Shown here in pieces: positions 1 through 64,000 of a stretch of 64,000 bases of DNA. The notes below the pieces were generated by a model. It saw only the letters and a list, made by a program, of their open reading frames with translations. It did no database searches and was not told where the DNA came from. The DNA is from Alphaproteobacteria bacterium (GTDB lineage: Bacteria; Pseudomonadota; Alphaproteobacteria; UBA7887). Each line of letters begins with the position of its first letter. Within the stretch, counting starts at the first letter, position 1. Made by a program: the position numbers and the translations under genes. The stretch spans positions 1 through 64,000 of the forward strand of contig JASLYQ010000009.1 in the NCBI GenBank assembly GCA_030739735.1, in the 5' to 3' direction.

Positions 1-3000
1 GACAATCCGGCGGCTTTAGATGGTCGAGGATGGACGTTGCTAGCGCAAAATAAACCCAACGAAGCCCTCTCCACTTTCAATGCTGCATTGGAAATCTCCC
101 CGACCTTCGCCAACAGCCGCGCCGGCGTAACCGCAGCGCAACGCGTTCTGATGGTTGACTACAGCCGCGGCTGGGCTTTGGTCAACGCCGGTAATTTCGA
201 AGCCGCCGCCGAAGCGTTCAATTTGGCGCGCCAACAGGCGCCCGAGGACCTGATGTGGTTGGTGGAGGACGGGTTTGCCTGGATCGATTTTTACAAGGGC
301 GATCTGGAAACAGCGAAGGAGCAATTCACGTCGATCGTAAGCAAAACGCAAGACGCCTACCTCTCATACAAAGGGTTAGGTTTCATTGCGCTGCGCAATA
401 GCGATTTCGATACGGCGGTTAAGCAGCTGGGAACTTCCTTCTCCAGCAATGCGTTTCAACCGCTGATGGACTACACTTCTGCCGCCAGTACACTGCTCGA
501 AGCTGGGCAACACGACAATGCAAAACTCATCTTAGAATTGGCGGAAAAGATCTATCCCCTATCGGCAGACGTGCAGTTCATGCTTGCCAAAGCCTATGAC
601 GGTTTGAAGGACAAACCTACTGCGGCGACAAAACTAGCGATTGCTACCCGTTTGGCGCCGGCCTACATCCATCCGGTTTTCGATCAGATTGCCGACCTAC
701 CGCAGGATGAACTCAAGCAGGCGCGTATCGAGATGGGCTGGGGTCTCTACTACGTGGGCAATACCGAAGCTGCCTTGGCGCGTTTCGACGAATTTTTCAG
801 CATGGGCAGCGACAACCCAGACGCCAACCTATCCGCTCGCCTGGGGCGTGCTTGGACCAACTTGGCGGCAAATTCGCTGGAACAAGCGGCAGCGGATTTC
901 GAGCAAGCGGGAAGCATTCGCGAGAACGCAGCTACCTATACCGGCTTGGGATGGGTCTCGCTCAATTCCAATGATGTCGATGGAGCCCGGCAACAATTCA
1001 CCAAAGCACTTGAGGTGATACCTGGATATGCGCCGGCCTTAAATGGTTTGTACACGATTCCCTATCGTTTGACGGCTATCGTCCAGGATGGCTGGAACGC
1101 TTACTACACGGCACGTTACAACACCGCACTGAAGGCGTTTGAGGAGAAGCGCCTGGATGCAGAGGCAGAGAAGAACCCAGCAGCCGAGGACGGCCGCGGG
1201 TGGACCCTGCTCGCTATGGGCCAGCCAACCGAGGCAGCTGCCGCGTTTGAGGCCGCACTAGAGATTGATTCCACCTTCCCATTTTCCCGCAGCGGTCTGA
1301 TCGCGGCACAACGGGCCTCCATGACCCGCTACAACCAAGCGTGGGCGGCCCTCAATGTGGGGAATATGGAGGCAGCCGAGAAGGGGTTCGAAGAGGCGAG
1401 AGCGGAAACCTTCGATGAGTTCTTGTGGCTGATTGATGACGGTTTGGCGTGGACGGCCTATTATCAAGAAGAATACGGCAAGGCGGCGTTGGCGTTTAGC
1501 GCGGTTATAGAGGACCATCCGGAAGCCTATATCTCGAGAAAGGGATTGGGCTACGTGGCACTCCAGACGGGAGATATTGATATGGCCATGCAAGAAGTGA
1601 TGGCCTCGGTCGGTCAAAACCCGTTCCAAGCGATCGGTGTGTATACCTTCCCGGCCACGCGCCTCATCGAAAAGAGAGAATTCAACCGGGCAAAAGATCT
1701 TTTGGAAGTGGGAGAGCGGACTTATCCGGCATCGTCCGACCTCAAGTTCCTCTTAGCCAAAGTCTTCAAGGGTCTGAATGACGACACGCGCGCCATTGAA
1801 AAAGCGCAGCAGGCGGTTCGATTGGCTCCCGCCTACATCCATCCCGTATTTGACGAGCTCGAATTGCCCATGCAGGAAACTCAGCAGGCCTTACTCGATA
1901 TGGCCTGGGGTTTGTACTACGCGGGCAATTCCCAAGCAGCACAAGTCCGTTTGGATCAGTATGCGAATGCCGGTGGCGCAAGCCTATCTGCATCCCTCGC
2001 CAAGGGATGGATCCAGCTGGGGCTGAAAGACCCCGAAGAGGCCGAGAGAACTTTCAAGGCCATTCTGGACGAGGGGACTGTAACCGATGGTTATGCCGGG
2101 CTTGGTTGGGCGTTGCTAAACCAACAGCGCACTAAAGAGGCTCAGAAGGCCTTTGATCGCGCACTGGAACTTGCTCCCTACCACGGGTCCGCACTAAGTG
2201 GCGTAGGCAGTATTCAGTTTGCCAAGACCCAAGCCGTGAAAGAGGCCTGGGAACACTACTATAAAGGCGAATATGAGGAAGCGCTGGCGGCTTTCGACGC
2301 TAAGCGAGATGCGGTCAAGTCGGAGGATAACCCGGCGGCGGAAGATGGTCGCGGGTGGAGCCTGCTGGCCCTACAGCGTCCTCAAGATGCGGTACAAGCC
2401 TTCAAAGCAGCCCTCGAAATTGACGACGCCTTCCCTTATTCGAAGAGCGGTCTCGTAGCCGCGGAACGGGCCTCCGCGCAGCTTTATAATCAAGCCTGGG
2501 CGTTCCTCAATGCCGGCCAATTTGAACAAGCCGAAAAGCGTTTCAACGAGGCACGCGAAGAACTACCTAAAAATGTTGCGTGGCTGATCGATGACGGGCT
2601 GGCATGGTCGGCGTTCTACCAGGACAAAATCGATGTCGCCGAAGCGTCCTTTAAGAAGATCGTCGATGCCGAACCCAATGCCTACCTATCCAGAACTGGC
2701 CTCGGGCTCGTCGCCATCGAAAAACGCTCCTACGACGAAGCGATGAAACACTTGAAGGCGTCGTTTGAGCAAGCGCCACTGCAAGCAATTTCTTCGTACA
2801 CCGTGGCCAGCCTAAAACTACTTGAGAATGAACAAGCCCAACAAGCAAAAGAAATATTGGAACTTGGTGAGCGGATCTATCCCTACTCAGTGGACGTTCA
2901 GTTCCTCTTGGCCAAGGCCTTTAAGGCGCTTGGCAATGAGGATGCCGCCTTAACCAAAGCGCAGGCCGCCGCCAATCTGGCGCCTGCCTATGTTGATCCG

Positions 3001-3552
3001 GTGTTTGACGAATTGGAACTGGCCGCCGGGAACTCGAAGGGTATCTACTATAGCCTAGCCTGGGGACAGTACTTCTCTGGCAACAACGAAGCAGCGATAA
3101 AGCGTTTCGACCAATACATCACATTGGACGGTGAAGAGATCAACGCTCAGCGTGGCCGTGGTTTTGCCTTGTTCCGCTTGGGCCAGTATGACGACGCCAT
3201 CGAGGCGTTGGAAAAAGTGACTGCCAAGGAACCGGATGAACTTCAGCCGATTTCGGAAGTTCTGCCCATTCCCGGGACCGACACTTCATGGACGGTGATT
3301 TACAATGCGACGACAACGTTAGCCTGGAGCTACTACCGCACCGAACGGCCAGAACGGGCGCAGAAAGAGTTTGAAAAAATGCTCGCGGTCTACCCCAACT
3401 GGATCGACGCATTGACCGGGCTGGGTTATGCCCGGTTGGAGCAGAAAAATAAACAAGGCGCGGAGGAGGCCTTCAAGGAGGCCTTAAAGCTGTTGCCATA
3501 CTATCCCGATGCTCTTCAGGGACTCGGCATGGTAGAAGGCGAGAAAGGCTAA
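1..3552 (+). CDS. Giant tetratricopeptide-repeat protein, 5' end outside window
   Basis: The frame is open from base 1, so the true start lies upstream. About 1183 residues are visible, nearly all degenerate 34-residue TPR helices (patterns such as GLGYVAL and AxxxFxxALExxP). A higher-order repeat is clear: the motif NPAAxDGRGWxLL recurs at nt 4, 1174 and 2329, a spacing of 390 then 385 residues. Within each unit the order is the same: WLIDDGLAW, YLSRKGLG, IYPxSxDVQFLLAKA, LAPAYIHPVFDEL, MAWGLYYxGN. The last unit lacks a new NPAA block and ends in ordinary TPRs. TPR superhelices are protein-binding scaffolds. Nothing visible tells whether it is exported, because the N-terminus is missing. The next gene starts 9 nt downstream with a strong SD, so it is the first visible gene of the island operon. 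Function unknown. Confidence 0.9.
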   Translation, partial: DNPAALDGRGWTLLAQNKPNEALSTFNAALEISPTFANSRAGVTAAQRVLMVDYSRGWALVNAGNFEAAAEAFNLARQQAPEDLMWLVEDGFAWIDFYKGDLETAKEQFTSIVSKTQDAYLSYKGLGFIALRNSDFDTAVKQLGTSFSSNAFQPLMDYTSAASTLLEAGQHDNAKLILELAEKIYPLSADVQFMLAKAYDGLKDKPTAATKLAIATRLAPAYIHPVFDQIADLPQDELKQARIEMGWGLYYVGNTEAALARFDEFFSMGSDNPDANLSARLGRAWTNLAANSLEQAAADFEQAGSIRENAATYTGLGWVSLNSNDVDGARQQFTKALEVIPGYAPALNGLYTIPYRLTAIVQDGWNAYYTARYNTALKAFEEKRLDAEAEKNPAAEDGRGWTLLAMGQPTEAAAAFEAALEIDSTFPFSRSGLIAAQRASMTRYNQAWAALNVGNMEAAEKGFEEARAETFDEFLWLIDDGLAWTAYYQEEYGKAALAFSAVIEDHPEAYISRKGLGYVALQTGDIDMAMQEVMASVGQNPFQAIGVYTFPATRLIEKREFNRAKDLLEVGERTYPASSDLKFLLAKVFKGLNDDTRAIEKAQQAVRLAPAYIHPVFDELELPMQETQQALLDMAWGLYYAGNSQAAQVRLDQYANAGGASLSASLAKGWIQLGLKDPEEAERTFKAILDEGTVTDGYAGLGWALLNQQRTKEAQKAFDRALELAPYHGSALSGVGSIQFAKTQAVKEAWEHYYKGEYEEALAAFDAKRDAVKSEDNPAAEDGRGWSLLALQRPQDAVQAFKAALEIDDAFPYSKSGLVAAERASAQLYNQAWAFLNAGQFEQAEKRFNEAREELPKNVAWLIDDGLAWSAFYQDKIDVAEASFKKIVDAEPNAYLSRTGLGLVAIEKRSYDEAMKHLKASFEQAPLQAISSYTVASLKLLENEQAQQAKEILELGERIYPYSVDVQFLLAKAFKALGNEDAALTKAQAAANLAPAYVDPVFDELELAAGNSKGIYYSLAWGQYFSGNNEAAIKRFDQYITLDGEEINAQRGRGFALFRLGQYDDAIEALEKVTAKEPDELQPISEVLPIPGTDTSWTVIYNATTTLAWSYYRTERPERAQKEFEKMLAVYPNWIDALTGLGYARLEQKNKQGAEEAFKEALKLLPYYPDALQGLGMVEGEKG

Positions 3553-3561
3553 CGGGAGGAA

Positions 3562-3837
3562 ATGGAGAACGAACTCTGGCGGTTGAAGGATCGGGTTCGT
3601 CTGGAAGGAGACGAATCAGAGACCGGCGGCGTGCTTTACGACACCTACACGGCAACCATGTATTCGTGCAATCACACGGCATGGTCCGTGCTCCAAAGGT
3701 TGGCGGCGCCAGCCGATTTGGAGGAACTTAGCACCGACGTGGTCAAGCAATTCGACGTGGCGCAGGAGAAAGCGCAGGATGACGTTCTCCTGCTTATGCG
3801 TCAGCTGCAGTCGATGGATTTGCTAGATTTTGGTTAA
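3562..3837 (+). CDS. PqqD-like peptide-binding (RRE-type) protein
   Basis: This 91-residue protein has the size and pattern of the PqqD family: a basic N-terminal strand, GGVLYDTYTATMYSCN (the usual G-x-LYD...LN strand pair), then TAWSVLQRL and the closing helices ending in LMRQLQSMDLLDFG. PqqD folds (RiPP recognition elements) bind leader peptides and hand them to modifying enzymes. The ATG has a GGGAGGA Shine-Dalgarno 2 nt upstream, and the 3' end overlaps the next gene by 8 nt, which implies translational coupling to the ATP-grasp enzyme. There is no pqqA, pqqC or pqqE here, so PQQ synthesis is unlikely. I infer that it presents a peptide or protein substrate to the neighbouring enzymes. 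No precursor peptide was recognised in the window. Confidence 0.75.
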   Translation: MENELWRLKDRVRLEGDESETGGVLYDTYTATMYSCNHTAWSVLQRLAAPADLEELSTDVVKQFDVAQEKAQDDVLLLMRQLQSMDLLDFG

Positions 3838-5995
3838 AGCCATCCGTGTCGCGGTAACCGGGTTTGGGGGTTTGAATAACCCCGAACCCGGCACCCCCGT
3901 GGCCAGATCCTTACGTCAGGGATGGCCCGGAAAACTCCACATACATGCCATGGGATACGACACCTGGATGACCGGCGGTTGGATGCCCGGGGTCGTCGAT
4001 GAACTGCACCTTCTCTGCCCCTTGGCCGAGGGTGATGAAGCGGTTCTTCAACGCTTGATGGGCATTCACAAGAAAAGTCGCTTTGATGTCCTTATTCCGT
4101 GTCTGGATTTGGAGGTGCCCGTCTTCGCCAGACTGTCTGGCCGCTTGGCGAAGGCGGGTATCAAAACCCTCCTACCCGAACAAGAGGCCATCGCCAAAGT
4201 CAACAAGGCAGCGTTGTCCATATTTTGCAGCCGAAACGACATTCCCTCTCCCAAGACAATCTATGTACCCGAAGTGGCAAATGTGCCGTTTTACGCCGAT
4301 CAGCTGGGCTATCCGCTCATGGTGAAAGGTTTCGTTGCCGGGGCAACAAAGGTTGCCCGCAGGGACGAGGCACACGATGCGGCCATTAAATTCAATGCAA
4401 AATGGGGCGGAGGGGTAATCCTACAGGAAGCCTTGGAAGGCGAGGAATACGTCGTTGCGATGGTGGCGAGACGGGATGGCAGCTGTTTGGGGTCCACTCC
4501 CGTCCGCAAAATCGGAATTAACGAGCATGGTAAGGCCGTCGTTGGTGCCGTTGTCGATGATCCGACTTTGGATCGTGAGAGCCAGCGGATCCTTTCGCAG
4601 TTGGGATGGCGTGGTCCTCTAGAGCTTGAGTTTCTTCGTCCCAACAACAGCATTCGGTTCAACCTGATCGAGATCAATTGCCGCTTCCCATCTTGGATTT
4701 TGCTGTCCCATTTCGCGCAAAGCAACCTGCCGGTTGCATACTTGAAAGAGATCATTTCACCGGGCAAACGTCGTCCCCCAAAACCCAGATGCGGCACCGT
4801 TTTTGTGCGTGACGTGCAGGACAATACGGTGAGGGTAGACGAGTTCGAGAGGCTCAATCGTTTTTTGAGCATGCCTGTAAACGGCAACTTCGATGGCAAC
4901 GGAAGTTTGAAGCCCTCTGAAACAAAAAAATACAATGGGGGGCAGGATAAACTATGTGTAGCGGTCACCGGTCCCAGCGCCTTTGAGGTCGTGTTACCGG
5001 GACTCGGCGTCGCGAAATCGCTTCTCTCGGTTCCAGAAGTTTCGGAGATTGTTGCTCTCGGGAGGGACCCTTACGATACGGGCATGTATCGGCGGGGGCT
5101 ATTCGACCGTGCGGAACGCCTGCCACAATGGGATAACAGCGACGAGTTATTGGATTGGTTCAAAAATTTACAACGGCGTAATCCTATTGATGTCGTTATT
5201 CCCTGCATCGACTTTGAAGTTATGGGTTGTGTGGAAATTGCTTCGGAATTAGCTGAAATTGGCATCAAAACCCTACTGCCCAGCGCCAGCGCGATGAAGA
5301 AACGCTCCAAGGAAAAGTTACCGGAGATCGTTCGAAAGTTAAACCTAGCGGGCCTAGAGGTTCCTAAAAGCCAAGTTCTGCGCACCGAAATTGCGGTGAA
5401 ACGCGCAACTAAAACTCTTGGACTGCCCTTCGCCCTTAAATGTGAAATAGCAGCGACCGAAATCATCTATTCCGAAGATCAGGCCGTTCAAGTGTGGCGC
5501 AAATGGCGGGACCGCGGAGAGGACATACCGATTGCTCAGCAATTCATAGCCGGAGACGAATTTGCCGGGGCAGGAGTTTGTTCTCGTCACCATCACTTTA
5601 ATTGCACCGTCTCAATAAAAAAATTGAAACGATGCGATCGTGGCAATACGTGGGGCGCGACGACAGCCGATCTTTCTGATCTTATGGTGGACCTAGGCCG
5701 GTTGCTAAAAAAGATCAAATGGGTCGGACCATTTGAAGTGGAGTATATTCGAGATATCACTCGCGAGAAGTTCTATCTTCTTGAAATAAATCCACGCTTT
5801 CCGGCCTGGATAAATTTCACCGCGGAAATGGGAACAAACCTCCCACGAGATGTCATCCGCCTGATGTGCAATGAGACAGCCCAGGAAAAAACACTAGAAT
5901 CCGATCTGATTTTTACGCGAAGTTGTGAGGAAATTTCAGTAACGACCTTGTCATTAGCCAACTTTGCGACAAAGGGATATATCGAACATGTCTGA
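3830..5995 (+). CDS. Tandem ATP-grasp ligase (two complete modules)
   Basis: A 721-residue protein made of two homologous halves (about 1-365 and 375-721). Each begins with a Rossmann-like pre-ATP-grasp strand (VAVTGFGG and VAVTGPSA), continues with a matching segment (VLIPCLDLEV and VVIPCIDFEV, then GIKTLLP in both), and ends in the ATP-grasp metal and phosphate site (LELEF with LIEINCRFPSW; FEVEY with LLEINPRFPAW). Both halves keep the Glu-x-Asn metal ligands and the following Arg, so both may bind ATP. ATP-grasp enzymes activate a carboxylate as acyl phosphate and join it to an amine, thiol or similar group. It resembles CarB only in domain plan: it is much shorter and has no allosteric or oligomerisation domain. 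The TTG start overlaps the PqqD-like gene by 8 nt; the 3' end overlaps the decarboxylase by 8 nt. Substrate unknown. Confidence 0.8.
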   Translation: MVKAIRVAVTGFGGLNNPEPGTPVARSLRQGWPGKLHIHAMGYDTWMTGGWMPGVVDELHLLCPLAEGDEAVLQRLMGIHKKSRFDVLIPCLDLEVPVFARLSGRLAKAGIKTLLPEQEAIAKVNKAALSIFCSRNDIPSPKTIYVPEVANVPFYADQLGYPLMVKGFVAGATKVARRDEAHDAAIKFNAKWGGGVILQEALEGEEYVVAMVARRDGSCLGSTPVRKIGINEHGKAVVGAVVDDPTLDRESQRILSQLGWRGPLELEFLRPNNSIRFNLIEINCRFPSWILLSHFAQSNLPVAYLKEIISPGKRRPPKPRCGTVFVRDVQDNTVRVDEFERLNRFLSMPVNGNFDGNGSLKPSETKKYNGGQDKLCVAVTGPSAFEVVLPGLGVAKSLLSVPEVSEIVALGRDPYDTGMYRRGLFDRAERLPQWDNSDELLDWFKNLQRRNPIDVVIPCIDFEVMGCVEIASELAEIGIKTLLPSASAMKKRSKEKLPEIVRKLNLAGLEVPKSQVLRTEIAVKRATKTLGLPFALKCEIAATEIIYSEDQAVQVWRKWRDRGEDIPIAQQFIAGDEFAGAGVCSRHHHFNCTVSIKKLKRCDRGNTWGATTADLSDLMVDLGRLLKKIKWVGPFEVEYIRDITREKFYLLEINPRFPAWINFTAEMGTNLPRDVIRLMCNETAQEKTLESDLIFTRSCEEISVTTLSLANFATKGYIEHV

Positions 5996-7376
5996 GAGGC
6001 TGCCTTATGTATCGCCTAGTATCGAGCGGTTGGAGAGGCTCTCCATTTCATCTATGGGCAAGCATGAAATGTTTGCCATTACTCCGGCCTCCAGCTTCGA
6101 CGAACCCTACGAAGTGTCGTCCTTGTTAGAGCAATTCGGATCACCTCTGTTTATTGTTTCGGAACAAACGCTTCGCGCTCAGTACCAATCTTTTCTGAAT
6201 ACCTTTACCGCAAAGGGGATCGAAACACGGGTCGCCTACTCCTACAAAACAAATTACTTGCCGGGCGTTATTTCCGTTTTCTTGGACGAGGGGGCTCTGT
6301 CCGAGGTTGTGTCGGGAACGGAATACAAACTTGCCCGCGCTTTGGGGGTCCTAGGAAAAGATATTATTTTCAACGGCCCGTTCAAGACGCCGGAGGAGTT
6401 GGAGCGAGCCGTCAAAGATGGGGCGTTAATTCACATCGATAACTTCAATGAGCTAGAGGCGCTGACCGCCGTCGTCGATAAATTGGAGCAGTCGGCGCGC
6501 CTTGGTATCCGCGTACACTTCGAATATGGCCATAACCCGTGGACAAAATTCGGGTTCAGTGCCGACAACGGCGTGGCCATCAAGGTTCTTGAGAAGATCG
6601 CCAAACATGATCGTTTAGAGCTGGTTTCCCTACACAATCACAGCGGCACCTTCCAAGTGGATCCGCAGGTGTATGCGCAGGCGGCCATGGTCCTTCTCAG
6701 ATTGGTCAAGGAGGCCCGCAAACTGGGAATGAAGCCCGAGATGCTGGACTTCGGCGGCGGCTATCCGTCGCGCAATCAGCTCAAACCCGAGTTCGACGTA
6801 CCGGGAGGATCGAATTTTCAACAAGATATGCTGTCCCTGTACGCGGAAGCAATCCTTCACCGTGTCGCGCGTCAAAAGAACTTGTTTGATAAGTCTCCTA
6901 TTGTTGTGTTGGAACCCGGCCGTACCGTGGTGGACACTGCGGTACGATTGGCTTGCACAGTGGTTTCAACCAAGAAAAATCCAGACCACGGTGATGCCAT
7001 CGTAGTGGACGCCGGGGTTAATATCCTTCCGACCGCATATTGGTATGATCACGAGATCGAACGTGCCAAGGGTACGGAGAAAAAAGAAGTCAAGACTTTG
7101 CGTCCAGTTAGCGTGTTCGGACCACTCTGTATGCAGATCGATGTGGTGCGGGAGCGCGCCTTATTGCCACCCCTATCGGTGGGCGATCCTTTGCTTATTT
7201 CCAATGTGGGCGCTTACTGCCAGACCCAGTCCATGCAGTTCATCCATACTCGGCCCGCCACCATATTACTGGGGCCAGACGGTCCCGAAGTGATCCGGCA
7301 GAGAGAAACCTGGCGAGATTTTTTCTGCAATGACAGCATCCCTGCACGGCTTCGCCCTCCCAACGCCGATTTTTAG
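5988..7376 (+). CDS. Fold-type III PLP-dependent decarboxylase (LysA/ODC-like)
   Basis: About 462 residues with the signatures of the diaminopimelate/ornithine/arginine decarboxylase family: the PLP lysine in VAYSYKTNY near residue 87, the His in HNHSGTFQ near 216, the phosphate-binding glycine loop DFGGGYPSR, EPGRTVV near 309, the cross-subunit cysteine in GPLCMQIDVV, and GAYCQTQSMQF near the C-terminus. I chose ATG 5988 over the TTG at 5964 because it has AAAGGGA about 10 nt upstream and gives the usual short overlap with the ATP-grasp gene. The reaction is probably alpha-decarboxylation of a basic or meso amino acid, free or attached to a carrier; the sequence does not fix the substrate. 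It sits between the ligase and the urea-transporter/Sir2 fusion and shares 47 nt with the latter. Confidence 0.85.
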   Translation: MSERLPYVSPSIERLERLSISSMGKHEMFAITPASSFDEPYEVSSLLEQFGSPLFIVSEQTLRAQYQSFLNTFTAKGIETRVAYSYKTNYLPGVISVFLDEGALSEVVSGTEYKLARALGVLGKDIIFNGPFKTPEELERAVKDGALIHIDNFNELEALTAVVDKLEQSARLGIRVHFEYGHNPWTKFGFSADNGVAIKVLEKIAKHDRLELVSLHNHSGTFQVDPQVYAQAAMVLLRLVKEARKLGMKPEMLDFGGGYPSRNQLKPEFDVPGGSNFQQDMLSLYAEAILHRVARQKNLFDKSPIVVLEPGRTVVDTAVRLACTVVSTKKNPDHGDAIVVDAGVNILPTAYWYDHEIERAKGTEKKEVKTLRPVSVFGPLCMQIDVVRERALLPPLSVGDPLLISNVGAYCQTQSMQFIHTRPATILLGPDGPEVIRQRETWRDFFCNDSIPARLRPPNADF

Positions 7377-8979
7377 TACGGGCCCAACAGCGATCGCGCG
7401 AGCCATCGCGCAGGTCTCCTTTGGAGATCGATGGTGGATGGGTATTGTCCTATTCCTGAGCACCGTGGCGATCGCGCCTTGGAGTGCCGCTGGACTAGCG
7501 GTGGGCGCCGCAATTGGTGTCGTCGCCGGTTTTGGCCGGGGGGCGGTGCCCAGAAGAGAGTGGGAAGCGGGGTTGACCGGTGTCAATCCTGCCATCGTAG
7601 GAATTGCCTGGGGTGGGGTCTTGGCGCGGGGGGAGGCGACCGCCTGGTTGTTGCCATTCGCTTTACTAGTTTGCGTGGGTTTGGACAGCTTTCTACGACC
7701 GAAATTTCGGGAGTGGAATTTTCCTCTTCTCGGTGCGTCAGCGGTGGTGACTATTTGGGGCAGTATCTTTGTCTTTCAAAGTTTCGGTATTTCCTTTTGG
7801 GCGCACCCCGGCGTGGTACCGTTCGGCCCGTGGGGGGTCGCTGTGTGTGTCGCGGGTGTCGCGATCATCCTGGCTTCCGTTTGCTTTTCGGCTGCCGTGG
7901 TGACTGCTGCCTTGACAGCAATTGCAGTCGTCGGAAGCGGTATCTTTTTTTATGCTGGCTGGGTGGGGCCCAGTGCCTATTGGGCCTTTACAGTGGCGCC
8001 GGCGGTTTTTGCTGTTCATGGCATTTTTCTCGCTGGGTCGCGTCTGGGCGCCGTGATTGGTACCGCCGCCGCATTGATCGCCAGTGCAGCATGGGCGCTG
8101 TGGATTTATTCTCCTCTCGACGCGTATCTTGCGCCCGTTCTAGCGCCTTGTTTTTTAGGCATATGGCTGACGCTGTTTTGGACGCGCAAGCGCTTCGGCC
8201 TTGAGATAGCAGATCCAATGCTATGGGACGTGGCACGTAAGATACGCCGAGCCAAGACGAGAGGTAGGAAAACAGTCGTCCTCGCAGGTGCCGGAATGGG
8301 CGTCGCTTCGGGCATACCCGACTATATTAACGGCCACTGGCTCAATCCCAATATTCCGGTGGAAGAATATGCGTTTGGACGCTTTCTGGTCTCCTCGCAA
8401 GCTCGTCGAAACTACTGGGATGCCTGCGAATGGTTTCGAGAAACAGTGGACGCTGCGCGACCCAATTCTGGCCATCTCGCTTTAACTGCCCTCGAAAAAA
8501 AGGGGTGGCTGGACAGCGTAGTCACGCAAAACGTCGACCGGCTTCAGCAGCAGGCCGGGTCAAAAGCCGTTGTCGATTTGCATGGCCGCATCGATATCGT
8601 AGGCTGCCTGCAATGTGGTTGGACTGGCCCGTGGCCAGATCCTGAGACTTGGCGTTCGGAGAGTGTTCACTGCCCGGAGTGTGGAGGCCTGGTGAAACCA
8701 CGAGTCATCGCCATGGGAGAGGACATCACTCCAGCAACGTGGCGAGCGGCCGAAACGGCGATAATGGATTGTGGTGTTGTTCTAGTAGTTGGCAGTCAAA
8801 TGGCAATTTCTTCTGCCGTATCGCTGCTTGCACTGGCACGAAAGAACCATGCAGATGTCGTGGTGATTTCGATAGGTGTCATGCGGCAACCTACTCTACC
8901 TGAGGACATAACCATCGCAAAAAAAGCCGAGGATGTTCTTCCTGCATTGGCGATTCTATTGGATTGTAAAGCTGCCTGA
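7330..8979 (+). CDS. Urea-transporter-like membrane domain fused to Sir2 deacylase
   Basis: This 549-residue protein has two parts. Residues about 20-285 are hydrophobic with many membrane segments and resemble the urea transporter (UT) family: ARAIAQVSFGDRWWMGI corresponds to the family's RGxxQVFFQNNxxTG start, and GLTGVNPAIVGIAWGG to GLYGFNGxLVGxA. Residues about 300-545 are a Sir2 NAD-dependent deacylase: GAGMGVASGIPDY, TQNVDRLQQQAGS, catalytic His in LHG near 417, four zinc cysteines (CLQC, CPEC), KPRVIAMGE and the late GSQMAISS loop. Two canonical positions differ: GAGIS is GAGMG, and the Arg after IPDY is Ile. The Sir2 part would face the cytoplasm if the UT topology is kept. The ATG lies inside the decarboxylase gene (47 nt overlap). 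I know of no described UT-Sir2 fusion; the Sir2 call is firm, the UT call moderate. Confidence 0.78.
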   Translation: MTASLHGFALPTPIFSTGPTAIARAIAQVSFGDRWWMGIVLFLSTVAIAPWSAAGLAVGAAIGVVAGFGRGAVPRREWEAGLTGVNPAIVGIAWGGVLARGEATAWLLPFALLVCVGLDSFLRPKFREWNFPLLGASAVVTIWGSIFVFQSFGISFWAHPGVVPFGPWGVAVCVAGVAIILASVCFSAAVVTAALTAIAVVGSGIFFYAGWVGPSAYWAFTVAPAVFAVHGIFLAGSRLGAVIGTAAALIASAAWALWIYSPLDAYLAPVLAPCFLGIWLTLFWTRKRFGLEIADPMLWDVARKIRRAKTRGRKTVVLAGAGMGVASGIPDYINGHWLNPNIPVEEYAFGRFLVSSQARRNYWDACEWFRETVDAARPNSGHLALTALEKKGWLDSVVTQNVDRLQQQAGSKAVVDLHGRIDIVGCLQCGWTGPWPDPETWRSESVHCPECGGLVKPRVIAMGEDITPATWRAAETAIMDCGVVLVVGSQMAISSAVSLLALARKNHADVVVISIGVMRQPTLPEDITIAKKAEDVLPALAILLDCKAA

Positions 8980-8993
8980 CACCATTCAGCCAA

Positions 8994-9007
8994 GGCGGCT
9001 AGCCGCC
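8994..9007. repeat. Perfect 14-nt palindrome after the island operon
   Basis: GGCGGCTAGCCGCC lies 14 nt after the stop of the Sir2 fusion gene. It could form a small hairpin and end the operon transcript, but no T-run follows, so a terminator role is only possible. Confidence 0.4.
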
Positions 9008-9072
9008 TGATCCCAGCGCCACACAGTACTTCGGAAATTGGTACGTATTAGTACTGACACCGCCTACCCTAT

Positions 9073-9507
9073 TTACCCCGGAGGCATTAGATCCAGTGTT
9101 CGCTGGTCTGGTTGACCTTCGTAGAACTGATCGAGAGCTGAACTAAAGGAGACGGTTCCATCGGAGTCACGCACTGCCTTACGGAACAAAGTAAGGCATG
9201 ATCTAAACTTATAGTCGTCTGGAGAACCTAGAATCTCCAATGCCGACTTTTCCTTATGGGACATCATGATTTCCACACAATTGATCAAACGTTTCCCAAG
9301 AAGGGGATCTGACAAATATCGTATGGCCTGATCTCGGTCCCTAATGGCATAGTGCTGAGCTGTAGAACTCCGGCCCAGGCCTACTAACTGAGGAAAAACA
9401 AACCACATCCAGTGGGTTCTTTTGCACCCCTCTGTCAGCTCCTTTACGACCGACGGAAAGATCGGCGCTTGGGCATCAACGAAACGGATTAAGTCCGGGT
9501 CGGTCAT
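9073..9507 (-). CDS. DUF1810 family protein
   Basis: A 144-residue soluble protein with the family's highly conserved blocks: RFVDAQAP near the N-terminus, RTHWMWFVFPQLVGLGRS in the first third, and LGSPDDYKFRSCLTLFRKA followed by a C-terminal ALDQFYEGQPD. Length and order match DUF1810 proteins, which are single-domain and widespread in Proteobacteria; their biochemical role is not established. It points toward the Sir2 fusion gene and away from the tRNA-Arg gene. Its base composition is like the rest of the low-GC island, so it is probably cargo of that segment and not part of the operon. Confidence 0.85.
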   Translation of the reverse strand: MTDPDLIRFVDAQAPIFPSVVKELTEGCKRTHWMWFVFPQLVGLGRSSTAQHYAIRDRDQAIRYLSDPLLGKRLINCVEIMMSHKEKSALEILGSPDDYKFRSCLTLFRKAVRDSDGTVSFSSALDQFYEGQPDQRTLDLMPPG

Positions 9508-9710
9508 GTCGATTCAACTGTCACAGCATACGGACCGTGGGAATAGGGTTCCGGCGTCGGAATAAGGTATCGGGGCTTGAGCTAGAGAATCCGCGTACCT
9601 CGCAAAAACGGGAAACCGCTTACGGAACATCCACGCATTTTGCGGACATTCTGTGGATATACATCGGTGATCAGGAAGCTCAGCGCCGCCTAACCCATTG
9701 GAACAATTGG

Positions 9711-9784
<74 letters not shown>

Positions 9785-9858
9785 TGCGCGCCTTCGTCAT
9801 AGCGCGTAAGCGCTTTATGAACAAGACGCGGGGCTCGGTGGCATGGCAGGATGGCGTC

Positions 9859-10758
9859 ATGATCAAGGAAATAACCTTAAGCAGTATCCGCACCAACGTG
9901 CTTGAGATCGCCTATGAGAAAAGCGGGCCAGCGGGGGGTGAGCCGGTTGTTCTCATGCATGGGTTTCCCCAGGACCCGCGCTGCTACGACGGTGTCGTTG
10001 CTCGCCTGGGGGCGGCGGGATATCGCTGTTTCGTGCCGTATCTGCGGGGCTACGGGCCGACACGCTTTCTCTCGCCCGAAACGCTGCGTTCCGGCCAGCA
10101 AGGCGCATTGGCACACGATCTCTTGCAGTTTCTCGATGCCCTTAAGGTGCCCCAGGCCGTCCTCGGCGGGTTCGACTGGGGTGGCCGTGCCGCCTGCATC
10201 GTCGCCGCGTTGTGGCCCGAGCGTGTAAGCGGGTTGGTCAGCTGCGCCGGCTACAACATCCAGAATATCGCCGGCAGCATCGAGCCGTGGCAGCCTATTG
10301 ACGAGCGGCGTTTCTGGTACCAATGGTATTTTCACACTGAGCGTGGCCGGGCCGGCTTAGCCGAGCACCGGGCCGACTTTTGCGAGTTATTGTGGAAACA
10401 CTGGTCACCGAACTGGGACTTCGACGATGCGACCTACGGCGAAACCGCCAAGTCCTTCGATAATCCAGACTTCGTCGCCGTAGTCATCCACTCCTATCGC
10501 CACCGCTATGCCAATGCGGCGGGCGACCCAGCTTATGACGAAATTGAAGCACAGCTTTCCACACAGCCACCGATTGCCGTACCAACAATCAACCTACATG
10601 GCGCAGATGACCAGGTGATTCCGGCCTGGGTGACGAAAGGCCATTCCCGCTACTTCAGCGGCGCCTACGAGCGCCGGGTGCTCGACGGCATCGGCCACAA
10701 CGTGCCGCAGGAGACCCCTGCGGCCTTCGCTGACGCGATCTTAGAGCTCTGTCCGTAA
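9859..10758 (+). CDS. Alpha/beta hydrolase, epoxide-hydrolase-like
   Basis: 299 residues. The oxyanion-hole motif LMHGFPQDP is followed by a nucleophile elbow GGFDWGG near residue 105, with Asp instead of Ser, as in epoxide hydrolases and haloalkane dehalogenases. The catalytic His is in DGIGHNVPQE near the C-terminus, and a cap rich in Trp and Tyr lies between. The longest open frame starts inside the tRNA gene, so I chose the ATG at 9859, preceded by GGCAGGA; 9817 is an alternative. The product probably opens epoxides by an alkyl-enzyme ester; the substrate is unknown. Its 3' end overlaps the convergent NUDIX gene by 18 nt. Confidence 0.82.
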   Translation: MIKEITLSSIRTNVLEIAYEKSGPAGGEPVVLMHGFPQDPRCYDGVVARLGAAGYRCFVPYLRGYGPTRFLSPETLRSGQQGALAHDLLQFLDALKVPQAVLGGFDWGGRAACIVAALWPERVSGLVSCAGYNIQNIAGSIEPWQPIDERRFWYQWYFHTERGRAGLAEHRADFCELLWKHWSPNWDFDDATYGETAKSFDNPDFVAVVIHSYRHRYANAAGDPAYDEIEAQLSTQPPIAVPTINLHGADDQVIPAWVTKGHSRYFSGAYERRVLDGIGHNVPQETPAAFADAILELCP

Positions 10759-11163
10759 GGCACGGCGCAGTGCCTCTATCTCTGGCTCTGCCATGCGGGC
10801 GGTACGAATGGCATCCTCTGGCGTCATGAAGCCCAGCGTCAGAGACTCGTGGTCTGGTATACATGGACTTCCTTCGCTCGCGATCTGATAGTAGAGCGGC
10901 GTATAGGGCGACAGCGTCCACGGACTGAATAGAGTTCCCGGCACGTGCAACAAGCCGATCAGCGCGATTTCTAGTCCGCCCTCCTCTTGAAACTCACGGC
11001 ATAATGCGGCTTCTGGTGTCTCACCAGGTTCAACTCCGCCACCGGGAAACTTGAGGACATCGCGCCCGGCGACATGCTCGGTGCTCATTAGCACCGCACC
11101 GGCGCGCAGCAGCACGCCATAGACGCGAAGATTCTGGGGGCCTGCCTCCACAGCGGTGATCAC
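10741..11163 (-). CDS. NUDIX hydrolase
   Basis: A 140-residue protein with a perfect Nudix box: the G-x5-E-x7-REUxEExGU pattern is met by GGVEPGE, then TPEAALC, then REFQEEGGL. Nudix enzymes cleave nucleoside diphosphates linked to another moiety, or capped nucleotides; the preceding strand VLKFPGGG is typical, but the substrate cannot be read. The GTG start overlaps the stop of propionyl-CoA synthetase as GTGA, so the two genes are probably co-transcribed and translationally coupled. Confidence 0.9.
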   Translation of the reverse strand: MITAVEAGPQNLRVYGVLLRAGAVLMSTEHVAGRDVLKFPGGGVEPGETPEAALCREFQEEGGLEIALIGLLHVPGTLFSPWTLSPYTPLYYQIASEGSPCIPDHESLTLGFMTPEDAIRTARMAEPEIEALRRALRTEL

Positions 11164-13058
11164 TGCTTGGGATAGCCAACCTTGACAAGGTCTTCGGCGA
11201 TCTCGTCAAAGATCACCGGATCGTCGACCGTCGCCGGCATGTGCCACTCGGTACCATCGGCAATCTTTTTCATGGTGCCGCGGAGGATTTTGCCAGAGCG
11301 CGTCTTGGGCAGGCGCTGGACGACGAAGGCAGTCTTGAACGCGGCCACGGGTCCGATGCTGTCGCGCACCATCTGCACCACCTCGGCGACGATCTCCTCG
11401 TGTGGTCGGTTGACGCCCGCCTGCAGCACCAGCATGCCGACGGGCAGCTCGCCTTTGAGCTGGTCCTCAACGCCGATCACAGCGCATTCGGCGACATCGC
11501 CGTGATGCGCCAGCACCTCCTCCATGCCGCCTGTCGACAGACGGTGGCCAGCAACGTTAATGATATCGTCGGTGCGCGCCATGACGAAGACGTAGCCGTC
11601 TTTGTCGATGTAGCCGGCATCGCCGCTCTCGTAGTAGCCGGAAAAGGTGGAGAGATAGGCCTCGACGAAATGCTCGTCCTGGTGCCATAGCGTCGGTAGG
11701 CAGCTCGGCGGCATGGGCAGCTTTATGACAATGGCGCCAATGTCCCCTTGCGGCACCTCGTTGCCAGCGTCGTCGAGCACGCGCAGGTCGTAGCCCGGCA
11801 CCGGCACGGTCGCCGAGCCGGGTTTAATCGGCATCAGTTCCAGGCCAGCCGGGTTAGCGCAGATGGGCCAACCTGTCTCGGTCTGCCACCAGTGGTCGAT
11901 CACCGGCACACCTAGCTTCTCCTGGGCCCATTCAAGGGTGTCCGGGTCGAGCCGCTCGCCGGCCAGATAGAGCCCCTTGAAGGCGTTCATGTCGTATTGC
12001 GCCAGCAGCTTCGCTTGTGGGTCCTCACGACGGATGGCGCGAAAGGCCGTCGGCGCGGTGAACATCACCTTCACCTTGTGCTCGGCGATGACGCGCCAGA
12101 AGGCGCCGGCGTCTGGGGTGCCGACAGGCTTGCCTTCGTAGAGAACCGTGGTGCAGCCATAGAGCAAGGGCGCGTAAACGATATAGGAATGGCCAACCAC
12201 CCAGCCGACATCGCTCGCCGCCCAGTACACCTCGCCGGGCTGCATGTCGTAGATCGCCGACATGGAATAGGTCAGCGAGACCGCATGCCCGCCATTGTCG
12301 CGCACCACGCCCTTCGGGATCCCGGTGGTGCCGGAGGTGTAGAGAATGTAGAGGGGATCGGTGGCAGCGACCGGCACGCAATCGTGGGGCTCTACCCCAT
12401 CTAAGGCCTGGTCCCAGGTCACGTCGCGGCCCGCGACCAACTCGGCCACCAGCTGCGGCCGCTCGAAGATGATGCAGGTGGTCGGCTTATGCGCGGCGAG
12501 ATCTATCGCTTCGTCGAGCAGCGGCTTGTAGGGAACCACGCGCCCGGGCTCGATGCCGCAGCTTCCGGCCACCATCAGCTTGGGCTTGGCGTCATCGATG
12601 CGGGTGGCCAGCTCGCGCGGTGCGAAGCCGCCGAAGACCACCGAATGCACTGCGCCGAGCCGCGCACAGGCGAGCATGGCGATGACCGTCTCCGGAATCA
12701 TCGGCATGTAGACCAGCACGCGGTCGCCTTTTTCCACGCCCTGCGCCGCCAGCGCGCCGGCAAAGGCGGCAACCCGATCACGCAACTCGTTGTAACTATA
12801 TGTTCGCTTGGTGCCGGTAACCGGGCTGTCGTAGATCAATGCCGCCTGCTCGCCGCGGCCGGCCTCGACATGCTTGTCGAGCGCATTGTAGCAGGTGTTG
12901 AGCTCACCGCCCACGAACCAGCGCACGAAGGGCGGACGCGACTGATCACAGACCGTATCCCAGCGCTTGGTCCAGACGACGGCGTCGGCCTTCTCTGCCC
13001 AAAACCCATCGGGATCGCTCAGAGCCCACTCATATTCCGCCTTGTACCGCCCGCTCAT
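11160..13058 (-). CDS. prpE: Propionyl-CoA synthetase (propionate-CoA ligase)
   Basis: 632 residues of the acyl-CoA synthetase superfamily. The AMP-binding P-loop YTSGTTGIPKGVVRDNGG carries the RDNGG extension seen in PrpE. DHWWQTETGWPI is the PrpE form of the A5 motif. The C-terminal KTRSGKILRGTMKK contains the catalytic, acetylation-prone lysine. It converts propionate, ATP and CoA to propionyl-CoA in the cytoplasm. The frame runs 200 nt further 5', but MSGRYKAEYEWAL at 13058 matches the family start and has GGGAGGG 8 nt upstream. Acetyl-CoA synthetase is a less likely reading. No methylcitrate-cycle genes are adjacent; NUDIX follows with a 4-nt overlap. Confidence 0.92.
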   Translation of the reverse strand: MSGRYKAEYEWALSDPDGFWAEKADAVVWTKRWDTVCDQSRPPFVRWFVGGELNTCYNALDKHVEAGRGEQAALIYDSPVTGTKRTYSYNELRDRVAAFAGALAAQGVEKGDRVLVYMPMIPETVIAMLACARLGAVHSVVFGGFAPRELATRIDDAKPKLMVAGSCGIEPGRVVPYKPLLDEAIDLAAHKPTTCIIFERPQLVAELVAGRDVTWDQALDGVEPHDCVPVAATDPLYILYTSGTTGIPKGVVRDNGGHAVSLTYSMSAIYDMQPGEVYWAASDVGWVVGHSYIVYAPLLYGCTTVLYEGKPVGTPDAGAFWRVIAEHKVKVMFTAPTAFRAIRREDPQAKLLAQYDMNAFKGLYLAGERLDPDTLEWAQEKLGVPVIDHWWQTETGWPICANPAGLELMPIKPGSATVPVPGYDLRVLDDAGNEVPQGDIGAIVIKLPMPPSCLPTLWHQDEHFVEAYLSTFSGYYESGDAGYIDKDGYVFVMARTDDIINVAGHRLSTGGMEEVLAHHGDVAECAVIGVEDQLKGELPVGMLVLQAGVNRPHEEIVAEVVQMVRDSIGPVAAFKTAFVVQRLPKTRSGKILRGTMKKIADGTEWHMPATVDDPVIFDEIAEDLVKVGYPKQ

Positions 13059-13188
13059 CGCAGGGCCCTCCCGCTGGTTCTCCACATGCGCGCATATTGG
13101 TCGCCGCAGGGGCAAGGGACAAGGCTCGTGCACATCAAACGTGAAAACGGACCGTCTTCTCGCCGGTGGGCGTGATAGGCTTGTCGCC

Positions 13189-14196
13189 GTGATACGCAAG
13201 ACCGCATTGTTAGCTGTGACCTGTCTGACGCTCGCGGCATCCGCCGCCCAGGCGCAGAACACACGTTATGAGCCGTGGGGAGAGACTGTTCAGGGCAGCA
13301 GCACCCAGGACATGGTCAATCAGCTGCGCGACTTGATCCGCGCGGCCGAGCAGACACGTGCCGCGGACCCGCACTTTCTCGGCGATCTCAAAGCGCTTGC
13401 CGACGAATATGAGGGCTTGGCGCAGACCCAAGCACCCGCGCCAGTGGCAGTGCCCATGGCACGACGTGTGCTACAAGACGACTTTCGCGATGGCAATTTC
13501 GACCGCGGCACAGTTTGGCACATCACCCGTGGGCGCTGGTGGATCGACAACAACGTCGGCCTGCGCTCCTACGTCTCGGACCAGCGCTATGGGCCCCAGG
13601 CCAGTACACAGCCGGAGCCGGCACCAGCGCCGAACCGCCCGCGCGACGACCTAGCCGAAGCGATCATCAGCAATATCCTCAACGAAATGCTACGACCCGA
13701 GAACGGCGGCAGCGCACAGCCACAGCCACAACCCCAGCCCGCGCCGCAGCCACAGCAGGCCGGCGACAGCCTGCCGGCGGAGATTGTAGCCGAGGCCAAT
13801 ATCCCCAACGCCTTTACGCTGCGTCTGGAGCTTACCTCGCGCGAGCGCTACGGCGAGTTCCGCGCCGGGGTCTACCAGGTCTCGACCCAGAACGGCTGGG
13901 GTTATTCCCTAGCCTATACGCCCGGCACCCAGACGCCGCTACGCTTGATGCGCGTCTCACGCGGCCAGCACACGGTGATCGACTATGGTGACGACGCCAT
14001 TATATTTGAAGACAACACCCTGCACGTCATCGAGTGGCGGCGCGACATGAACGGCCGCATGACCGTAACTGTCGACAACAACCCGCTAATTAACGTCACG
14101 GACCGCCACCTACGCGATCCCTTCACCCTCGTGGCCCTCGCCAATCAAGGCGGTGACTACGGCGTGCGTAACGTTACCATAAACGAGGTCCGCTAG
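13189..14196 (+). CDS. Secreted protein, jelly-roll (LamG/DUF1080-like) with Pro-Gln linker
   Basis: I chose the GTG at 13189 because it starts a clear signal peptide (VIRKTALLAVTCLTLAASA, cleavage likely after AQA). The mature part of about 310 residues has a helical segment, then LQDDFRDGNFDRGTVWHI, the opening strand typical of concanavalin-like jelly rolls. A 70-residue low-complexity Pro/Gln/Glu stretch with PQPQPQPAPQPQ follows, then the remaining strands (AFTLRLELTSRERYGEF, TLHVIEWRRDMNGRMTV). The linker thus seems to be inserted in the beta-sandwich. A sugar- or surface-binding role is likely for this fold; no catalytic residues are evident. It is divergent from prpE with 130 nt between starts. 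Confidence 0.65.
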   Translation: MIRKTALLAVTCLTLAASAAQAQNTRYEPWGETVQGSSTQDMVNQLRDLIRAAEQTRAADPHFLGDLKALADEYEGLAQTQAPAPVAVPMARRVLQDDFRDGNFDRGTVWHITRGRWWIDNNVGLRSYVSDQRYGPQASTQPEPAPAPNRPRDDLAEAIISNILNEMLRPENGGSAQPQPQPQPAPQPQQAGDSLPAEIVAEANIPNAFTLRLELTSRERYGEFRAGVYQVSTQNGWGYSLAYTPGTQTPLRLMRVSRGQHTVIDYGDDAIIFEDNTLHVIEWRRDMNGRMTVTVDNNPLINVTDRHLRDPFTLVALANQGGDYGVRNVTINEVR

Positions 14197-14460
14197 CTCG
14201 TGCATCTTGGCCGACAGTGACCGCCAAGCGAATACGCTGCTGGCGCCATCAGTCGGTGGTCGCCATCTCGCATGTCCCTTGACACTGTCAAAAGCGGTCT
14301 TCGGCCGTCCGTTATATAAGGGAAGACCATACTTAATCTTCCATGGATCACTTAGAATTGGAAAACATCTCCGTCGAACCTGCGCCTGCAATTGAGTATA
14401 GTGCCCCTAATATAAACTAACTCGGTTTCGAGGGTCTCAAACGACGGCGACGCCGCATGC

Positions 14461-14496
14461 AAAAAGCCCCCGGCAACGCACTGCCGGGGGCTTTTT
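14461..14496. terminator. Strong bidirectional Rho-independent terminator
   Basis: A perfect 15-bp stem (AAAAAGCCCCCGGCA paired with its complement) with a 6-nt loop ACGCAC lies just beyond the stop of the Bax-inhibitor gene. It has A and T runs on both sides, so it works for the minus-strand gene and could also stop transcripts from the secreted-protein gene. The rest of 14197-14514 shows no gene. Confidence 0.92.
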
Positions 14497-14514
14497 CTTT
14501 CACTATCGGTAGGA

Positions 14515-15234
14515 CTATTCGCGGCTGCCAAACAGGTGCAGCAGGAAGTAAAACATGTTGACGAAATCAAGGTAGAGCGTCAGTGCGCCCATGATCGCGC
14601 TCTTCTCGGCCACCGCGGCATCGCCGCTCTGCGCCGCGTAGACCATCTTCAATTTCTGGGTATCCCAGGCCGTCAGACCCGCGAAAACCAGTACGCCGAT
14701 CACCGAGATAGCGAAGTGCAGCGCACTCGACTGCAAGAAGAGGTTCACCAGCATGGCGATGATGATGCCGATCAGGCCCATCACCATGAACGAGCCCATG
14801 CCGCTCAGGTTTCGCTTGGTCGTATAGCCGTAAAGGCTGAGCCCGGCGAAAGCCGCTGCCGTGATGAAGAACACGCGTGCGATGCTAGTGCTCGTATAGA
14901 CCATGAAAATCGAAGCCATCGACAGCCCCATGACCACGGCAAAGGCCCAGAATAACGCCCGCGTGGCGCCGACGCTGAGCTTGTTGAGGCCGAAGCTGAG
15001 CGCGAGGATAAAGGCCAGCGGCGACAGCATGACCAGCCAGGCGAGCGGCGTGCCATAGATGGCCTGCATCATGCCTTCCGACGAGGCCGTGAACATAGCC
15101 ACCGCGCCGGTTACACCCAGGCCGAGGCACATATAGTTGTAGACCTTGAGCATGAAAGCCCGCAGGCCCTCGTCCACCATTGCGGCATCTGCGCCACGGG
15201 CATGCTCGATCACAGTCTTGCGGTCGAACGCCAT
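14515..15234 (-). CDS. Bax inhibitor-1/YccA family membrane protein
   Basis: 239 residues with seven hydrophobic segments and the family pattern: an N-terminal soluble stretch, FMLKVYNYMCLGLGVTG leading into TM1, GYTTKRNLSGMGSFM in the middle, and the C-terminal TAWDTQKLKMVYAAQ and LYLDFVNMFYFLLHLFG. BI-1 proteins of this size are inner-membrane calcium-leak channels or stress regulators; YccA modulates FtsH in E. coli. ATG 15234 has GAGGGG upstream; longer frames are not needed. It is transcribed alone and ends at the strong terminator. Confidence 0.93.
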   Translation of the reverse strand: MAFDRKTVIEHARGADAAMVDEGLRAFMLKVYNYMCLGLGVTGAVAMFTASSEGMMQAIYGTPLAWLVMLSPLAFILALSFGLNKLSVGATRALFWAFAVVMGLSMASIFMVYTSTSIARVFFITAAAFAGLSLYGYTTKRNLSGMGSFMVMGLIGIIIAMLVNLFLQSSALHFAISVIGVLVFAGLTAWDTQKLKMVYAAQSGDAAVAEKSAIMGALTLYLDFVNMFYFLLHLFGSRE

Positions 15235-15424
15235 TTCGTTCCCCTCACGTTCCAGAATTTCCAAGTCGATGACACATATGGGCGCATTGGCGCCACACTT
15301 CAACTGCCTTTTCTAGCAGCTTGCGCGCTCAACTGCCACACAGCAGGGGCCCTACCTTTCGAGCCATGGCGCGCCAAGTGCCGGCTAATCCTACCGCCGC
15401 ACTGACCCCCGGCCGCTTGTCCCC

Positions 15425-15754
15425 GGCGACAGGCTGTTACTGGTGGCGCAGACCGAGATCAAGTAGGCGATCGATGCGCTGGCGGAGGTCGCAGCGGCGC
15501 TGAGTGTCGGCGCGCTGTTTCTGGGCCCGACCGACCTGCATGCCGACATCGGCTATCTCGGCCGGAGCAACGTGCCCGAGGTCGAGGCGAAAATCTAACG
15601 TGCAGCGACGGCGGCGCAGGTGGCTCGCGTAACCATCAGTATAACCACCAATGTCGACACGAACCTGACACAGAACCCTTCGTTCGTCACTGCCGGCTTC
15701 GACGTCGGTTCGCCCGAAGGCGTTGCGGCAGCAGCAAAAACCGCCGGGCCTTAG
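15425..15754 (+). pseudogene. HpcH/HpaI aldolase remnant (C-terminal part)
   Basis: One frame reads GDRLLLVAQTEIK, stop, AIDALAEVAAALSVGALF, then LGPTDLHADIGYLG, and NVPEVEAKI followed by a second stop, ending with VTAGFDVGSPEGVAAA. This is the C-terminal half of an HpcH/HpaI (hydroxyketoacid) aldolase, whose usual motifs are QIET, GPxDLxxxxG and a late VGSD. Two in-frame stops and no 5' half show it is dead. It lies between the Bax-inhibitor and zincin genes; 15235-15424 holds nothing recognisable. Confidence 0.75.
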
Positions 15755-16140
15755 GGTTCACCCTGTAGGGCATCCATCTCTTCGTCGGAATAGCCGAAGT
15801 GGTGGCCGATCTCGTGGAGCAGCACGTAGCGCACCACGTTGGCTAATGCCGCTTCGCTTTCGCACCAATAGTCGAGCAAAGACCGGCGGTACAGCTGAAC
15901 CATGTCGGGCTCAGGTGCCGGCGCGCTGACGTTGCGCTCGGTCAAGGCTTCGCCCATATAGAGGCCGAGCAGGTCGAATGGGCCTTCCAGTTTCATCGCC
16001 TGGCAGACTTCCTCGTCCGGGAAATCGACCACCTGAACGACGATATTACCGACCTGTCGCCGCAAGGCTTGTGGGATCGCGGCGATCTCGGCTTCGGCGA
16101 TGGCCTGGATGTCGGCGATGCTGGGCGCGCGCATGGGCAT
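15751..16140 (-). CDS. Small zincin metallopeptidase-like protein
   Basis: 129 residues, the size of the minimal zincin family (PF06262-like). The C-terminal HEIGHHFGYSDEEM is the zinc signature HExxH followed by a conserved F-G-x-S/D-D-E. The core contains VVDFPDEEV and LLGLYMGEALTE, both normal in the family. A weak peptidase or chaperone role is assumed in the literature, without known substrates. Starts at 16140 and 16134 are both possible; AGGA immediately precedes the first, which favours the second mechanically. Its 3' end touches the aldolase remnant. Confidence 0.88.
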   Translation of the reverse strand: MPMRAPSIADIQAIAEAEIAAIPQALRRQVGNIVVQVVDFPDEEVCQAMKLEGPFDLLGLYMGEALTERNVSAPAPEPDMVQLYRRSLLDYWCESEAALANVVRYVLLHEIGHHFGYSDEEMDALQGEP

Positions 16141-16188
16141 TCCTGAGCAGTTCGTATACATCTGCATACCACAGTCACGGAGGGATAT

Positions 16189-16473
16189 ATGGCTGACAAA
16201 TTGAATGCGGCGGCGATCGACACCGCGCTGAACGAGTTTGACGACTGGGCCCATGTGGAGGCACGAGAGGCCATCTGTAAGAATCTCCACTTCACCGACT
16301 TTCATACCGCTTCCGACTGAATGAGCCGCGCCGCACTGAAGGCGGAGAAAATGAAGCATCACCCAGTAGGGAACATTGTCTACAACCAGGTTGCGGTCAC
16401 CCCTGCCAGCCACGGTGTCGACGGGCTGAGCGAGCGCGACGTGGCCCTGTCGCGCTTTATGGATAGCCTGTGA
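16189..16473 (+). pseudogene. Pterin-4a-carbinolamine dehydratase, interrupted by one TGA
   Basis: From a well-placed ATG (GGAGGG about 5 nt upstream) the frame reads a normal PCD N-terminus (FDDWAHVEAREAICKNLHF, TDFHTASD), then TGA at 16318, and continues in the same frame with MSRAALKAEKMKHHP, YNQVAVTPASHGVDGLSERD and a proper end. The TGA sits where the family has Phe or Trp before Met. The active-site block HHPEW is HHPVG here, so decay has gone beyond one stop. PCD recycles the pterin cofactor of aromatic amino acid hydroxylases; none is in the window. The last base of its stop is shared with the next ATG. Confidence 0.82.
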
Positions 16474-16913
16474 TGCCACCACGCGCTGTCTTCTGGACCA
16501 CTCTAGCGCTGGCGGCACCGATGCCGGTCTGTGCGCTAGCCATGGTTTTTGGCTCGGTTACCGTCAAGCTGACGGCCTATATCTACCTCGCGAATTACGG
16601 CGCTGTCCTGCTAGCCTTCGCCGGGGCCGCACATTGGGGACTGGCGCTGGCCCGCAACAACAGGGATTGGAACAGCTATATCTTTGCCGCCGTGATGGTG
16701 TTGGTGGCCTGGCTGGCACTGGGTTTGGTGCAGCCGGGACCGCGGCTGATCGCCCTCGGCCTTGGCTTCTTCGCGGTATTCATTGCCGATCGCCGCGCCG
16801 TGACGCGCGGACATGCGCCCGACTGGAACCGCGGCACGCGCAAGCTCTTCACGATCGTGGTGCTGCTATCCCTCACCCTCGCTTTAGGCGCAGTCCGCTA
16901 TGCCAGCGGTTGA
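16473..16913 (+). CDS. DUF3429 membrane protein
   Basis: 146 residues with about five membrane segments: two N-terminal helices, YGAVLLAFAGAAHWGLALA (the family's hallmark AHWG block), a pair of helices around WLALGLVQPG, and LGFFAVFIADRRAVTRG. A last helix closes the protein. The role of DUF3429 proteins is unknown. The ATG overlaps the stop of the dehydratase pseudogene as TGATG, so it was once translated by coupling to that gene, and may now be poorly expressed unless ribosomes restart at 16321. Confidence 0.82.
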   Translation: MPPRAVFWTTLALAAPMPVCALAMVFGSVTVKLTAYIYLANYGAVLLAFAGAAHWGLALARNNRDWNSYIFAAVMVLVAWLALGLVQPGPRLIALGLGFFAVFIADRRAVTRGHAPDWNRGTRKLFTIVVLLSLTLALGAVRYASG

Positions 16914-17071
16914 ATCTGTGACCCGCCGGCCGTGCCGCCCCGAGTGCGGCGCACTTCGTTGCGCATTAGGTTGATGTGGGCATGCAGCTGGTATAGCTCG
17001 TCCACATAGATCCACAGCAACTCCCGGCCCGTGATGCCTTCGCGCACATCATCGCGGTTACTGCTCCTCAC
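16898..17071 (-). CDS. Small ORF or gene remnant, unknown
   Basis: A 57-codon frame starting at GTG directly after a TAG. It reads NRDDVREGITGRELLWIY, then VDELYQLHAHINLMRNEV with an Arg/Gly-rich tail, an amphipathic helical pattern with GC-biased third positions. This looks like real coding sequence, either a tiny protein or the 3' end of a lost gene. No clear SD is present. It overlaps the end of the DUF3429 gene by 16 nt. Not recognised. Confidence 0.3.
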   Translation of the reverse strand: MRSSNRDDVREGITGRELLWIYVDELYQLHAHINLMRNEVRRTRGGTAGGSQIQPLA

Positions 17072-17129
17072 CTACTGCGACACGTCTCGGCCCCTCCCCT
17101 CAGCATCGTCGCAAAGGCCAACCGACCTG

Positions 17130-18305
17130 TTACCGTTTCGGCGGGTAGGCGCGCACGGCCTCCTCGTTGATGTCCGCGCCCCAGCCCGGGCCGCTCGGCA
17201 GCACTAGATGCCCATCTTCGATGACCGGCGGCACGGTTACCAGTTCGTCTTTCCACGGCACGTCGTCAATATCAATTTCCATGATACGGAAATTCGGCAG
17301 CGTGGCACAGAAATGCGCGCTCATCAGGGTCGAGAGGTGACCGTAGAAATTATGCGGCGCCACATTGACCTCGTAGGCCTCGGCCATGGCGGCGATCTTG
17401 ACGCCCTCGGCAAGCCCGTTCCAGGGAATATCAACGATCGCCACATCAACCGAATGGGCCTCGAAATACGGCTTGAAGCCGCGCCGTCCGAAAAGCGACT
17501 CGCAGCTCGCCAAGGGTACGTTGGTGCGCGTGCGGATGTCGCGCAGCGCCATCGGGTCGAAGCTGTCAATCTCAACCCACATTAGCCCCAGGTCCTCAAG
17601 CGCACGCACGACCTTCAAGTAGCCCTCTGTCTTGAAGTTGAAGTTGAGGTCCACGAGGATATCGACGCCGTCCCCGCAGCCCTCTCGGATGGCCTGAACC
17701 TGGTCGCGCAGGGCGTCGATCACCTCCCTCTCGGCATTCAGTTGCAGCATCTCCGGCCCACTGCGAAAGCCCGGCATGTGGAGGCGAAATCCGCCGTTTT
17801 CGGGCACGTAGATGTTGCACTTGAGGCCTGTCATACCACTCTCACGCACCTCGCACCCGAGCGCAACCAAGTCATCGCGTGAGCGCAGCTGTGGCTTGCC
17901 GAGGATGTCGGCGTGATGAATGCGGTAGGTGCCACAGTGGGACCAGTAGAGCCGCAGACGGTCACGCACAGGGCCGCCGAATAGGGCATAGACCGGCACG
18001 CCGAGCGCCTTACCCTTGATGTCGAGCAGCGCATTCTCAATTGCCGCAATGGCCTGCTGGATCATGCCGCCAGGCGCTTGACGGGTGGTAGCATAGAGCT
18101 CGGCGGTGATGCCTTCGATGGGCCGCGGGTCGCGTCCCTTTATGTCCTCGGCAAGGGCGAGAATGACCGCGCTCAGCCCGCGGCTGCCATAGCTCTCATT
18201 ATATTCGGAGTACCCGACGATGCCCTCGTCCGTCGAAATCTTGAGAAACGAGAAGACGCGCCAACCCGCGTCGCAGTGCAAGTCCTCAACGGTCGTAATT
18301 TTCAA
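17130..18305 (-). CDS. Enolase-superfamily (mandelate racemase/muconate lactonizing) enzyme
   Basis: 391 residues with both domains of the superfamily. The N-terminal capping domain includes YSEYNESYGSRG. The barrel carries the metal ligands in sequence: ILVDLNFNF (Asp), LMWVEIDSF (Glu) and LASCESLFG (Glu). A likely catalytic His is in NVAPHNFYGHLS, as in the galactonate-dehydratase-like branch; the segment GLKCNIYVP supplies a Lys in barrel strand two. The reaction is abstraction of a proton alpha to a carboxylate, probably dehydration of a sugar acid, but the substrate is unknown. The TTG start has GAGGG 5 nt upstream. Transcribed alone, divergent from the Rieske gene. Confidence 0.85.
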   Translation of the reverse strand: MKITTVEDLHCDAGWRVFSFLKISTDEGIVGYSEYNESYGSRGLSAVILALAEDIKGRDPRPIEGITAELYATTRQAPGGMIQQAIAAIENALLDIKGKALGVPVYALFGGPVRDRLRLYWSHCGTYRIHHADILGKPQLRSRDDLVALGCEVRESGMTGLKCNIYVPENGGFRLHMPGFRSGPEMLQLNAEREVIDALRDQVQAIREGCGDGVDILVDLNFNFKTEGYLKVVRALEDLGLMWVEIDSFDPMALRDIRTRTNVPLASCESLFGRRGFKPYFEAHSVDVAIVDIPWNGLAEGVKIAAMAEAYEVNVAPHNFYGHLSTLMSAHFCATLPNFRIMEIDIDDVPWKDELVTVPPVIEDGHLVLPSGPGWGADINEEAVRAYPPKR

Positions 18306-18459
18306 CTTTTTGCCCTCCCACAGCTCGATGCGTCGATCTCGTTTAACCGCCTAGCATACCGCCGACGCAGCGCCAAGGTGGGCTGGCGGCGGGCAAATCC
18401 CCGTGTTAGATTTTGGCCCGCCTGGAAAGGGTCCGGGCTAAAGCCAGGGAGAGGTTTCG

Positions 18460-19035
18460 TTGGACAATCGTCACTCGCTGCGGCGAAAGCTATTGAAGGG
18501 CGCCGCCGGAATCGTTGCGGCGCTGCCGTTTTTGAAGCTGCAACAGGCAGCCGCGGCCACGGACGACCCCAAAAAGATGCGACCGCAGGAAGGTGACCAC
18601 TTCGTGCACTACAAGGGTAAGCGCAAGGGGGAGATCGTACGCCTCGAAGACCTACCCCTCGGAGGCCCGCAAGTGGTCGCCTGGCCGGTCACACCTGATG
18701 GCGAGATTGTACGACGCGGCTCGCGGCTCAATCAGGTTATGCTGATCCGGCTCGCGCCTGAAAGCATTGACGAGGATACACAGCCTTTTGCAGCCGATGG
18801 CGTGCTGGCCTATTCCTCGGTTTGCGCCCATCAGGGCTGTCCGGTGTCGGCCTGGCTTCCAGACAAGCAGTGGTTCGCCTGCACCTGCCACGATTCCCAA
18901 TACGATCCTGCGGCCAAGGCAAAGGTGGTCAACGGGCCGGCACCGCGGCGCCTGGCCATTCTGCCGATGCGCCTGGACAATGACGTCCCCACAGCTGCCG
19001 GTGAATTCGACGGCCGTGTTGGTGTCAAACGCTGA
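18460..19035 (+). CDS. Tat-exported Rieske 2Fe-2S protein
   Basis: 191 residues. The N-terminus (RRKLLKGAAGIVAALPF) is a twin-arginine signal that may also be a membrane anchor. The Rieske cluster site is complete: CAHQGC near residue 125 and CTCHDSQYD near 145, giving two Cys and two His ligands plus the disulfide pair, then the usual GPAPRRLAILP. This is the arsenite-oxidase/bc1-like small Rieske form, a periplasmic electron carrier. No partner cytochrome or oxidase is adjacent, so its partner is unknown; the PQQ dehydrogenase 900 nt downstream is one candidate. The TTG start is preceded by AGGGAGAGG. Confidence 0.88.
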   Translation: MDNRHSLRRKLLKGAAGIVAALPFLKLQQAAAATDDPKKMRPQEGDHFVHYKGKRKGEIVRLEDLPLGGPQVVAWPVTPDGEIVRRGSRLNQVMLIRLAPESIDEDTQPFAADGVLAYSSVCAHQGCPVSAWLPDKQWFACTCHDSQYDPAAKAKVVNGPAPRRLAILPMRLDNDVPTAAGEFDGRVGVKR

Positions 19036-19056
19036 GCAACTGATTACCGATCGCCG

Positions 19057-19533
19057 CTAGTTTGCGGCAATCACCATATCAGGCTCATGAATCTGGATCA
19101 GAAAGATCTTCCAGGTTCCATCCAACTTGCGCAGCGTATACGTGGCGCCGCTACGGTGAAACCGCTCGCCCTCCGGGTTAAAACGGTCGAGCACGGTGCT
19201 GACCACAGCGCTACCCTCCGCCAGCGCCTTGACGTTGAGAACGTGCCACTCGCTGCGCTCGAAGCCATAGTGCTTTAGGTAAAAGCGCCAGCGCTTGACT
19301 GTGCGGCGCATCTTATCGCCCTCATAAGCGCGCAGGTCGCCGTTCGGCGCCATCATGAACAGTGGCGCATCGTAGAAAGCCTTGATCTCGTTAGCATGAC
19401 CGGTGTCAAAGGTATGCAGGTAGTCATTCATGAAGGCCGTCACGTCTTCGGCGGTGTCGGCCTGCGCCGAGATTGGAAGCAACATCGCCGTAAGCGCTAC
19501 GCCTACGACGCAAGCCAAAAACCGACTTGCCAT
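19057..19533 (-). CDS. Secreted NTF2/SnoaL-like protein
   Basis: 158 residues. ATG 19533 has AAGGGAGA 9 nt upstream and opens a Sec signal peptide (FLACVVGVALTAMLLP, cleavage near AQA). The mature part has the alpha-plus-beta cone pattern of the NTF2-like superfamily: a first helix pair with FMNDYLHTFDTGHANE, APLFMMAPNGDLRAYEG, and a last strand block GATYTLRKLDGTWKIFLI. Such domains bind small ligands or have been recruited as enzymes; no catalytic set stands out. It converges on the Rieske gene with a 21-nt gap. Confidence 0.75.
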   Translation of the reverse strand: MASRFLACVVGVALTAMLLPISAQADTAEDVTAFMNDYLHTFDTGHANEIKAFYDAPLFMMAPNGDLRAYEGDKMRRTVKRWRFYLKHYGFERSEWHVLNVKALAEGSAVVSTVLDRFNPEGERFHRSGATYTLRKLDGTWKIFLIQIHEPDMVIAAN

Positions 19534-19770
19534 CGCTATGATCTCCCTTTGAATCGACCTGAGCTCAATTCGCCACAATGGCGCTCCACCATATATCAGC
19601 GTTCTGCCCCTCCGCCTAGGCATACTAAATTGCCAAATTGGGTTCCTTCATGCCTGGGAACGGGTTATGCTGTGCTCTGGTAATGAGGTCGCGACCATTC
19701 TCAACAGCCTTGGGAGCGATCTTTAATGTGTCCTTGGCGGGTTCGTCCGTGTGGATGGGAACGCCAGAGG

Positions 19771-19853
19771 CCTAGTGAACGGAACGGCGGTTTATCGTTA
19801 GATAGCCTTCCAGCCGGTAGATAGCAGAACTGGCAATGTTCCGTTCGACTAGG
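19771..19853. repeat. Long inverted repeat upstream of the PQQ dehydrogenase
   Basis: CCTAGTGAACGGAAC at 19771-19785 is repeated in inverted orientation at 19838-19853 with a single inserted base (15 of 16 positions). The 52-nt spacer is not self-complementary. The element lies about 100 nt before the dehydrogenase ATG in a 421-nt gene-free stretch (19534-19954). It may be a two-site operator, an mRNA structure or the ends of a miniature element. Confidence 0.5.
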
Positions 19854-19954
19854 AAGCGGTATCTTGTCGTCCCATCCTGAGTTGGCAGCCAGGGCAGCGG
19901 GACTACCAGGACCTAAGTAAGCAGAAGAACCGTTAAGCAACCAGGGAGGAGCTT

Positions 19955-21697
19955 ATGTCGATCAGACGAATTGGTAATCTCGGAGCGGCCTTGTTGGTCG
20001 GGCTGGGTGCCTCGGTCGCCGCTGCGGCGGGGATCGATAACTATTCCAGCGTGACCCAAGAGAGGCTGAACAACCCCGAGCCCGAGAACTGGCTTCAGAT
20101 AAGGGGCAATTATGAGGGCTGGCTTAATAGCTCTCTCGATCAGATCAACACTAGCAACGTCCAGAGCTTGCGTCCGGTCTGGTCACGCTCAACAGGCGTC
20201 ATCGAAGGCCACCAGGCTCCACCCTTGGTCAATAATGGGGTGATGTTCGTCGCCACGCCGATGAACCAGCTTCTGGCGCTCGACCCCACCACCGGCGAGC
20301 AGTTCTGGAAATGGAGCCGTGAGGTCCCAGAGGATCTCTTCCAGCTCCATCCAACCAGCCGCGGACCAGGGCTTTATGGCGATCGCGCGTTTTTTGCGAC
20401 CACCGACTGCTTCCTGGTAGCGATCGACGCGACCACCGGCGAGACGATCTGGGAAGTCGCGGTCGACGATTACAAGTCGGGTTACTACATGACCCTGGCT
20501 CCGTTGGTCGTTCAAGGCACGGTCATGGTCGGCGTCTCGGGCGGCGAATACGGCATTCGCGGCTACGTGGCGGCCTATGACGCGGAGACGGGCAACGAGA
20601 TGTGGCGCACCTACACCGTTCCCGCTCCGGGCGAGCCCGGCAGCGAGACCTGGCCCTCTGATTCTGACGCCTGGAAGACCGGCGGCGGCTCGGCCTGGAA
20701 CACCGGTATCTACGATGAAGATACGGACATCGTCTATTGGGGCATCGGCAATGGCGCACCCTGGATGGGTGACCGTGGTCGTGGCGGCATGGACAACCTC
20801 TACACCACGTCCGTGATCGCACTCAATCGAGCCGAAGGCGGCATCATCGGCCACCACCAGTACCACTGGAACGACAGCTGGGACTGGGACGAAGTGTCAC
20901 CGCCGATCATCCGCGAGCTCGACTTTGGTGGACGCACCTTCAAGGCGCTAGTCAACGTTGCGCGTAACGGCCACATCTTCGTGCTCGAACCGTCACCAGA
21001 CGGCCCGATCAAGTTCGTCGATGCTTGGAATTACGTTTACAGCAACGTGGTCACGGCCATCGATCCGACCACCGGTCGCTTCACCTACGACGAGACCCAT
21101 TGGCCGGGCACCGACAAGGAAGCGCAGTTCTGCCCCTCGCTTTGGGGCGGCAAGGACTGGCCATCGGTCTCCTACAGCCCGGACACGGACCTGCTGTACA
21201 TCCCCGCCAACGAGAACATCTGCTCGACCCTCGAGGGCGCGGCGGAAGAGTACGTTCCTGGCGATCTGTACATCGGCGTGCCGATCCCAGTCATCCTCGG
21301 CGGCTTCTCGCTGCGTGAGGGCTGGGACCACATCGGTGAGATCCAGGCTTGGGACATCACCAACAAGACCGAGGTCTGGAAGCACAAGTTCCAGTACCAG
21401 AACTGGGGTCCGATCCTGTCCACCGGTGGTGGCCTGATCTTCGCCGGCGGTACGAACGACCACATGTTCCGTGCCTTCGACGCGAAGTCCGGCTCGCTGC
21501 TGTGGGAATATCCGACCAACTCCGGCATTACCGCACCACCGAGCACCTTCATGGTTGACGGCGTGCAGTACATCTCGGTCGAGTCGGGCTGGGGTGTTGA
21601 CGCCGAGCGGAAGCAGGATGTGTTCCGTGGCATCATTCCTGGCTTTACGCAGCACGTACCTCAGGGTGGCGTGGTCTGGACCTTCGCTCTGCCGTAG
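19955..21697 (+). CDS. Periplasmic PQQ-dependent alcohol dehydrogenase (quinoprotein propeller)
   Basis: 580 residues: signal peptide with cleavage near AAA, then eight-bladed propeller repeats with tryptophan-docking motifs (ALDPTTGEQFWKW, AIDATTGETIWEV, AYDAETGNEMWRT). Metal and PQQ ligands can be placed: Glu in SGGEYGIRG, Asn in GNGAPWMG, catalytic Asp in WDWDEVSP. The second Asp two residues later is the feature of lanthanide-dependent XoxF/PedH enzymes. The vicinal Cys-Cys pair of methanol and ethanol dehydrogenases is absent, with a single Cys in FFATTDCFLVAI. It oxidises an alcohol or aldehyde in the periplasm; the substrate is unknown. GGGAGGAGC precedes the ATG and a terminator follows. 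No cytochrome partner is adjacent. Confidence 0.88.
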   Translation: MSIRRIGNLGAALLVGLGASVAAAAGIDNYSSVTQERLNNPEPENWLQIRGNYEGWLNSSLDQINTSNVQSLRPVWSRSTGVIEGHQAPPLVNNGVMFVATPMNQLLALDPTTGEQFWKWSREVPEDLFQLHPTSRGPGLYGDRAFFATTDCFLVAIDATTGETIWEVAVDDYKSGYYMTLAPLVVQGTVMVGVSGGEYGIRGYVAAYDAETGNEMWRTYTVPAPGEPGSETWPSDSDAWKTGGGSAWNTGIYDEDTDIVYWGIGNGAPWMGDRGRGGMDNLYTTSVIALNRAEGGIIGHHQYHWNDSWDWDEVSPPIIRELDFGGRTFKALVNVARNGHIFVLEPSPDGPIKFVDAWNYVYSNVVTAIDPTTGRFTYDETHWPGTDKEAQFCPSLWGGKDWPSVSYSPDTDLLYIPANENICSTLEGAAEEYVPGDLYIGVPIPVILGGFSLREGWDHIGEIQAWDITNKTEVWKHKFQYQNWGPILSTGGGLIFAGGTNDHMFRAFDAKSGSLLWEYPTNSGITAPPSTFMVDGVQYISVESGWGVDAERKQDVFRGIIPGFTQHVPQGGVVWTFALP

Positions 21698-21726
21698 GCA
21701 AAATCTGGATACACCATCCAGCCAAC

Positions 21727-21760
21727 AGGGCCGGAGCCTTTCTTAGGGTTCCGGCCCTTT
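21727..21760 (+). terminator. Rho-independent terminator of the PQQ dehydrogenase gene
   Basis: AGGGCCGGA and TCCGGCCCT form a 9-bp stem around a 14-nt loop, followed by TTTCTTCTT. It starts 29 nt after the stop codon and separates the gene from the Liv operon. Confidence 0.85.
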
Positions 21761-21859
21761 CTTCTTGTATTGAACCACGCTTTCAGGCACCCCTGTCCCC
21801 CAAGTCCGTATGGTGATTTACGACGGGCGCGACGACAGGACAATCGGGGGGATTGCCAA

Positions 21860-23128
21860 ATGAGCTTCATGAGATTTAGGCGCGGCCTAGCGGTCGCCGT
21901 GGCGGTGGTGTTAGCAAGCACGGTTGCGAGCGCGGACGAGCCCGTCCGCATAGGCTTGATTGAACCGTTTTCCGGTCCCATCGCAGCGGTCGGCCGCGAT
22001 ACCCTTGAGGGCTACGAATTCTTCGCCAAAGAGATCAACACGCGCGGCGGCGTGCTGGGTGGGCGTCACATCGAGATCGTGCCGCTCGACAACGCCATGA
22101 ATGCTGAAAAGACCACCCAGATGCTGCGCAAGGCGGTCGATGACGGCCTGCGTTTCATAAGTCAGGGCGTCGGCTCCAATCATGCACTCAACATTATTAA
22201 GTTCCTTGGTAAGCACAATCGGCGCAACCCGGACCAGGCGATCCTCTACCTGAATTACGCCGCGGTTACGACGTCGTTCACCAACGAGCTCTGCTCGTTC
22301 TGGCATTTTCGCTTCGATGCCAACGTGGACATGAAGGTGGCGGCGCTAGTCACGCAGCTTGGCCGCTCTAAGCGCGTGTCGAAGGTCTATATGCTGAACC
22401 AGAACTACGCTTACGGGCAAGCGTTCCAGGCGGCGGCACAGCGTATGTTCGCCGAGCGCGCGCCCCACATCGAGATCGTCGGCGACGAACTTATCGTGCC
22501 CTTCGGCAAGGTGCTCGACTTCACGGCCTACATCGCCAAAATCCAGGCCTCCGGCGCCGACACGGTACTGACCGGCAACTGGGGGCCCGACCTCATTCGC
22601 TTCGTTAAGGCCGCGGCAGAAGCGCATCTACCGACGCCGTTCTATACGATTTATGGCGGCATCCCGAGTTCGATCGCGGGCATCGGGGCCAATGACGGCG
22701 TTGCTGTCAGCATGCGCCAGTTGACCGAGATGCATGAGAACGATCCGCTTTTTGACCAGCAGGATCCGGCCGTGATCGATGCCCTGACCCGCTACACCAA
22801 ACAAACCGGCAAGAGCACCTATAGCGATCGCGTACGCTGGACGGTGGAGATGTTCGCTGCAGCCCTCGATGCCGCCGGCACCGACGATCCGGCCGCGGTG
22901 GGGCGGGCGCTCGAAGGCATGGTCTTCGATGGCCCGGCGGGGCCGGTCGTCATGCGTGGTGAGGATCATCAGATCCTCATGCCGATGGTGATCAGCACCA
23001 TGAGCAACGAGGTGGCGCGGCCGTTTCTATACGAGGGCCGGAACTTCGGCGTCGGCTGGCAGACGGACGATTGGGTGTCTGCCAACGCCAGCGCCCTGCC
23101 GACCACTTGCGAGATGAAGAGGCCGTAA
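21860..23128 (+). CDS. Branched-chain-amino-acid-type ABC substrate-binding protein
   Basis: 422 residues: Sec signal (LAVAVAVVLASTVASA) followed by the two-lobed periplasmic binding fold of the LivJ/HAAT family. VRIGLIEPFSGPIAAVGRD is the usual first strand, then INTRGGVLGGRHIEIV and the hinge-proximal LNQNYAYGQAFQAA. It captures the ligand for the LivHMGF transporter encoded directly downstream. The ligand is not fixed by sequence: this family also binds short-chain amides, urea and aromatic acids. ATG 21860 was chosen for the signal peptide and the upstream G-run. Confidence 0.9.
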   Translation: MSFMRFRRGLAVAVAVVLASTVASADEPVRIGLIEPFSGPIAAVGRDTLEGYEFFAKEINTRGGVLGGRHIEIVPLDNAMNAEKTTQMLRKAVDDGLRFISQGVGSNHALNIIKFLGKHNRRNPDQAILYLNYAAVTTSFTNELCSFWHFRFDANVDMKVAALVTQLGRSKRVSKVYMLNQNYAYGQAFQAAAQRMFAERAPHIEIVGDELIVPFGKVLDFTAYIAKIQASGADTVLTGNWGPDLIRFVKAAAEAHLPTPFYTIYGGIPSSIAGIGANDGVAVSMRQLTEMHENDPLFDQQDPAVIDALTRYTKQTGKSTYSDRVRWTVEMFAAALDAAGTDDPAAVGRALEGMVFDGPAGPVVMRGEDHQILMPMVISTMSNEVARPFLYEGRNFGVGWQTDDWVSANASALPTTCEMKRP

Positions 23129-23194
23129 GCAGTCGCCGGCAGCGCGAGCGTTCGCGCCGCCATTTGGCTGGGTAGAACCCGAAGGGGTACCGTC

Positions 23195-24142
23195 TTGGAA
23201 AGCTTGGTTTTCGCGCTGTTCAACGGCGTGCTTTACGGCATGCTGTTGTTCTTATTGGCGAGCGGCCTGACACTCATCTTCAGCATGATGGGTGTGCTCA
23301 ATTTTGCCCACGCCAGCTTCTTCATGCTGGGTGCATATTTTGCCTACGAGGTGAGCAGCTATGTTGGCTTCTGGCCGGCTTTGATATTCGCACCTGTGAT
23401 AGTCGGTGTGATCGGAGCGGGCGTTGAGCGCTGGGGCCTGCGCCCCGTCCACCGCTTTGGCCATGTGGCCGAGTTGCTGTTCACCTTTGGCATCGCCTAT
23501 GTCATCGAGGAGGCGGTGCAGATGATTTGGGGCCGCGTGCCGGTGCCCTACGAGATTCCAGCGTCAATGACTTTCACCCTGTTTTCATGGGCTGGCCTCG
23601 ACTATTCCGCCTATCGCGTCTTTATGCTGGTCATCTCGGTCGGGATCTTCGTCGCCCTGTTCGCACTGCTTACATACACCCGCATCGGCCTGATCATCCG
23701 CGCCGCGGTCTCCGACCCAACCCATGTGGCGACCCTTGGCCATGACGTGCCGACCATCTTCATGTGGACCTTCGGTTTCGGCTGCGCGCTGGCGGCGGTC
23801 GCCGGCGTGGTCGGTGGCAATGTGCTCGGCACCGAGCCTGCCATGGCGCTCATGCTCGGTCCCATCGTCTTCGTCGTCATTGTCGTTGGTGGTCTCGGCT
23901 CGCTCGGCGGCGCGCTGATCGCAGCGCTGCTCATCGGCATCCTCGACCGCCTGGCGTTGTTCTATGATGTTGGCCTAGCCGGTATTTTTTCCGTCTTCGG
24001 CATTGAACTCGATCCCGAGGGCACGTTCCGTGACTTCGCCCGCATGACCTCAGCCCAAGTGGCGCCGGTACTGCCCTATCTGCTGCTCGTACTGATGCTG
24101 ATCTTTAAGCCGCGCGGCCTGTTCGGCACGAGGGACGTTTGA
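23195..24142 (+). CDS. LivH-type ABC transporter permease
   Basis: 315 residues, about eight membrane helices, with LivH landmarks: an N-terminal FNGVLYGMLLFLLASGLTL, GVLNFAHASFFMLGAY, and the family's GGLGSLGGALIAALLIGIL loop that contacts the ATPase. It starts with TTG 66 nt after the binding-protein gene, and its stop overlaps the ATG of the LivM gene. It forms the inner-membrane channel with LivM. Confidence 0.92.
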   Translation: MESLVFALFNGVLYGMLLFLLASGLTLIFSMMGVLNFAHASFFMLGAYFAYEVSSYVGFWPALIFAPVIVGVIGAGVERWGLRPVHRFGHVAELLFTFGIAYVIEEAVQMIWGRVPVPYEIPASMTFTLFSWAGLDYSAYRVFMLVISVGIFVALFALLTYTRIGLIIRAAVSDPTHVATLGHDVPTIFMWTFGFGCALAAVAGVVGGNVLGTEPAMALMLGPIVFVVIVVGGLGSLGGALIAALLIGILDRLALFYDVGLAGIFSVFGIELDPEGTFRDFARMTSAQVAPVLPYLLLVLMLIFKPRGLFGTRDV

Positions 24143-25404
24143 TGGGTATTCTCAAGCAATTCGGGGTCTGGGGTCTTGCCGCCGTGGCGGCACTGATCCT
24201 GCCACTAATTTTCGATTCCGGTTTTGCGCTAACGCTATTGAGCCAGATGGGTGTTCTAATCATCTTTGCTCTAGCATATAATATGCTGCTCGGCCAGGGC
24301 GGCATGCTCTCTTTTGGCCACGCCGTATATTTTGGCCTGGCTGGCTACTTCACCATCCACTATCTGAACTTCTACGCTGAGGAAGCCCTGCCCTATTTTC
24401 CAACCGTGTTATTCCCGCTGCTCGGCGGCTTGGTTGGACTCTTCTTCGGCGTGACTATCGGCTACGTCTCGACCCGGCGCGCCGGCACCACCTTCGCCAT
24501 GATCTCGCTTGGCTTCGGCGAGATGATCACGGCACTCACCCTGATCCTGGTTACTTTTTTTAACGGCGAAGACGGCATCCAAACCGACCGTATGGTGGGA
24601 CCGGAGCCTTTTGGCGTCTCTTTCGGCCCCAATATTGAGGTCTATTACCTGATCGCAGTCTGGGCACTGATCTGCACTTTCGCCATGTACCTCCTGACCA
24701 AGACGCCTTTCGGGCGCATGTCGAACGCGGTGCGTGACAATCCGGAGCGCGTCACCTTCATCGGCTACTCCAGCCAGCGCATCCGCTGGCTCGCCTTCTC
24801 CCTGTCGTCCTTCTTCGCCGGCGCCGCAGGCTCGCTGCACGCTATCAATTTCGAGCATATCGGCTTCGAGACCGTGAGCGCGATCCAGTCGGGCGGAGTG
24901 CTGTTCATGGCCTATATCGGCGGCATAGGAAATTTTGCTGGACCCGTGATCGGCGCCGCGTTGATCGTTTTTCTGCAGAGCACACTAACGGAGGTGACCG
25001 AGGCTTGGGTGCTCTATCTCGGCGTTTTATTCGTTTCTGTAATCATGTTCTTTCCCTTCGGGCTTGCCGGGTTGTTCGCCATGCATGGGCCGATCTGGCA
25101 TGCAGCGCCACAGCTGCTCGCGAGACTAGCGTTGCCCTACCTCATGTTCCTCGGCTCGCTGCTGACTATGCTGCTCGGCGTGATCGGGTTGATCGAGTCT
25201 CTCTATTTTCTCACCTCGCGCTTCAGCGGTGATACTGAGCTGACCATCTACTGGGTTAGCGTGAGCCCCGATAACACGCTGCCCTGGATCGTCTTTGCCA
25301 TCATTGCGCTGGCCGGCGTATTTCTGGTGCGACGCACCTATCCAATTGCCAATGCAGCCTGGAATACCACCCTGGCCGAGACCCGCGCGAGGGCGGAATC
25401 ATGA
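24142..25404 (+). CDS. LivM-type ABC transporter permease with C-terminal extension
   Basis: 420 residues. The first about 320 are standard LivM: YNMLLGQGGMLSFGHA, GYVSTRRAGTTFAMISLGF, RDNPERVTFIGYSSQ and the coupling loop GGIGNFAGPVIGAALI. About 95 further residues add two or three hydrophobic segments (LPYLMFLGSLLTMLLGVIGL and a last helix before VRRTYP) that ordinary LivM proteins lack; similar tails occur in some alphaproteobacterial homologues as far as I recall. It overlaps LivH by 1 nt and LivG by 4 nt. Confidence 0.9.
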   Translation: MGILKQFGVWGLAAVAALILPLIFDSGFALTLLSQMGVLIIFALAYNMLLGQGGMLSFGHAVYFGLAGYFTIHYLNFYAEEALPYFPTVLFPLLGGLVGLFFGVTIGYVSTRRAGTTFAMISLGFGEMITALTLILVTFFNGEDGIQTDRMVGPEPFGVSFGPNIEVYYLIAVWALICTFAMYLLTKTPFGRMSNAVRDNPERVTFIGYSSQRIRWLAFSLSSFFAGAAGSLHAINFEHIGFETVSAIQSGGVLFMAYIGGIGNFAGPVIGAALIVFLQSTLTEVTEAWVLYLGVLFVSVIMFFPFGLAGLFAMHGPIWHAAPQLLARLALPYLMFLGSLLTMLLGVIGLIESLYFLTSRFSGDTELTIYWVSVSPDNTLPWIVFAIIALAGVFLVRRTYPIANAAWNTTLAETRARAES

Positions 25405-26150
25405 GCGTCGCTCTCGAGCTCATCGACGTTCACAAGTCCTTCGGCAAGACCGAGATTATTCATGACGTCGACCTGGCCGTCGAGGAAGGCGAGCGCCACG
25501 CCATCATCGGCCCCAACGGTGCCGGCAAGTCGACATTGTACAACCTGATCAGCGGCCTCTTTCCCGTCAGCCGCGGTAGCATACGTCTGCGCGGGGAGGA
25601 CATCTCCGGCGCCAGCGCCTTCGAGATCAACCGCAAGGGGTTGAGCCGCTCCTTCCAGGTAACTAACATCTTCCACCGCATGACCGTGTACGACAATGTG
25701 CGCTGCAGCACGCTGTGGTCGCAGGGTCATAGATACGCCTTTTGGAAGCTTGTCGGGCGGCTCAAGGATGTCGCGGCACGCACCGAACATATTCTCGAGG
25801 AGATCGGCCTCACTGCCAAGCGTGACTGGCCGGCGGGCCTGCTCTCCTATGCCGACCAGCGTGCGCTCGAGCTTGGTATCACCATCGCTGGCGGCGCCGA
25901 TGTGCTACTGCTCGACGAGCCCACCGCGGGCATGAGCCACTCCGAATCCGCTGCCGCCGTGGCGCTAATCCGGCGTATCTCGGAGGGCAAGACGCTATTG
26001 GTAGTGGAGCACGATATGAGCGTAGTCTTCAATCTTGCTGACCGCATATCGGTTCTGGTTTACGGCCAGATCATCGCCACCGGAACGCCGGACGAAATTC
26101 GCGCCAATACTGATGTCCAAGCAGCCTATCTAGGGACGGGGGCATCGTGA
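25401..26150 (+). CDS. LivG-type ABC transporter ATPase
   Basis: 249 residues with a full nucleotide-binding domain: Walker A GPNGAGKST near residue 36, Q-loop in LSRSFQVTNIF, signature LLSYADQRALEL (an LSYGDQ-like variant), Walker B VLLLDEPTAGM and the switch His in VVEHDMSVV. LivG pairs with LivF to power uptake. Since LivF here lacks its Walker A lysine, LivG may carry most of the hydrolysis. ATGA overlap with LivM, 1-nt overlap with LivF. Confidence 0.93.
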   Translation: MSVALELIDVHKSFGKTEIIHDVDLAVEEGERHAIIGPNGAGKSTLYNLISGLFPVSRGSIRLRGEDISGASAFEINRKGLSRSFQVTNIFHRMTVYDNVRCSTLWSQGHRYAFWKLVGRLKDVAARTEHILEEIGLTAKRDWPAGLLSYADQRALELGITIAGGADVLLLDEPTAGMSHSESAAAVALIRRISEGKTLLVVEHDMSVVFNLADRISVLVYGQIIATGTPDEIRANTDVQAAYLGTGAS

Positions 26151-26845
26151 TGCTCAAAGTTTCCAGCCTGCATGCCTACTACGGTAAGAGTCACATTATC
26201 CAAGGCATCGATTTCAACGTCGGCGAAGGTGAGATCGTCAGCCTCTTGGGCCGTAACGGAGTGGGGCGCTCGACCACGCTAAAAGCGATCACGGGAGAAG
26301 TCGAGCCACGAGGCTCTATCATCTTCCGTGACAGGCAGATCGCGGGGCGCAAGATGCACCAGATCGCCCGCGCCGGTATCGGCTACGTGCCTGAAAATCG
26401 CAACATTTTCCCGACGCTAACCGTGCGCCAAAACCTGATCCTTGGCATCAAGCAGATGGGCAAGAAAGGGCGCTGGAGCATCGATGACATGTTCGAGGCA
26501 TTCCCTAATCTCGGCCAGCGCGCCGACGTCCTCGGCAGCGTCATCTCAGGCGGCGAACAGCAGATGTTGACCATGTGCCGCACCCTGATGGGCGACCCCG
26601 ACCTAATCATGATCGACGAGCCCACTGAGGGCCTAGCGCCCAAGCTCGTGGAACAGGTAAGCCAGCTGCTGGCCGAGATCGCCTCGCGTGGCGTCGCCAT
26701 TCTGCTGGTCGAACAAAAACTCGCCATCGCGCTGCAGATATCCCAGCGCATACTGGTGATGGGCCACGGCAAAATCGTCTTCGAAGGCACCACCGGGGCG
26801 TTCAATGCCAACGAGGACGTGCGCAAGGAGTGGCTGGAGGTTTAG
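26150..26845 (+). CDS. LivF-type ABC transporter ATPase with altered Walker A
   Basis: 231 residues, otherwise typical LivF: LHAYYGKSHIIQGI start, ARAGIGYVPENRNIFPTL, signature ISGGEQQM, Walker B LIMIDEPTEGLAP and switch region LLVEQK. The P-loop reads GRNGVGRST, with Arg (codon CGC at 26267-26269) in place of the nucleotide-binding lysine. Such a change normally abolishes ATP hydrolysis, so the site may be degenerate or the lysine lost recently. Last gene of the Liv operon; what follows is remnants. Confidence 0.92.
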   Translation: MLKVSSLHAYYGKSHIIQGIDFNVGEGEIVSLLGRNGVGRSTTLKAITGEVEPRGSIIFRDRQIAGRKMHQIARAGIGYVPENRNIFPTLTVRQNLILGIKQMGKKGRWSIDDMFEAFPNLGQRADVLGSVISGGEQQMLTMCRTLMGDPDLIMIDEPTEGLAPKLVEQVSQLLAEIASRGVAILLVEQKLAIALQISQRILVMGHGKIVFEGTTGAFNANEDVRKEWLEV

Positions 26846-26897
26846 TCGATCGGCCGCAAGTCGGCGCGACGGGTGAGACAACACCGCGGCGACCAGG

Positions 26898-27440
26898 TCA
26901 TGGCGCGCGCGATGGTGAGCCAGGAGACCGTGGCGGAGCGCTAGATAGCACGGCGCTTTTGGAGCATCGGCCCAAGGCCGAGTAGCGCATACAAACACCC
27001 AGCCACATAGCCTTGATTTCGGACTTTCCACCACGGCGGAAGGCCGCTTGCTGAGTGAATAAAATAAGTGCTGTAGCGTGTAACAGAACTGAGAAAACAA
27101 GTAGCGGTAGCGGCATGTTTTTCGCCATAACCCAGATGCGATTGCGTGTACCATGATAGATTGAGAACGCGCTGCGCTGACCGTTGGAAGCGGAGCCGAT
27201 ATGGCGCACGCCCGCATCGGTAATTTGAGCACAGTAATGGCCGCGCAGACGCAAATGAAAAGCGCGATCGATATCTTCACAACGACAGAAGAAGGAACTA
27301 TCAAATCCACCCGCGGAAAAGAAGATCTCGCGCCTATAGGCTGCAGCCGCAGCACAGGGCGAGAATGTTTGCGCCACCTTGGGTGAGGTATGAGTAGTGA
27401 TTCGCTGTCTTGCTTCGCAAACAGCCCAGCTGAATTTCTC
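26898..27440 (-). pseudogene. Family 2 glycosyltransferase, C-terminal remnant
   Basis: The frame, open from about 27440, reads SPCAAAAAYRREIFF, SAGGFDSSFFCRCEDIDR, AFHLRLRGHYCAQITDAG, VRHIGSASNGQRSAF and YHGTRNRIWVMAKNMP. This is the C-terminal third of a rhamnosyltransferase-like GT2 enzyme (ED motif, RLRG, HxGS, YHxxRN). The GT-A donor-binding half is missing, and the frame opens after a TGA. The surrounding DNA is unusually AT-rich for the window. Confidence 0.7.
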
Positions 27441-27548
27441 AGTCGAGTTATCTCAACTTCAAAATATTCGCTCGGAAAATGTTAGATTTGACGCGGTAAT
27501 TCATCACTGTCGCCAATTACAAGTCGTTATGCGCCCAACGAACTGAAG

Positions 27549-27743
27549 TTAAAACTCGCCTTCTGGCTGAAACTCCGAAATCAACTTTTGAGCAAAACCC
27601 CCAAACTCGTCTTCGCTCTCACCCGGAAGGAGGACCTGTCGCGCTGTTAGCCCATACCACACAACATTATTGCTAACGACTTCCTTGCCGCTCTCCATCT
27701 TGGGCCCTGTGCTCTTTGATGTATTTCGGAAATTAGCCGAGAT
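27549..27743 (-). pseudogene. Remnant of a short STGPK-type hypothetical protein
   Basis: A frame of 64 codons between stops reads ANFRNTSKSTGPKMESGKE, then YGLTARQVLLPGESEDEF and LISEFQPEGEF. Proteins with an N-terminal NAxxSTGPKTxxGK block and an HGLTxxxxxLPGE block are common small proteins of unknown role. The intact family starts earlier and runs on; here there is no start before the STGPK block and the end is premature. It lies in the same decayed AT-rich patch as the glycosyltransferase remnant. Confidence 0.55.
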
Positions 27744-27896
27744 CTAGCGGTTGGAGGCCATAACAGCCCTCACAACGATGGATTGTGAAACCATAAATAT
27801 CGAGAGGTGACAGAGCAGATAAGCAGTCAGTTTGGGAAACCATGACTGCGAGCTGGTATCAGGCTTCTAGGCAAATGCCCGCCAGCAGAAATAGTC

Positions 27897-29798
27897 CTAG
27901 CCGCACGCCCCCTCGTATTCCGGCACCGCATCCGCCAATGCCGAGCGTACCGTGCCATCGTCATACTGTGCTGCAATTTCTATCAACGCGTCGATGGTCA
28001 CGGCTAAAGTTCCGATATCCGCCGCACGCGGGCTCGCCAAGCGGATGCCCTCGTGCGTGGTCTCTACCAGGTGCTCACCACCGTGAAAGAGTTCCTCGTG
28101 CAACTTCTCGCCGGGGCGCGGGCCGGTGATCTCGATGGCGATATCCGTGTCTGGATGCAGCCCTGCGAGGCGAATCATCTGGCGGGCGAGATCGAGGATG
28201 CGCACCGATTGGCCCATATCTAGCACATATATACCCCCGAATTGCCCGCCATTGTCGAGACCCATAGCAGAGGCGTGCAGCACCAGTTCCACCGCCTCCT
28301 GGGTGGTCATGAAATAGCGCGTCATCTCCGGGTCGGTCACGGTTAGCGGGCCGCCGGCTTCCAGCTGGCGCTGAAACAGCGGCACTACCGAGCCGGTCGA
28401 GCCCAACACGTTGCCAAAGCGCACGGTCATGAAGCGCGTACCCTCGCCGGTATCACGGTCTAGCGCCTGGCAATAGGCTTCGGCCAGGCGCTTGGTCGCA
28501 CCCATCACGTTTGTCGGATTGACCGCCTTGTCTGTGGAAATCTGCACCATGGCCCGTGCACCGTGCTCACGTGCGAGGTCGGCGACATTGCGCGTGCCGA
28601 GTATGTTAGTCAACACCGCCTCACAGGCATGGGCCTCGGCGATCGGCACATGCTTAATGGCGGCAGCGTGGAAGACCAATTCGGGCTGTAGGCGAGCAAA
28701 CAGCGCCGCCAGGGCCACGCGGTCGCGCACGTTGACGAGGACCGATTCGTAGGTCAGCGCCGGCCAGCCTTCGACAAGCTCTCTATCGATGCCGTAGAGG
28801 ACGTACTCGCTAGCATCGAGCACAGTGAGCGAGGCTGGTGCGAGCGTCGCGATCTGGCGCACCAACTCACCGCCGATGGTGCCGCCGCCGCCCGTCACCA
28901 ACACCCGCTGGTTGGCCACAAGCGCCTTCATGGCGCTGCGGTCTAGGCGCGTCTGCACCCGCCCAAGCAGATCCTCGACGGCAATAGGCCTGACCGTCCG
29001 GCGCTTGCCGTTTGTGCTCTCCGCCTCATCGTCGAACTCGCTCATTGGTCGCACCCGCGCGAGCGTCATGCCGAGAGTATCGGCGCGCTCCAGCAGCTCG
29101 CCGACGCGCGCGCCGTCGAGCCGCTCCCCGGCCAACAACACGCGCTGCGGCCCCTGCCCGCGCCGCCGCAGGCCTTTCACGGTCTGCTCGAACTCGGCCA
29201 CCCGGCCAAGTACCGGCGTGCCGTGGATGTGGCGGTCGCGGCGCTCGGGCACATCGTCTAGCATGCCGACCACGCGGTAGCGCTCGCCCGGCCGGCGCAT
29301 GGCACGCAGAAAAGCCTCGGCGCGGTCCCCCGCGCCGACCAGCAGCACCGGCACGCGCGCATCGTAGCCCGGCTTGGCGAGCCCCACCAGATCGCCGTCC
29401 TTGGCCAGGCGGTAGAGAAAACGCGGCCCACCCAGCATGGCCACTAACAGCAGCCAGTTGATGACCAGGGTCGAGCGCGGCATCAACTCCAGGCGGGTCA
29501 ACAGAAACATGGCGAAAAGAAAGACCAGAACCACCACGGTCACAGACTTGGTAATGGCGATGAGGTCGTCAATGGACGCGTAGCGCCATACGCCGCGATA
29601 GAGCCCCATAGCGGCAAAGGTCACCATGGCAATGGCGGCAAATAGCGCTGTCGCCTCCAACAGGAAGCCTTGCGTCTGCCGCCATAAGGCCTCACCCATG
29701 CGCAAATAAAGGGCCAGCACAAGCGACAGCGGCGCCATGACCGTGTCATGTGCGAGCGCCAGCCAGGCGCGGCTGCCCTTAATGCCGAGTAGTATCAC
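27897..29798 (-). CDS. WbpM/CapD-like UDP-sugar dehydratase/epimerase, membrane anchored
   Basis: 633 residues. Four N-terminal membrane helices are followed by a CoA-binding-like Rossmann domain (VLLVGAGDRAEAFLR) and the catalytic SDR domain: VTGGGGTIGGELVRQIA for NAD, STDKAVNPTNVMGATKR (the family's Ser-Asp-Lys and Met-x-x-x-Lys variant of YxxxK), and YFMTTQEAVELVLHA. Large FlaA1/WbpM enzymes make 4-keto-6-deoxy sugars for O-antigen, capsule or glycoproteins at the cytoplasmic face. The GTG start overlaps the upstream chimeric ORF (GTGA), so it remains in one transcription unit with the rml remnants. Confidence 0.9.
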   Translation of the reverse strand: MILLGIKGSRAWLALAHDTVMAPLSLVLALYLRMGEALWRQTQGFLLEATALFAAIAMVTFAAMGLYRGVWRYASIDDLIAITKSVTVVVLVFLFAMFLLTRLELMPRSTLVINWLLLVAMLGGPRFLYRLAKDGDLVGLAKPGYDARVPVLLVGAGDRAEAFLRAMRRPGERYRVVGMLDDVPERRDRHIHGTPVLGRVAEFEQTVKGLRRRGQGPQRVLLAGERLDGARVGELLERADTLGMTLARVRPMSEFDDEAESTNGKRRTVRPIAVEDLLGRVQTRLDRSAMKALVANQRVLVTGGGGTIGGELVRQIATLAPASLTVLDASEYVLYGIDRELVEGWPALTYESVLVNVRDRVALAALFARLQPELVFHAAAIKHVPIAEAHACEAVLTNILGTRNVADLAREHGARAMVQISTDKAVNPTNVMGATKRLAEAYCQALDRDTGEGTRFMTVRFGNVLGSTGSVVPLFQRQLEAGGPLTVTDPEMTRYFMTTQEAVELVLHASAMGLDNGGQFGGIYVLDMGQSVRILDLARQMIRLAGLHPDTDIAIEITGPRPGEKLHEELFHGGEHLVETTHEGIRLASPRAADIGTLAVTIDALIEIAAQYDDGTVRSALADAVPEYEGACG

Positions 29799-30064
29799 GC
29801 CGCCGGCCCTTCATCAGCAATCTGGGCCAAATAGGTGCCGTAGCGGGTGCCCGCCAAGTCCTCCGCCACTGCCACCGCGTCGCAGATGTCGGCCTGCACG
29901 AAAGCATAGGCCCGACCGTCCTCAACAGCCGCCACCGAACGCGGGTTCGTGGCATAGGTCAGGGCATCGACATTGACCACACGGTGACCCGTCGTCTCAC
30001 CGATCAGGTGAAGGACGAGTGCCGAGCCTATAAAGCCGCTGTCGCCGATTACCAGAACCTTCAT
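29795..30064 (-). pseudogene. Chimeric rml remnant: RmlB N-terminus joined to an RmlA-like tail
   Basis: The 89-codon ORF starts as dTDP-glucose 4,6-dehydratase: MKVLVIGDSGFIGSAL, VVNVDALTYATN, FVQADICDAVAV, with the first Gly of GGAGFIG changed to Asp. After about residue 68 it jumps to LAGTRYGTYLAQIADEG, which fits the C-terminal KxxYGxYLxxLxxE of glucose-1-phosphate thymidylyltransferase. All catalytic residues of both enzymes are missing. It looks like an in-frame deletion joint. It is coupled at both ends to neighbouring ORFs. Confidence 0.65.
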
Positions 30065-30399
30065 CAGACGGGCTTTAGCTTATAGAGAAATGGGCTGTCA
30101 AAGGTAGCCAGCGGCGGCGTCAAGTCCTTCTCCGACAGCATCGCTTCGCCCGCCGCCACCGGCCAGGCAATGCCGAGAGCGGGATCGTCCCAGCAAATCT
30201 GCGCATCGTAGTGAGTGTGGGGATCGATGAAGCCCGGCGCCCCCATGCAATCAGCAGCATCGATGCCGCTATCCGCGCCATCCGCGATGCGGCCGATCTC
30301 GGCGATCCTGCCGTCCTGCACCGCAACATCGCCACGGAAGGCAGGTGCCCCGCTACCGTCGATCAGCGTGCCGTTCCTGATCAGCGACTCGTAGGCCAT
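30064..30399 (-). pseudogene. Chimeric remnant: amidohydrolase N-terminus joined to RmlC tail
   Basis: Residues 1-68 are the start of a D-aminoacylase-like amidohydrolase (YESLIRNGTLIDGSGAP, GFIDPHTHYDAQICWD with the metal His-x-His). From CWDDPALGIAWPV on it matches the C-terminus of dTDP-4-dehydrorhamnose 3,5-epimerase, whose usual end is WDDPxLGIxWP followed by LSEKD; here AMLSEKDLTPPLA. The joint falls in the shared WD, a plausible microhomology. Neither activity can survive. The stop is shared with the next start (TGATG). Confidence 0.7.
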
Positions 30400-30427
30400 G
30401 AGATCCTCGGATGCAGCGGGAAAATGG

Positions 30428-30501
30428 TGGGCCCGGCAGGACTCGAACCTGCGACAACACCGTTATGAGCGGCGCGTTCTAACCAACTGAACTACAGGCC
30501 C
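30428..30501 (-). tRNA. tRNA with CAU anticodon (tRNA-Ile2 or elongator tRNA-Met)
   Basis: The minus strand folds into a cloverleaf: acceptor GGGCCTG/CGGGCCC, D-arm GTTC/GAAC, anticodon stem CGCCG/CGGTG with loop CTCATAA, T-arm GCAGG/CCTGC, discriminator A at 30428. The G1-C72 pair rules out initiator tRNA. Sequence alone does not separate lysidine-type tRNA-Ile(CAU) from elongator Met; I favour Ile2 from its acceptor stem. Confidence 0.9.
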
Positions 30502-30676
30502 TTGAGCGAGTAAAATCCAGGTATCGGGGATCGGCGCACGGAAGGCAAGGGGCATGATCATTGTATCTGGTGCAGGAGGCTGACAAATCTCTCCAACGGC
30601 TCGAGCGCAGCAAGGGGACCCCCTTCGAGAGTTCCCCGCAGCCCTTAGCGAAAACTATCGCTACGGCAATACCGCT

Positions 30677-32737
<2,061 letters not shown>

Positions 32738-32838
32738 GCGCGTTCTATCCCCGAAAAAATCACAGATCAGCTGGCACGCAGCGGAACACCGCCCCATCCG
32801 GAACGGCGCCCTCAATTCGCGGTCAACTCATACCGTAT

Positions 32839-34812
32839 CTACGTGGGGCTTGTTAGCGTCGAAGCAAGACCCCCCGCGCCCGCCACATCCCGAGCCAGTG
32901 CATCCCGTTGATGCCGTAAAGCGAGTATTTGAGCAAGAACTTCCTCGCTAGGGTTCTCGCCAAGCGCCACCGACGCCGCTTCGATCTCCGCATCGAGGGC
33001 GGCCCGGCGGTGCAACGCCGCCACATGGCGCCAGCCCGCGAGCGCCTCGTTTTCCTCCGCCTCGGCCCGCACGAAGCCTTCGGCCAGCCCTGAGCCCCAG
33101 CCCGTCGGCGCGATCAGCGCAGAAGCCTCCTGGGCCAAACCGACGGCGGCGACACGTGCCTGCAAGCTATTGCGGGCATGCGCTTCTGCTTCTGCTTCTG
33201 CTTCTGCTTCTGCTTCTGCTTCTGCTTCTGCTTCTGCTTCTGCTTCTGCTTCTGCTTCTGCGGCGATATTGCCCAGCGCATGGCGTAAACGCTCAAACGC
33301 GGGGGTGACAAAGCTCATAGCCGCTAGGTCCTCGACCGTGTCCGCCAGCAGTCCCGGGTGGTTGAGCAACGTGGCAAGCAGCAGACGCTCACGGCGCTCG
33401 GCCTCGGCAGCGTCACCCCGTGCCGCAGCCGTCACGGCCACCGCACGACCTCGCTGTTCAGCCTCGTAAGGACTGATGTCCATATCAGGCTGCGCTGATT
33501 CGCGGGCGCGACGGCTTCCCATGCGTCTACGTCTGGTAGCACGCTGCGGGGTGTCGAAATCCCTGTCGAAGCGGCGACGGAACTCCTTGCTATACTGGGC
33601 ACGCACGTTGCCGTCGCGAATCGTCGCCACCACTTGATCGAGATAGTGGCGCAGACCGGCGCGGCGCTCCGGCGTGTCGAAGCTGCCGCCAGCCAACTTT
33701 TGCCGCCAGAGCATGTCCACCAAAGGCTGCGCGGCCTCGAGGCGGGCGCTCAGCGCGGCGGCACCATGGGCGGCGAGCAGACTATCCGGATCTTCGCCTT
33801 CGGGCAGAAAGACAAATCGCAACGAGCGACCGGGGCTGAGCAACGGCAGGGCGCGCTTGGCAGCGCGCGCGGCCGCGTGGCGACCGGCCGTGTCACCGTC
33901 GAGGCAAAGCACGGGCTCTGCGGCCAAGCGCCAGAGCGCAGCCATCTGCTCCTCGCCCAAGGCCGTGCCAAGCGGAGCTACAGCATTGTCAAAGCCGGCG
34001 CGGGTTAGGGCGATTACGTCCATGTACCCCTCGACCACAATGACCGAGCCTGAATCGCGTGCGGGTTTGCGTGCGGCAGCGAGATTGTAAAGCGCTCGGC
34101 GTTTCTGGAAGACTGGCGTTTCCGGCGAGTTGAGATATTTAGGCTGTCCGTCACCGAGCACGCGACCGCCGAAACCGATCACCCTGCCCTGGCGGTTACC
34201 GATAGGAAAAATAATGCGGCCGCGGAAGAAATCGAAGCAGGTCCCGTCATCGGCACGGCGCGCCAGCCCCGCGTCCACCGCCAGATTCTCGTCCACGCCC
34301 GATGCAGCAAGATGCGGCAGCAGCGCCTGGCGACGGTCCGGCGCCCAGCCGATGCCGAACTCGGCGATAGTGTTACCATTGAGCCCGCGCGCTTCGAGAT
34401 AGTCCCGAGCTGAGCCGGCATCGTCGCGTAACAGGGCCTGAGCGAACCAGGCATTAGCGGTTGCCAGAGCTTCCATCACGGTGGCCTGACGCGCGGCCTG
34501 AACGCGCGCCTCCGACGTTGTCTCCGGCACACTCAATCCCGCCTCGTCAGCAAGCCGCTCGACGGCCTCGGGAAAGTTGAGGCCGTCATGCTGCATGACA
34601 AAGCCGATGACATCGCCATGGGCGCCGCAGCCGAAGCAGTGGAAAAAGGCCTTATCGTCGTTGACCGTGAAGGATGGCGTCTTCTCCTTGTGGAAAGGAC
34701 AGAGCCCCACATGCTCATGTCCGCGCCGGGCCAGGCGCACGCTACGCCCCACCACATCGCTGACCGGCACGCGCGCGCGAATGTCGTCGAGAAACTGCGG
34801 CGGCAAGCTCAT
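32839..34812 (-). CDS. dnaG: DNA primase
   Basis: 657 residues. The N-terminal CHC2 zinc ribbon is present (CPFHKEKTPSFTVNDD, then CFGCGAHGD). The RNA polymerase domain has FFRGRIIFPIGNRQGRVIGF and the TOPRIM block VIVVEGYMDVIAL with EEQMAALWRLA and LCLDGDTAGRHAA. The C-terminal DnaB-binding helical domain contains an Ala-Glu repeat of about 27 residues. It synthesises RNA primers at the replication fork. The ATG overlaps the stop of the YqeY gene by 4 nt (ATGA), so the two are coupled. Confidence 0.97.
   Translation of the reverse strand: MSLPPQFLDDIRARVPVSDVVGRSVRLARRGHEHVGLCPFHKEKTPSFTVNDDKAFFHCFGCGAHGDVIGFVMQHDGLNFPEAVERLADEAGLSVPETTSEARVQAARQATVMEALATANAWFAQALLRDDAGSARDYLEARGLNGNTIAEFGIGWAPDRRQALLPHLAASGVDENLAVDAGLARRADDGTCFDFFRGRIIFPIGNRQGRVIGFGGRVLGDGQPKYLNSPETPVFQKRRALYNLAAARKPARDSGSVIVVEGYMDVIALTRAGFDNAVAPLGTALGEEQMAALWRLAAEPVLCLDGDTAGRHAAARAAKRALPLLSPGRSLRFVFLPEGEDPDSLLAAHGAAALSARLEAAQPLVDMLWRQKLAGGSFDTPERRAGLRHYLDQVVATIRDGNVRAQYSKEFRRRFDRDFDTPQRATRRRRMGSRRARESAQPDMDISPYEAEQRGRAVAVTAAARGDAAEAERRERLLLATLLNHPGLLADTVEDLAAMSFVTPAFERLRHALGNIAAEAEAEAEAEAEAEAEAEAEAEAEAEAHARNSLQARVAAVGLAQEASALIAPTGWGSGLAEGFVRAEAEENEALAGWRHVAALHRRAALDAEIEAASVALGENPSEEVLAQILALRHQRDALARDVAGAGGLASTLTSPT
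33182..33259. repeat. Hexanucleotide tandem repeat (GCTTCT)13 within dnaG
   Basis: Thirteen perfect copies of GCTTCT on the plus strand encode (Ala-Glu)13 in the C-terminal region of primase. Each slip would add or remove two residues without a frameshift. The encoded segment is probably a charged helical linker. Confidence 0.95.
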
Positions 34813-35279
34813 CCGCCGCCCGCCAGGCTCTCCTTCACCAGCGCCGATACCTTGGCAAAGTCCATGCGCCCGGCATAGGACGCCTTCAGCGCCGCCATAA
34901 CCCGTCCCATGTCCTTGACCGAATCGGCACCGAGTTCGGCAAGCGTGGTCTGCACCACATCCGCCGTCTCGTCCGCGTCGAGCGCCTTCGGCATATAGCC
35001 CTCGATAATCAAGATCTCCTCAGCCTCCTGGCGTGCCAGTTCGTCACGCCCCGCCTGCTCGTAGAGCGCAATCGAATCGCACCGCTGTCGGACCATCTTG
35101 TCCAGCATCTCGAGAATTCGTCTGTCGTCGATTCCGTCCTCGTTGCCGTCGCCACGCGCCGCAATATCGCGATCCTTCAAAGTAGCCATGATCAGTCGTA
35201 GCGTCGCCACTCGGCAGCGCTCCTTGGCCTTCATCGCCACCTTCAGATCATCTGCAAAACGGCTTCTCAGCTCCATCAT
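34809..35279 (-). CDS. GatB/YqeY domain protein
   Basis: 156 residues, the usual single-domain length. It opens LRSRFADDLKVAMKAKE and continues with RVATLRLIMATLKDRDIA, a cluster of acidic helices, IEGYMPKALDADE and GADSVKDMGRVMAALKASY, all standard. The fold is the tail domain of the GatB amidotransferase subunit and is thought to bind tRNA; the free protein's role is unclear. Two adjacent ATGs (35279, 35276) follow GGGG. First gene of the yqeY-dnaG-rpoD operon and divergent from carA, the common alphaproteobacterial order. Confidence 0.92.
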   Translation of the reverse strand: MMELRSRFADDLKVAMKAKERCRVATLRLIMATLKDRDIAARGDGNEDGIDDRRILEMLDKMVRQRCDSIALYEQAGRDELARQEAEEILIIEGYMPKALDADETADVVQTTLAELGADSVKDMGRVMAALKASYAGRMDFAKVSALVKESLAGGG

Positions 35280-35444
35280 CGAAACCCCATGATGTCTGGC
35301 TGCACCAAGGAGGCACGGCATACCCTTGCCGGCTCCCATGACAGAACTGGAAAGGGTGAGACATCCCGTCGTCGGAGTCCATTCACAAATATCAGAATTT
35401 TTAACATATTGATTCTTAGCAATTTTATTCCTATCAGAGCACGC

Positions 35445-35473
35445 TTGACGGCGCCGAGGCCGATGCGTACTTT
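35445..35473 (+). promoter_or_regulatory. Candidate sigma-70 promoter of carA
   Basis: TTGACG (35445-35450), a 17-nt spacer and TACTTT (35468-35473) lie 38 nt before the carA ATG. An AT-rich stretch just upstream (35397-35430) could act as an UP element or serve the divergent yqeY promoter. Confidence 0.5.
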
Positions 35474-35511
35474 CCGCCAGTTTCGGCCGCAGAATAAGCG
35501 AAGCACACATT

Positions 35512-36678
35512 ATGCCGGAGACTAACACCACCGCCCACCGCGTCGGCCCACCAACCGCGGTTCTCGTACTTGGCGACGGACGCGTGGTCAGCGGCCAGGG
35601 TCTCGGCGCCAGTGCCAGTGCCGTGGGCGAAGTCTGCTTCAATACCTCGATGACCGGTTATCAGGAGATCATCAGCGATCCCTCCTATGCCGGCCAACTC
35701 ATCACCTTCACCTTTCCCCATATCGGCAATGTCGGCAGCAACGAAGAGGATCTGGAAACCATCACGCCGGCCGCTCGCGGCTGTATCCTGCGTTGCGATA
35801 TCACGGAGCCATCGAACTGGCGCGCCAGCCGCCATCTCGATGCCTGGCTGGTCAACCATGGCCTACCCGGGATCGCCGGCGTGGACACGCGCGCATTGAC
35901 CCAAATCGTGCGCAAAAGCGGCGCCCCCAACGGCATTATCGCTCACAATCCGGACGGCCGGTTCGATTTAGAGACGCTGCGCCAGCATGCGGCCACCTGG
36001 CCGGGCCTCGAAGGCATGGATTTAGCGCGCGAGGTGAGCTGCAGCCAAAGCTACACCTGGGACCAGACCGCTTGGTCGCTCGAAGGCAGCTTCGGCCGTT
36101 TTAAAGGCTGCGGCCCCCATGTCGTCGCAATCGATTTTGGCGCCAAACACAATATCCTGCGCTGCCTAGCAAGCGCCGGCTGCCGCGTGACGGTGGTACC
36201 GGCGGCGACGAGCGCCGAGGACGTGCTCGCCCACAAGCCGGACGGCATTTTTTTGTCCAACGGGCCAGGCGATCCTGCCGCCACCGGCAGCTACGCCGTG
36301 CCGGTGATCCGTGCCCTCTTGGAGACCGCCATTCCCATATTCGGCATCTGCCTCGGCCATCAGATGTTGGCGCTGGCACTCGGCGCGCGCACTCGCAAGA
36401 TGCGACAGGGCCATCGTGGCGCCAATCACCCGGTCAAGGACCTGGCCACCGGCAAAGTGGAGATTACCAGCCAAAACCACGGCTTCATGGTCGATGCAGA
36501 GAGCCTGCCGGAAGGTGTGGAGCAGACCCACATTTCGCTGTTCGACGGCACGCTAGAGGGTTTGCGCCTGACAGACAAGCCGGTGTTCAGCGTGCAACAC
36601 CACCCCGAAGCGTCACCCGGACCACGCGACAGTCACTACCTATTCGACCACTTTGTGGCGACGATCACAGGGTCCTGA
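35512..36678 (+). CDS. carA: Carbamoyl-phosphate synthase small (glutaminase) subunit
   Basis: 388 residues. The N-terminal CarA domain ([37 protein letters not shown]) precedes a class I glutamine amidotransferase: nucleophile in FGICLGHQM, catalytic His and Glu in [10 protein letters not shown]. It supplies ammonia from glutamine to CarB for arginine and pyrimidine synthesis. CarB is not encoded next to it: an unknown remnant and an SDR gene follow. The double ATP-grasp protein at 3830 is not a substitute, being far shorter than CarB. Confidence 0.96.
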
Positions 36679-36747
36679 GCGTTGTACCCCGAGGCGGTGA
36701 CTTGCATCACAGCGTCTTGGCCGCTTCACGGTACAGTATCAGCAGTA

Positions 36748-36980
36748 TCAAATTTCGTCCTGAATAGCTGGCGCAGCCTTGCCGTCCAGCCCTTCGATCG
36801 CTGTGAACGGCCCAAGCTCGGCAACAGTTCTACTGCTCAAGCGAAGACGCAGCGCCGACCCGTACACCAGCGCGCAGCGATCGACCACCAACGATCCCGG
36901 CGCCGTACGGTCCGCATCGTCGGCAATGCCTTCGACCAGCCAAAATTCCAGTGCGGCTGACCGGCTGCAAAATCACGCGC
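36748..36980 (-). other. Unidentified coding-like remnant
   Basis: In the 315-nt gap after carA one minus-strand frame is open for about 76 codons with GC-biased third positions (SAALEFWLVEGIADDAD, APGSLVVDRCALVYGS, VAELGPFTAIEGLDG) but has no good start. It ends in TGA at 36748. Probably the tail of a decayed gene; family not recognised. Confidence 0.3.
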
Positions 36981-36993
36981 TACGTCGCCGCGC

Positions 36994-37752
36994 TCATGGC
37001 AATAGCACGCGGCAACCGTCGGCGACGAGGGCCTGCCCAGAGATAAACGAAGCGCGCTCACTGAGCAGGAAGGCGACTGCTTCAGCGATCTCGTCGGGCG
37101 TGCCGGTGCGCCCCATGGGAGTGTCCTGCATCATGTCTGCCCTCATCTCCGGACTCATGTCCACCGTCATGTCGGTATCAACGAGGCCGGGCGCGACGCT
37201 GTTGATGCGCACAGCCGGCGCTAGACCCGGCGCAATATTGCGCACGAAGGCGATCACACCAGCTTTCGACGTAGCGTACGAGATCAAGCGCGGTCGCGGC
37301 GCCAGGCCGGCGATCGAAGCAACGCAGACAATACGCCCGAACCCACGCTCAAGCATGCCGTCCTTAACGGCCATCACCGAGAGAAAGACACCGTCGAGAT
37401 TCGTCGCCATCAGCCGGCGCCATTGCGCGAAATCCACCTCCGACTGATCGCCGACATCGGCGATGCCGGCATTGGCGACGAGCAAATCGATGGCACCGAG
37501 ACCCGCCTCAACTTCTTCGACCATAGCGCCGACCGCAGCTTCTTCCGAGACATTAGCGCGCACGACAAACGCTTTACGGCCCTCGGCCTCGACCAGATTC
37601 GCGGTCTCTCGCGCGCAAGCCTCATTGCCAACATAATTGACTGCCACATCGGCTCCGCCTCGCGCCAAATGCACGGCAACCGCCCGGCCGATACCACGGG
37701 AGCCCCCTGTTACCAGTGCTGTGCGCCCTGCAAATTCGCCGTCCGCCATCAT
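36994..37752 (-). CDS. SDR-family oxidoreductase (FabG-like)
   Basis: 252 residues, classical short-chain dehydrogenase: cofactor loop TGGSRGIGRA, NAGIADV, catalytic Ser in VASIAG, and YATSKAG (Tyr-x-x-x-Lys). PGLVDTDM and the C-terminal FISGQALVADGC complete the pattern. The residues after strand two (NYVGN) favour NADP, as in 3-oxoacyl-ACP reductases, but acetoacetyl-CoA reductase or other alcohol substrates are equally possible. AGGAG lies just before the ATG pair at 37752/37749. Divergent from the TPR gene with about 70 nt between. Confidence 0.88.
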   Translation of the reverse strand: MMADGEFAGRTALVTGGSRGIGRAVAVHLARGGADVAVNYVGNEACARETANLVEAEGRKAFVVRANVSEEAAVGAMVEEVEAGLGAIDLLVANAGIADVGDQSEVDFAQWRRLMATNLDGVFLSVMAVKDGMLERGFGRIVCVASIAGLAPRPRLISYATSKAGVIAFVRNIAPGLAPAVRINSVAPGLVDTDMTVDMSPEMRADMMQDTPMGRTGTPDEIAEAVAFLLSERASFISGQALVADGCRVLLP

Positions 37753-37822
37753 GCGCTCCTGCCGTCAGTCTTCAGATCGCGGCAACTTGACCGATCCCGC
37801 CACGCTCGGCAAGGTGCTCAGC

Positions 37823-38545
37823 ATGATACGGACACTTATCTCTCTGCTAGCCCTTGCCGTAAGCGGCCAAGCTGCGGCGCAATCGGAGGCGCTCCGCGAG
37901 CGCCACACCGAGGTTCAACGCCTGTTCCAGGTTGGACAGTACGAGCAGGCGCTGCCCCACGCCGAGCAAGCTGCCGAGATGTCGGCCGCGGAGTTTGGGA
38001 CCACGCACCCGACCACCGCGGTGTTGTTGTTCAATCTCGCCGAAGTGCGCCGCTTCAGCGGCCATCTCGACCAGGCGCTGATAAGCTATGGCGAAGCGCT
38101 GGCGATCCGGGAGGCAGCCTTCGGCCCGGATCACCTGAAGACGGCGGACACCCTGAGCGCCATGGCGACGACGCATGATCTGCGTGGCGACATGGACACT
38201 GCCGAACCACTGCATGACCGGGCGCTGCGCATCATGGAGAGCATGCTGGAATCGCTGCAAAACGAGGCCAGCATGGCAAGGCGCCTGGCGCGCTCAGCCT
38301 CGATCTACCGCGCCCGCCGACTCGCCAACAGGGCCATGGAATATCATCGCGACGGCAACCTCGAAGACGCCGAATGGCTGCTGCTGAGCGCCGCCAACGC
38401 TATCGAGACCAGCGACGGCGAGAACAGCCGCGAGCTAACGCCCGTGCTCACTAGCCTGGCACGCTTCCTGCACGCCACGGGACGGGGGGGCGAGGCCGAG
38501 GCGGTAGAGCAGCGGCTGGCAGCGCTGAATGCGCCATCTCGATGA
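37823..38545 (+). CDS. Secreted TPR protein
   Basis: 240 residues. I chose ATG 37823 because it starts a signal peptide (MIRTLISLLALAVSGQAAA). The mature protein has TPR pairs of the kinesin-light-chain-like type: RLFQVGQYEQALPHAEQA, LAEVRRFSGHLDQALIS, MATTHDLRGDMDTAEPL, and a last pair DGNLEDAEWLLLSAA. Likely a periplasmic protein-protein interaction module; no enzyme domain. The gene stands alone between the SDR gene and a remnant region. Confidence 0.82.
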   Translation: MIRTLISLLALAVSGQAAAQSEALRERHTEVQRLFQVGQYEQALPHAEQAAEMSAAEFGTTHPTTAVLLFNLAEVRRFSGHLDQALISYGEALAIREAAFGPDHLKTADTLSAMATTHDLRGDMDTAEPLHDRALRIMESMLESLQNEASMARRLARSASIYRARRLANRAMEYHRDGNLEDAEWLLLSAANAIETSDGENSRELTPVLTSLARFLHATGRGGEAEAVEQRLAALNAPSR

Positions 38546-38757
38546 CGGCGCGAATCAGCTTGACCTCCCCATGGCGTCGAAGCTCGCGTTGATCTTGGCG
38601 AGCACCAGCCGCGTGGTGATCAACTCCACGAGCAGACCATGCGGTCGCCCGACACCTACATGAACGACGTGCTCGTGTTCTTGAGCAGGCACCCCTGAGG
38701 CCGAACCGACGATCCGACCACACCCGTTCATAGTCATGCAAACTATGTGTCCAGTAG

Positions 38758-38883
38758 CCGTTTGGCGAAGGCGTTGGGCTCGCTATCAGCCATGAGTTGA
38801 TCGAGGCCATGGGTGGCAGAATAGATTTCGACAAGGTGCCGGATAAAGGCAAACCCTTCTGGATAGAAATTTTGCTCGCCTAG
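38758..38883 (+). pseudogene. Histidine kinase ATPase-domain C-terminal remnant
   Basis: After a stop, one frame reads PFGEGVGLAISHELIEAMGG, then RIDFDKVPDKGKPFWIEI and LLA before a stop. This is the G2 box and last strand of a sensor kinase HATPase domain (usually GLGLAIxxxLVxxMGG, then GxGSxFxxxLP). Nothing of the dimerisation domain or the N box remains. The preceding 38546-38757 holds another short coding-like tail (RSPDTYMNDVLVFLSRHP, ending at 38698) that I cannot name. Confidence 0.65.
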
Positions 38884-38959
38884 AACCAGAACACGATCTT
38901 GCAAAAGTCGGTGGGCGAGTCGGAATCACCATCCAGCCTCCGCACGCAAAGGCTTCGCC

Positions 38960-40099
38960 TTACGACACATGACCACCGTAGCGGCGGGCCTCGTCGTACA
39001 TGGCCAACACGTTAGCCGGGGGCACGTCGGGCTGGATGTTATGCACCGCTGTCAACACCAAACCACCGCCTTCACCCAGGGTGTCAATGATGTGGCGAGT
39101 CTCACAGCGCACCTCTTCCTCGTCACCCTGGGGCATTACGCATTGGGTATCGATACCACCCCAGAAGGCCATCTTGTCGCCGAAATCGCGCTTCAGGCGC
39201 TCCGGCTCCATGCCCTTGGCGGCCACCTGCACCGGGTTGATGGCATCGACGCCGATCTCGGCTAGGTCGTCGATCAGGTCGGCGACGGCGCCGCAGGAGT
39301 GGAACACCACCTTGACGTCAGCGGCCTGCTTGACCCGACCGATCACCTTGGCCTGGTGCGGCTTGATCATTTGGCGGTAGATCTGGGGACTAAAAACGGT
39401 CGTCTGCTGGGTCGACATATCGTCGCCGAAAAATACGATATCTATAAAATCGCCAGCCTCGGCGAGGGCGTTTTCCGCCACCCTGGCGCAATATTCGCTG
39501 CCGTGCTCCATCATCTGGTTGGCCATCTCGGGTCGCTTGTAGAGGTCGACCAGCCACTCGGCATAGCCGCGCAGGAATTGGGCCTCGTGAACCACGCCGA
39601 GGCGGATGTTGAGAATGATGGCGTGGTCACCAGCCTCCCGCAAAGCCTGAGCGCGCTCGCGAAAACCGCGGTAGAGCCCGGGATTGTCGGAATCCGGCCA
39701 ATCGTGGCTTTCGACGTCTGCCAGCGTCGCACCTTTGTGCTGGAAGGGACCGCCGACGTTGAGATAGGGACCGTCGCCCGTTTTACCCCAGACGGCACCC
39801 CATTCGTCGACGAAGCTGTCCTCGTCGATGTCGCGTTGATAGCCACCCTCGTAGGGGCTGAGCGCAAGCAGTCGAGTGTCAACGTCAAAATAGTCGAGCA
39901 CCGAGCTGTGGGGCACCGGGCAGCGCCCACGCCGCATGCCCATCTCGACATCGTGCTGGAGCCCCATGTGCCGCTTGAGCTTTTCGTATGCGGTGAAATA
40001 GACGGTGCTGGCATAGGTGCCACCGAGGTCGACCGGTACCCGGTCCGGTTGTTGATGGTTGAGAGCGGCCAGAACACGCTCCCTGCGGGTCATGCTCAT
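38960..40099 (-). CDS. Uroporphyrinogen decarboxylase (URO-D) family protein
   Basis: 379 residues from the chosen start MSMTRRERVLAALNHQQPDR, the canonical opening of URO-D-like methyltransferase-type proteins. Further blocks: DYFDVDTRLLAL, the barrel segment IDIVFFGDDMSTQQ, the metal-site-like VVFHSCGAVADLIDDLAEIG, DAINPVQVAAKGM and the C-terminal GGGLVLTAVHNIQPDVP. The HxCG block is the zinc site of the MtaA/CmuA branch, so a cobalamin- or methyl-transfer or demethylation role is likelier than heme synthesis. No corrinoid protein is adjacent. Confidence 0.85.
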   Translation of the reverse strand: MSMTRRERVLAALNHQQPDRVPVDLGGTYASTVYFTAYEKLKRHMGLQHDVEMGMRRGRCPVPHSSVLDYFDVDTRLLALSPYEGGYQRDIDEDSFVDEWGAVWGKTGDGPYLNVGGPFQHKGATLADVESHDWPDSDNPGLYRGFRERAQALREAGDHAIILNIRLGVVHEAQFLRGYAEWLVDLYKRPEMANQMMEHGSEYCARVAENALAEAGDFIDIVFFGDDMSTQQTTVFSPQIYRQMIKPHQAKVIGRVKQAADVKVVFHSCGAVADLIDDLAEIGVDAINPVQVAAKGMEPERLKRDFGDKMAFWGGIDTQCVMPQGDEEEVRCETRHIIDTLGEGGGLVLTAVHNIQPDVPPANVLAMYDEARRYGGHVS

Positions 40100-40422
40100 T
40101 ATCGTTATCCCCAATTTCGGGCCACCATCGCACCATGCCGGCCGGGAACCGCCTCCACCGCAACAGTGTAGCCAGCCGCAGCGGTGTCAGCAACTCCGGT
40201 CAGATTTTCACTATCTGAGAGAGCCTGACTCAAAAGCGTTCAATTCTATCAGACGCCAGCCGTTTGAGAGCATGGGCGGCAACCTAGACTTCGGCAGCGT
40301 CGTCAATAAGGGCGCACCTTGTGGATAGAGTTCCCGACCGCCTGAGAAATACGCGCCGCACCGGCGAAGTCGATGTATGCTTTATGCGCACAAGGTTGAC
40401 CGATATCTCTTGGGAGTGGGTG
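40100..40422. other. Gene-free divergent intergenic region
   Basis: Between the URO-D-like gene and the divergent hydroxyacid dehydrogenase gene I see no coding signal, repeat or strong hairpin. It must hold both promoters. Confidence 0.6.
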
Positions 40423-41379
40423 ATGCGCAATGTAGCGGTCTTGGACGACTATCAGGGGGTGGTGCACGAGGTGGTCGACTGGTCGGGACTACCCGATGGG
40501 TTCTCGTTGAGCGTCTTTGATGACCATCTCGACGACCAGGATTCTGTGGTGGCGCGGCTTGCGGACTTCGAGATCGTGGTCATGAACCGCGAGCGCACGC
40601 CCTTTCACCGCTCGCTGCTCGAAAGACTACCCAATCTTGAACTTCTGATCACCAACGGCATGCGTAACCTCTCGATCGACCTTGCGGCCGCGGCCGACCA
40701 AGGCATCACGGTATGCGGCACGCGTATGCGTGGCAATGGCACGGCGGCGCTTACCTGGGGGCTGATCCTGAGTCTATTGCGCAATATCCCGCGCGAGGAC
40801 CGCGGCATGCGCGAGGGCGGCTGGCAGACGACGCTGGGGCACGACCTTGCCGGGGCAACGCTGGGGATTGTCGGGTTGGGGCGCATCGGCGCTCAGGTGG
40901 CAAAGGTCGCCCAAGCCTTTGGCATGGAGGTCACGGCCTGGAGCCCGAACCTCACCGATGAGCGCACCGCCGAGGTGGGCGTCAGGCGTGTGGACAAGGC
41001 GACGCTGTTTGCAGAGGCTGACGTTATTACCCTCCACATGGTGCTGAGCGAGCGCTCGCGCGGGCTTGTCGCGGCCGCGGACCTCGGACGAATGAAGAAG
41101 ACGGCCTATCTAGTCAACACCTCTCGAGGGCCGTTGGTCGACGAGCATGCGCTGCTGCAGGTGCTGCGGAACGGCGACATTGCGGGTGCCGGCCTCGATG
41201 TCTACGACATCGAGCCGCTGCCTGCCGGACATCCTTTGCGCAGCTTGCCGAATACCGTTCTCACGCCCCATCTCGGCTATGTCACCGAGGAGAATTACAG
41301 TGTGAGCTTTGCCGACGCGATCGAGAACATCATCGCCTGGAGCAAAGGCACGCCCGTACGGGTGCTGACAGAGGGTTAG
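40423..41379 (+). CDS. D-2-hydroxyacid dehydrogenase
   Basis: 318 residues. The NAD-binding loop GIVGLGRIGAQVAKVAQ is in the middle, and the catalytic trio follows: Arg in LVNTSRGPLVDE, Glu in DVYDIEPLP, His in LTPHLGYVT. Length and order fit the D-isomer-specific dehydrogenase family (glyoxylate, hydroxypyruvate, phosphoglycerate). No ACT domain, so not a regulated SerA. Substrate unknown. GGGAGTGGG precedes ATG 40423; the longer frame upstream has no family similarity. The acyl-CoA dehydrogenase gene follows after 81 nt. Confidence 0.9.
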   Translation: MRNVAVLDDYQGVVHEVVDWSGLPDGFSLSVFDDHLDDQDSVVARLADFEIVVMNRERTPFHRSLLERLPNLELLITNGMRNLSIDLAAAADQGITVCGTRMRGNGTAALTWGLILSLLRNIPREDRGMREGGWQTTLGHDLAGATLGIVGLGRIGAQVAKVAQAFGMEVTAWSPNLTDERTAEVGVRRVDKATLFAEADVITLHMVLSERSRGLVAAADLGRMKKTAYLVNTSRGPLVDEHALLQVLRNGDIAGAGLDVYDIEPLPAGHPLRSLPNTVLTPHLGYVTEENYSVSFADAIENIIAWSKGTPVRVLTEG

Positions 41380-41460
41380 AGCGAAATAGACGAAGCCGTT
41401 AACCAGCCGAGCTTTTGCCCTCTACCGCTGCCAGACCAGCTGACAACACAGAGCCCAGAC

Positions 41461-42753
41461 ATGGATTTCACTCTCCCCGACGATCTTGTCGATTACCTGG
41501 CGCGCCTTGATGCCTTCATCAAAGCCGAGATCGCGCCCTTGCAGGGGACAGACGACAACGAGCGTTTCTTCGACCACCGCCGCGAATGGGCGCGCACGGA
41601 TTTCGAGGCCGGTGGCCTACCACGCCCAGAATGGGAGGCACTGTTGGCGAAGGCCGTGCACCGCGCCGACAAGGCGGGTTTCTATCGCTTGGCCCTACCG
41701 TCGGAATTCGGCGGCAACGACGGCTCTAATCTTTGGATGGCAGTGATTCGCGAGCATCTTGCGGCCAAGGGGCTGGGGTTGTTCAACGACCTGCAGAACG
41801 AGCATTCGATCGTCGGCAATTTTCCGGTCATACTTATGCTGCGGGACTTTGGCACGGAGGCGCAGAAGGCGGAGTTCATCGTCGGCGCGCTGGAGGGACG
41901 CTACAGCTTCGCCTTCGGCTTGACCGAGCCCGGTCACGGCTCGGACGCTACCCACATGGCGACGCGCGCAGTGCCTGAAAGCCGCAACGGTATTGACGGT
42001 TGGCGCATCGACGGTGCCAAGATGTGGATCACTGGTATGCATCGGGCGAGCCATTGCGTTGTCTTCGCGCGCTCCGATGGCGATGCGGGTGACGCCCACG
42101 GCATCACAGCCTTCTTGGTGCCGCGCGAGACGCCGGGGCTGGTCATCGAGGAATATCTCTGGACCTTTAACATGCCGACCGACCACCCGCGCCTCTCCTT
42201 GAGCGATCTTTGGGTGCCGGCGGAGGCCCAGTTCGGCAAGCGCAGCAGAGGCCTTGCCTTAGCTCAGGCCTTTGTGCACGAGAACCGCATCCGCCAAGCC
42301 GCTTCATCCTTGGGTGCTGCCTGCTACTGCATCGAGGAGAGCGTGGCCTACGCCCGCACGCGCAAGCCCTTCGGCAAGGCGTTGGCCGGCAACCAGGCGA
42401 TCCAGTTCCCTCTGGTCGAGCTCGCGACGCAAGCGGAGATGCTGCGCCTGCTGATCCGCAAAACCGCTTGGGAGATGGACCAGATGCCCCACCCCGAGGT
42501 CGAGAAGCGCCTCTCCGACAAGGTTTCGATGTGCAACTACTGGGCCAACCGCCTGGTCTGCGAAGCCGCCGACCGGGCCATGCAGGTGCATGGCGGCATC
42601 GGCTACTCGCGCCACAAGCCCTTCGAGCACATCTACCGCCACCACCGCCGCTACCGCATCACCGAAGGCGCCGAGGAGATCCAGATGCGCAAGGTCGCGG
42701 CATACCTGTTCGGTTATCTTGGCCCACGCCGCGACGAGCTAGGCCGGGTTTAA
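41461..42753 (+). CDS. Acyl-CoA dehydrogenase
   Basis: 430 residues. FAD and substrate motifs are in place: FGLTEPGHGSDATHM, WRIDGAKMWITGMHRAS, RIRQAASSLGAACYCIEESV, YARTRKPFGKALAGNQ and the C-terminal QVHGGIGYSRHKPFEHIYR. The catalytic base region near the end resembles the long-chain/ACAD10-11-like branch, with EGAEEIQMRKVAAYLFG. It oxidises an acyl-CoA and passes electrons to ETF and then to ETF-QO, which is encoded at 58636. The chain length of the substrate is not readable. Confidence 0.92.
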   Translation: MDFTLPDDLVDYLARLDAFIKAEIAPLQGTDDNERFFDHRREWARTDFEAGGLPRPEWEALLAKAVHRADKAGFYRLALPSEFGGNDGSNLWMAVIREHLAAKGLGLFNDLQNEHSIVGNFPVILMLRDFGTEAQKAEFIVGALEGRYSFAFGLTEPGHGSDATHMATRAVPESRNGIDGWRIDGAKMWITGMHRASHCVVFARSDGDAGDAHGITAFLVPRETPGLVIEEYLWTFNMPTDHPRLSLSDLWVPAEAQFGKRSRGLALAQAFVHENRIRQAASSLGAACYCIEESVAYARTRKPFGKALAGNQAIQFPLVELATQAEMLRLLIRKTAWEMDQMPHPEVEKRLSDKVSMCNYWANRLVCEAADRAMQVHGGIGYSRHKPFEHIYRHHRRYRITEGAEEIQMRKVAAYLFGYLGPRRDELGRV

Positions 42754-42874
42754 GGGACGGGCTTTTGTCGGCACACGCCCTGAACGGGAAAAATGAGCTG
42801 TAAAGGACCGTTTGCGGGCCACCGCGCGCTCCATCTTTGCCTGTTCTACCCATCTTGTATACTCGATGCGCATT

Positions 42875-45145
42875 ATGTCGGACCCCTTCGATCTTAGCGA
42901 TGTGGCGCCCGCACCACCTTTGGCGCCGCCTGCCGCACCGGCCTATCTCGACAGCCTTAACGACGCGCAGCGTGCCGCCGTCGAGGCAACGGATGGGCCT
43001 GTCCTGGTGCTGGCCGGCGCCGGCACTGGCAAGACCCGGGTGCTGACCACGCGCCTCGCGCACATCCTCGATTCCGGCCTCGCACATCCCGGTGAGACGC
43101 TAACCGTCACTTTCACCAACAAGGCCGCACGCGAGATGAAGGAGCGCGTCGAAGGGCTGCTCGGGCGCTCGGTCGAAGGCTGGTTCCTCGGCACCTTCCA
43201 CGCCATGGCGGCGCGCGTGCTGCGACGACATGCGGAGCTAGTGGGGCTCGAATCGAGCTTCACGATCATCGATACCGACGACCAGCTACGCCTGATCAAG
43301 CAGGTCATGGTGGCCAACGACCTCGACGACAAGAAATGGCCGGCGCGCTCGCTCGCCGCCATCATCGGCCGCTGGAAGGACCGCGGCCTAGTGCCGGACA
43401 AGGTCTCTGGCGACGAGGCCGGCGAGTTCGCCAATGGCCGCGCGGTCGAACTCTATCGCCAGTACCAGACGCGGCTTGCGGAACTCAACGCCGCCGATTT
43501 CGGCGACCTCTTGCTGCACAATCTCACGGTTTTCGGCAGGGATGCCGCCGTGCTCGCCGAGTACCAACAGCGATTCCGTTACATTCTCGTCGATGAGTAC
43601 CAGGACGCCAACGTGGCGCAATATCTATGGCTGAGATTACTCGCCCAAACTCATCGCAATATCTGCTGCGTCGGAGACGACGACCAGTCGATCTATGCCT
43701 GGCGCGGTGCCGAGGTTGGCAACATCCTGCGCTTCGAGAAGGAGTTCCCAGGCGCCCGCATCATCCGCCTCGAAAGCAACTACCGTTCGACCGGACATAT
43801 CCTCGCCGCTGCTTCGGGCCTAATCACCCACAACGAAGGCCGGTTGGGCAAGACCCTATACCCGGCCAGCGAGGCGCTCGGAGACAAAGTGCGCGTGCTC
43901 GGCACCTGGGACGGTAACGACGAGGCAAGTACGGTCTCGGAAGCTATCGAGGCCTTGCAGCGCGACGGCCACGCCTTGCACGAGATGGCAATTCTTGTCC
44001 GCGCGGGCTTCCAGACCCGCGCCTTCGAGGAGCGCTTCCTGCAGATCGGCCTGCCCTATCGCGTGATCGGAGGCTTACGCTTCTACGAGCGGCTGGAGGT
44101 TCGCGACGCTATCGCCTACTTGCGCGCCCTGGCCCAACCGGCTGACGACCTCGCCTTCGAACGTATCGTCAACAAGCCCAAGCGTGGCATCGGCGACGCC
44201 AGCCTGCGCACAGTCAATCTGCACGCCCGCACCCGCGGTATCCCCTTGCAGGCGGCGGCGCGCGAATTGATCGAGACCGATGAGCTGCGCGGACGTGCGC
44301 GCAAGGCGTTGGCAGAGCTGCTCAACAATCTCGAGCGCTGGCGCATCTCGCGCACCACCATGGCATTACGCGAGCTCGCGAGCATTGTGCTGGACGAATC
44401 CGGCTACATCGAGATGTGGCGCAACGACCGCTCGGTCGATGCGCCGGGCAGGCTGGAAAACCTCAAGGAACTAGTCAACGCGCTTGATGAGTTCGACAAC
44501 CTGGAAAGCTTTCTGGAGCACGTTAGTCTGATCATGGAGAATGCCGAGGCGGTCGACAACGACATGGTCAACGTGATGACTTTGCACGGTGCCAAGGGGC
44601 TAGAATTTGACAGCGTCTTCCTACCCGGCTGGGAGGAGGAGCTGTTTCCCAACCGGCGCTCGCTCGAGGAAGGCGGCGTAACAGCGCTGGAGGAGGAGCG
44701 GCGATTGGCCTATGTCGGGCTGACGCGCGCGCGCCACCGCGCCGTCGTGCTCTATGCCGCCAACCGCCTGACCTACGGCCAATGGCTGAGCGCGGCGCCG
44801 TCGCGCTTCGTGGCGGAGCTGCCTGAGGATCATGTACAGCGCGAAAGCGTCTCCGCCGCCTATTACGCGGGCTTCGGCGATGCGGACGCAGTTGATCCGA
44901 CAAGCTTTGATCGCCCGAGCTTCGGCGGGCGCACCAGCAGCTGGCGCCGCCACACGAGCCATGCGCCGATACCTGCCATAGAGACCCAGGACCATGCACC
45001 CGGCACTTTCGCGCAAGGATCGCGCGTCTTTCACCAGAAGTTCGGCTACGGGCAAATTTTAGCGATCGACGGCAACAAGCTGGAGATCGCCTTCGACAAG
45101 GCTGGCACCAAGAAAGTTATGGATAGCTTCGTCAACCCGGCCTAA
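42875..45145 (+). CDS. uvrD: UvrD/PcrA-type superfamily 1 DNA helicase
   Basis: 756 residues with all SF1A motifs: Q motif LNDAQRAAVEA, Walker A LAGAGTGKTRVL, TFTNKAAREMKER, motif II VDEYQDAN, DDQSIYAWRGAE, LESNYRSTGHIL, VMTLHGAKGLEFDSVFLPG, and EEERRLAYVGLTRAR. The C-terminus VFHQKFGYGQILAIDGNKLE is the Tudor-like RNA polymerase-binding tail. It unwinds DNA in nucleotide excision and mismatch repair and removes stalled polymerase. ATG 42875 and the in-frame ATG 42866 are both possible. Confidence 0.95.
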   Translation: MSDPFDLSDVAPAPPLAPPAAPAYLDSLNDAQRAAVEATDGPVLVLAGAGTGKTRVLTTRLAHILDSGLAHPGETLTVTFTNKAAREMKERVEGLLGRSVEGWFLGTFHAMAARVLRRHAELVGLESSFTIIDTDDQLRLIKQVMVANDLDDKKWPARSLAAIIGRWKDRGLVPDKVSGDEAGEFANGRAVELYRQYQTRLAELNAADFGDLLLHNLTVFGRDAAVLAEYQQRFRYILVDEYQDANVAQYLWLRLLAQTHRNICCVGDDDQSIYAWRGAEVGNILRFEKEFPGARIIRLESNYRSTGHILAAASGLITHNEGRLGKTLYPASEALGDKVRVLGTWDGNDEASTVSEAIEALQRDGHALHEMAILVRAGFQTRAFEERFLQIGLPYRVIGGLRFYERLEVRDAIAYLRALAQPADDLAFERIVNKPKRGIGDASLRTVNLHARTRGIPLQAAARELIETDELRGRARKALAELLNNLERWRISRTTMALRELASIVLDESGYIEMWRNDRSVDAPGRLENLKELVNALDEFDNLESFLEHVSLIMENAEAVDNDMVNVMTLHGAKGLEFDSVFLPGWEEELFPNRRSLEEGGVTALEEERRLAYVGLTRARHRAVVLYAANRLTYGQWLSAAPSRFVAELPEDHVQRESVSAAYYAGFGDADAVDPTSFDRPSFGGRTSSWRRHTSHAPIPAIETQDHAPGTFAQGSRVFHQKFGYGQILAIDGNKLEIAFDKAGTKKVMDSFVNPA

Positions 45146-45348
45146 CGGTAGCGTGATAGATAACAGGTGACTGGTCTCCAGAATAACTTTCTGCTCTGTT
45201 ACTAATGAATTGTGCACTATTGATATAGTCGTACTCCTGATCGTCGACACAAGCTAAATCACAGTACACCCAAAAATTATCGGTTCGCCCTCCCGAGATC
45301 AGCGCCTTTTTCTTTTCTCGGGATCCGGCTTCGCGTAAGCCTGGAATT

Positions 45349-46209
45349 ATGCTTTGGCAAATTACCCTCAGTGTGCCGCGCGAGGCAACCGATGCGTTCG
45401 AGGCGGCGCTCGATCCGTTCGCGTTTTCGCAGACTCTATGGCCAAGCGCCCATAACAAGATGGGCTTGGAGGCGCTGTGCACTGCCCCCCCTGAGCCGGA
45501 TGCGCTCGACCAGTCCTTGAGAATCGCAGCGGCTGCCACCGGCATCGAGATGCCACTGCTTCACGTCGCGCCCATGCCGCATCAGGATTGGCTAGCGCTT
45601 GGCTTAGCCGGGCTCAAGCCGGTGCGCGCGGGCCGCTTCACCGTGCGCGGCGCCCACCATACCCCACAACCCGGCACGCTCGATTTGTTAGTGGAGGCGG
45701 GGCAGGCTTTCGGCACCGGACACCACGCGAGCACGGCAGGATGCCTGACCATGCTCTGCAATCTGGCGCGGGGGCATCGTTTCACGCGCGCTCTCGATAT
45801 GGGTTGCGGCAGCGGCGTGCTAGCCATGGCCATGGCGCAGCTATGGCGCCGCCCTGTCCTGGGAATCGATATCGACCCTCTGGCCGTAGCGACGGCTCAG
45901 GAGAACGCGCGGCGCAACCATCTCGGGCCATGGCTACGCTTCGTCTCCGGCAACGGCTACCGCGCGCGCGCCGTATTAACGGGAGCGCCGTTTGACATTG
46001 TCGCCGCGAACATTCTAGCCCGGCCGCTGGCGAAAATGGCGCCCACCCTATCGCGCGCCTTGGCGCCAAGCGGTTTCGCCATCCTCGCCGGTCTGCTTAT
46101 CGGCCAGGAGACTTCGGTGCTAGCCGCCCACCGAGCAGTGGGGCTGATACCGCGTCGACGTTGGCGGCGGGACGGCTGGTCGGTGTTGGTGCTACAGACC
46201 GTTGGCTAG
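45349..46209 (+). CDS. prmA: Ribosomal protein L11 methyltransferase
   Basis: 286 residues. The N-terminal substrate-recognition domain (MLWQITLSVPREATDAFEAA) leads to AGQAFGTGHHASTAGCL, typical of PrmA. Then come the SAM-binding loop ALDMGCGSGVLAMA, GIDIDPLAVATAQENARRN, and FDIVAANILARPL in place of the NPPY motif. It trimethylates L11. The usual D-P-x-x-A-F-G-T-G-x-H-x-T-T block is shortened to E-A-G-Q-A-F-G-T-G-H-H-A-S-T. Convergent with the small gene at 46206, overlapping by 4 nt. Confidence 0.92.
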   Translation: MLWQITLSVPREATDAFEAALDPFAFSQTLWPSAHNKMGLEALCTAPPEPDALDQSLRIAAAATGIEMPLLHVAPMPHQDWLALGLAGLKPVRAGRFTVRGAHHTPQPGTLDLLVEAGQAFGTGHHASTAGCLTMLCNLARGHRFTRALDMGCGSGVLAMAMAQLWRRPVLGIDIDPLAVATAQENARRNHLGPWLRFVSGNGYRARAVLTGAPFDIVAANILARPLAKMAPTLSRALAPSGFAILAGLLIGQETSVLAAHRAVGLIPRRRWRRDGWSVLVLQTVG

Positions 46210-46376
46210 CTGACCCAGCGGCAAAAATGTGCCACGACATTGTCGATGGTATCGTTAAACGCGCGCGCCTGAAGGCGGCGACCACGCGTCACCAGCGGCT
46301 GGATCTGATCTGCGGTCAACCCGTACAGTCCGCTGTCGGATCCGCGGGCAGCCGGCTCGCTAACAAAACCGTGCAT
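46206..46376 (-). CDS. Small hypothetical protein with consensus ribosome-binding site
   Basis: 56 residues (MHGFVSEPAARGSDSGLYGL, then TADQIQPLVTRGRRLQARAF, and a Cys/Trp-containing end AHFCRWVS). The SD AAGGAGGTT is a perfect anti-SD match 7 nt before the ATG, far better than at most genes in the window. The C-terminal half is an amphipathic basic helix. Not recognised; such short helical proteins are often RNA- or membrane-associated. It overlaps the end of prmA by 4 nt. Confidence 0.6.
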   Translation of the reverse strand: MHGFVSEPAARGSDSGLYGLTADQIQPLVTRGRRLQARAFNDTIDNVVAHFCRWVS

Positions 46377-46624
46377 TCTTGAACCTCCTTGTTTGACTGC
46401 CCTGGCCGGCCGCGACGCGACTGTCAGCGCGTGCCGCCGGAGCCGAACATGGTTGGGAGTAACTTCAGCGCATTGCACATAGGCATTATCATCAACTTAT
46501 CAATCGATCGTTCGAATTACTCATAGCGGTGCTGTTATGCACGAACTGCAATGCTTGACGGTTCCATCTCCGCCCCTGTACGCCGCAAGGCAAGAAATGC
46601 CCTGAGTGCTGGAGATAAGGAGAG

Positions 46625-48418
46625 ATGGTAGACAGTAACAGCGCACATCTTGCCCTTCTGCGCGAGGAACTCGCGCGGCGCGGCCTTGATGGCTTCGTGG
46701 TGCCTCGCGCCGACGAGCATCAGGGCGAACATGTACCGTTCAGTGCCGAGCGCCTAGCCTGGGTGACCGGGTTCACGGGCTCTGCCGGAACCGCCGTGAT
46801 ACTGGCTGCTCGTGCCGCCCTGTTTGTCGATGGCCGTTACACACTGCAGGGCGCGACCGAGACTATGGGCACCGGCATCGAGATAGTTCACGTCACCGAG
46901 CGGCAGTTCGATGACTGGCTTGTCGAAGCCTTGTCCGAGGACATGCGCCTCGGCTACGATCCGCGCCTGCACACTGGCGAGGGGCGCAAGCGTCTGGAAA
47001 AGGTATGCAAGCGTGCCACCGCCCACCTCGTGCCGACCGACGGCAATCCCGCCGACGCGGTCTGGCAGAACCGACCCGCCCCGCCGCTAGCGCTTGTCGT
47101 CGCCCATACCAACGAATTCACCGGCCGCTCGTCCGAGGACAAGCGCAAGACCATCGGCTCGACCTTGGCCAAGGAAAAATGCGACGCCGCCGTCATCACG
47201 CTACCAGACTCCCTTGCCTGGCTACTTAACCTGCGTGGCGGTGATGTGCCCAACACGCCGTTACCGCTAAGCTTCGCCATCCTCTCGCGGGACGGCACCG
47301 TGGCGCTGTTCATAGACCAGCGCAAGCTCTCACCCGGGCTCGACCGACACCTTGGCAAGGATGTCACAATACAAGCGCCCGATGGGCTCGGCCCGACACT
47401 GCGCGCGCTCGGCGAAGCAGGCAAAACTGTTCGCGCAGATCCTGCGACAGCATCGGCCTGGGTGCTCGACGAACTTGCCGAAGGCGGCGCCATTGTTGTC
47501 GAAGGAACTGATCCCTGCCTCCGGCCGAAGGCGATCAAGAACGAGACCGAGCTCTCTGGCACGCGGGCCGCGCATCGGCGCGACGGAGTCGCTGTCACCC
47601 GCTTTCTGCATTGGCTCGATCGGGAAGCCGCAAGCGGCGCGCTGACTGAGATCGCTGCCGCGGACCACCTCGAAGCCCTGCGCCGCCAGGGCAAGCATTT
47701 CCGCGATCTCAGCTTTCCCACCGTCTCCGGTGCTGGCGCCAACGGCGCCATCGTGCATTACCGGGTGACGCCCGAGAGCAATCGCAAGCTCGAGAGCGGC
47801 TCGCTCTACCTGGTGGACTCCGGCGCGCAATATCTCGACGGCACCACTGACATCACGCGTACCGTCGCCATCGGCAGCCCTAGCGAGGAGATGCGCGACC
47901 GCTTCACGCGCGTCCTTAAAGGGCACATTGCGCTCGCCACTGCGCGCTTCCCCGTCGGCACCCGCGGCAGCCAACTCGATACACTGGCGCGGCTCGCACT
48001 GTGGAAGGTAGGGCTCGACTACGACCACGGTACGGGCCACGGGGTCGGCAGCTATCTGAGCGTCCACGAAGGTCCGCAGCGCATCTCCAAACGGGGCGGC
48101 GATGCCGCGCTTGAGCCGAACATGATCGTCTCCAACGAGCCTGGCTATTACAAGGCCGAGGGCTACGGCATCCGCATCGAGAATCTGGTCGCGGTCAAGA
48201 CGCTCGGAAAACCCGAGGGTGGCGAGCGCGAGTTGCTCGGCTTCAAGACTCTGACCCGCGCGCCCATCGACCGCACCCTGATCGACACCACACTGCTCGA
48301 CGACAGCGAGGTGGCCTGGCTCGACGCCTACCATGCCGAGGTGCGCAAGACCCTAACGCCGCTGCTCGATGCCAAGACCGCAGCTTGGCTGACCGCCGCG
48401 ACAGCGCCGCTGCGTTAG
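46625..48418 (+). CDS. Aminopeptidase P family protein (M24B, Xaa-Pro)
   Basis: 597 residues, the long three-domain form. Two creatinase-like N-terminal domains (FVVPRADEHQGEHVP, TGFTGSAGTAVIL; then SLAWLLNLRGGDVPNTP) precede the pita-bread domain with the metal ligands: VDSGAQYLDGTTDITRT (two Asp), GTGHGVGSYLSVHEGP (His), MIVSNEPGYY (Glu) and YGIRIENL (Glu). It removes an N-terminal residue before proline in the cytoplasm. ATAAGGAGAG precedes the ATG. Confidence 0.94.
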   Translation: MVDSNSAHLALLREELARRGLDGFVVPRADEHQGEHVPFSAERLAWVTGFTGSAGTAVILAARAALFVDGRYTLQGATETMGTGIEIVHVTERQFDDWLVEALSEDMRLGYDPRLHTGEGRKRLEKVCKRATAHLVPTDGNPADAVWQNRPAPPLALVVAHTNEFTGRSSEDKRKTIGSTLAKEKCDAAVITLPDSLAWLLNLRGGDVPNTPLPLSFAILSRDGTVALFIDQRKLSPGLDRHLGKDVTIQAPDGLGPTLRALGEAGKTVRADPATASAWVLDELAEGGAIVVEGTDPCLRPKAIKNETELSGTRAAHRRDGVAVTRFLHWLDREAASGALTEIAAADHLEALRRQGKHFRDLSFPTVSGAGANGAIVHYRVTPESNRKLESGSLYLVDSGAQYLDGTTDITRTVAIGSPSEEMRDRFTRVLKGHIALATARFPVGTRGSQLDTLARLALWKVGLDYDHGTGHGVGSYLSVHEGPQRISKRGGDAALEPNMIVSNEPGYYKAEGYGIRIENLVAVKTLGKPEGGERELLGFKTLTRAPIDRTLIDTTLLDDSEVAWLDAYHAEVRKTLTPLLDAKTAAWLTAATAPLR

Positions 48419-48441
48419 AATACACCTCGCCTGCTCCGGGG

Positions 48442-48461
48442 CTATTGCGCCTGCGCAATAG
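48442..48461. repeat. Tight inverted repeat after the aminopeptidase gene
   Basis: CTATTGCGC, two bases, then GCGCAATAG: 9-bp arms starting 23 nt after the stop codon. No T-run follows, so it is a weak terminator candidate or a protein-binding site. Confidence 0.45.
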
Positions 48462-48598
48462 ACCTGCTCCAGTTCCACGGCTAGGCGCCGTTTCAACGAC
48501 CTTGCAACAGGAGAACCGGCCCCAACCAAAACATTCACATGAGTCGAAGCGGCGTAACACCTTGCCGCTTTAAAAACTTTCGGTGAGGGGGAGACGTA

Positions 48599-49432
48599 TT
48601 ACCCGCCGGTGATGATCCTCAGACGCCCCAAAAAGCCGGCAATGCGCCCGGCGTTAACACCGACGTCGGAGCGCCCGACACGGCTGGCGGAGCGCATGTC
48701 GACGCGCGTGCCAGAGCCAGCCGCCGCGATGCGCAACACCACGTCGTCGCGAAACTTAAAGTAGGGTGTCATGACCGTGGCCTCGATGCGGCCTTCCGCG
48801 GGCGCGCTGGCGACAACCTCCCAGCCCTCGCTCTCAACCAGGGCCAGTACCTTGTCGAAGACCACACTTGGCGCCTCGCTGGTCTCCACCGGCGACAGAT
48901 CGGGATAGCCGGACCGCTGCTGCGCTGCGTTCTGCTGCAACACTATTTCGGCGGTATATTCGAGGCCATTGAGCTTATCCAGACTGACCTGGGCGAAAGC
49001 CTCACGGGCGCCCACCACATCGACAAAATCCGGCGGGTTAGCCGTATCTGTAGTGATGTCGTGGATGAAGGGGTTGCTCCGCACCTTCATGTACAGTTCA
49101 GCGATCTTGCCGCCGCCGCCAAAGCCGAGCACGATGGCGATAAGCGCCGCCACAAAGCCCCGCTTGGGCGCCCCGCGCATGGTCGCACCAAGCCCGATCA
49201 AACCGAACACGCCAGCAGCAATGCCAGCATAGGCTGCGTACTGGACGATGGTGCCGAGCGCAAATTTATAGTCCCAGTGCAGCTCCGGCGGCAGGAAGGG
49301 AAACTCCCCCTGGCCGGCACGATAGCCCACGGCGGCGACAAACAAGGCGCCTACCGAGACAATACCAAGCACCGCTCCCAGTGCTGCAAATCTTGAATAC
49401 CGCCTGACGGCCAAAGCCCGGGTGTCAGCCAT
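48599..49432 (-). CDS. DUF1499 membrane protein
   Basis: 277 residues. Three N-terminal hydrophobic segments (LGAVLGIVSVGALFVAAVG; YAAYAGIAAGVFGLIGLG; FVAALIAIVLGFGG) are followed by a soluble domain with the DUF1499 hallmarks NPFIHDITTDTANPPDF and, at the end, DMRSASRVGRSDVGVNAGRI. The soluble part probably lies outside the membrane. Function of the family unknown. GGAGGG precedes ATG 49432. Confidence 0.88.
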   Translation of the reverse strand: MADTRALAVRRYSRFAALGAVLGIVSVGALFVAAVGYRAGQGEFPFLPPELHWDYKFALGTIVQYAAYAGIAAGVFGLIGLGATMRGAPKRGFVAALIAIVLGFGGGGKIAELYMKVRSNPFIHDITTDTANPPDFVDVVGAREAFAQVSLDKLNGLEYTAEIVLQQNAAQQRSGYPDLSPVETSEAPSVVFDKVLALVESEGWEVVASAPAEGRIEATVMTPYFKFRDDVVLRIAAAGSGTRVDMRSASRVGRSDVGVNAGRIAGFLGRLRIITGG

Positions 49433-49542
49433 TTTGCCCTCCAAGTTCCGTTGGGCGCGGTTGTTGCCGTATGGCAGCATATTTCCACCCCATCAACCAT
49501 ATACCCGCATGGTGGTAGCCATACCACCGGATGCGCACGCCA

Positions 49543-49749
49543 TCACTTAGGAAATGTGCACCCTGGCGCACGCTCCGCCATGACTTCGGGATCGACCGGG
49601 GTCAACCGAAAAGCTGGAGACGAGCCATGACAAAGCGTCACGAAACAGCGCGCCACACCAACGCCCTGCGCGCTTAGCTCGATTAACGTATTCGACCGGT
49701 TCCATAGCGGCGTTTCGGTCGCCCCTTCAGAGTAACAGCGGATTCTCAA
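49543..49749 (-). pseudogene. Possible LysR-type regulator, C-terminal remnant
   Basis: In the 362-nt gap before ligA (49433-49794) a minus-strand frame reads NTLIELSAQGVGVARCFVTL, then SSPAFRLTPVDPEVM. This fits the end of a LysR effector domain (AVxAGxGIAxLPxxL...LVRL), with no DNA-binding part. Similarity is short, so the call is tentative. Confidence 0.4.
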
Positions 49750-49794
49750 TATCCTCTGTAAGACACTGCTGTAACTCGATTACGCTGACGCGGC

Positions 49795-53528
<3,734 letters not shown>

Positions 53529-53562
53529 GCCCCTTCCCCAGCCCACGCCCCCAGCGACGCGC

Positions 53563-54399
53563 TCAGAAAATCCGCGCCAGCCACGAGCTCTCGTTCAGGC
53601 GCGGCTCAAGTTCCTCTTCCTGCAGCAGCACGTATGCCTCGCGGTACCATTGGCTGCCCGGAAAGTTATGGCCCAACACCGCCGCCGCCGCCTGCGCCTC
53701 GCCAACCACGCCAAGCGCGAGATAGCACTCGGTCAGACGCAGCAGGGCCTCCGGCGCGTGGCTTGTGGTCTCATACTCGCTGATAACGTTGCGAAAGCGG
53801 TTGATGGCCGCAAGGTAGAATTCGAGGCCCTGGTATGTTCGCCCGACTTCCATCTCCTTGCCCGCCAAATGATCGCGGGCCAGAGAAATCTTGAGAGCGG
53901 CATCGCGGGCATAGCGTGTATCGGGATAGCGTAGAACGACGTCTTCGAAGGCTTCGAGCGCCAATTCCGTGTTGCGCTGATCCCGGCCGACGTCGGAGAT
54001 CTGCTCGTAGAACGACAAGCCGACGAGATAGCGCGCGTAGGGCGCGTCACTGCTGCCCGGATGTAGCTCGATGAAGCGCTCCGCTGCCAGCACGGTCTCA
54101 TCGTAATTGGTGCTTTGGTAATGGGCGAAGGCCGACATCAACTGCGCTTTCGTGGCCCAAACCGAATAGGGATGCTGTCGCTCGACTTCCTCGAAGGCGG
54201 CCGCAGCCGCATCGTAGGATTCCGCCAACAGCAGATCCATAGCCTCGTTATAGAGGTCCTCCACGGGGCGCTCGACATAAACTTCCTCGTCACCGCCGCT
54301 GCAACCGGCAAAGGCCAAGCCGAGCACGCAAAGGAGGGTCAACGTCAGCACGCGGCTTCGCCGCCGGATAGTCGATATTGTTTGTGAAGAGCTCGTCAT
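53563..54399 (-). CDS. bamD: Outer membrane assembly lipoprotein BamD
   Basis: 278 residues. The signal peptide ends in LGLAFAGC, an acceptable lipobox (Phe at -3 is unusual) with lipidation at Cys. Five TPRs follow: DLYNEAMDLLLAESYDAA, ERQHPYSVWATKAQLM, FIELHPGSSDAPYARYL, a family-typical AFEDVVLRYPDTRYA, and FPGSQWYREAYVLL. BamD is the essential partner of BamA in inserting beta-barrels. ATG 54399 was preferred because it places the signal peptide normally. Confidence 0.94.
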   Translation of the reverse strand: MTSSSQTISTIRRRSRVLTLTLLCVLGLAFAGCSGGDEEVYVERPVEDLYNEAMDLLLAESYDAAAAAFEEVERQHPYSVWATKAQLMSAFAHYQSTNYDETVLAAERFIELHPGSSDAPYARYLVGLSFYEQISDVGRDQRNTELALEAFEDVVLRYPDTRYARDAALKISLARDHLAGKEMEVGRTYQGLEFYLAAINRFRNVISEYETTSHAPEALLRLTECYLALGVVGEAQAAAAVLGHNFPGSQWYREAYVLLQEEELEPRLNESSWLARIF

Positions 54400-54594
54400 C
54401 ACTTTCCAAGTGGCGGTGAGTATACCACCTCCAAAGTAAGCGCCTAGCGTCAAAAGCAACCTCCAAGGCGCAGTTTTTCTTGCTTACTGCCGGCAGCTTG
54501 TGCCTTGACAATTCGGGTCATAACGCGCGTAGAATGCACAGTGCGTCGGTTTCGGGAGGAGTTTGGCGCCACTACACCCCTAGGGAGGACTTCA

Positions 54595-55656
54595 ATGAAA
54601 AACCTCAAGTTTCTTGCCGTTGCCGGCCTTGTCGGCGCGGCTATGACCGTCAGCACCGCGGCAAGCGCATGTTCGACGGATGATCTCGACGGCTGCATCG
54701 GCAAGCCGTGGGTCGACGGCAACGTCATGGAAACCCCGCTCGGCTCCAAGTGGTGGCCGAACGCAATGTGGGGCGAGGGCGACCAAGCCGGCTCGACCAA
54801 CTGGTTCAAGAAGTCTGACGTCGTGCTGCGCGCTATCGCGCAGATCAAGCAGGGCAAGACCCTGACGCTGGGCCATGACTACCACGCGGACATGCCACTA
54901 TTCGGTGCGCGTAAGTTCGCGCTGCGCATTCCGGGCACGCCGACGGGTGGCCCTTACGGTCCCAATGCGATCATGTGGAACGACGAATTCCTGGCTACTG
55001 AAATCGGCCAGGTTGGCACGCAGTTCGATGGTCTCGGCCATATCGGCGTGCAGGTCGGCGCCAACGGCGATAAGAACGAAATGCGCTGGTATAACGGCTT
55101 CTCAGCGGCCGAGATGGGCAGCCCATACGGCCTGCTGAAGCTTGGCATCGAGCACCTACATCCAATCGTCGCGCGTGGCATCCTGATTGATGTCGCCGGC
55201 TATCGCGGCATCGACAGCATGGAGGCTGGCGAGGTCATCAGCATGGACGACGTGCGCGGCGCGTTGGCCAAGCAGGGCATGAGCGACTACTCTGGAATGC
55301 CTGGTGACGCCATCATCTTCCGCACCGGCTGGGAGAGCCATTGGGAAGACCCGGCCACCTACAATGCCGGCTGCCCCGGCACCGGCATGGAAGTGGCGCG
55401 CTGGGTTGCCGAGGACATTCAGGCTGGCGTGACCGGTGCCGATACCTGGCCCGGCGATGCGGTTCCGAACCCGGATCCGGCCTGTGTCTTCTGCGTGCAT
55501 CAGTACCTGCAGACCCGGCACGGTATCATCAACCAAGAGAACATGAAGCTCGCCGAGGCGGCCTCCATGGGCGTCTATCAGTTCGCCTACTTCTACAGCC
55601 CGTCTCCGATTCGCGGCGCCACGGGCTCGATGGGCGCACCGGTGGCGATCTACTAA
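54595..55656 (+). CDS. Secreted cyclase-family (kynurenine-formamidase-like) hydrolase
   Basis: 353 residues with a Sec signal (FLAVAGLVGAAMTVSTAAS). The core reads GTQFDGLGHIG, matching the cyclase family's metal motif H-G-T-H-x-D-x3-H but with Gln for the second His. Other blocks are RGILIDVAGYRG and DAIIFRTGWESHW. The family hydrolyses cyclic or formylated substrates with zinc or manganese; this long, exported branch is uncharacterised to my knowledge. Several Cys pairs (ACSTDDLDGC, PACVFC) suggest periplasmic disulfides. AGGGAGGAC precedes the ATG; a strong terminator follows. Confidence 0.83.
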   Translation: MKNLKFLAVAGLVGAAMTVSTAASACSTDDLDGCIGKPWVDGNVMETPLGSKWWPNAMWGEGDQAGSTNWFKKSDVVLRAIAQIKQGKTLTLGHDYHADMPLFGARKFALRIPGTPTGGPYGPNAIMWNDEFLATEIGQVGTQFDGLGHIGVQVGANGDKNEMRWYNGFSAAEMGSPYGLLKLGIEHLHPIVARGILIDVAGYRGIDSMEAGEVISMDDVRGALAKQGMSDYSGMPGDAIIFRTGWESHWEDPATYNAGCPGTGMEVARWVAEDIQAGVTGADTWPGDAVPNPDPACVFCVHQYLQTRHGIINQENMKLAEAASMGVYQFAYFYSPSPIRGATGSMGAPVAIY

Positions 55657-55710
55657 GGGATCGCAAACAGCAATCGCTGACCGGGCTGTCCCGGATGGCG
55701 AAAAAGACCC

Positions 55711-55745
55711 GCGGGGCGTGCCGGATGGCACGCCCCGCTTCCTTT
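55711..55745 (+). terminator. Rho-independent terminator after the cyclase gene
   Basis: GCGGGGCGTGCC, loop GGAT, GGCACGCCCCGC: a perfect 12-bp stem followed by TTCCTTTCT. Confidence 0.88.
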
Positions 55746-55807
55746 CTGCGCTGCTGCGCGGCAATATGGGGTGCTCGGCCCCAGAGCCGGGTGAAACAAG
55801 AGGCACG

Positions 55808-56962
55808 ATGCAGAGGTCGAACCCGATCCGTTGTTTGACACGCCGCCGCTTCGGAGCCCTGGCAGGATGTGCGGCGGCGGCGGCAATACTGCCTCTGCCG
55901 GCCCAGGCCCAACGCGAGCGCGAACTCAACATCTATTGCTGGGAGGGCTACGATTCGAGCAACGTACTCGAGCCATTCCGCCAGCGCTTCAATTGCCAGG
56001 TACGCTCCGAGCGCAATACCTCGGACCCTGATGCGGTCGAGCGCCTACGAGCCGGTGAAACGGCGATCTGGGACTTGGTGACGCTTAACAATCCCTGGGC
56101 ACGCAAAGTGCTCGACCCGGAAGGTCTGCTGGTGCCGCTCGAGCGCGAGCGCTACGAAGCCTATCAGGCGCACATGCTGCCCACCTTCCGCGCACCTTAC
56201 CGCTGGACAACCAGCGAAGATGGCGAACGCCTGCTCGGCATGGTGCAACGCTTCGGTCCCTTCAATTTTGTGGTTAACACCAGGCACATCTCACGGGAAT
56301 TAGCCGAGGATCAGGGTCTAGCCCTGTTTCGCGACCCAGCCATGAATGGGCGATACGCGGTTCTTACCTATGACAATTGGAACATTCTGCATATCTGTAT
56401 CGCCGCCGGTATTGACCCCTTCAGACCGCATAGCGAGGACGAGCTTGCGCGATTCCGCAGTGTGGCCCAACAGCTGTTAGGCAATGCCCGTTTCCTTACC
56501 GACGACGCTTGGCTGATCAACAATGCGCTAATTAACGGAGAGATTAACAGCTATTTCTCGGGCGGCACCTACACCGCTTCACCGGTCCGCCTAGACGGCT
56601 TGCGCCATATCTGCGGCATCACTCCGAACAGCGGTCCCATGGACGGTAAGGGCGGCGTCAACTGGGTGGAGATCACCTCGGCAGTGGCCAATCCGGAGCT
56701 GTCGCCACGCGCTTTTGACTTCCTCGACTATGTGCAACAGCCCGAAACGGCCAAGACTGTCGCCCTTGCTGAAGGCACCTACAATCCGGTCAGCCAGATG
56801 GGCAATCCGGCCGTCCTGAAACTGTTCAACGCGCACGAACTCGACGCCCTGCAGTGGTACTCGCTGGAAACTGATATGGCACGCTGTGTCGATTACGACA
56901 TCAACCCTGACTATGAACTCATGCTCGGCCTCTACAACGATGCCAAGCGGCAAGTGGGTTGA
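55808..56962 (+). CDS. Tat-exported PotD-like solute-binding protein
   Basis: 384 residues. The N-terminus CLTRRRFGALAGCAAAAA is a twin-arginine signal with cleavage near AQA. The mature start LNIYCWEGYDSSNVLEPF is the classical opening of spermidine/putrescine-type binding proteins, and later blocks (AIWDLVTLNNPWARKV; YAVLTYDNWNILHICIAAG; AFDFLDYVQQPETAK) fit the type II periplasmic fold. No permease or ATPase genes are adjacent, so it is an orphan binding protein. The polyamine-binding residues cannot all be placed; the ligand is uncertain. The phosphatase gene follows after 1 nt. Confidence 0.85.
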   Translation: MQRSNPIRCLTRRRFGALAGCAAAAAILPLPAQAQRERELNIYCWEGYDSSNVLEPFRQRFNCQVRSERNTSDPDAVERLRAGETAIWDLVTLNNPWARKVLDPEGLLVPLERERYEAYQAHMLPTFRAPYRWTTSEDGERLLGMVQRFGPFNFVVNTRHISRELAEDQGLALFRDPAMNGRYAVLTYDNWNILHICIAAGIDPFRPHSEDELARFRSVAQQLLGNARFLTDDAWLINNALINGEINSYFSGGTYTASPVRLDGLRHICGITPNSGPMDGKGGVNWVEITSAVANPELSPRAFDFLDYVQQPETAKTVALAEGTYNPVSQMGNPAVLKLFNAHELDALQWYSLETDMARCVDYDINPDYELMLGLYNDAKRQVG

Positions 56963-56963
56963 C

Positions 56964-57779
56964 ATGACGACCATGATTAACGACGGCGAACTGGCCTCGC
57001 TGCTAGCCTTTGCAGACACGCTGGCTGACGCAGCACGGACCGTCGTGCTGCGCCATTTTCGCCAGACCCTTGCAGTGGACCAGAAAGACGCCGCGATAGC
57101 ACGCATACAACCGGTCACCATCGCAGACAGGGAGGCCGAAGCCGCCATCCACGAACGCATCGAGGCCCATTTTCCCGAGCATGGCATTCTCGGTGAGGAA
57201 CATGGCAGCACGCGTCCCGAGGCGCCGTGGCAGTGGGTCGTCGATCCTATCGACGGCACCCGCGCCTTTATCGCCGGTATGCCATTGTTTGGCATTCTCA
57301 TCGGTCTCACCTTCGAGGGTCACCCGGTGCTCGGACTCGTCGATCAGCCGGTGCTCGGCGAAAGGTTCGTGGGCAGCGCCACGGGCGCCACGCTGAACGG
57401 CAACGCCATCGCTGCCCGCACCTGCCCACGGCTGGACGAGGCGGTAATGGCCATGACCGATCCCGTGATGATGGCGAGCCCGGCCCAGCGCGCCCTCTTC
57501 GAAAGCCTGCGCCGACACGCTGCCGTCACCCAGTTCGGCGGTAACTGCTATGCTTACGCCATGCTCGCAGCGGGCGTGGTGGACCTGGTAATGGAAGGCG
57601 ATCTCAAGCCCTGGGACGTCTGCGCTCTGGTACCACTTATTGAGGCCGCCGGCGGCGTCATCACTTCTTGGGATGGCGGCCCGGCGCTCGGCAGCAGCCA
57701 CATCCTCGCCTGCGGCGATGCGGCGTTGCACGCCGTACTGCTACCGCGCTTTGCTGCGGCGGCGCCTATAAGCGGCTAA
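56964..57779 (+). CDS. Inositol-monophosphatase-family phosphatase (HisN-like)
   Basis: 271 residues. Metal-site motifs are complete: GEEHG, WVVDPIDGTRAFIAGMP and, near the C-terminus, GDLKPWDVCALVPLIEAAGG. PVTIADREAEAAI precedes them as usual. The wording TRAFIAG is typical of the histidinol-phosphatase-like branch, so HisN or a general sugar-phosphatase role is likely. It begins 1 nt after the stop of the binding-protein gene, and its end overlaps the convergent lactonase gene by 14 nt. Confidence 0.88.
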   Translation: MTTMINDGELASLLAFADTLADAARTVVLRHFRQTLAVDQKDAAIARIQPVTIADREAEAAIHERIEAHFPEHGILGEEHGSTRPEAPWQWVVDPIDGTRAFIAGMPLFGILIGLTFEGHPVLGLVDQPVLGERFVGSATGATLNGNAIAARTCPRLDEAVMAMTDPVMMASPAQRALFESLRRHAAVTQFGGNCYAYAMLAAGVVDLVMEGDLKPWDVCALVPLIEAAGGVITSWDGGPALGSSHILACGDAALHAVLLPRFAAAAPISG

Positions 57780-58560
57780 GAAATTCCAACAGGGCCGCAT
57801 TGAACGCTTCGGGCTGCTCGACATTGGAAAGATGCGCCGCCTCGCCGACTACCGCCAGCTCAGCACCGGGAATGCGTGACTGAATGGCCTCCGAGGCTTC
57901 CACTGTCGTCGCCGGATCGTCGGCGCCGACAATCACCAGAGTTGGCACAGAAATCGACGACAAACGCTCGAGAAAACCGATCTTGACGATCCCGATGGAA
58001 GCGCCGACATAGCCCGCCACGGGCGTATTGGCAATCATCTCCGCGACCGCGTCCAGCACCGCCGGGCGGCGCTCTCGGTAGGTCTTGGTGAACCAGCGCT
58101 CCAGTGTTGGCTCGACCAGTGGCCCCATGCCCGCCTGCTGGGCAGAGCGCACGCGCCCGTTCCAGATCGCCGTCACCCCATCCGGCCATTTGGCGATGGT
58201 GTCACAAAGCACCAACCCGGTGAGCCGTTCGCCGTGCGCGATGCCTAGTTGCTGGCCAGTCATGCCGCCCAGCGATAGGCCACAGAAGGCGCTTTTTTCC
58301 ACACCGAGTGCATCCCATAGGCCAATCACGTCCCTGGCCAGCATATCCATGCTGTAGGCGCCCTCGCTGACGCCGCTGGCGCCATGGCCGCGGGTGTCGT
58401 AGCGCAACACGCGCCACGACGGGATGAGTGCCGGCACCTGCATGTCCCACATGGCGTAGCTGGACGCCAAGCTGTTGCTCAGTGTCAGCACGGGTGCGCC
58501 TTTCGGACCATCCCAGCGGTAAGCGATATCGATGCCGTTGACGGCTATGGTCTCTGTCAT
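57766..58560 (-). CDS. 3-oxoadipate enol-lactonase-like alpha/beta hydrolase
   Basis: 264 residues. LTLSNSLASSYAMWDMQVPA is the PcaD-type oxyanion region, RVLRYDTRGHGAS follows, and the nucleophile elbow is FCGLSLGGMTG. The acid lies in VIVGADDPATT and the His in VGEAAHLSNVEQPEAF. PcaD hydrolyses the enol-lactone in the beta-ketoadipate pathway of aromatic breakdown. No other pca genes are here, so a different lactone is possible. Confidence 0.85.
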   Translation of the reverse strand: MTETIAVNGIDIAYRWDGPKGAPVLTLSNSLASSYAMWDMQVPALIPSWRVLRYDTRGHGASGVSEGAYSMDMLARDVIGLWDALGVEKSAFCGLSLGGMTGQQLGIAHGERLTGLVLCDTIAKWPDGVTAIWNGRVRSAQQAGMGPLVEPTLERWFTKTYRERRPAVLDAVAEMIANTPVAGYVGASIGIVKIGFLERLSSISVPTLVIVGADDPATTVEASEAIQSRIPGAELAVVGEAAHLSNVEQPEAFNAALLEFLSRL

Positions 58561-58635
58561 GCGTCTGCCCTCCCACGCCAGGATGTGCTATCAGACCCCC
58601 GCTGAGATTGCCAGAGAGGCCGACGAAGGGTGGAG

Positions 58636-60273
58636 ATGGAAAGGGAATCGATGCCATTCGACGTGGTGATCGTCGGTGCCGGCCCTGCCGGCCTGGCGAC
58701 TGCGATCCGGCTCAAACAGCTGGCGCCTGACCGCGAAGTCTGCGTGCTCGAAAAGGGCTCGGAGATCGGCGCCCATATCCTCTCCGGCGCGGTACTTGAA
58801 TCGCGCGCCCTCGACGAGCTGATTCCCGACTGGAAAGACAAGGGCGCGCCGATCACAACCCCCGTTAGCGAAGAGCGGTTTTATTTTCTCACCGGGTCCA
58901 GTGGCTTCGGCTTACCGGGCCTCTTCCTGCCGCCGCCCATGCGCAACCGCGGCAACCACATTATTAGCCTCGGCAGTCTGTGCCGCTGGCTGGGCGAGCA
59001 GGCGGAGGCGCTCGGCGTCGAAATTTATCCCGGGTTCGCGGCGACCGAAACGCTGTATGACGAAGATGGTGGCGTCAAAGGCGTCGCTACCGGCGACATG
59101 GGCATCGCCAAGTCCGGCGAGCCAGGCCCCAACTACCAGCCCGGCATAGAGCTACACGGCAGGGTTACAGTATTTGCCGAAGGCTGTCGCGGCAGCCTCG
59201 GCAAGCAGCTCATCGCACACTTCGAACTCGCCGGCGACCAGCCCCAAACCTATGGCATCGGCCTCAAGGAGCTGTGGGAGATCGACCCGGCCAAGCACCG
59301 GCCGGGGCTGATCATACACACTGCCGGCTGGCCGCTGGATTCGAAGACCTATGGCGGCTCGTTCCTCTATCACCTCGAGGACAATCTGGTCTCGGTCGGC
59401 TTCGTCGTAGGCCTCAACTATGCCAACCCCTATCTCAGTCCCTACGAGGAGCTGCAGCGCTTCAAGACCCACCCCAAGGTGCGCAGGGTCTTCGAAGGCG
59501 GCCGGCGGGTAGCCTATGGTGCGCGCGCGCTCAACGAGGGCGGTGCCCAGTGCCTGACCAAGCTCGCCTTTCCGGGCGGCGTACTGGTGGGCTGCGAGGC
59601 CGGCACCCTCAACATGGCAAAGATCAAAGGCACTCATACCGCGATGAAGTCCGGCATGTTAGCGGCCGAAGCGATCTTCGAGGCCTTCGAAACCGGCACC
59701 GACGAGGAAGCGGGGCCGCTGACCCTCGACGGCTATGCCGAGGCCTTCCGCCAATCCTGGGCCTGGGACGAACTCTATCGTGCCCGCAACGTACGCCCCG
59801 CCTTCGAGTGGGGCCTGTGGGGTGGCACGCTCTATACTGGCATCGACCAATTACTGCTGCGCGGTCGTGCCCCCTGGACCCTGCGCCATACCCATACCGA
59901 CCATGCTGCGACACGTCCGGCCAAAAATTTCAAGCCCATCGCCTATCCCAAAGCGGACGGCACACTAACCTTCGACCGCCTGACCAACGTCTCATTCTCA
60001 GCCACCAACCACGAGGAAAACCAGCCCTCGCACCTCAAGCTCGCCGACGAGGCCGTGCCCATTGCCACGAACCTCACCACCTATGCGGCGCTCGAGGAGC
60101 GCTACTGCCCTGCCGGGGTCTACGAGATCGTCGACGAAGACGGCGAGCAGCGCCTGCAGATCAACGCGCAGAACTGCCTGCACTGTAAGACCTGTGACAT
60201 CAAGGACCCGATCCAGAACATCACCTGGACGGTGCCGGAAGGCGGCGGTGGCCCGAACTATCCAAACATGTAG
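58636..60273 (+). CDS. Electron transfer flavoprotein-ubiquinone oxidoreductase
   Basis: 545 residues. The start MERESMPFDVVIVGAGPAG is typical for the alphaproteobacterial enzyme, with the FAD dinucleotide fold; GAHILSGAVLESRALDEL follows. The middle has KELWEIDPAKHRPGLIIHT, GFVVGLNYANPYLSPYEE and GCEAGTLNMAKIKGTHTAMK. The C-terminal 4Fe-4S domain has CPAGVYEIV and QNCLHCKTCDIKDP. It passes electrons from acyl-CoA dehydrogenases through ETF to ubiquinone at the inner membrane, so it serves the dehydrogenase encoded at 41461. GAAGGG precedes ATG 58636. Confidence 0.95.
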   Translation: MERESMPFDVVIVGAGPAGLATAIRLKQLAPDREVCVLEKGSEIGAHILSGAVLESRALDELIPDWKDKGAPITTPVSEERFYFLTGSSGFGLPGLFLPPPMRNRGNHIISLGSLCRWLGEQAEALGVEIYPGFAATETLYDEDGGVKGVATGDMGIAKSGEPGPNYQPGIELHGRVTVFAEGCRGSLGKQLIAHFELAGDQPQTYGIGLKELWEIDPAKHRPGLIIHTAGWPLDSKTYGGSFLYHLEDNLVSVGFVVGLNYANPYLSPYEELQRFKTHPKVRRVFEGGRRVAYGARALNEGGAQCLTKLAFPGGVLVGCEAGTLNMAKIKGTHTAMKSGMLAAEAIFEAFETGTDEEAGPLTLDGYAEAFRQSWAWDELYRARNVRPAFEWGLWGGTLYTGIDQLLLRGRAPWTLRHTHTDHAATRPAKNFKPIAYPKADGTLTFDRLTNVSFSATNHEENQPSHLKLADEAVPIATNLTTYAALEERYCPAGVYEIVDEDGEQRLQINAQNCLHCKTCDIKDPIQNITWTVPEGGGGPNYPNM

Positions 60274-60325
60274 CCTAACTTTGCCTACTAGAGCCCTTCA
60301 GGGTTAGATGGAGGGCTACAAATAG

Positions 60326-60565
60326 CATTCGGACAAGGCGTATGGCGACCGCAGTGAACGTGCGCAAGGTGAAAATCTTGCCGGGCTTGGCTTTGCCGAT
60401 AGAAACAAGCGTGCCGGTGGTGTCGCCAGCGTGTTATTTCTCAAACTCGATAACGCGAACGTCGTCGCGCCTGAGGCCAAAGCCACGCGTGCCGTCATCG
60501 ATCTCGCCATCGGCGATGTCGACCGAGATGGTTTCGCTCGCTGGATTGCCGTGAACTTAGCTTGA
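60326..60565 (+). other. Unidentified coding-like remnant
   Basis: The 302-nt gap after the ETF-QO gene holds an 80-codon frame with no start, running from a TAG to TGA (SERAQGENLAGLGFADRN, VASVLFLKLDNANVV, DLAIGDVDRDGFARWIA). The last block is faintly like an FG-GAP/VCBS calcium loop. It is probably the tail of a lost gene; identity uncertain. Confidence 0.3.
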
Positions 60566-60575
60566 AGGACCTACG

Positions 60576-61142
60576 ATGAACGGTACCGTCAGTCGTTTTC
60601 CTGTGCCGGATGTAGCTTCGCTTCCCGACGATTTGCGGGAGCGGATTCTCACGGTGCAAGAAAAAACGGAGTTCGTGCCAAACGTGTTTTTGGCACTGGC
60701 GCACAGGCCTGAGGAGTTGCGCGCCTTCCTAGCCTTTCATGATGCACTGATGGACAAGGAAGGTGGGCTAACCCAGGTCGAGCGGGAGATGATCGTGGTT
60801 GCTACCTCAGGGGCCAATGGTTGTCAGTACTGCGTTATCGCACATGGGGCGATTCTGCGCATCCGCGCCAAGGATCCGCTGGTGGCAGACCAGATCGCGA
60901 TCAATTACCGCAAGGCCGACATCACGCCGCGCCAGCGCGCCATGCTCGCCTTTGCGCTCAAGGTAGCGCAGGACTCGGCGGCAATCGACGACGAGGATTA
61001 CGCAGCCCTGCACGCACACGGCTTCTCAGATGAGGATATCTGGGATATCGGCGCCATCACTGCCTTCTTCGCGCTATCCAACCGCATGGCTAACCTCATC
61101 GGCATGCGGCCCAATGCTGAGTTCTACACGATGGGGCGTTGA
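60576..61142 (+). CDS. AhpD-like / carboxymuconolactone decarboxylase family protein
   Basis: 188 residues of the peroxidase-related (AhpD-like) branch. The redox motif is CQYCVIAHG, with the Cys-x-x-Cys and a following His. Before it comes LTQVEREMIVVATSGANG, after it a helical C-terminal half with MLAFALKVAQDSAAI and FFALSNRMANLIGM. Such proteins reduce peroxides or act as thiol carriers. The methyltransferase gene begins 1 nt after its stop, so the two are co-transcribed. Confidence 0.9.
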   Translation: MNGTVSRFPVPDVASLPDDLRERILTVQEKTEFVPNVFLALAHRPEELRAFLAFHDALMDKEGGLTQVEREMIVVATSGANGCQYCVIAHGAILRIRAKDPLVADQIAINYRKADITPRQRAMLAFALKVAQDSAAIDDEDYAALHAHGFSDEDIWDIGAITAFFALSNRMANLIGMRPNAEFYTMGR

Positions 61143-61143
61143 T

Positions 61144-62181
61144 ATGAGTGAAACCTTCGCTGAGCGTATGGTCGATATCTATACAGGCAGCATGCTAACA
61201 AACATGCTCGACATTGGCTACCGCACGGGCCTGCTGGAGGCGGCGGCGCGAGGCCCAGCTACGAGCGCTGAGCTGGCGGCACGCGCGGGCCTCGACGAGC
61301 GATACGTGCGCGAGTGGCTAGGATCGATGGCAACGGGCGGCATCTTCACCTACGAGATCGAGGGCAAGATATACACCCTGCCGGAGGACCGCATCGCCGT
61401 ACTGACGGGCGACCGCGCGGCCAACGTCGCGCCGGTCAGTGGCATCATGAACCATTTCGTCAAGCACGTGCCCAAGCTAGTCGAAGCCTTCCGTCGCGGC
61501 GGCGGCGTGCCCTACGAGGACTATTGGCCCGAGTTCACCTGCTTCTCGTCTGACGTCTGGCGGAGAATTTTCGATGAAAAACTGACCGACGGCTTCCTCA
61601 GCGCCGTGCCAGGGCTCAACGGTCGCCTGGCCGCCGGTATCGAAGTCCTCGACATCGGCTGTGGCGACGGCCACGCCGTCAATGTCATGGCCGAGGCCTT
61701 CCCGGCATCGCGCTTTCGTGGCTACGATATCACGGCCGCCGGGCTCGCGGATGCGACGGCCGAGGCTGAACGCATGGGTCTGAAAAATACACACTTCGAG
61801 CGGGTCGATGTGACAGCACTTTCCACTGAGCCAACGTTCGACGTCATTACCGCCTTCGATTCCATCCACGACCAGTTCGCGCCTGACGTGGTACTGCACC
61901 GCATTCGCGAGGCGCTAGCCGACGACGGCATCTTCGTGATGGTCGACTTCAAGTTCTCAAGCGACATCGCCAACAATCTCGACAACCGCTTTGCACCGAT
62001 CCACTACGGCATCAGCGTCATGCACTGCATGACCGTCTCTCTGGCCCAGGGCGGTGCCGGCCTCGGCACCGTCTGGGGCATCGAGAAAGCTTGCGAGATG
62101 CTCGCGGAGGCAGGCTTCGGTGATGTCGAAGTCGTGGATTCTCCGCGGCCGCAAAACTGTATCTACATCTGCCGCGCCTGA
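61144..62181 (+). CDS. SAM-dependent class I methyltransferase with N-terminal winged helix
   Basis: 345 residues. An N-terminal helical/winged-helix part (IGYRTGLLEAAARGPATSAE, ARAGLDERYVREWLGSM) is followed by the Rossmann fold: VLDIGCGDGHAVNVMAEAFP for SAM, FRGYDITAAGLADATAEAE and FDVITAFDSIHDQ. This layout is that of small-molecule O- or C-methyltransferases with an ArsR-like dimerisation domain. Substrate unknown. It follows the AhpD-like gene and ends 4 nt before the convergent cupin gene. Confidence 0.87.
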   Translation: MSETFAERMVDIYTGSMLTNMLDIGYRTGLLEAAARGPATSAELAARAGLDERYVREWLGSMATGGIFTYEIEGKIYTLPEDRIAVLTGDRAANVAPVSGIMNHFVKHVPKLVEAFRRGGGVPYEDYWPEFTCFSSDVWRRIFDEKLTDGFLSAVPGLNGRLAAGIEVLDIGCGDGHAVNVMAEAFPASRFRGYDITAAGLADATAEAERMGLKNTHFERVDVTALSTEPTFDVITAFDSIHDQFAPDVVLHRIREALADDGIFVMVDFKFSSDIANNLDNRFAPIHYGISVMHCMTVSLAQGGAGLGTVWGIEKACEMLAEAGFGDVEVVDSPRPQNCIYICRA

Positions 62182-62185
62182 AACC

Positions 62186-62578
62186 TCAGGCGGGTGGATC
62201 TACCACCCGCGTCTCGAAGTTCGCCGGTGCCACGATCTCCAGCACCTCGAAGTCGTCCGAGCAGACTATCTCGCGGTGAGGTAATTGCGGCGTCTGCAAA
62301 ATCGCGTCACCCTTGCGGATGGTGTGCTCGCCCTGACTGGCATATTCGAAGCGCGCCCAGCCCTTAAGCACCATGACGAACTGGAAAGTGCAGTCGTGCA
62401 CATGCCAGTTTTGCACCTCATCCTCCATCTTCCGCCCGTTGGTTTTGACGATATGGGCGATGTAATCGCCATTGGTCCCGGCTTCGATGCCGAGGTCGCG
62501 GTAGTCGAAGATGTTGCGCAGGCCCTCTTTCCACTCGGCGTTTGCAGCCTCGTTGTGAACAAAATTCCACTCGCTCAT
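62186..62578 (-). CDS. Cupin-domain protein
   Basis: 130 residues, single cupin. Motif 1 NWHVHDCTFQFVMVLKGWARF contributes two His, and motif 2 LQTPQLPHREIVCSDD contributes the third; the usual Glu of motif 1 is replaced by Gln (TFQF). A metal-dependent dioxygenase, isomerase or small-molecule-binding role is possible. GAGAGGATG precedes ATG 62578. Confidence 0.85.
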   Translation of the reverse strand: MSEWNFVHNEAANAEWKEGLRNIFDYRDLGIEAGTNGDYIAHIVKTNGRKMEDEVQNWHVHDCTFQFVMVLKGWARFEYASQGEHTIRKGDAILQTPQLPHREIVCSDDFEVLEIVAPANFETRVVDPPA

Positions 62579-62654
62579 AGCATCCTCTCCCGTATGGTTT
62601 GAGGGCGATGCTATAGAAGATTGCGGAATCGACAAGTCGGGAAGAGAGCAGACC

Positions 62655-63752
62655 ATGTTGTTGAGAACGTTTTTGCCGCTCACCTTTATTGCCGGCTGCA
62701 CCACCGCAGCTGAGCTGCCGCTGGAGCGCATCCGCCTGCCCGAAGGCTTCTCGATCTCGCTCTATGCCGAAGGCGTAGACAACGCTCGGCAGATGGCACT
62801 CGGCGCAAACGGCACGCTTTTCGTCGGCTCACGTTCAGCCGGCAACGTCTATGCCTTGGTGGATCGCGACAGCGACCAGCGCGCCGACGAAAGTTTCGTC
62901 ATCGATTTCGGCCTGCGCATGCCGACCGGTCTCGCTTTTCGCGATGGCGCGCTTTATGTCGGCGCGATCAGCCTGATCCTGCGCTACGACGACATCGAGG
63001 AACGCCTTGCCAATCCCCCGGAGCCGGTAGTGGTAAAAGGTGACCTGCCGCGCGATACCCACCACGGCTGGAAATATCTTGGCTTCGGGCCGGATGGAAA
63101 GCTCTATGTGCCTGTTGGCGCGCCCTGCAATGTCTGCGAACCGCCGCCGCCCTTCGCGACCATCCAGCGCATGGACCCTGACGGCCGCAATATGGAGACC
63201 TACGCCAGCGGGATCCGCAATTCGGTCGGCTTCGCCTTCCATCCCGGGACCGGCGATCTTTGGTTTACCGACAACGGACGCGACCGCATGGGCGATAACC
63301 TGCCGCCGGGTGAGCTTAATCACGCGCGTGCAGCAGGGCTGCATTTCGGCTATCCCTATTGCCACGGCGGCAGCGTCGTCGATCCGCGCTATGGTGGCGA
63401 GAAGGGCTGCGACAATGGCTACGAGCCACCGGCACAAGCCTTGGGGGCCCACGTGGCACCCCTCGGCGTGACTTTCTACACCGGCGACATGTTCCCGCCC
63501 GCCTACCGCAACCAGGTCTTCATCGCCGAACACGGCTCATGGGACCGCTCAGCCAAGATCGGCTACCGAGTGATGCTGGTGCGCCTTGACGTGGCCGGCA
63601 AAGCAACATCCTACGAGCCCTTCGCCGAAGGATGGCTCAAGGGTCAGTCCAACTGGGGCCGTCCGGCCGACGTGCTGGTCATGCCCGACGGCGCCCTACT
63701 GGTCACCGATGACCAAGCCGGCGCGATCTACCGCATCGCCTACCGCGAGTAA
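62655..63752 (+). CDS. PQQ-type soluble sugar (sorbosone) dehydrogenase, lipoprotein
   Basis: 365 residues. The leader LLRTFLPLTFIAGC is a lipoprotein signal. The mature part is a six-bladed propeller of the glucose/sorbosone dehydrogenase family: IRLPEGFSISLYAEGVDNAR, DLPRDTHHGWKYLGFGPDG (the base His and ligand region), ASGIRNSVGFAFHPGTGDLW, FTDNGRDRMGDNLPPGEL and the late FIAEHGSWDRS. It oxidises an aldose or polyol at the outer membrane or periplasmic face. Divergent from the cupin gene, 76 nt between starts. Confidence 0.88.
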   Translation: MLLRTFLPLTFIAGCTTAAELPLERIRLPEGFSISLYAEGVDNARQMALGANGTLFVGSRSAGNVYALVDRDSDQRADESFVIDFGLRMPTGLAFRDGALYVGAISLILRYDDIEERLANPPEPVVVKGDLPRDTHHGWKYLGFGPDGKLYVPVGAPCNVCEPPPPFATIQRMDPDGRNMETYASGIRNSVGFAFHPGTGDLWFTDNGRDRMGDNLPPGELNHARAAGLHFGYPYCHGGSVVDPRYGGEKGCDNGYEPPAQALGAHVAPLGVTFYTGDMFPPAYRNQVFIAEHGSWDRSAKIGYRVMLVRLDVAGKATSYEPFAEGWLKGQSNWGRPADVLVMPDGALLVTDDQAGAIYRIAYRE

Positions 63753-63837
63753 GACTGGCCACACCCGAACAAATTCATGCGTCTCGACAGGGTGAGGTTC
63801 GCACGTCTACTCTGCACTGATAGGGAGAGGGAACGTG

Positions 63838-64000
63838 ATGGCGAGTAACGGTAGCGGCGCGGGGAAGACTACGGCGCAGGTGATGGCGGATGTGCTACAC
63901 GCTTATGGCGTGGCGCGGCTCTTCGGATTGCCCGGTGGCGGCTCGAACCTGGAGATGATCGATGCCTGCGCAGCGCTGGGCATCGACTATGTGCTAGCCC
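63838..64000 (+). CDS. Thiamine-pyrophosphate-dependent enzyme, N-terminus (cut by window edge)
   Basis: From ATG 63838 (preceded by GGGAGAGGG) the frame reads TAQVMADVLHAYGVARLFGL, then PGGGSNLEMIDACAALG, and is still open at the last base. LFGLPGGGSNLEMID is the N-terminal block of acetolactate-synthase-like TPP enzymes (usually VFGxPGxxxxxxxDA). The catalytic Glu and the cofactor domain lie beyond the window, so the exact reaction is unknown. Confidence 0.8.
   Translation, partial: MASNGSGAGKTTAQVMADVLHAYGVARLFGLPGGGSNLEMIDACAALGIDYVLA

Follow-up and report, generated by a model that had tools for sequence, protein, structure and literature searches.

The window, a stretch of 64,000 nucleotides from an alphaproteobacterial genome, opens with five genes that form a conserved operon, which represents one version of a gene set shared by many bacterial phyla. 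They encode a TPR-repeat protein, a PqqD-like protein, a double ATP-grasp ligase, a PLP decarboxylase and a urea-transporter-like (UT) membrane protein fused to a Sir2 domain. A well-supported prediction from the sequences is that the PqqD-like protein docks a leader-like YxxP tail carried by the decarboxylase itself. The explanation that we prefer, with a probability of roughly one half, is that this conserved operon serves biosynthesis at the inner membrane and would work by tail docking, ligation, decarboxylation, amide hydrolysis and export.

Arrangement of the operon

All five open reading frames, their same-strand order and their junctions are real according to the ORF list, a check of the junctions and matches in Pfam and NCBIfam, in agreement with the genes, gaps and overlaps reported by the first-pass annotation. 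The TPR-repeat protein (1-3552, plus strand like the other four) contains three repeated modules of about 390 residues each. Because the window starts at base 1 of its contig (contig 9 of the source genome, G000), this gene lacks its 5' end and any genes upstream are invisible. A gap of 9 nt separates it from the gene of the PqqD-like protein (3562-3837; PF05402, E=1e-9), which overlaps the ligase gene (3830-5995) by 8 nt. The ligase matches PF15632 over two stretches of one ORF, domain 1 at 3830-4939 and domain 2 at 4940-5995, and its gene again overlaps that of the decarboxylase (5988-7376) by 8 nt. The last overlap, of 47 nt, joins the decarboxylase gene to the UT-Sir2 ORF (7330-8979; PF03253, E=7e-11; PF02146, E=1e-30). 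The operon has a G+C content of 54 %, compared with 61.5 % in the remainder of the window. A tRNA-Arg is found at 9708-9784.

Distribution and variants

Relatives were collected by comparing an alignment of the decarboxylase with contigs of one genome per species from 84,980 species, which gave at least 570 relatives. The loci compared are the best 80 of these, and their layouts were read with profiles built in this analysis. As a single-protein query against the same contigs the ATP-grasp ligase found no match, while the decarboxylase alignment did. A relative from the same class but another family (G015) has all five genes in the same order, with 44-55 % identity for the ligase, decarboxylase and UT-Sir2. 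At about 40-56 % identity the order TPR, PqqD, two ATP-grasp domains, decarboxylase, UT+Sir2 recurs in beta- and alphaproteobacteria, Nitrospinota, Myxococcota and Omnitrophota (loci L026 and L028-L036, some incomplete); we call this layout Type II. Since the identical order recurs in other phyla, the set is not due to chance. The earlier view of the five genes as a single unit is thus borne out: neighbourhoods in related genomes do not scatter them, and the decarboxylase and UT-Sir2 genes recur together with the PqqD and tandem ATP-grasp pair.

Far commoner among the loci compared is a Type I layout of PqqD, single ATP-grasp, decarboxylase and UT+M23, with about 70 loci among the matches listed. 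It occurs in Bacteroidota, Aquificota, Thermodesulfobacteriota, Myxococcota, Gemmatimonadota, Verrucomicrobia, Planctomycetes, Gallionellaceae, Methylococcaceae and others. What had been presented as an undescribed five-gene system does appear to be undescribed, but the set in the window represents the less common form of a widespread PqqD/ATP-grasp/decarboxylase/UT-M23 system. PqqD is present in 72 of 85 loci, and most of the others end at a contig edge beside the ligase. Type I loci often continue with outer-membrane-barrel-like families, named by none of the libraries scanned, and also with a TPR protein of about 210 residues that has a signal-peptide-like start. Among 398 Pseudomonadota genomes sampled separately, 34 have the decarboxylase family and one has UT-Sir2 (at E<=1e-55).

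In a LysA-rooted tree Type II, including two homologues devoid of a cluster, forms one clade (SH-aLRT 88), the deepest members of which are L036 and L035. The former has two separate ligase genes and encodes UT and Sir2 in separate neighbouring genes; in the latter the ligase genes are separate and UT-Sir2 is fused. These are quick trees with moderate supports, and when the outgroup is omitted both loci group with Type I. That neighbours such as UT and Sir2 become fused supports a working partnership of the parts. Additional genes adjoin several Type II loci. A GNAT acetyltransferase gene overlaps the start of the TPR gene by 4 nt (ATGA) in G015, six loci (L026, L028, L030, L031, L032 and L034) have a GNAT gene alongside, and three (L028, L030 and L031) a NadE-like one, neighbours that fit acyl chemistry and NAD supply. 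No GNAT gene was found in the window's own genome, where the sequence 5' of the window is missing from the contig.

A leader-like tail on the decarboxylase

The PqqD profile matches the lasso-peptide proteins TfuB1 (1.9e-14) and TbiB1 (2.3e-12) far better than the PqqD of PQQ (0.0026). In the discrete lasso RREs, for which a leader motif [Y/W]xxPx[L/V/I/F/A] has been published, N33 of LppB holds the leader in its kinked form at the Pro, and hardly any complex is left when N33 is lost; D70 forms a bond with the leader Tyr, and F74 contacts the Pro and a second pocket (PMC13381572). The 37-74-78 spacing in the operon PqqD equals 33-70-74 in LppB, with N37 and D74 as counterparts of the Asn and Asp that bind the leader there. 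N37 is conserved in 70 of 72 PqqD proteins, D74 in 59 and F78 in 63, the window having L at position 78. By both its profile matches and these residues, the protein has the RRE domain that characterises RiPP clusters, which lends sequence support to the earlier description of PqqD as peptide-binding.

A fitting ligand is found on the decarboxylase. The cluster decarboxylases have an N-terminal extension with the motif [YWF]xxPx[ILVF], or more narrowly [Y/W]xxPx[I/L/V]; in the window it reads YVSPSI (residues 7-12, 6006-6023), a YxxPx[IL] element like those bound by lasso RREs (PMC13381572). The motif is present in all 83 cluster decarboxylases, from the loci of the best 80 of at least 570 relatives and others compared, and in 19 of 19 further loci from a later sample, all with PqqD, ligase and UT and at least one of them nearly identical to a locus already counted. 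For L026 and L034 it was read by eye (YEAPQI and NYEAPNI), the automatic anchor having fallen elsewhere. It is absent from both decarboxylase homologues whose loci have no PqqD, ligase or UT (L110 and L111), as well as from 28 of 28 LysA controls, two of them (L134 and L138) anchored at a doubtful place. For the first set the association of tail and cluster has a Fisher p of 5e-28, computed on related and hence not independent sequences. L110 and L111 nest within Type II (support 100, on a long branch) and have a changed C-loop as well (CMPED); the tail was apparently lost along with the cluster.

Judged by its sequence, the tail motif is of the leader type bound by lasso-peptide RREs, which is a new finding. 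Together with the lasso-type RRE and its conserved residues and spacing, it makes strong sequence evidence for an interaction between PqqD and the decarboxylase. The first-pass annotation had a peptide or protein held by PqqD; the held peptide is probably the decarboxylase tail, and among the loci compared a separate, conserved precursor ORF was not found. Co-variation between the tail Y/W and PqqD was discarded as an argument, since the top columns fell mainly in the PqqD C-terminus and were confounded by phylogeny.

A second feature of the tail is a Lys 15 residues past the first position of the motif, with an aromatic residue, His or Val directly after it, in 73 of 83 sequences; it stands in the context [M/L]NK[F/H]G in most Type I and K[H/F] in Type II proteins. 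In the window the conserved tail Lys is Lys25 (6060-6062), 18 residues after Tyr7 and a candidate acylation site.

Proposed ligation and decarboxylation

Catalytic residues are kept in both ATP-grasp domains, including the E-x-N-x-R and Lys residues of domain 2. The ligase model (pLDDT 88) resembles the large chains of carbamoyl-phosphate synthase across its two halves; across one half it also resembles L-amino-acid ligases. With a whole-chain score of 26.6 against a cut-off of 1027 bits for the carbamoyl-phosphate synthase large subunit, the resemblance is one of fold only, and the NCBIfam and library scan places the ligase in the CarB/PRK12767 kind.

The decarboxylase has an alanine-racemase fold. 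Its identity as the housekeeping LysA is out: it scores 198.9 against a cut-off of 297.9 bits, its specificity loop is CMQID rather than CESxD, and the source genome carries a separate canonical LysA (C10, 455 bits). The closest named family is FslC (N-citrylornithine decarboxylase), with which it shares the CMQxD loop at a score of 217.6 bits, below the cut-off of 500. The PLP Lys and HxHxGT occur in all the decarboxylases compared, E[PST]GR in 81 of 85. By pattern, 81 of the 83 cluster enzymes have a CM[NQ]xD loop, similar to CMQHD in FslC and different from LysA (CESSD in 1tuf). FslC forms a clade with SbnH, AcsE, MccE and BtrK, whose members decarboxylate citryl conjugates, an intermediate of microcin C or, in the case of BtrK, a glutamylated conjugate bound to a carrier protein (PMC7857480). 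The conjugate-type loop and clade, combined with the conserved ATP-grasp residues and the fold of the ligase, suggest that ligation precedes decarboxylation. The pairing of these two enzymes, already proposed from the window, is supported.

The membrane end of the proposed pathway

In Type I the UT domain is full-length (PF03253, 218 bits). In the window (7330-8199) only its first half scores, the second being too divergent for the Pfam model, and the structural model shows the full set of helices. The Sir2 domain follows at 8227-8964. Like CobB/Sir2 deacylases it has the Rossmann/zinc fold, and the six aligned Type II proteins keep GAG, QNVD, the catalytic His and the four zinc Cys; unlike those deacylases it is fused to a UT-like membrane domain, has lost the Arg of GIPDFR and stays below the CobB cut-off (162 versus 320 bits). 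In the UT-Sir2 model (pLDDT 83.5) the Sir2 part matches solved sirtuins.

In 76 of 76 proteins the UT is followed by a C-terminal M23 or Sir2 domain and no further TM segment. Known UTs have both termini in the cytosol, so the Sir2 or M23 domain probably lies there as well; for M23 this is judged by homology with those UTs. Where the first-pass annotation had Sir2 acting at the membrane, the Sir2 domain itself, though linked to the UT, is probably cytosolic. Both kinds of enzyme cleave amides: the substrates of Sir2 are acylated Lys residues, those of M23 peptidases the amides of peptidoglycan, side-chain amides among them. That one replaces the other would fit the removal of some group from a Lys. 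The TPR protein had been taken for a scaffold. Its full-length relatives start with a signal-peptide-like segment, which makes the role of a periplasmic partner likelier than that of an enzyme scaffold.

Possible modes of action

In the biosynthetic operon that we propose, PqqD would bind the YxxPx[IL] tail, for which the sequence evidence is strong, and so bring the decarboxylase to the ligase. The ligase, judging from its family, would join an amino acid by an amide bond to a small molecule or to the conserved Lys of the tail, and the decarboxylase, with its FslC conjugate-type loop, would remove the alpha-carboxylate of the conjugated amino acid. The cytosolic amide-cleaving domain, Sir2 or M23, may then act on the product or free it from the tail, and the adjacent urea-channel-like protein may move it out. 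Periplasmic TPR proteins, and in Type I the barrel-like outer-membrane proteins, could carry it further. The doubled ligase of Type II, often with GNAT and sometimes NAD synthase nearby, would fit a cycle of acylation and deacylation around Sir2.

What the tail does beyond docking can be read in more than one way. It is possible, if short of probable, that it is just an assembly tag, the substrate being a free small-molecule amide that is decarboxylated as in rhizoferrin synthesis and exported via the UT. FslC, the closest characterised decarboxylase, does act on a free conjugate, and the tail Lys is not invariant (missing at that place in L080, L090 and L078, shifted in L043, L045 and L055). 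However, this leaves unexplained why a Lys 15 residues past the motif is kept so often, and why a Lys-deacylase or an M23 peptidase is the partner of the UT. Alternatively, the tail may be a covalent carrier with the amino acid attached to it. Tentatively, the RRE would present the tail, the ligase would load an amino acid on its Lys, the same enzyme that bears the tail would decarboxylate it, and Sir2 or M23 would release it at the channel for export, the former as a Lys-deacylase, the latter as an isopeptide-cleaving M23.

A RiPP pathway whose precursor peptide lies far away or has escaped annotation is unlikely. PqqD would then serve that precursor, and the decarboxylase tail would mimic a leader to regulate or compete. 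The PqqD is indeed of the lasso-RRE kind, and L070 has a free 64-residue YxxP ORF between the ligase and decarboxylase genes. Yet no other locus encodes such a peptide, the ligase-decarboxylase junctions mostly overlap or are shorter than 60 nt, and it is the tail, not a precursor, that stays with the cluster. In a search that covered the loci, no conserved short precursor ORF, and hence no cluster-encoded ribosomal precursor peptide of the RiPP type, was found, and the separate precursor proposed earlier was rejected for want of conservation across loci. Peptidoglycan recycling or modification, with M23 cutting cross-links and the ligase and decarboxylase processing DAP-containing peptides, recalls the M23 relatives, which are peptidoglycan hydrolases, and the kinship with DAP decarboxylase, but is highly improbable given an M23 that follows the UT with no further TM and so is probably cytosolic, the Sir2 in its place in Type II and a decarboxylase loop that is FslC-like, not LysA-like.

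Relation to known systems

Several pathways share parts with the operon. In lasso biosynthesis a B1-type PqqD like that of the operon recognises a [Y/W]xxPx[L/V/I/F/A] motif (PMC13381572), the presumed ligand here too, but in the operon the motif is on the decarboxylase instead of a precursor peptide; a B2 protease and an asparagine-synthetase-like cyclase are absent from the window operon and the recurrent flanking families. Graspetide clusters likewise combine an ATP-grasp ligase, peptide recognition and nearby TPR genes, and their survey names no decarboxylase, urea transporter or M23 (PMC8939145); the operon differs in having no precursor ORF and a ligase of the CarB/PRK12767 kind. The rhizoferrin pathway (FslA/FigA with FslC/FigC) also pairs a ligase with an alanine-racemase-fold decarboxylase that has the CMQxD loop and acts after amide formation, but its ligase is an NIS synthetase instead of an ATP-grasp enzyme, FslC is not reported with a PqqD partner, and the operon enzyme falls below the FslC cut-off. 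The butirosin side-chain pathway includes BtrJ alongside BtrI and BtrK. It too joins a ligase to a related decarboxylase, BtrK working on a carrier-tethered amino acid (PMC7857480), whereas the operon has no acyl carrier protein, and the decarboxylase tail is no more than a proposed site for a tether.

In the open-licence literature, no description of combinations of PqqD, ATP-grasp, UT, Sir2, M23 and decarboxylase was found, and the statement that no described pathway has this set stands there for both Type I and Type II. As a system the operon is apparently categorically new, lacking defining features of the lasso, RiPP, LysA and FslC systems.

A gene set found in many phyla thus appears to lack a described function. 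The readings predict that PqqD binds the decarboxylase tail, that the decarboxylase acts on a conjugate and that the Sir2 and M23 domains lie in the cytosol. If this is true, the role of RREs, known for recognising RiPP precursors, would extend to a leader-like tag carried by an enzyme, and their interpretation in genome mining would have to change; the fusion of a urea-channel fold to a deacylase or a peptidase would also gain a context. Should the tail also carry the amino acid, the operon would represent a RiPP-like pathway with a swinging arm borne by the enzyme, ending at a membrane channel.

Leader-like tail and candidate precursor

Between the ligase and decarboxylase genes of L070, a Melioribacteraceae locus (L numbers denote loci of related genomes, each with its own coordinates), lies a separate ORF of 64 residues (L070:246-437) that begins YxxPxI...KYG, as does the leader-like N-terminal extension, or tail, of the decarboxylase. 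It is possibly a true precursor peptide; no counterpart was found in the other loci examined. The wider intervals between these two genes in some genomes (L049:7684-7890 and L099:5951-6125) look repeat-derived rather than genic. Two genomes of the same class as the window's retain the decarboxylase family without tail and without cluster (L113:4814-6046 and L114:6938-8419), and the active-site loop of both homologues is altered to CMPED.

Neighbourhood of the operon

Beside one operon of the window's layout, Type II (L029:11080-12593, minus strand), and beside one of the commoner Type I (L060:153-1839, minus strand), a TPR gene and a gene for a barrel-like outer-membrane protein form a pair on the strand opposite to the operon. 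The window operon has a G+C content of 54 %, versus 61.5 % for the remainder of the window, and a tRNA-Arg(ccg) gene lies shortly downstream (9708-9784); the operon may be an acquired block. Three Type II operons carry a GNAT acetyltransferase gene upstream of the TPR gene (L026:11241-11807, overlapping it by 4 nt; L032:344-880; L034:1280-1786), which predicts that such a gene lies immediately upstream of the point at which the window's contig begins.
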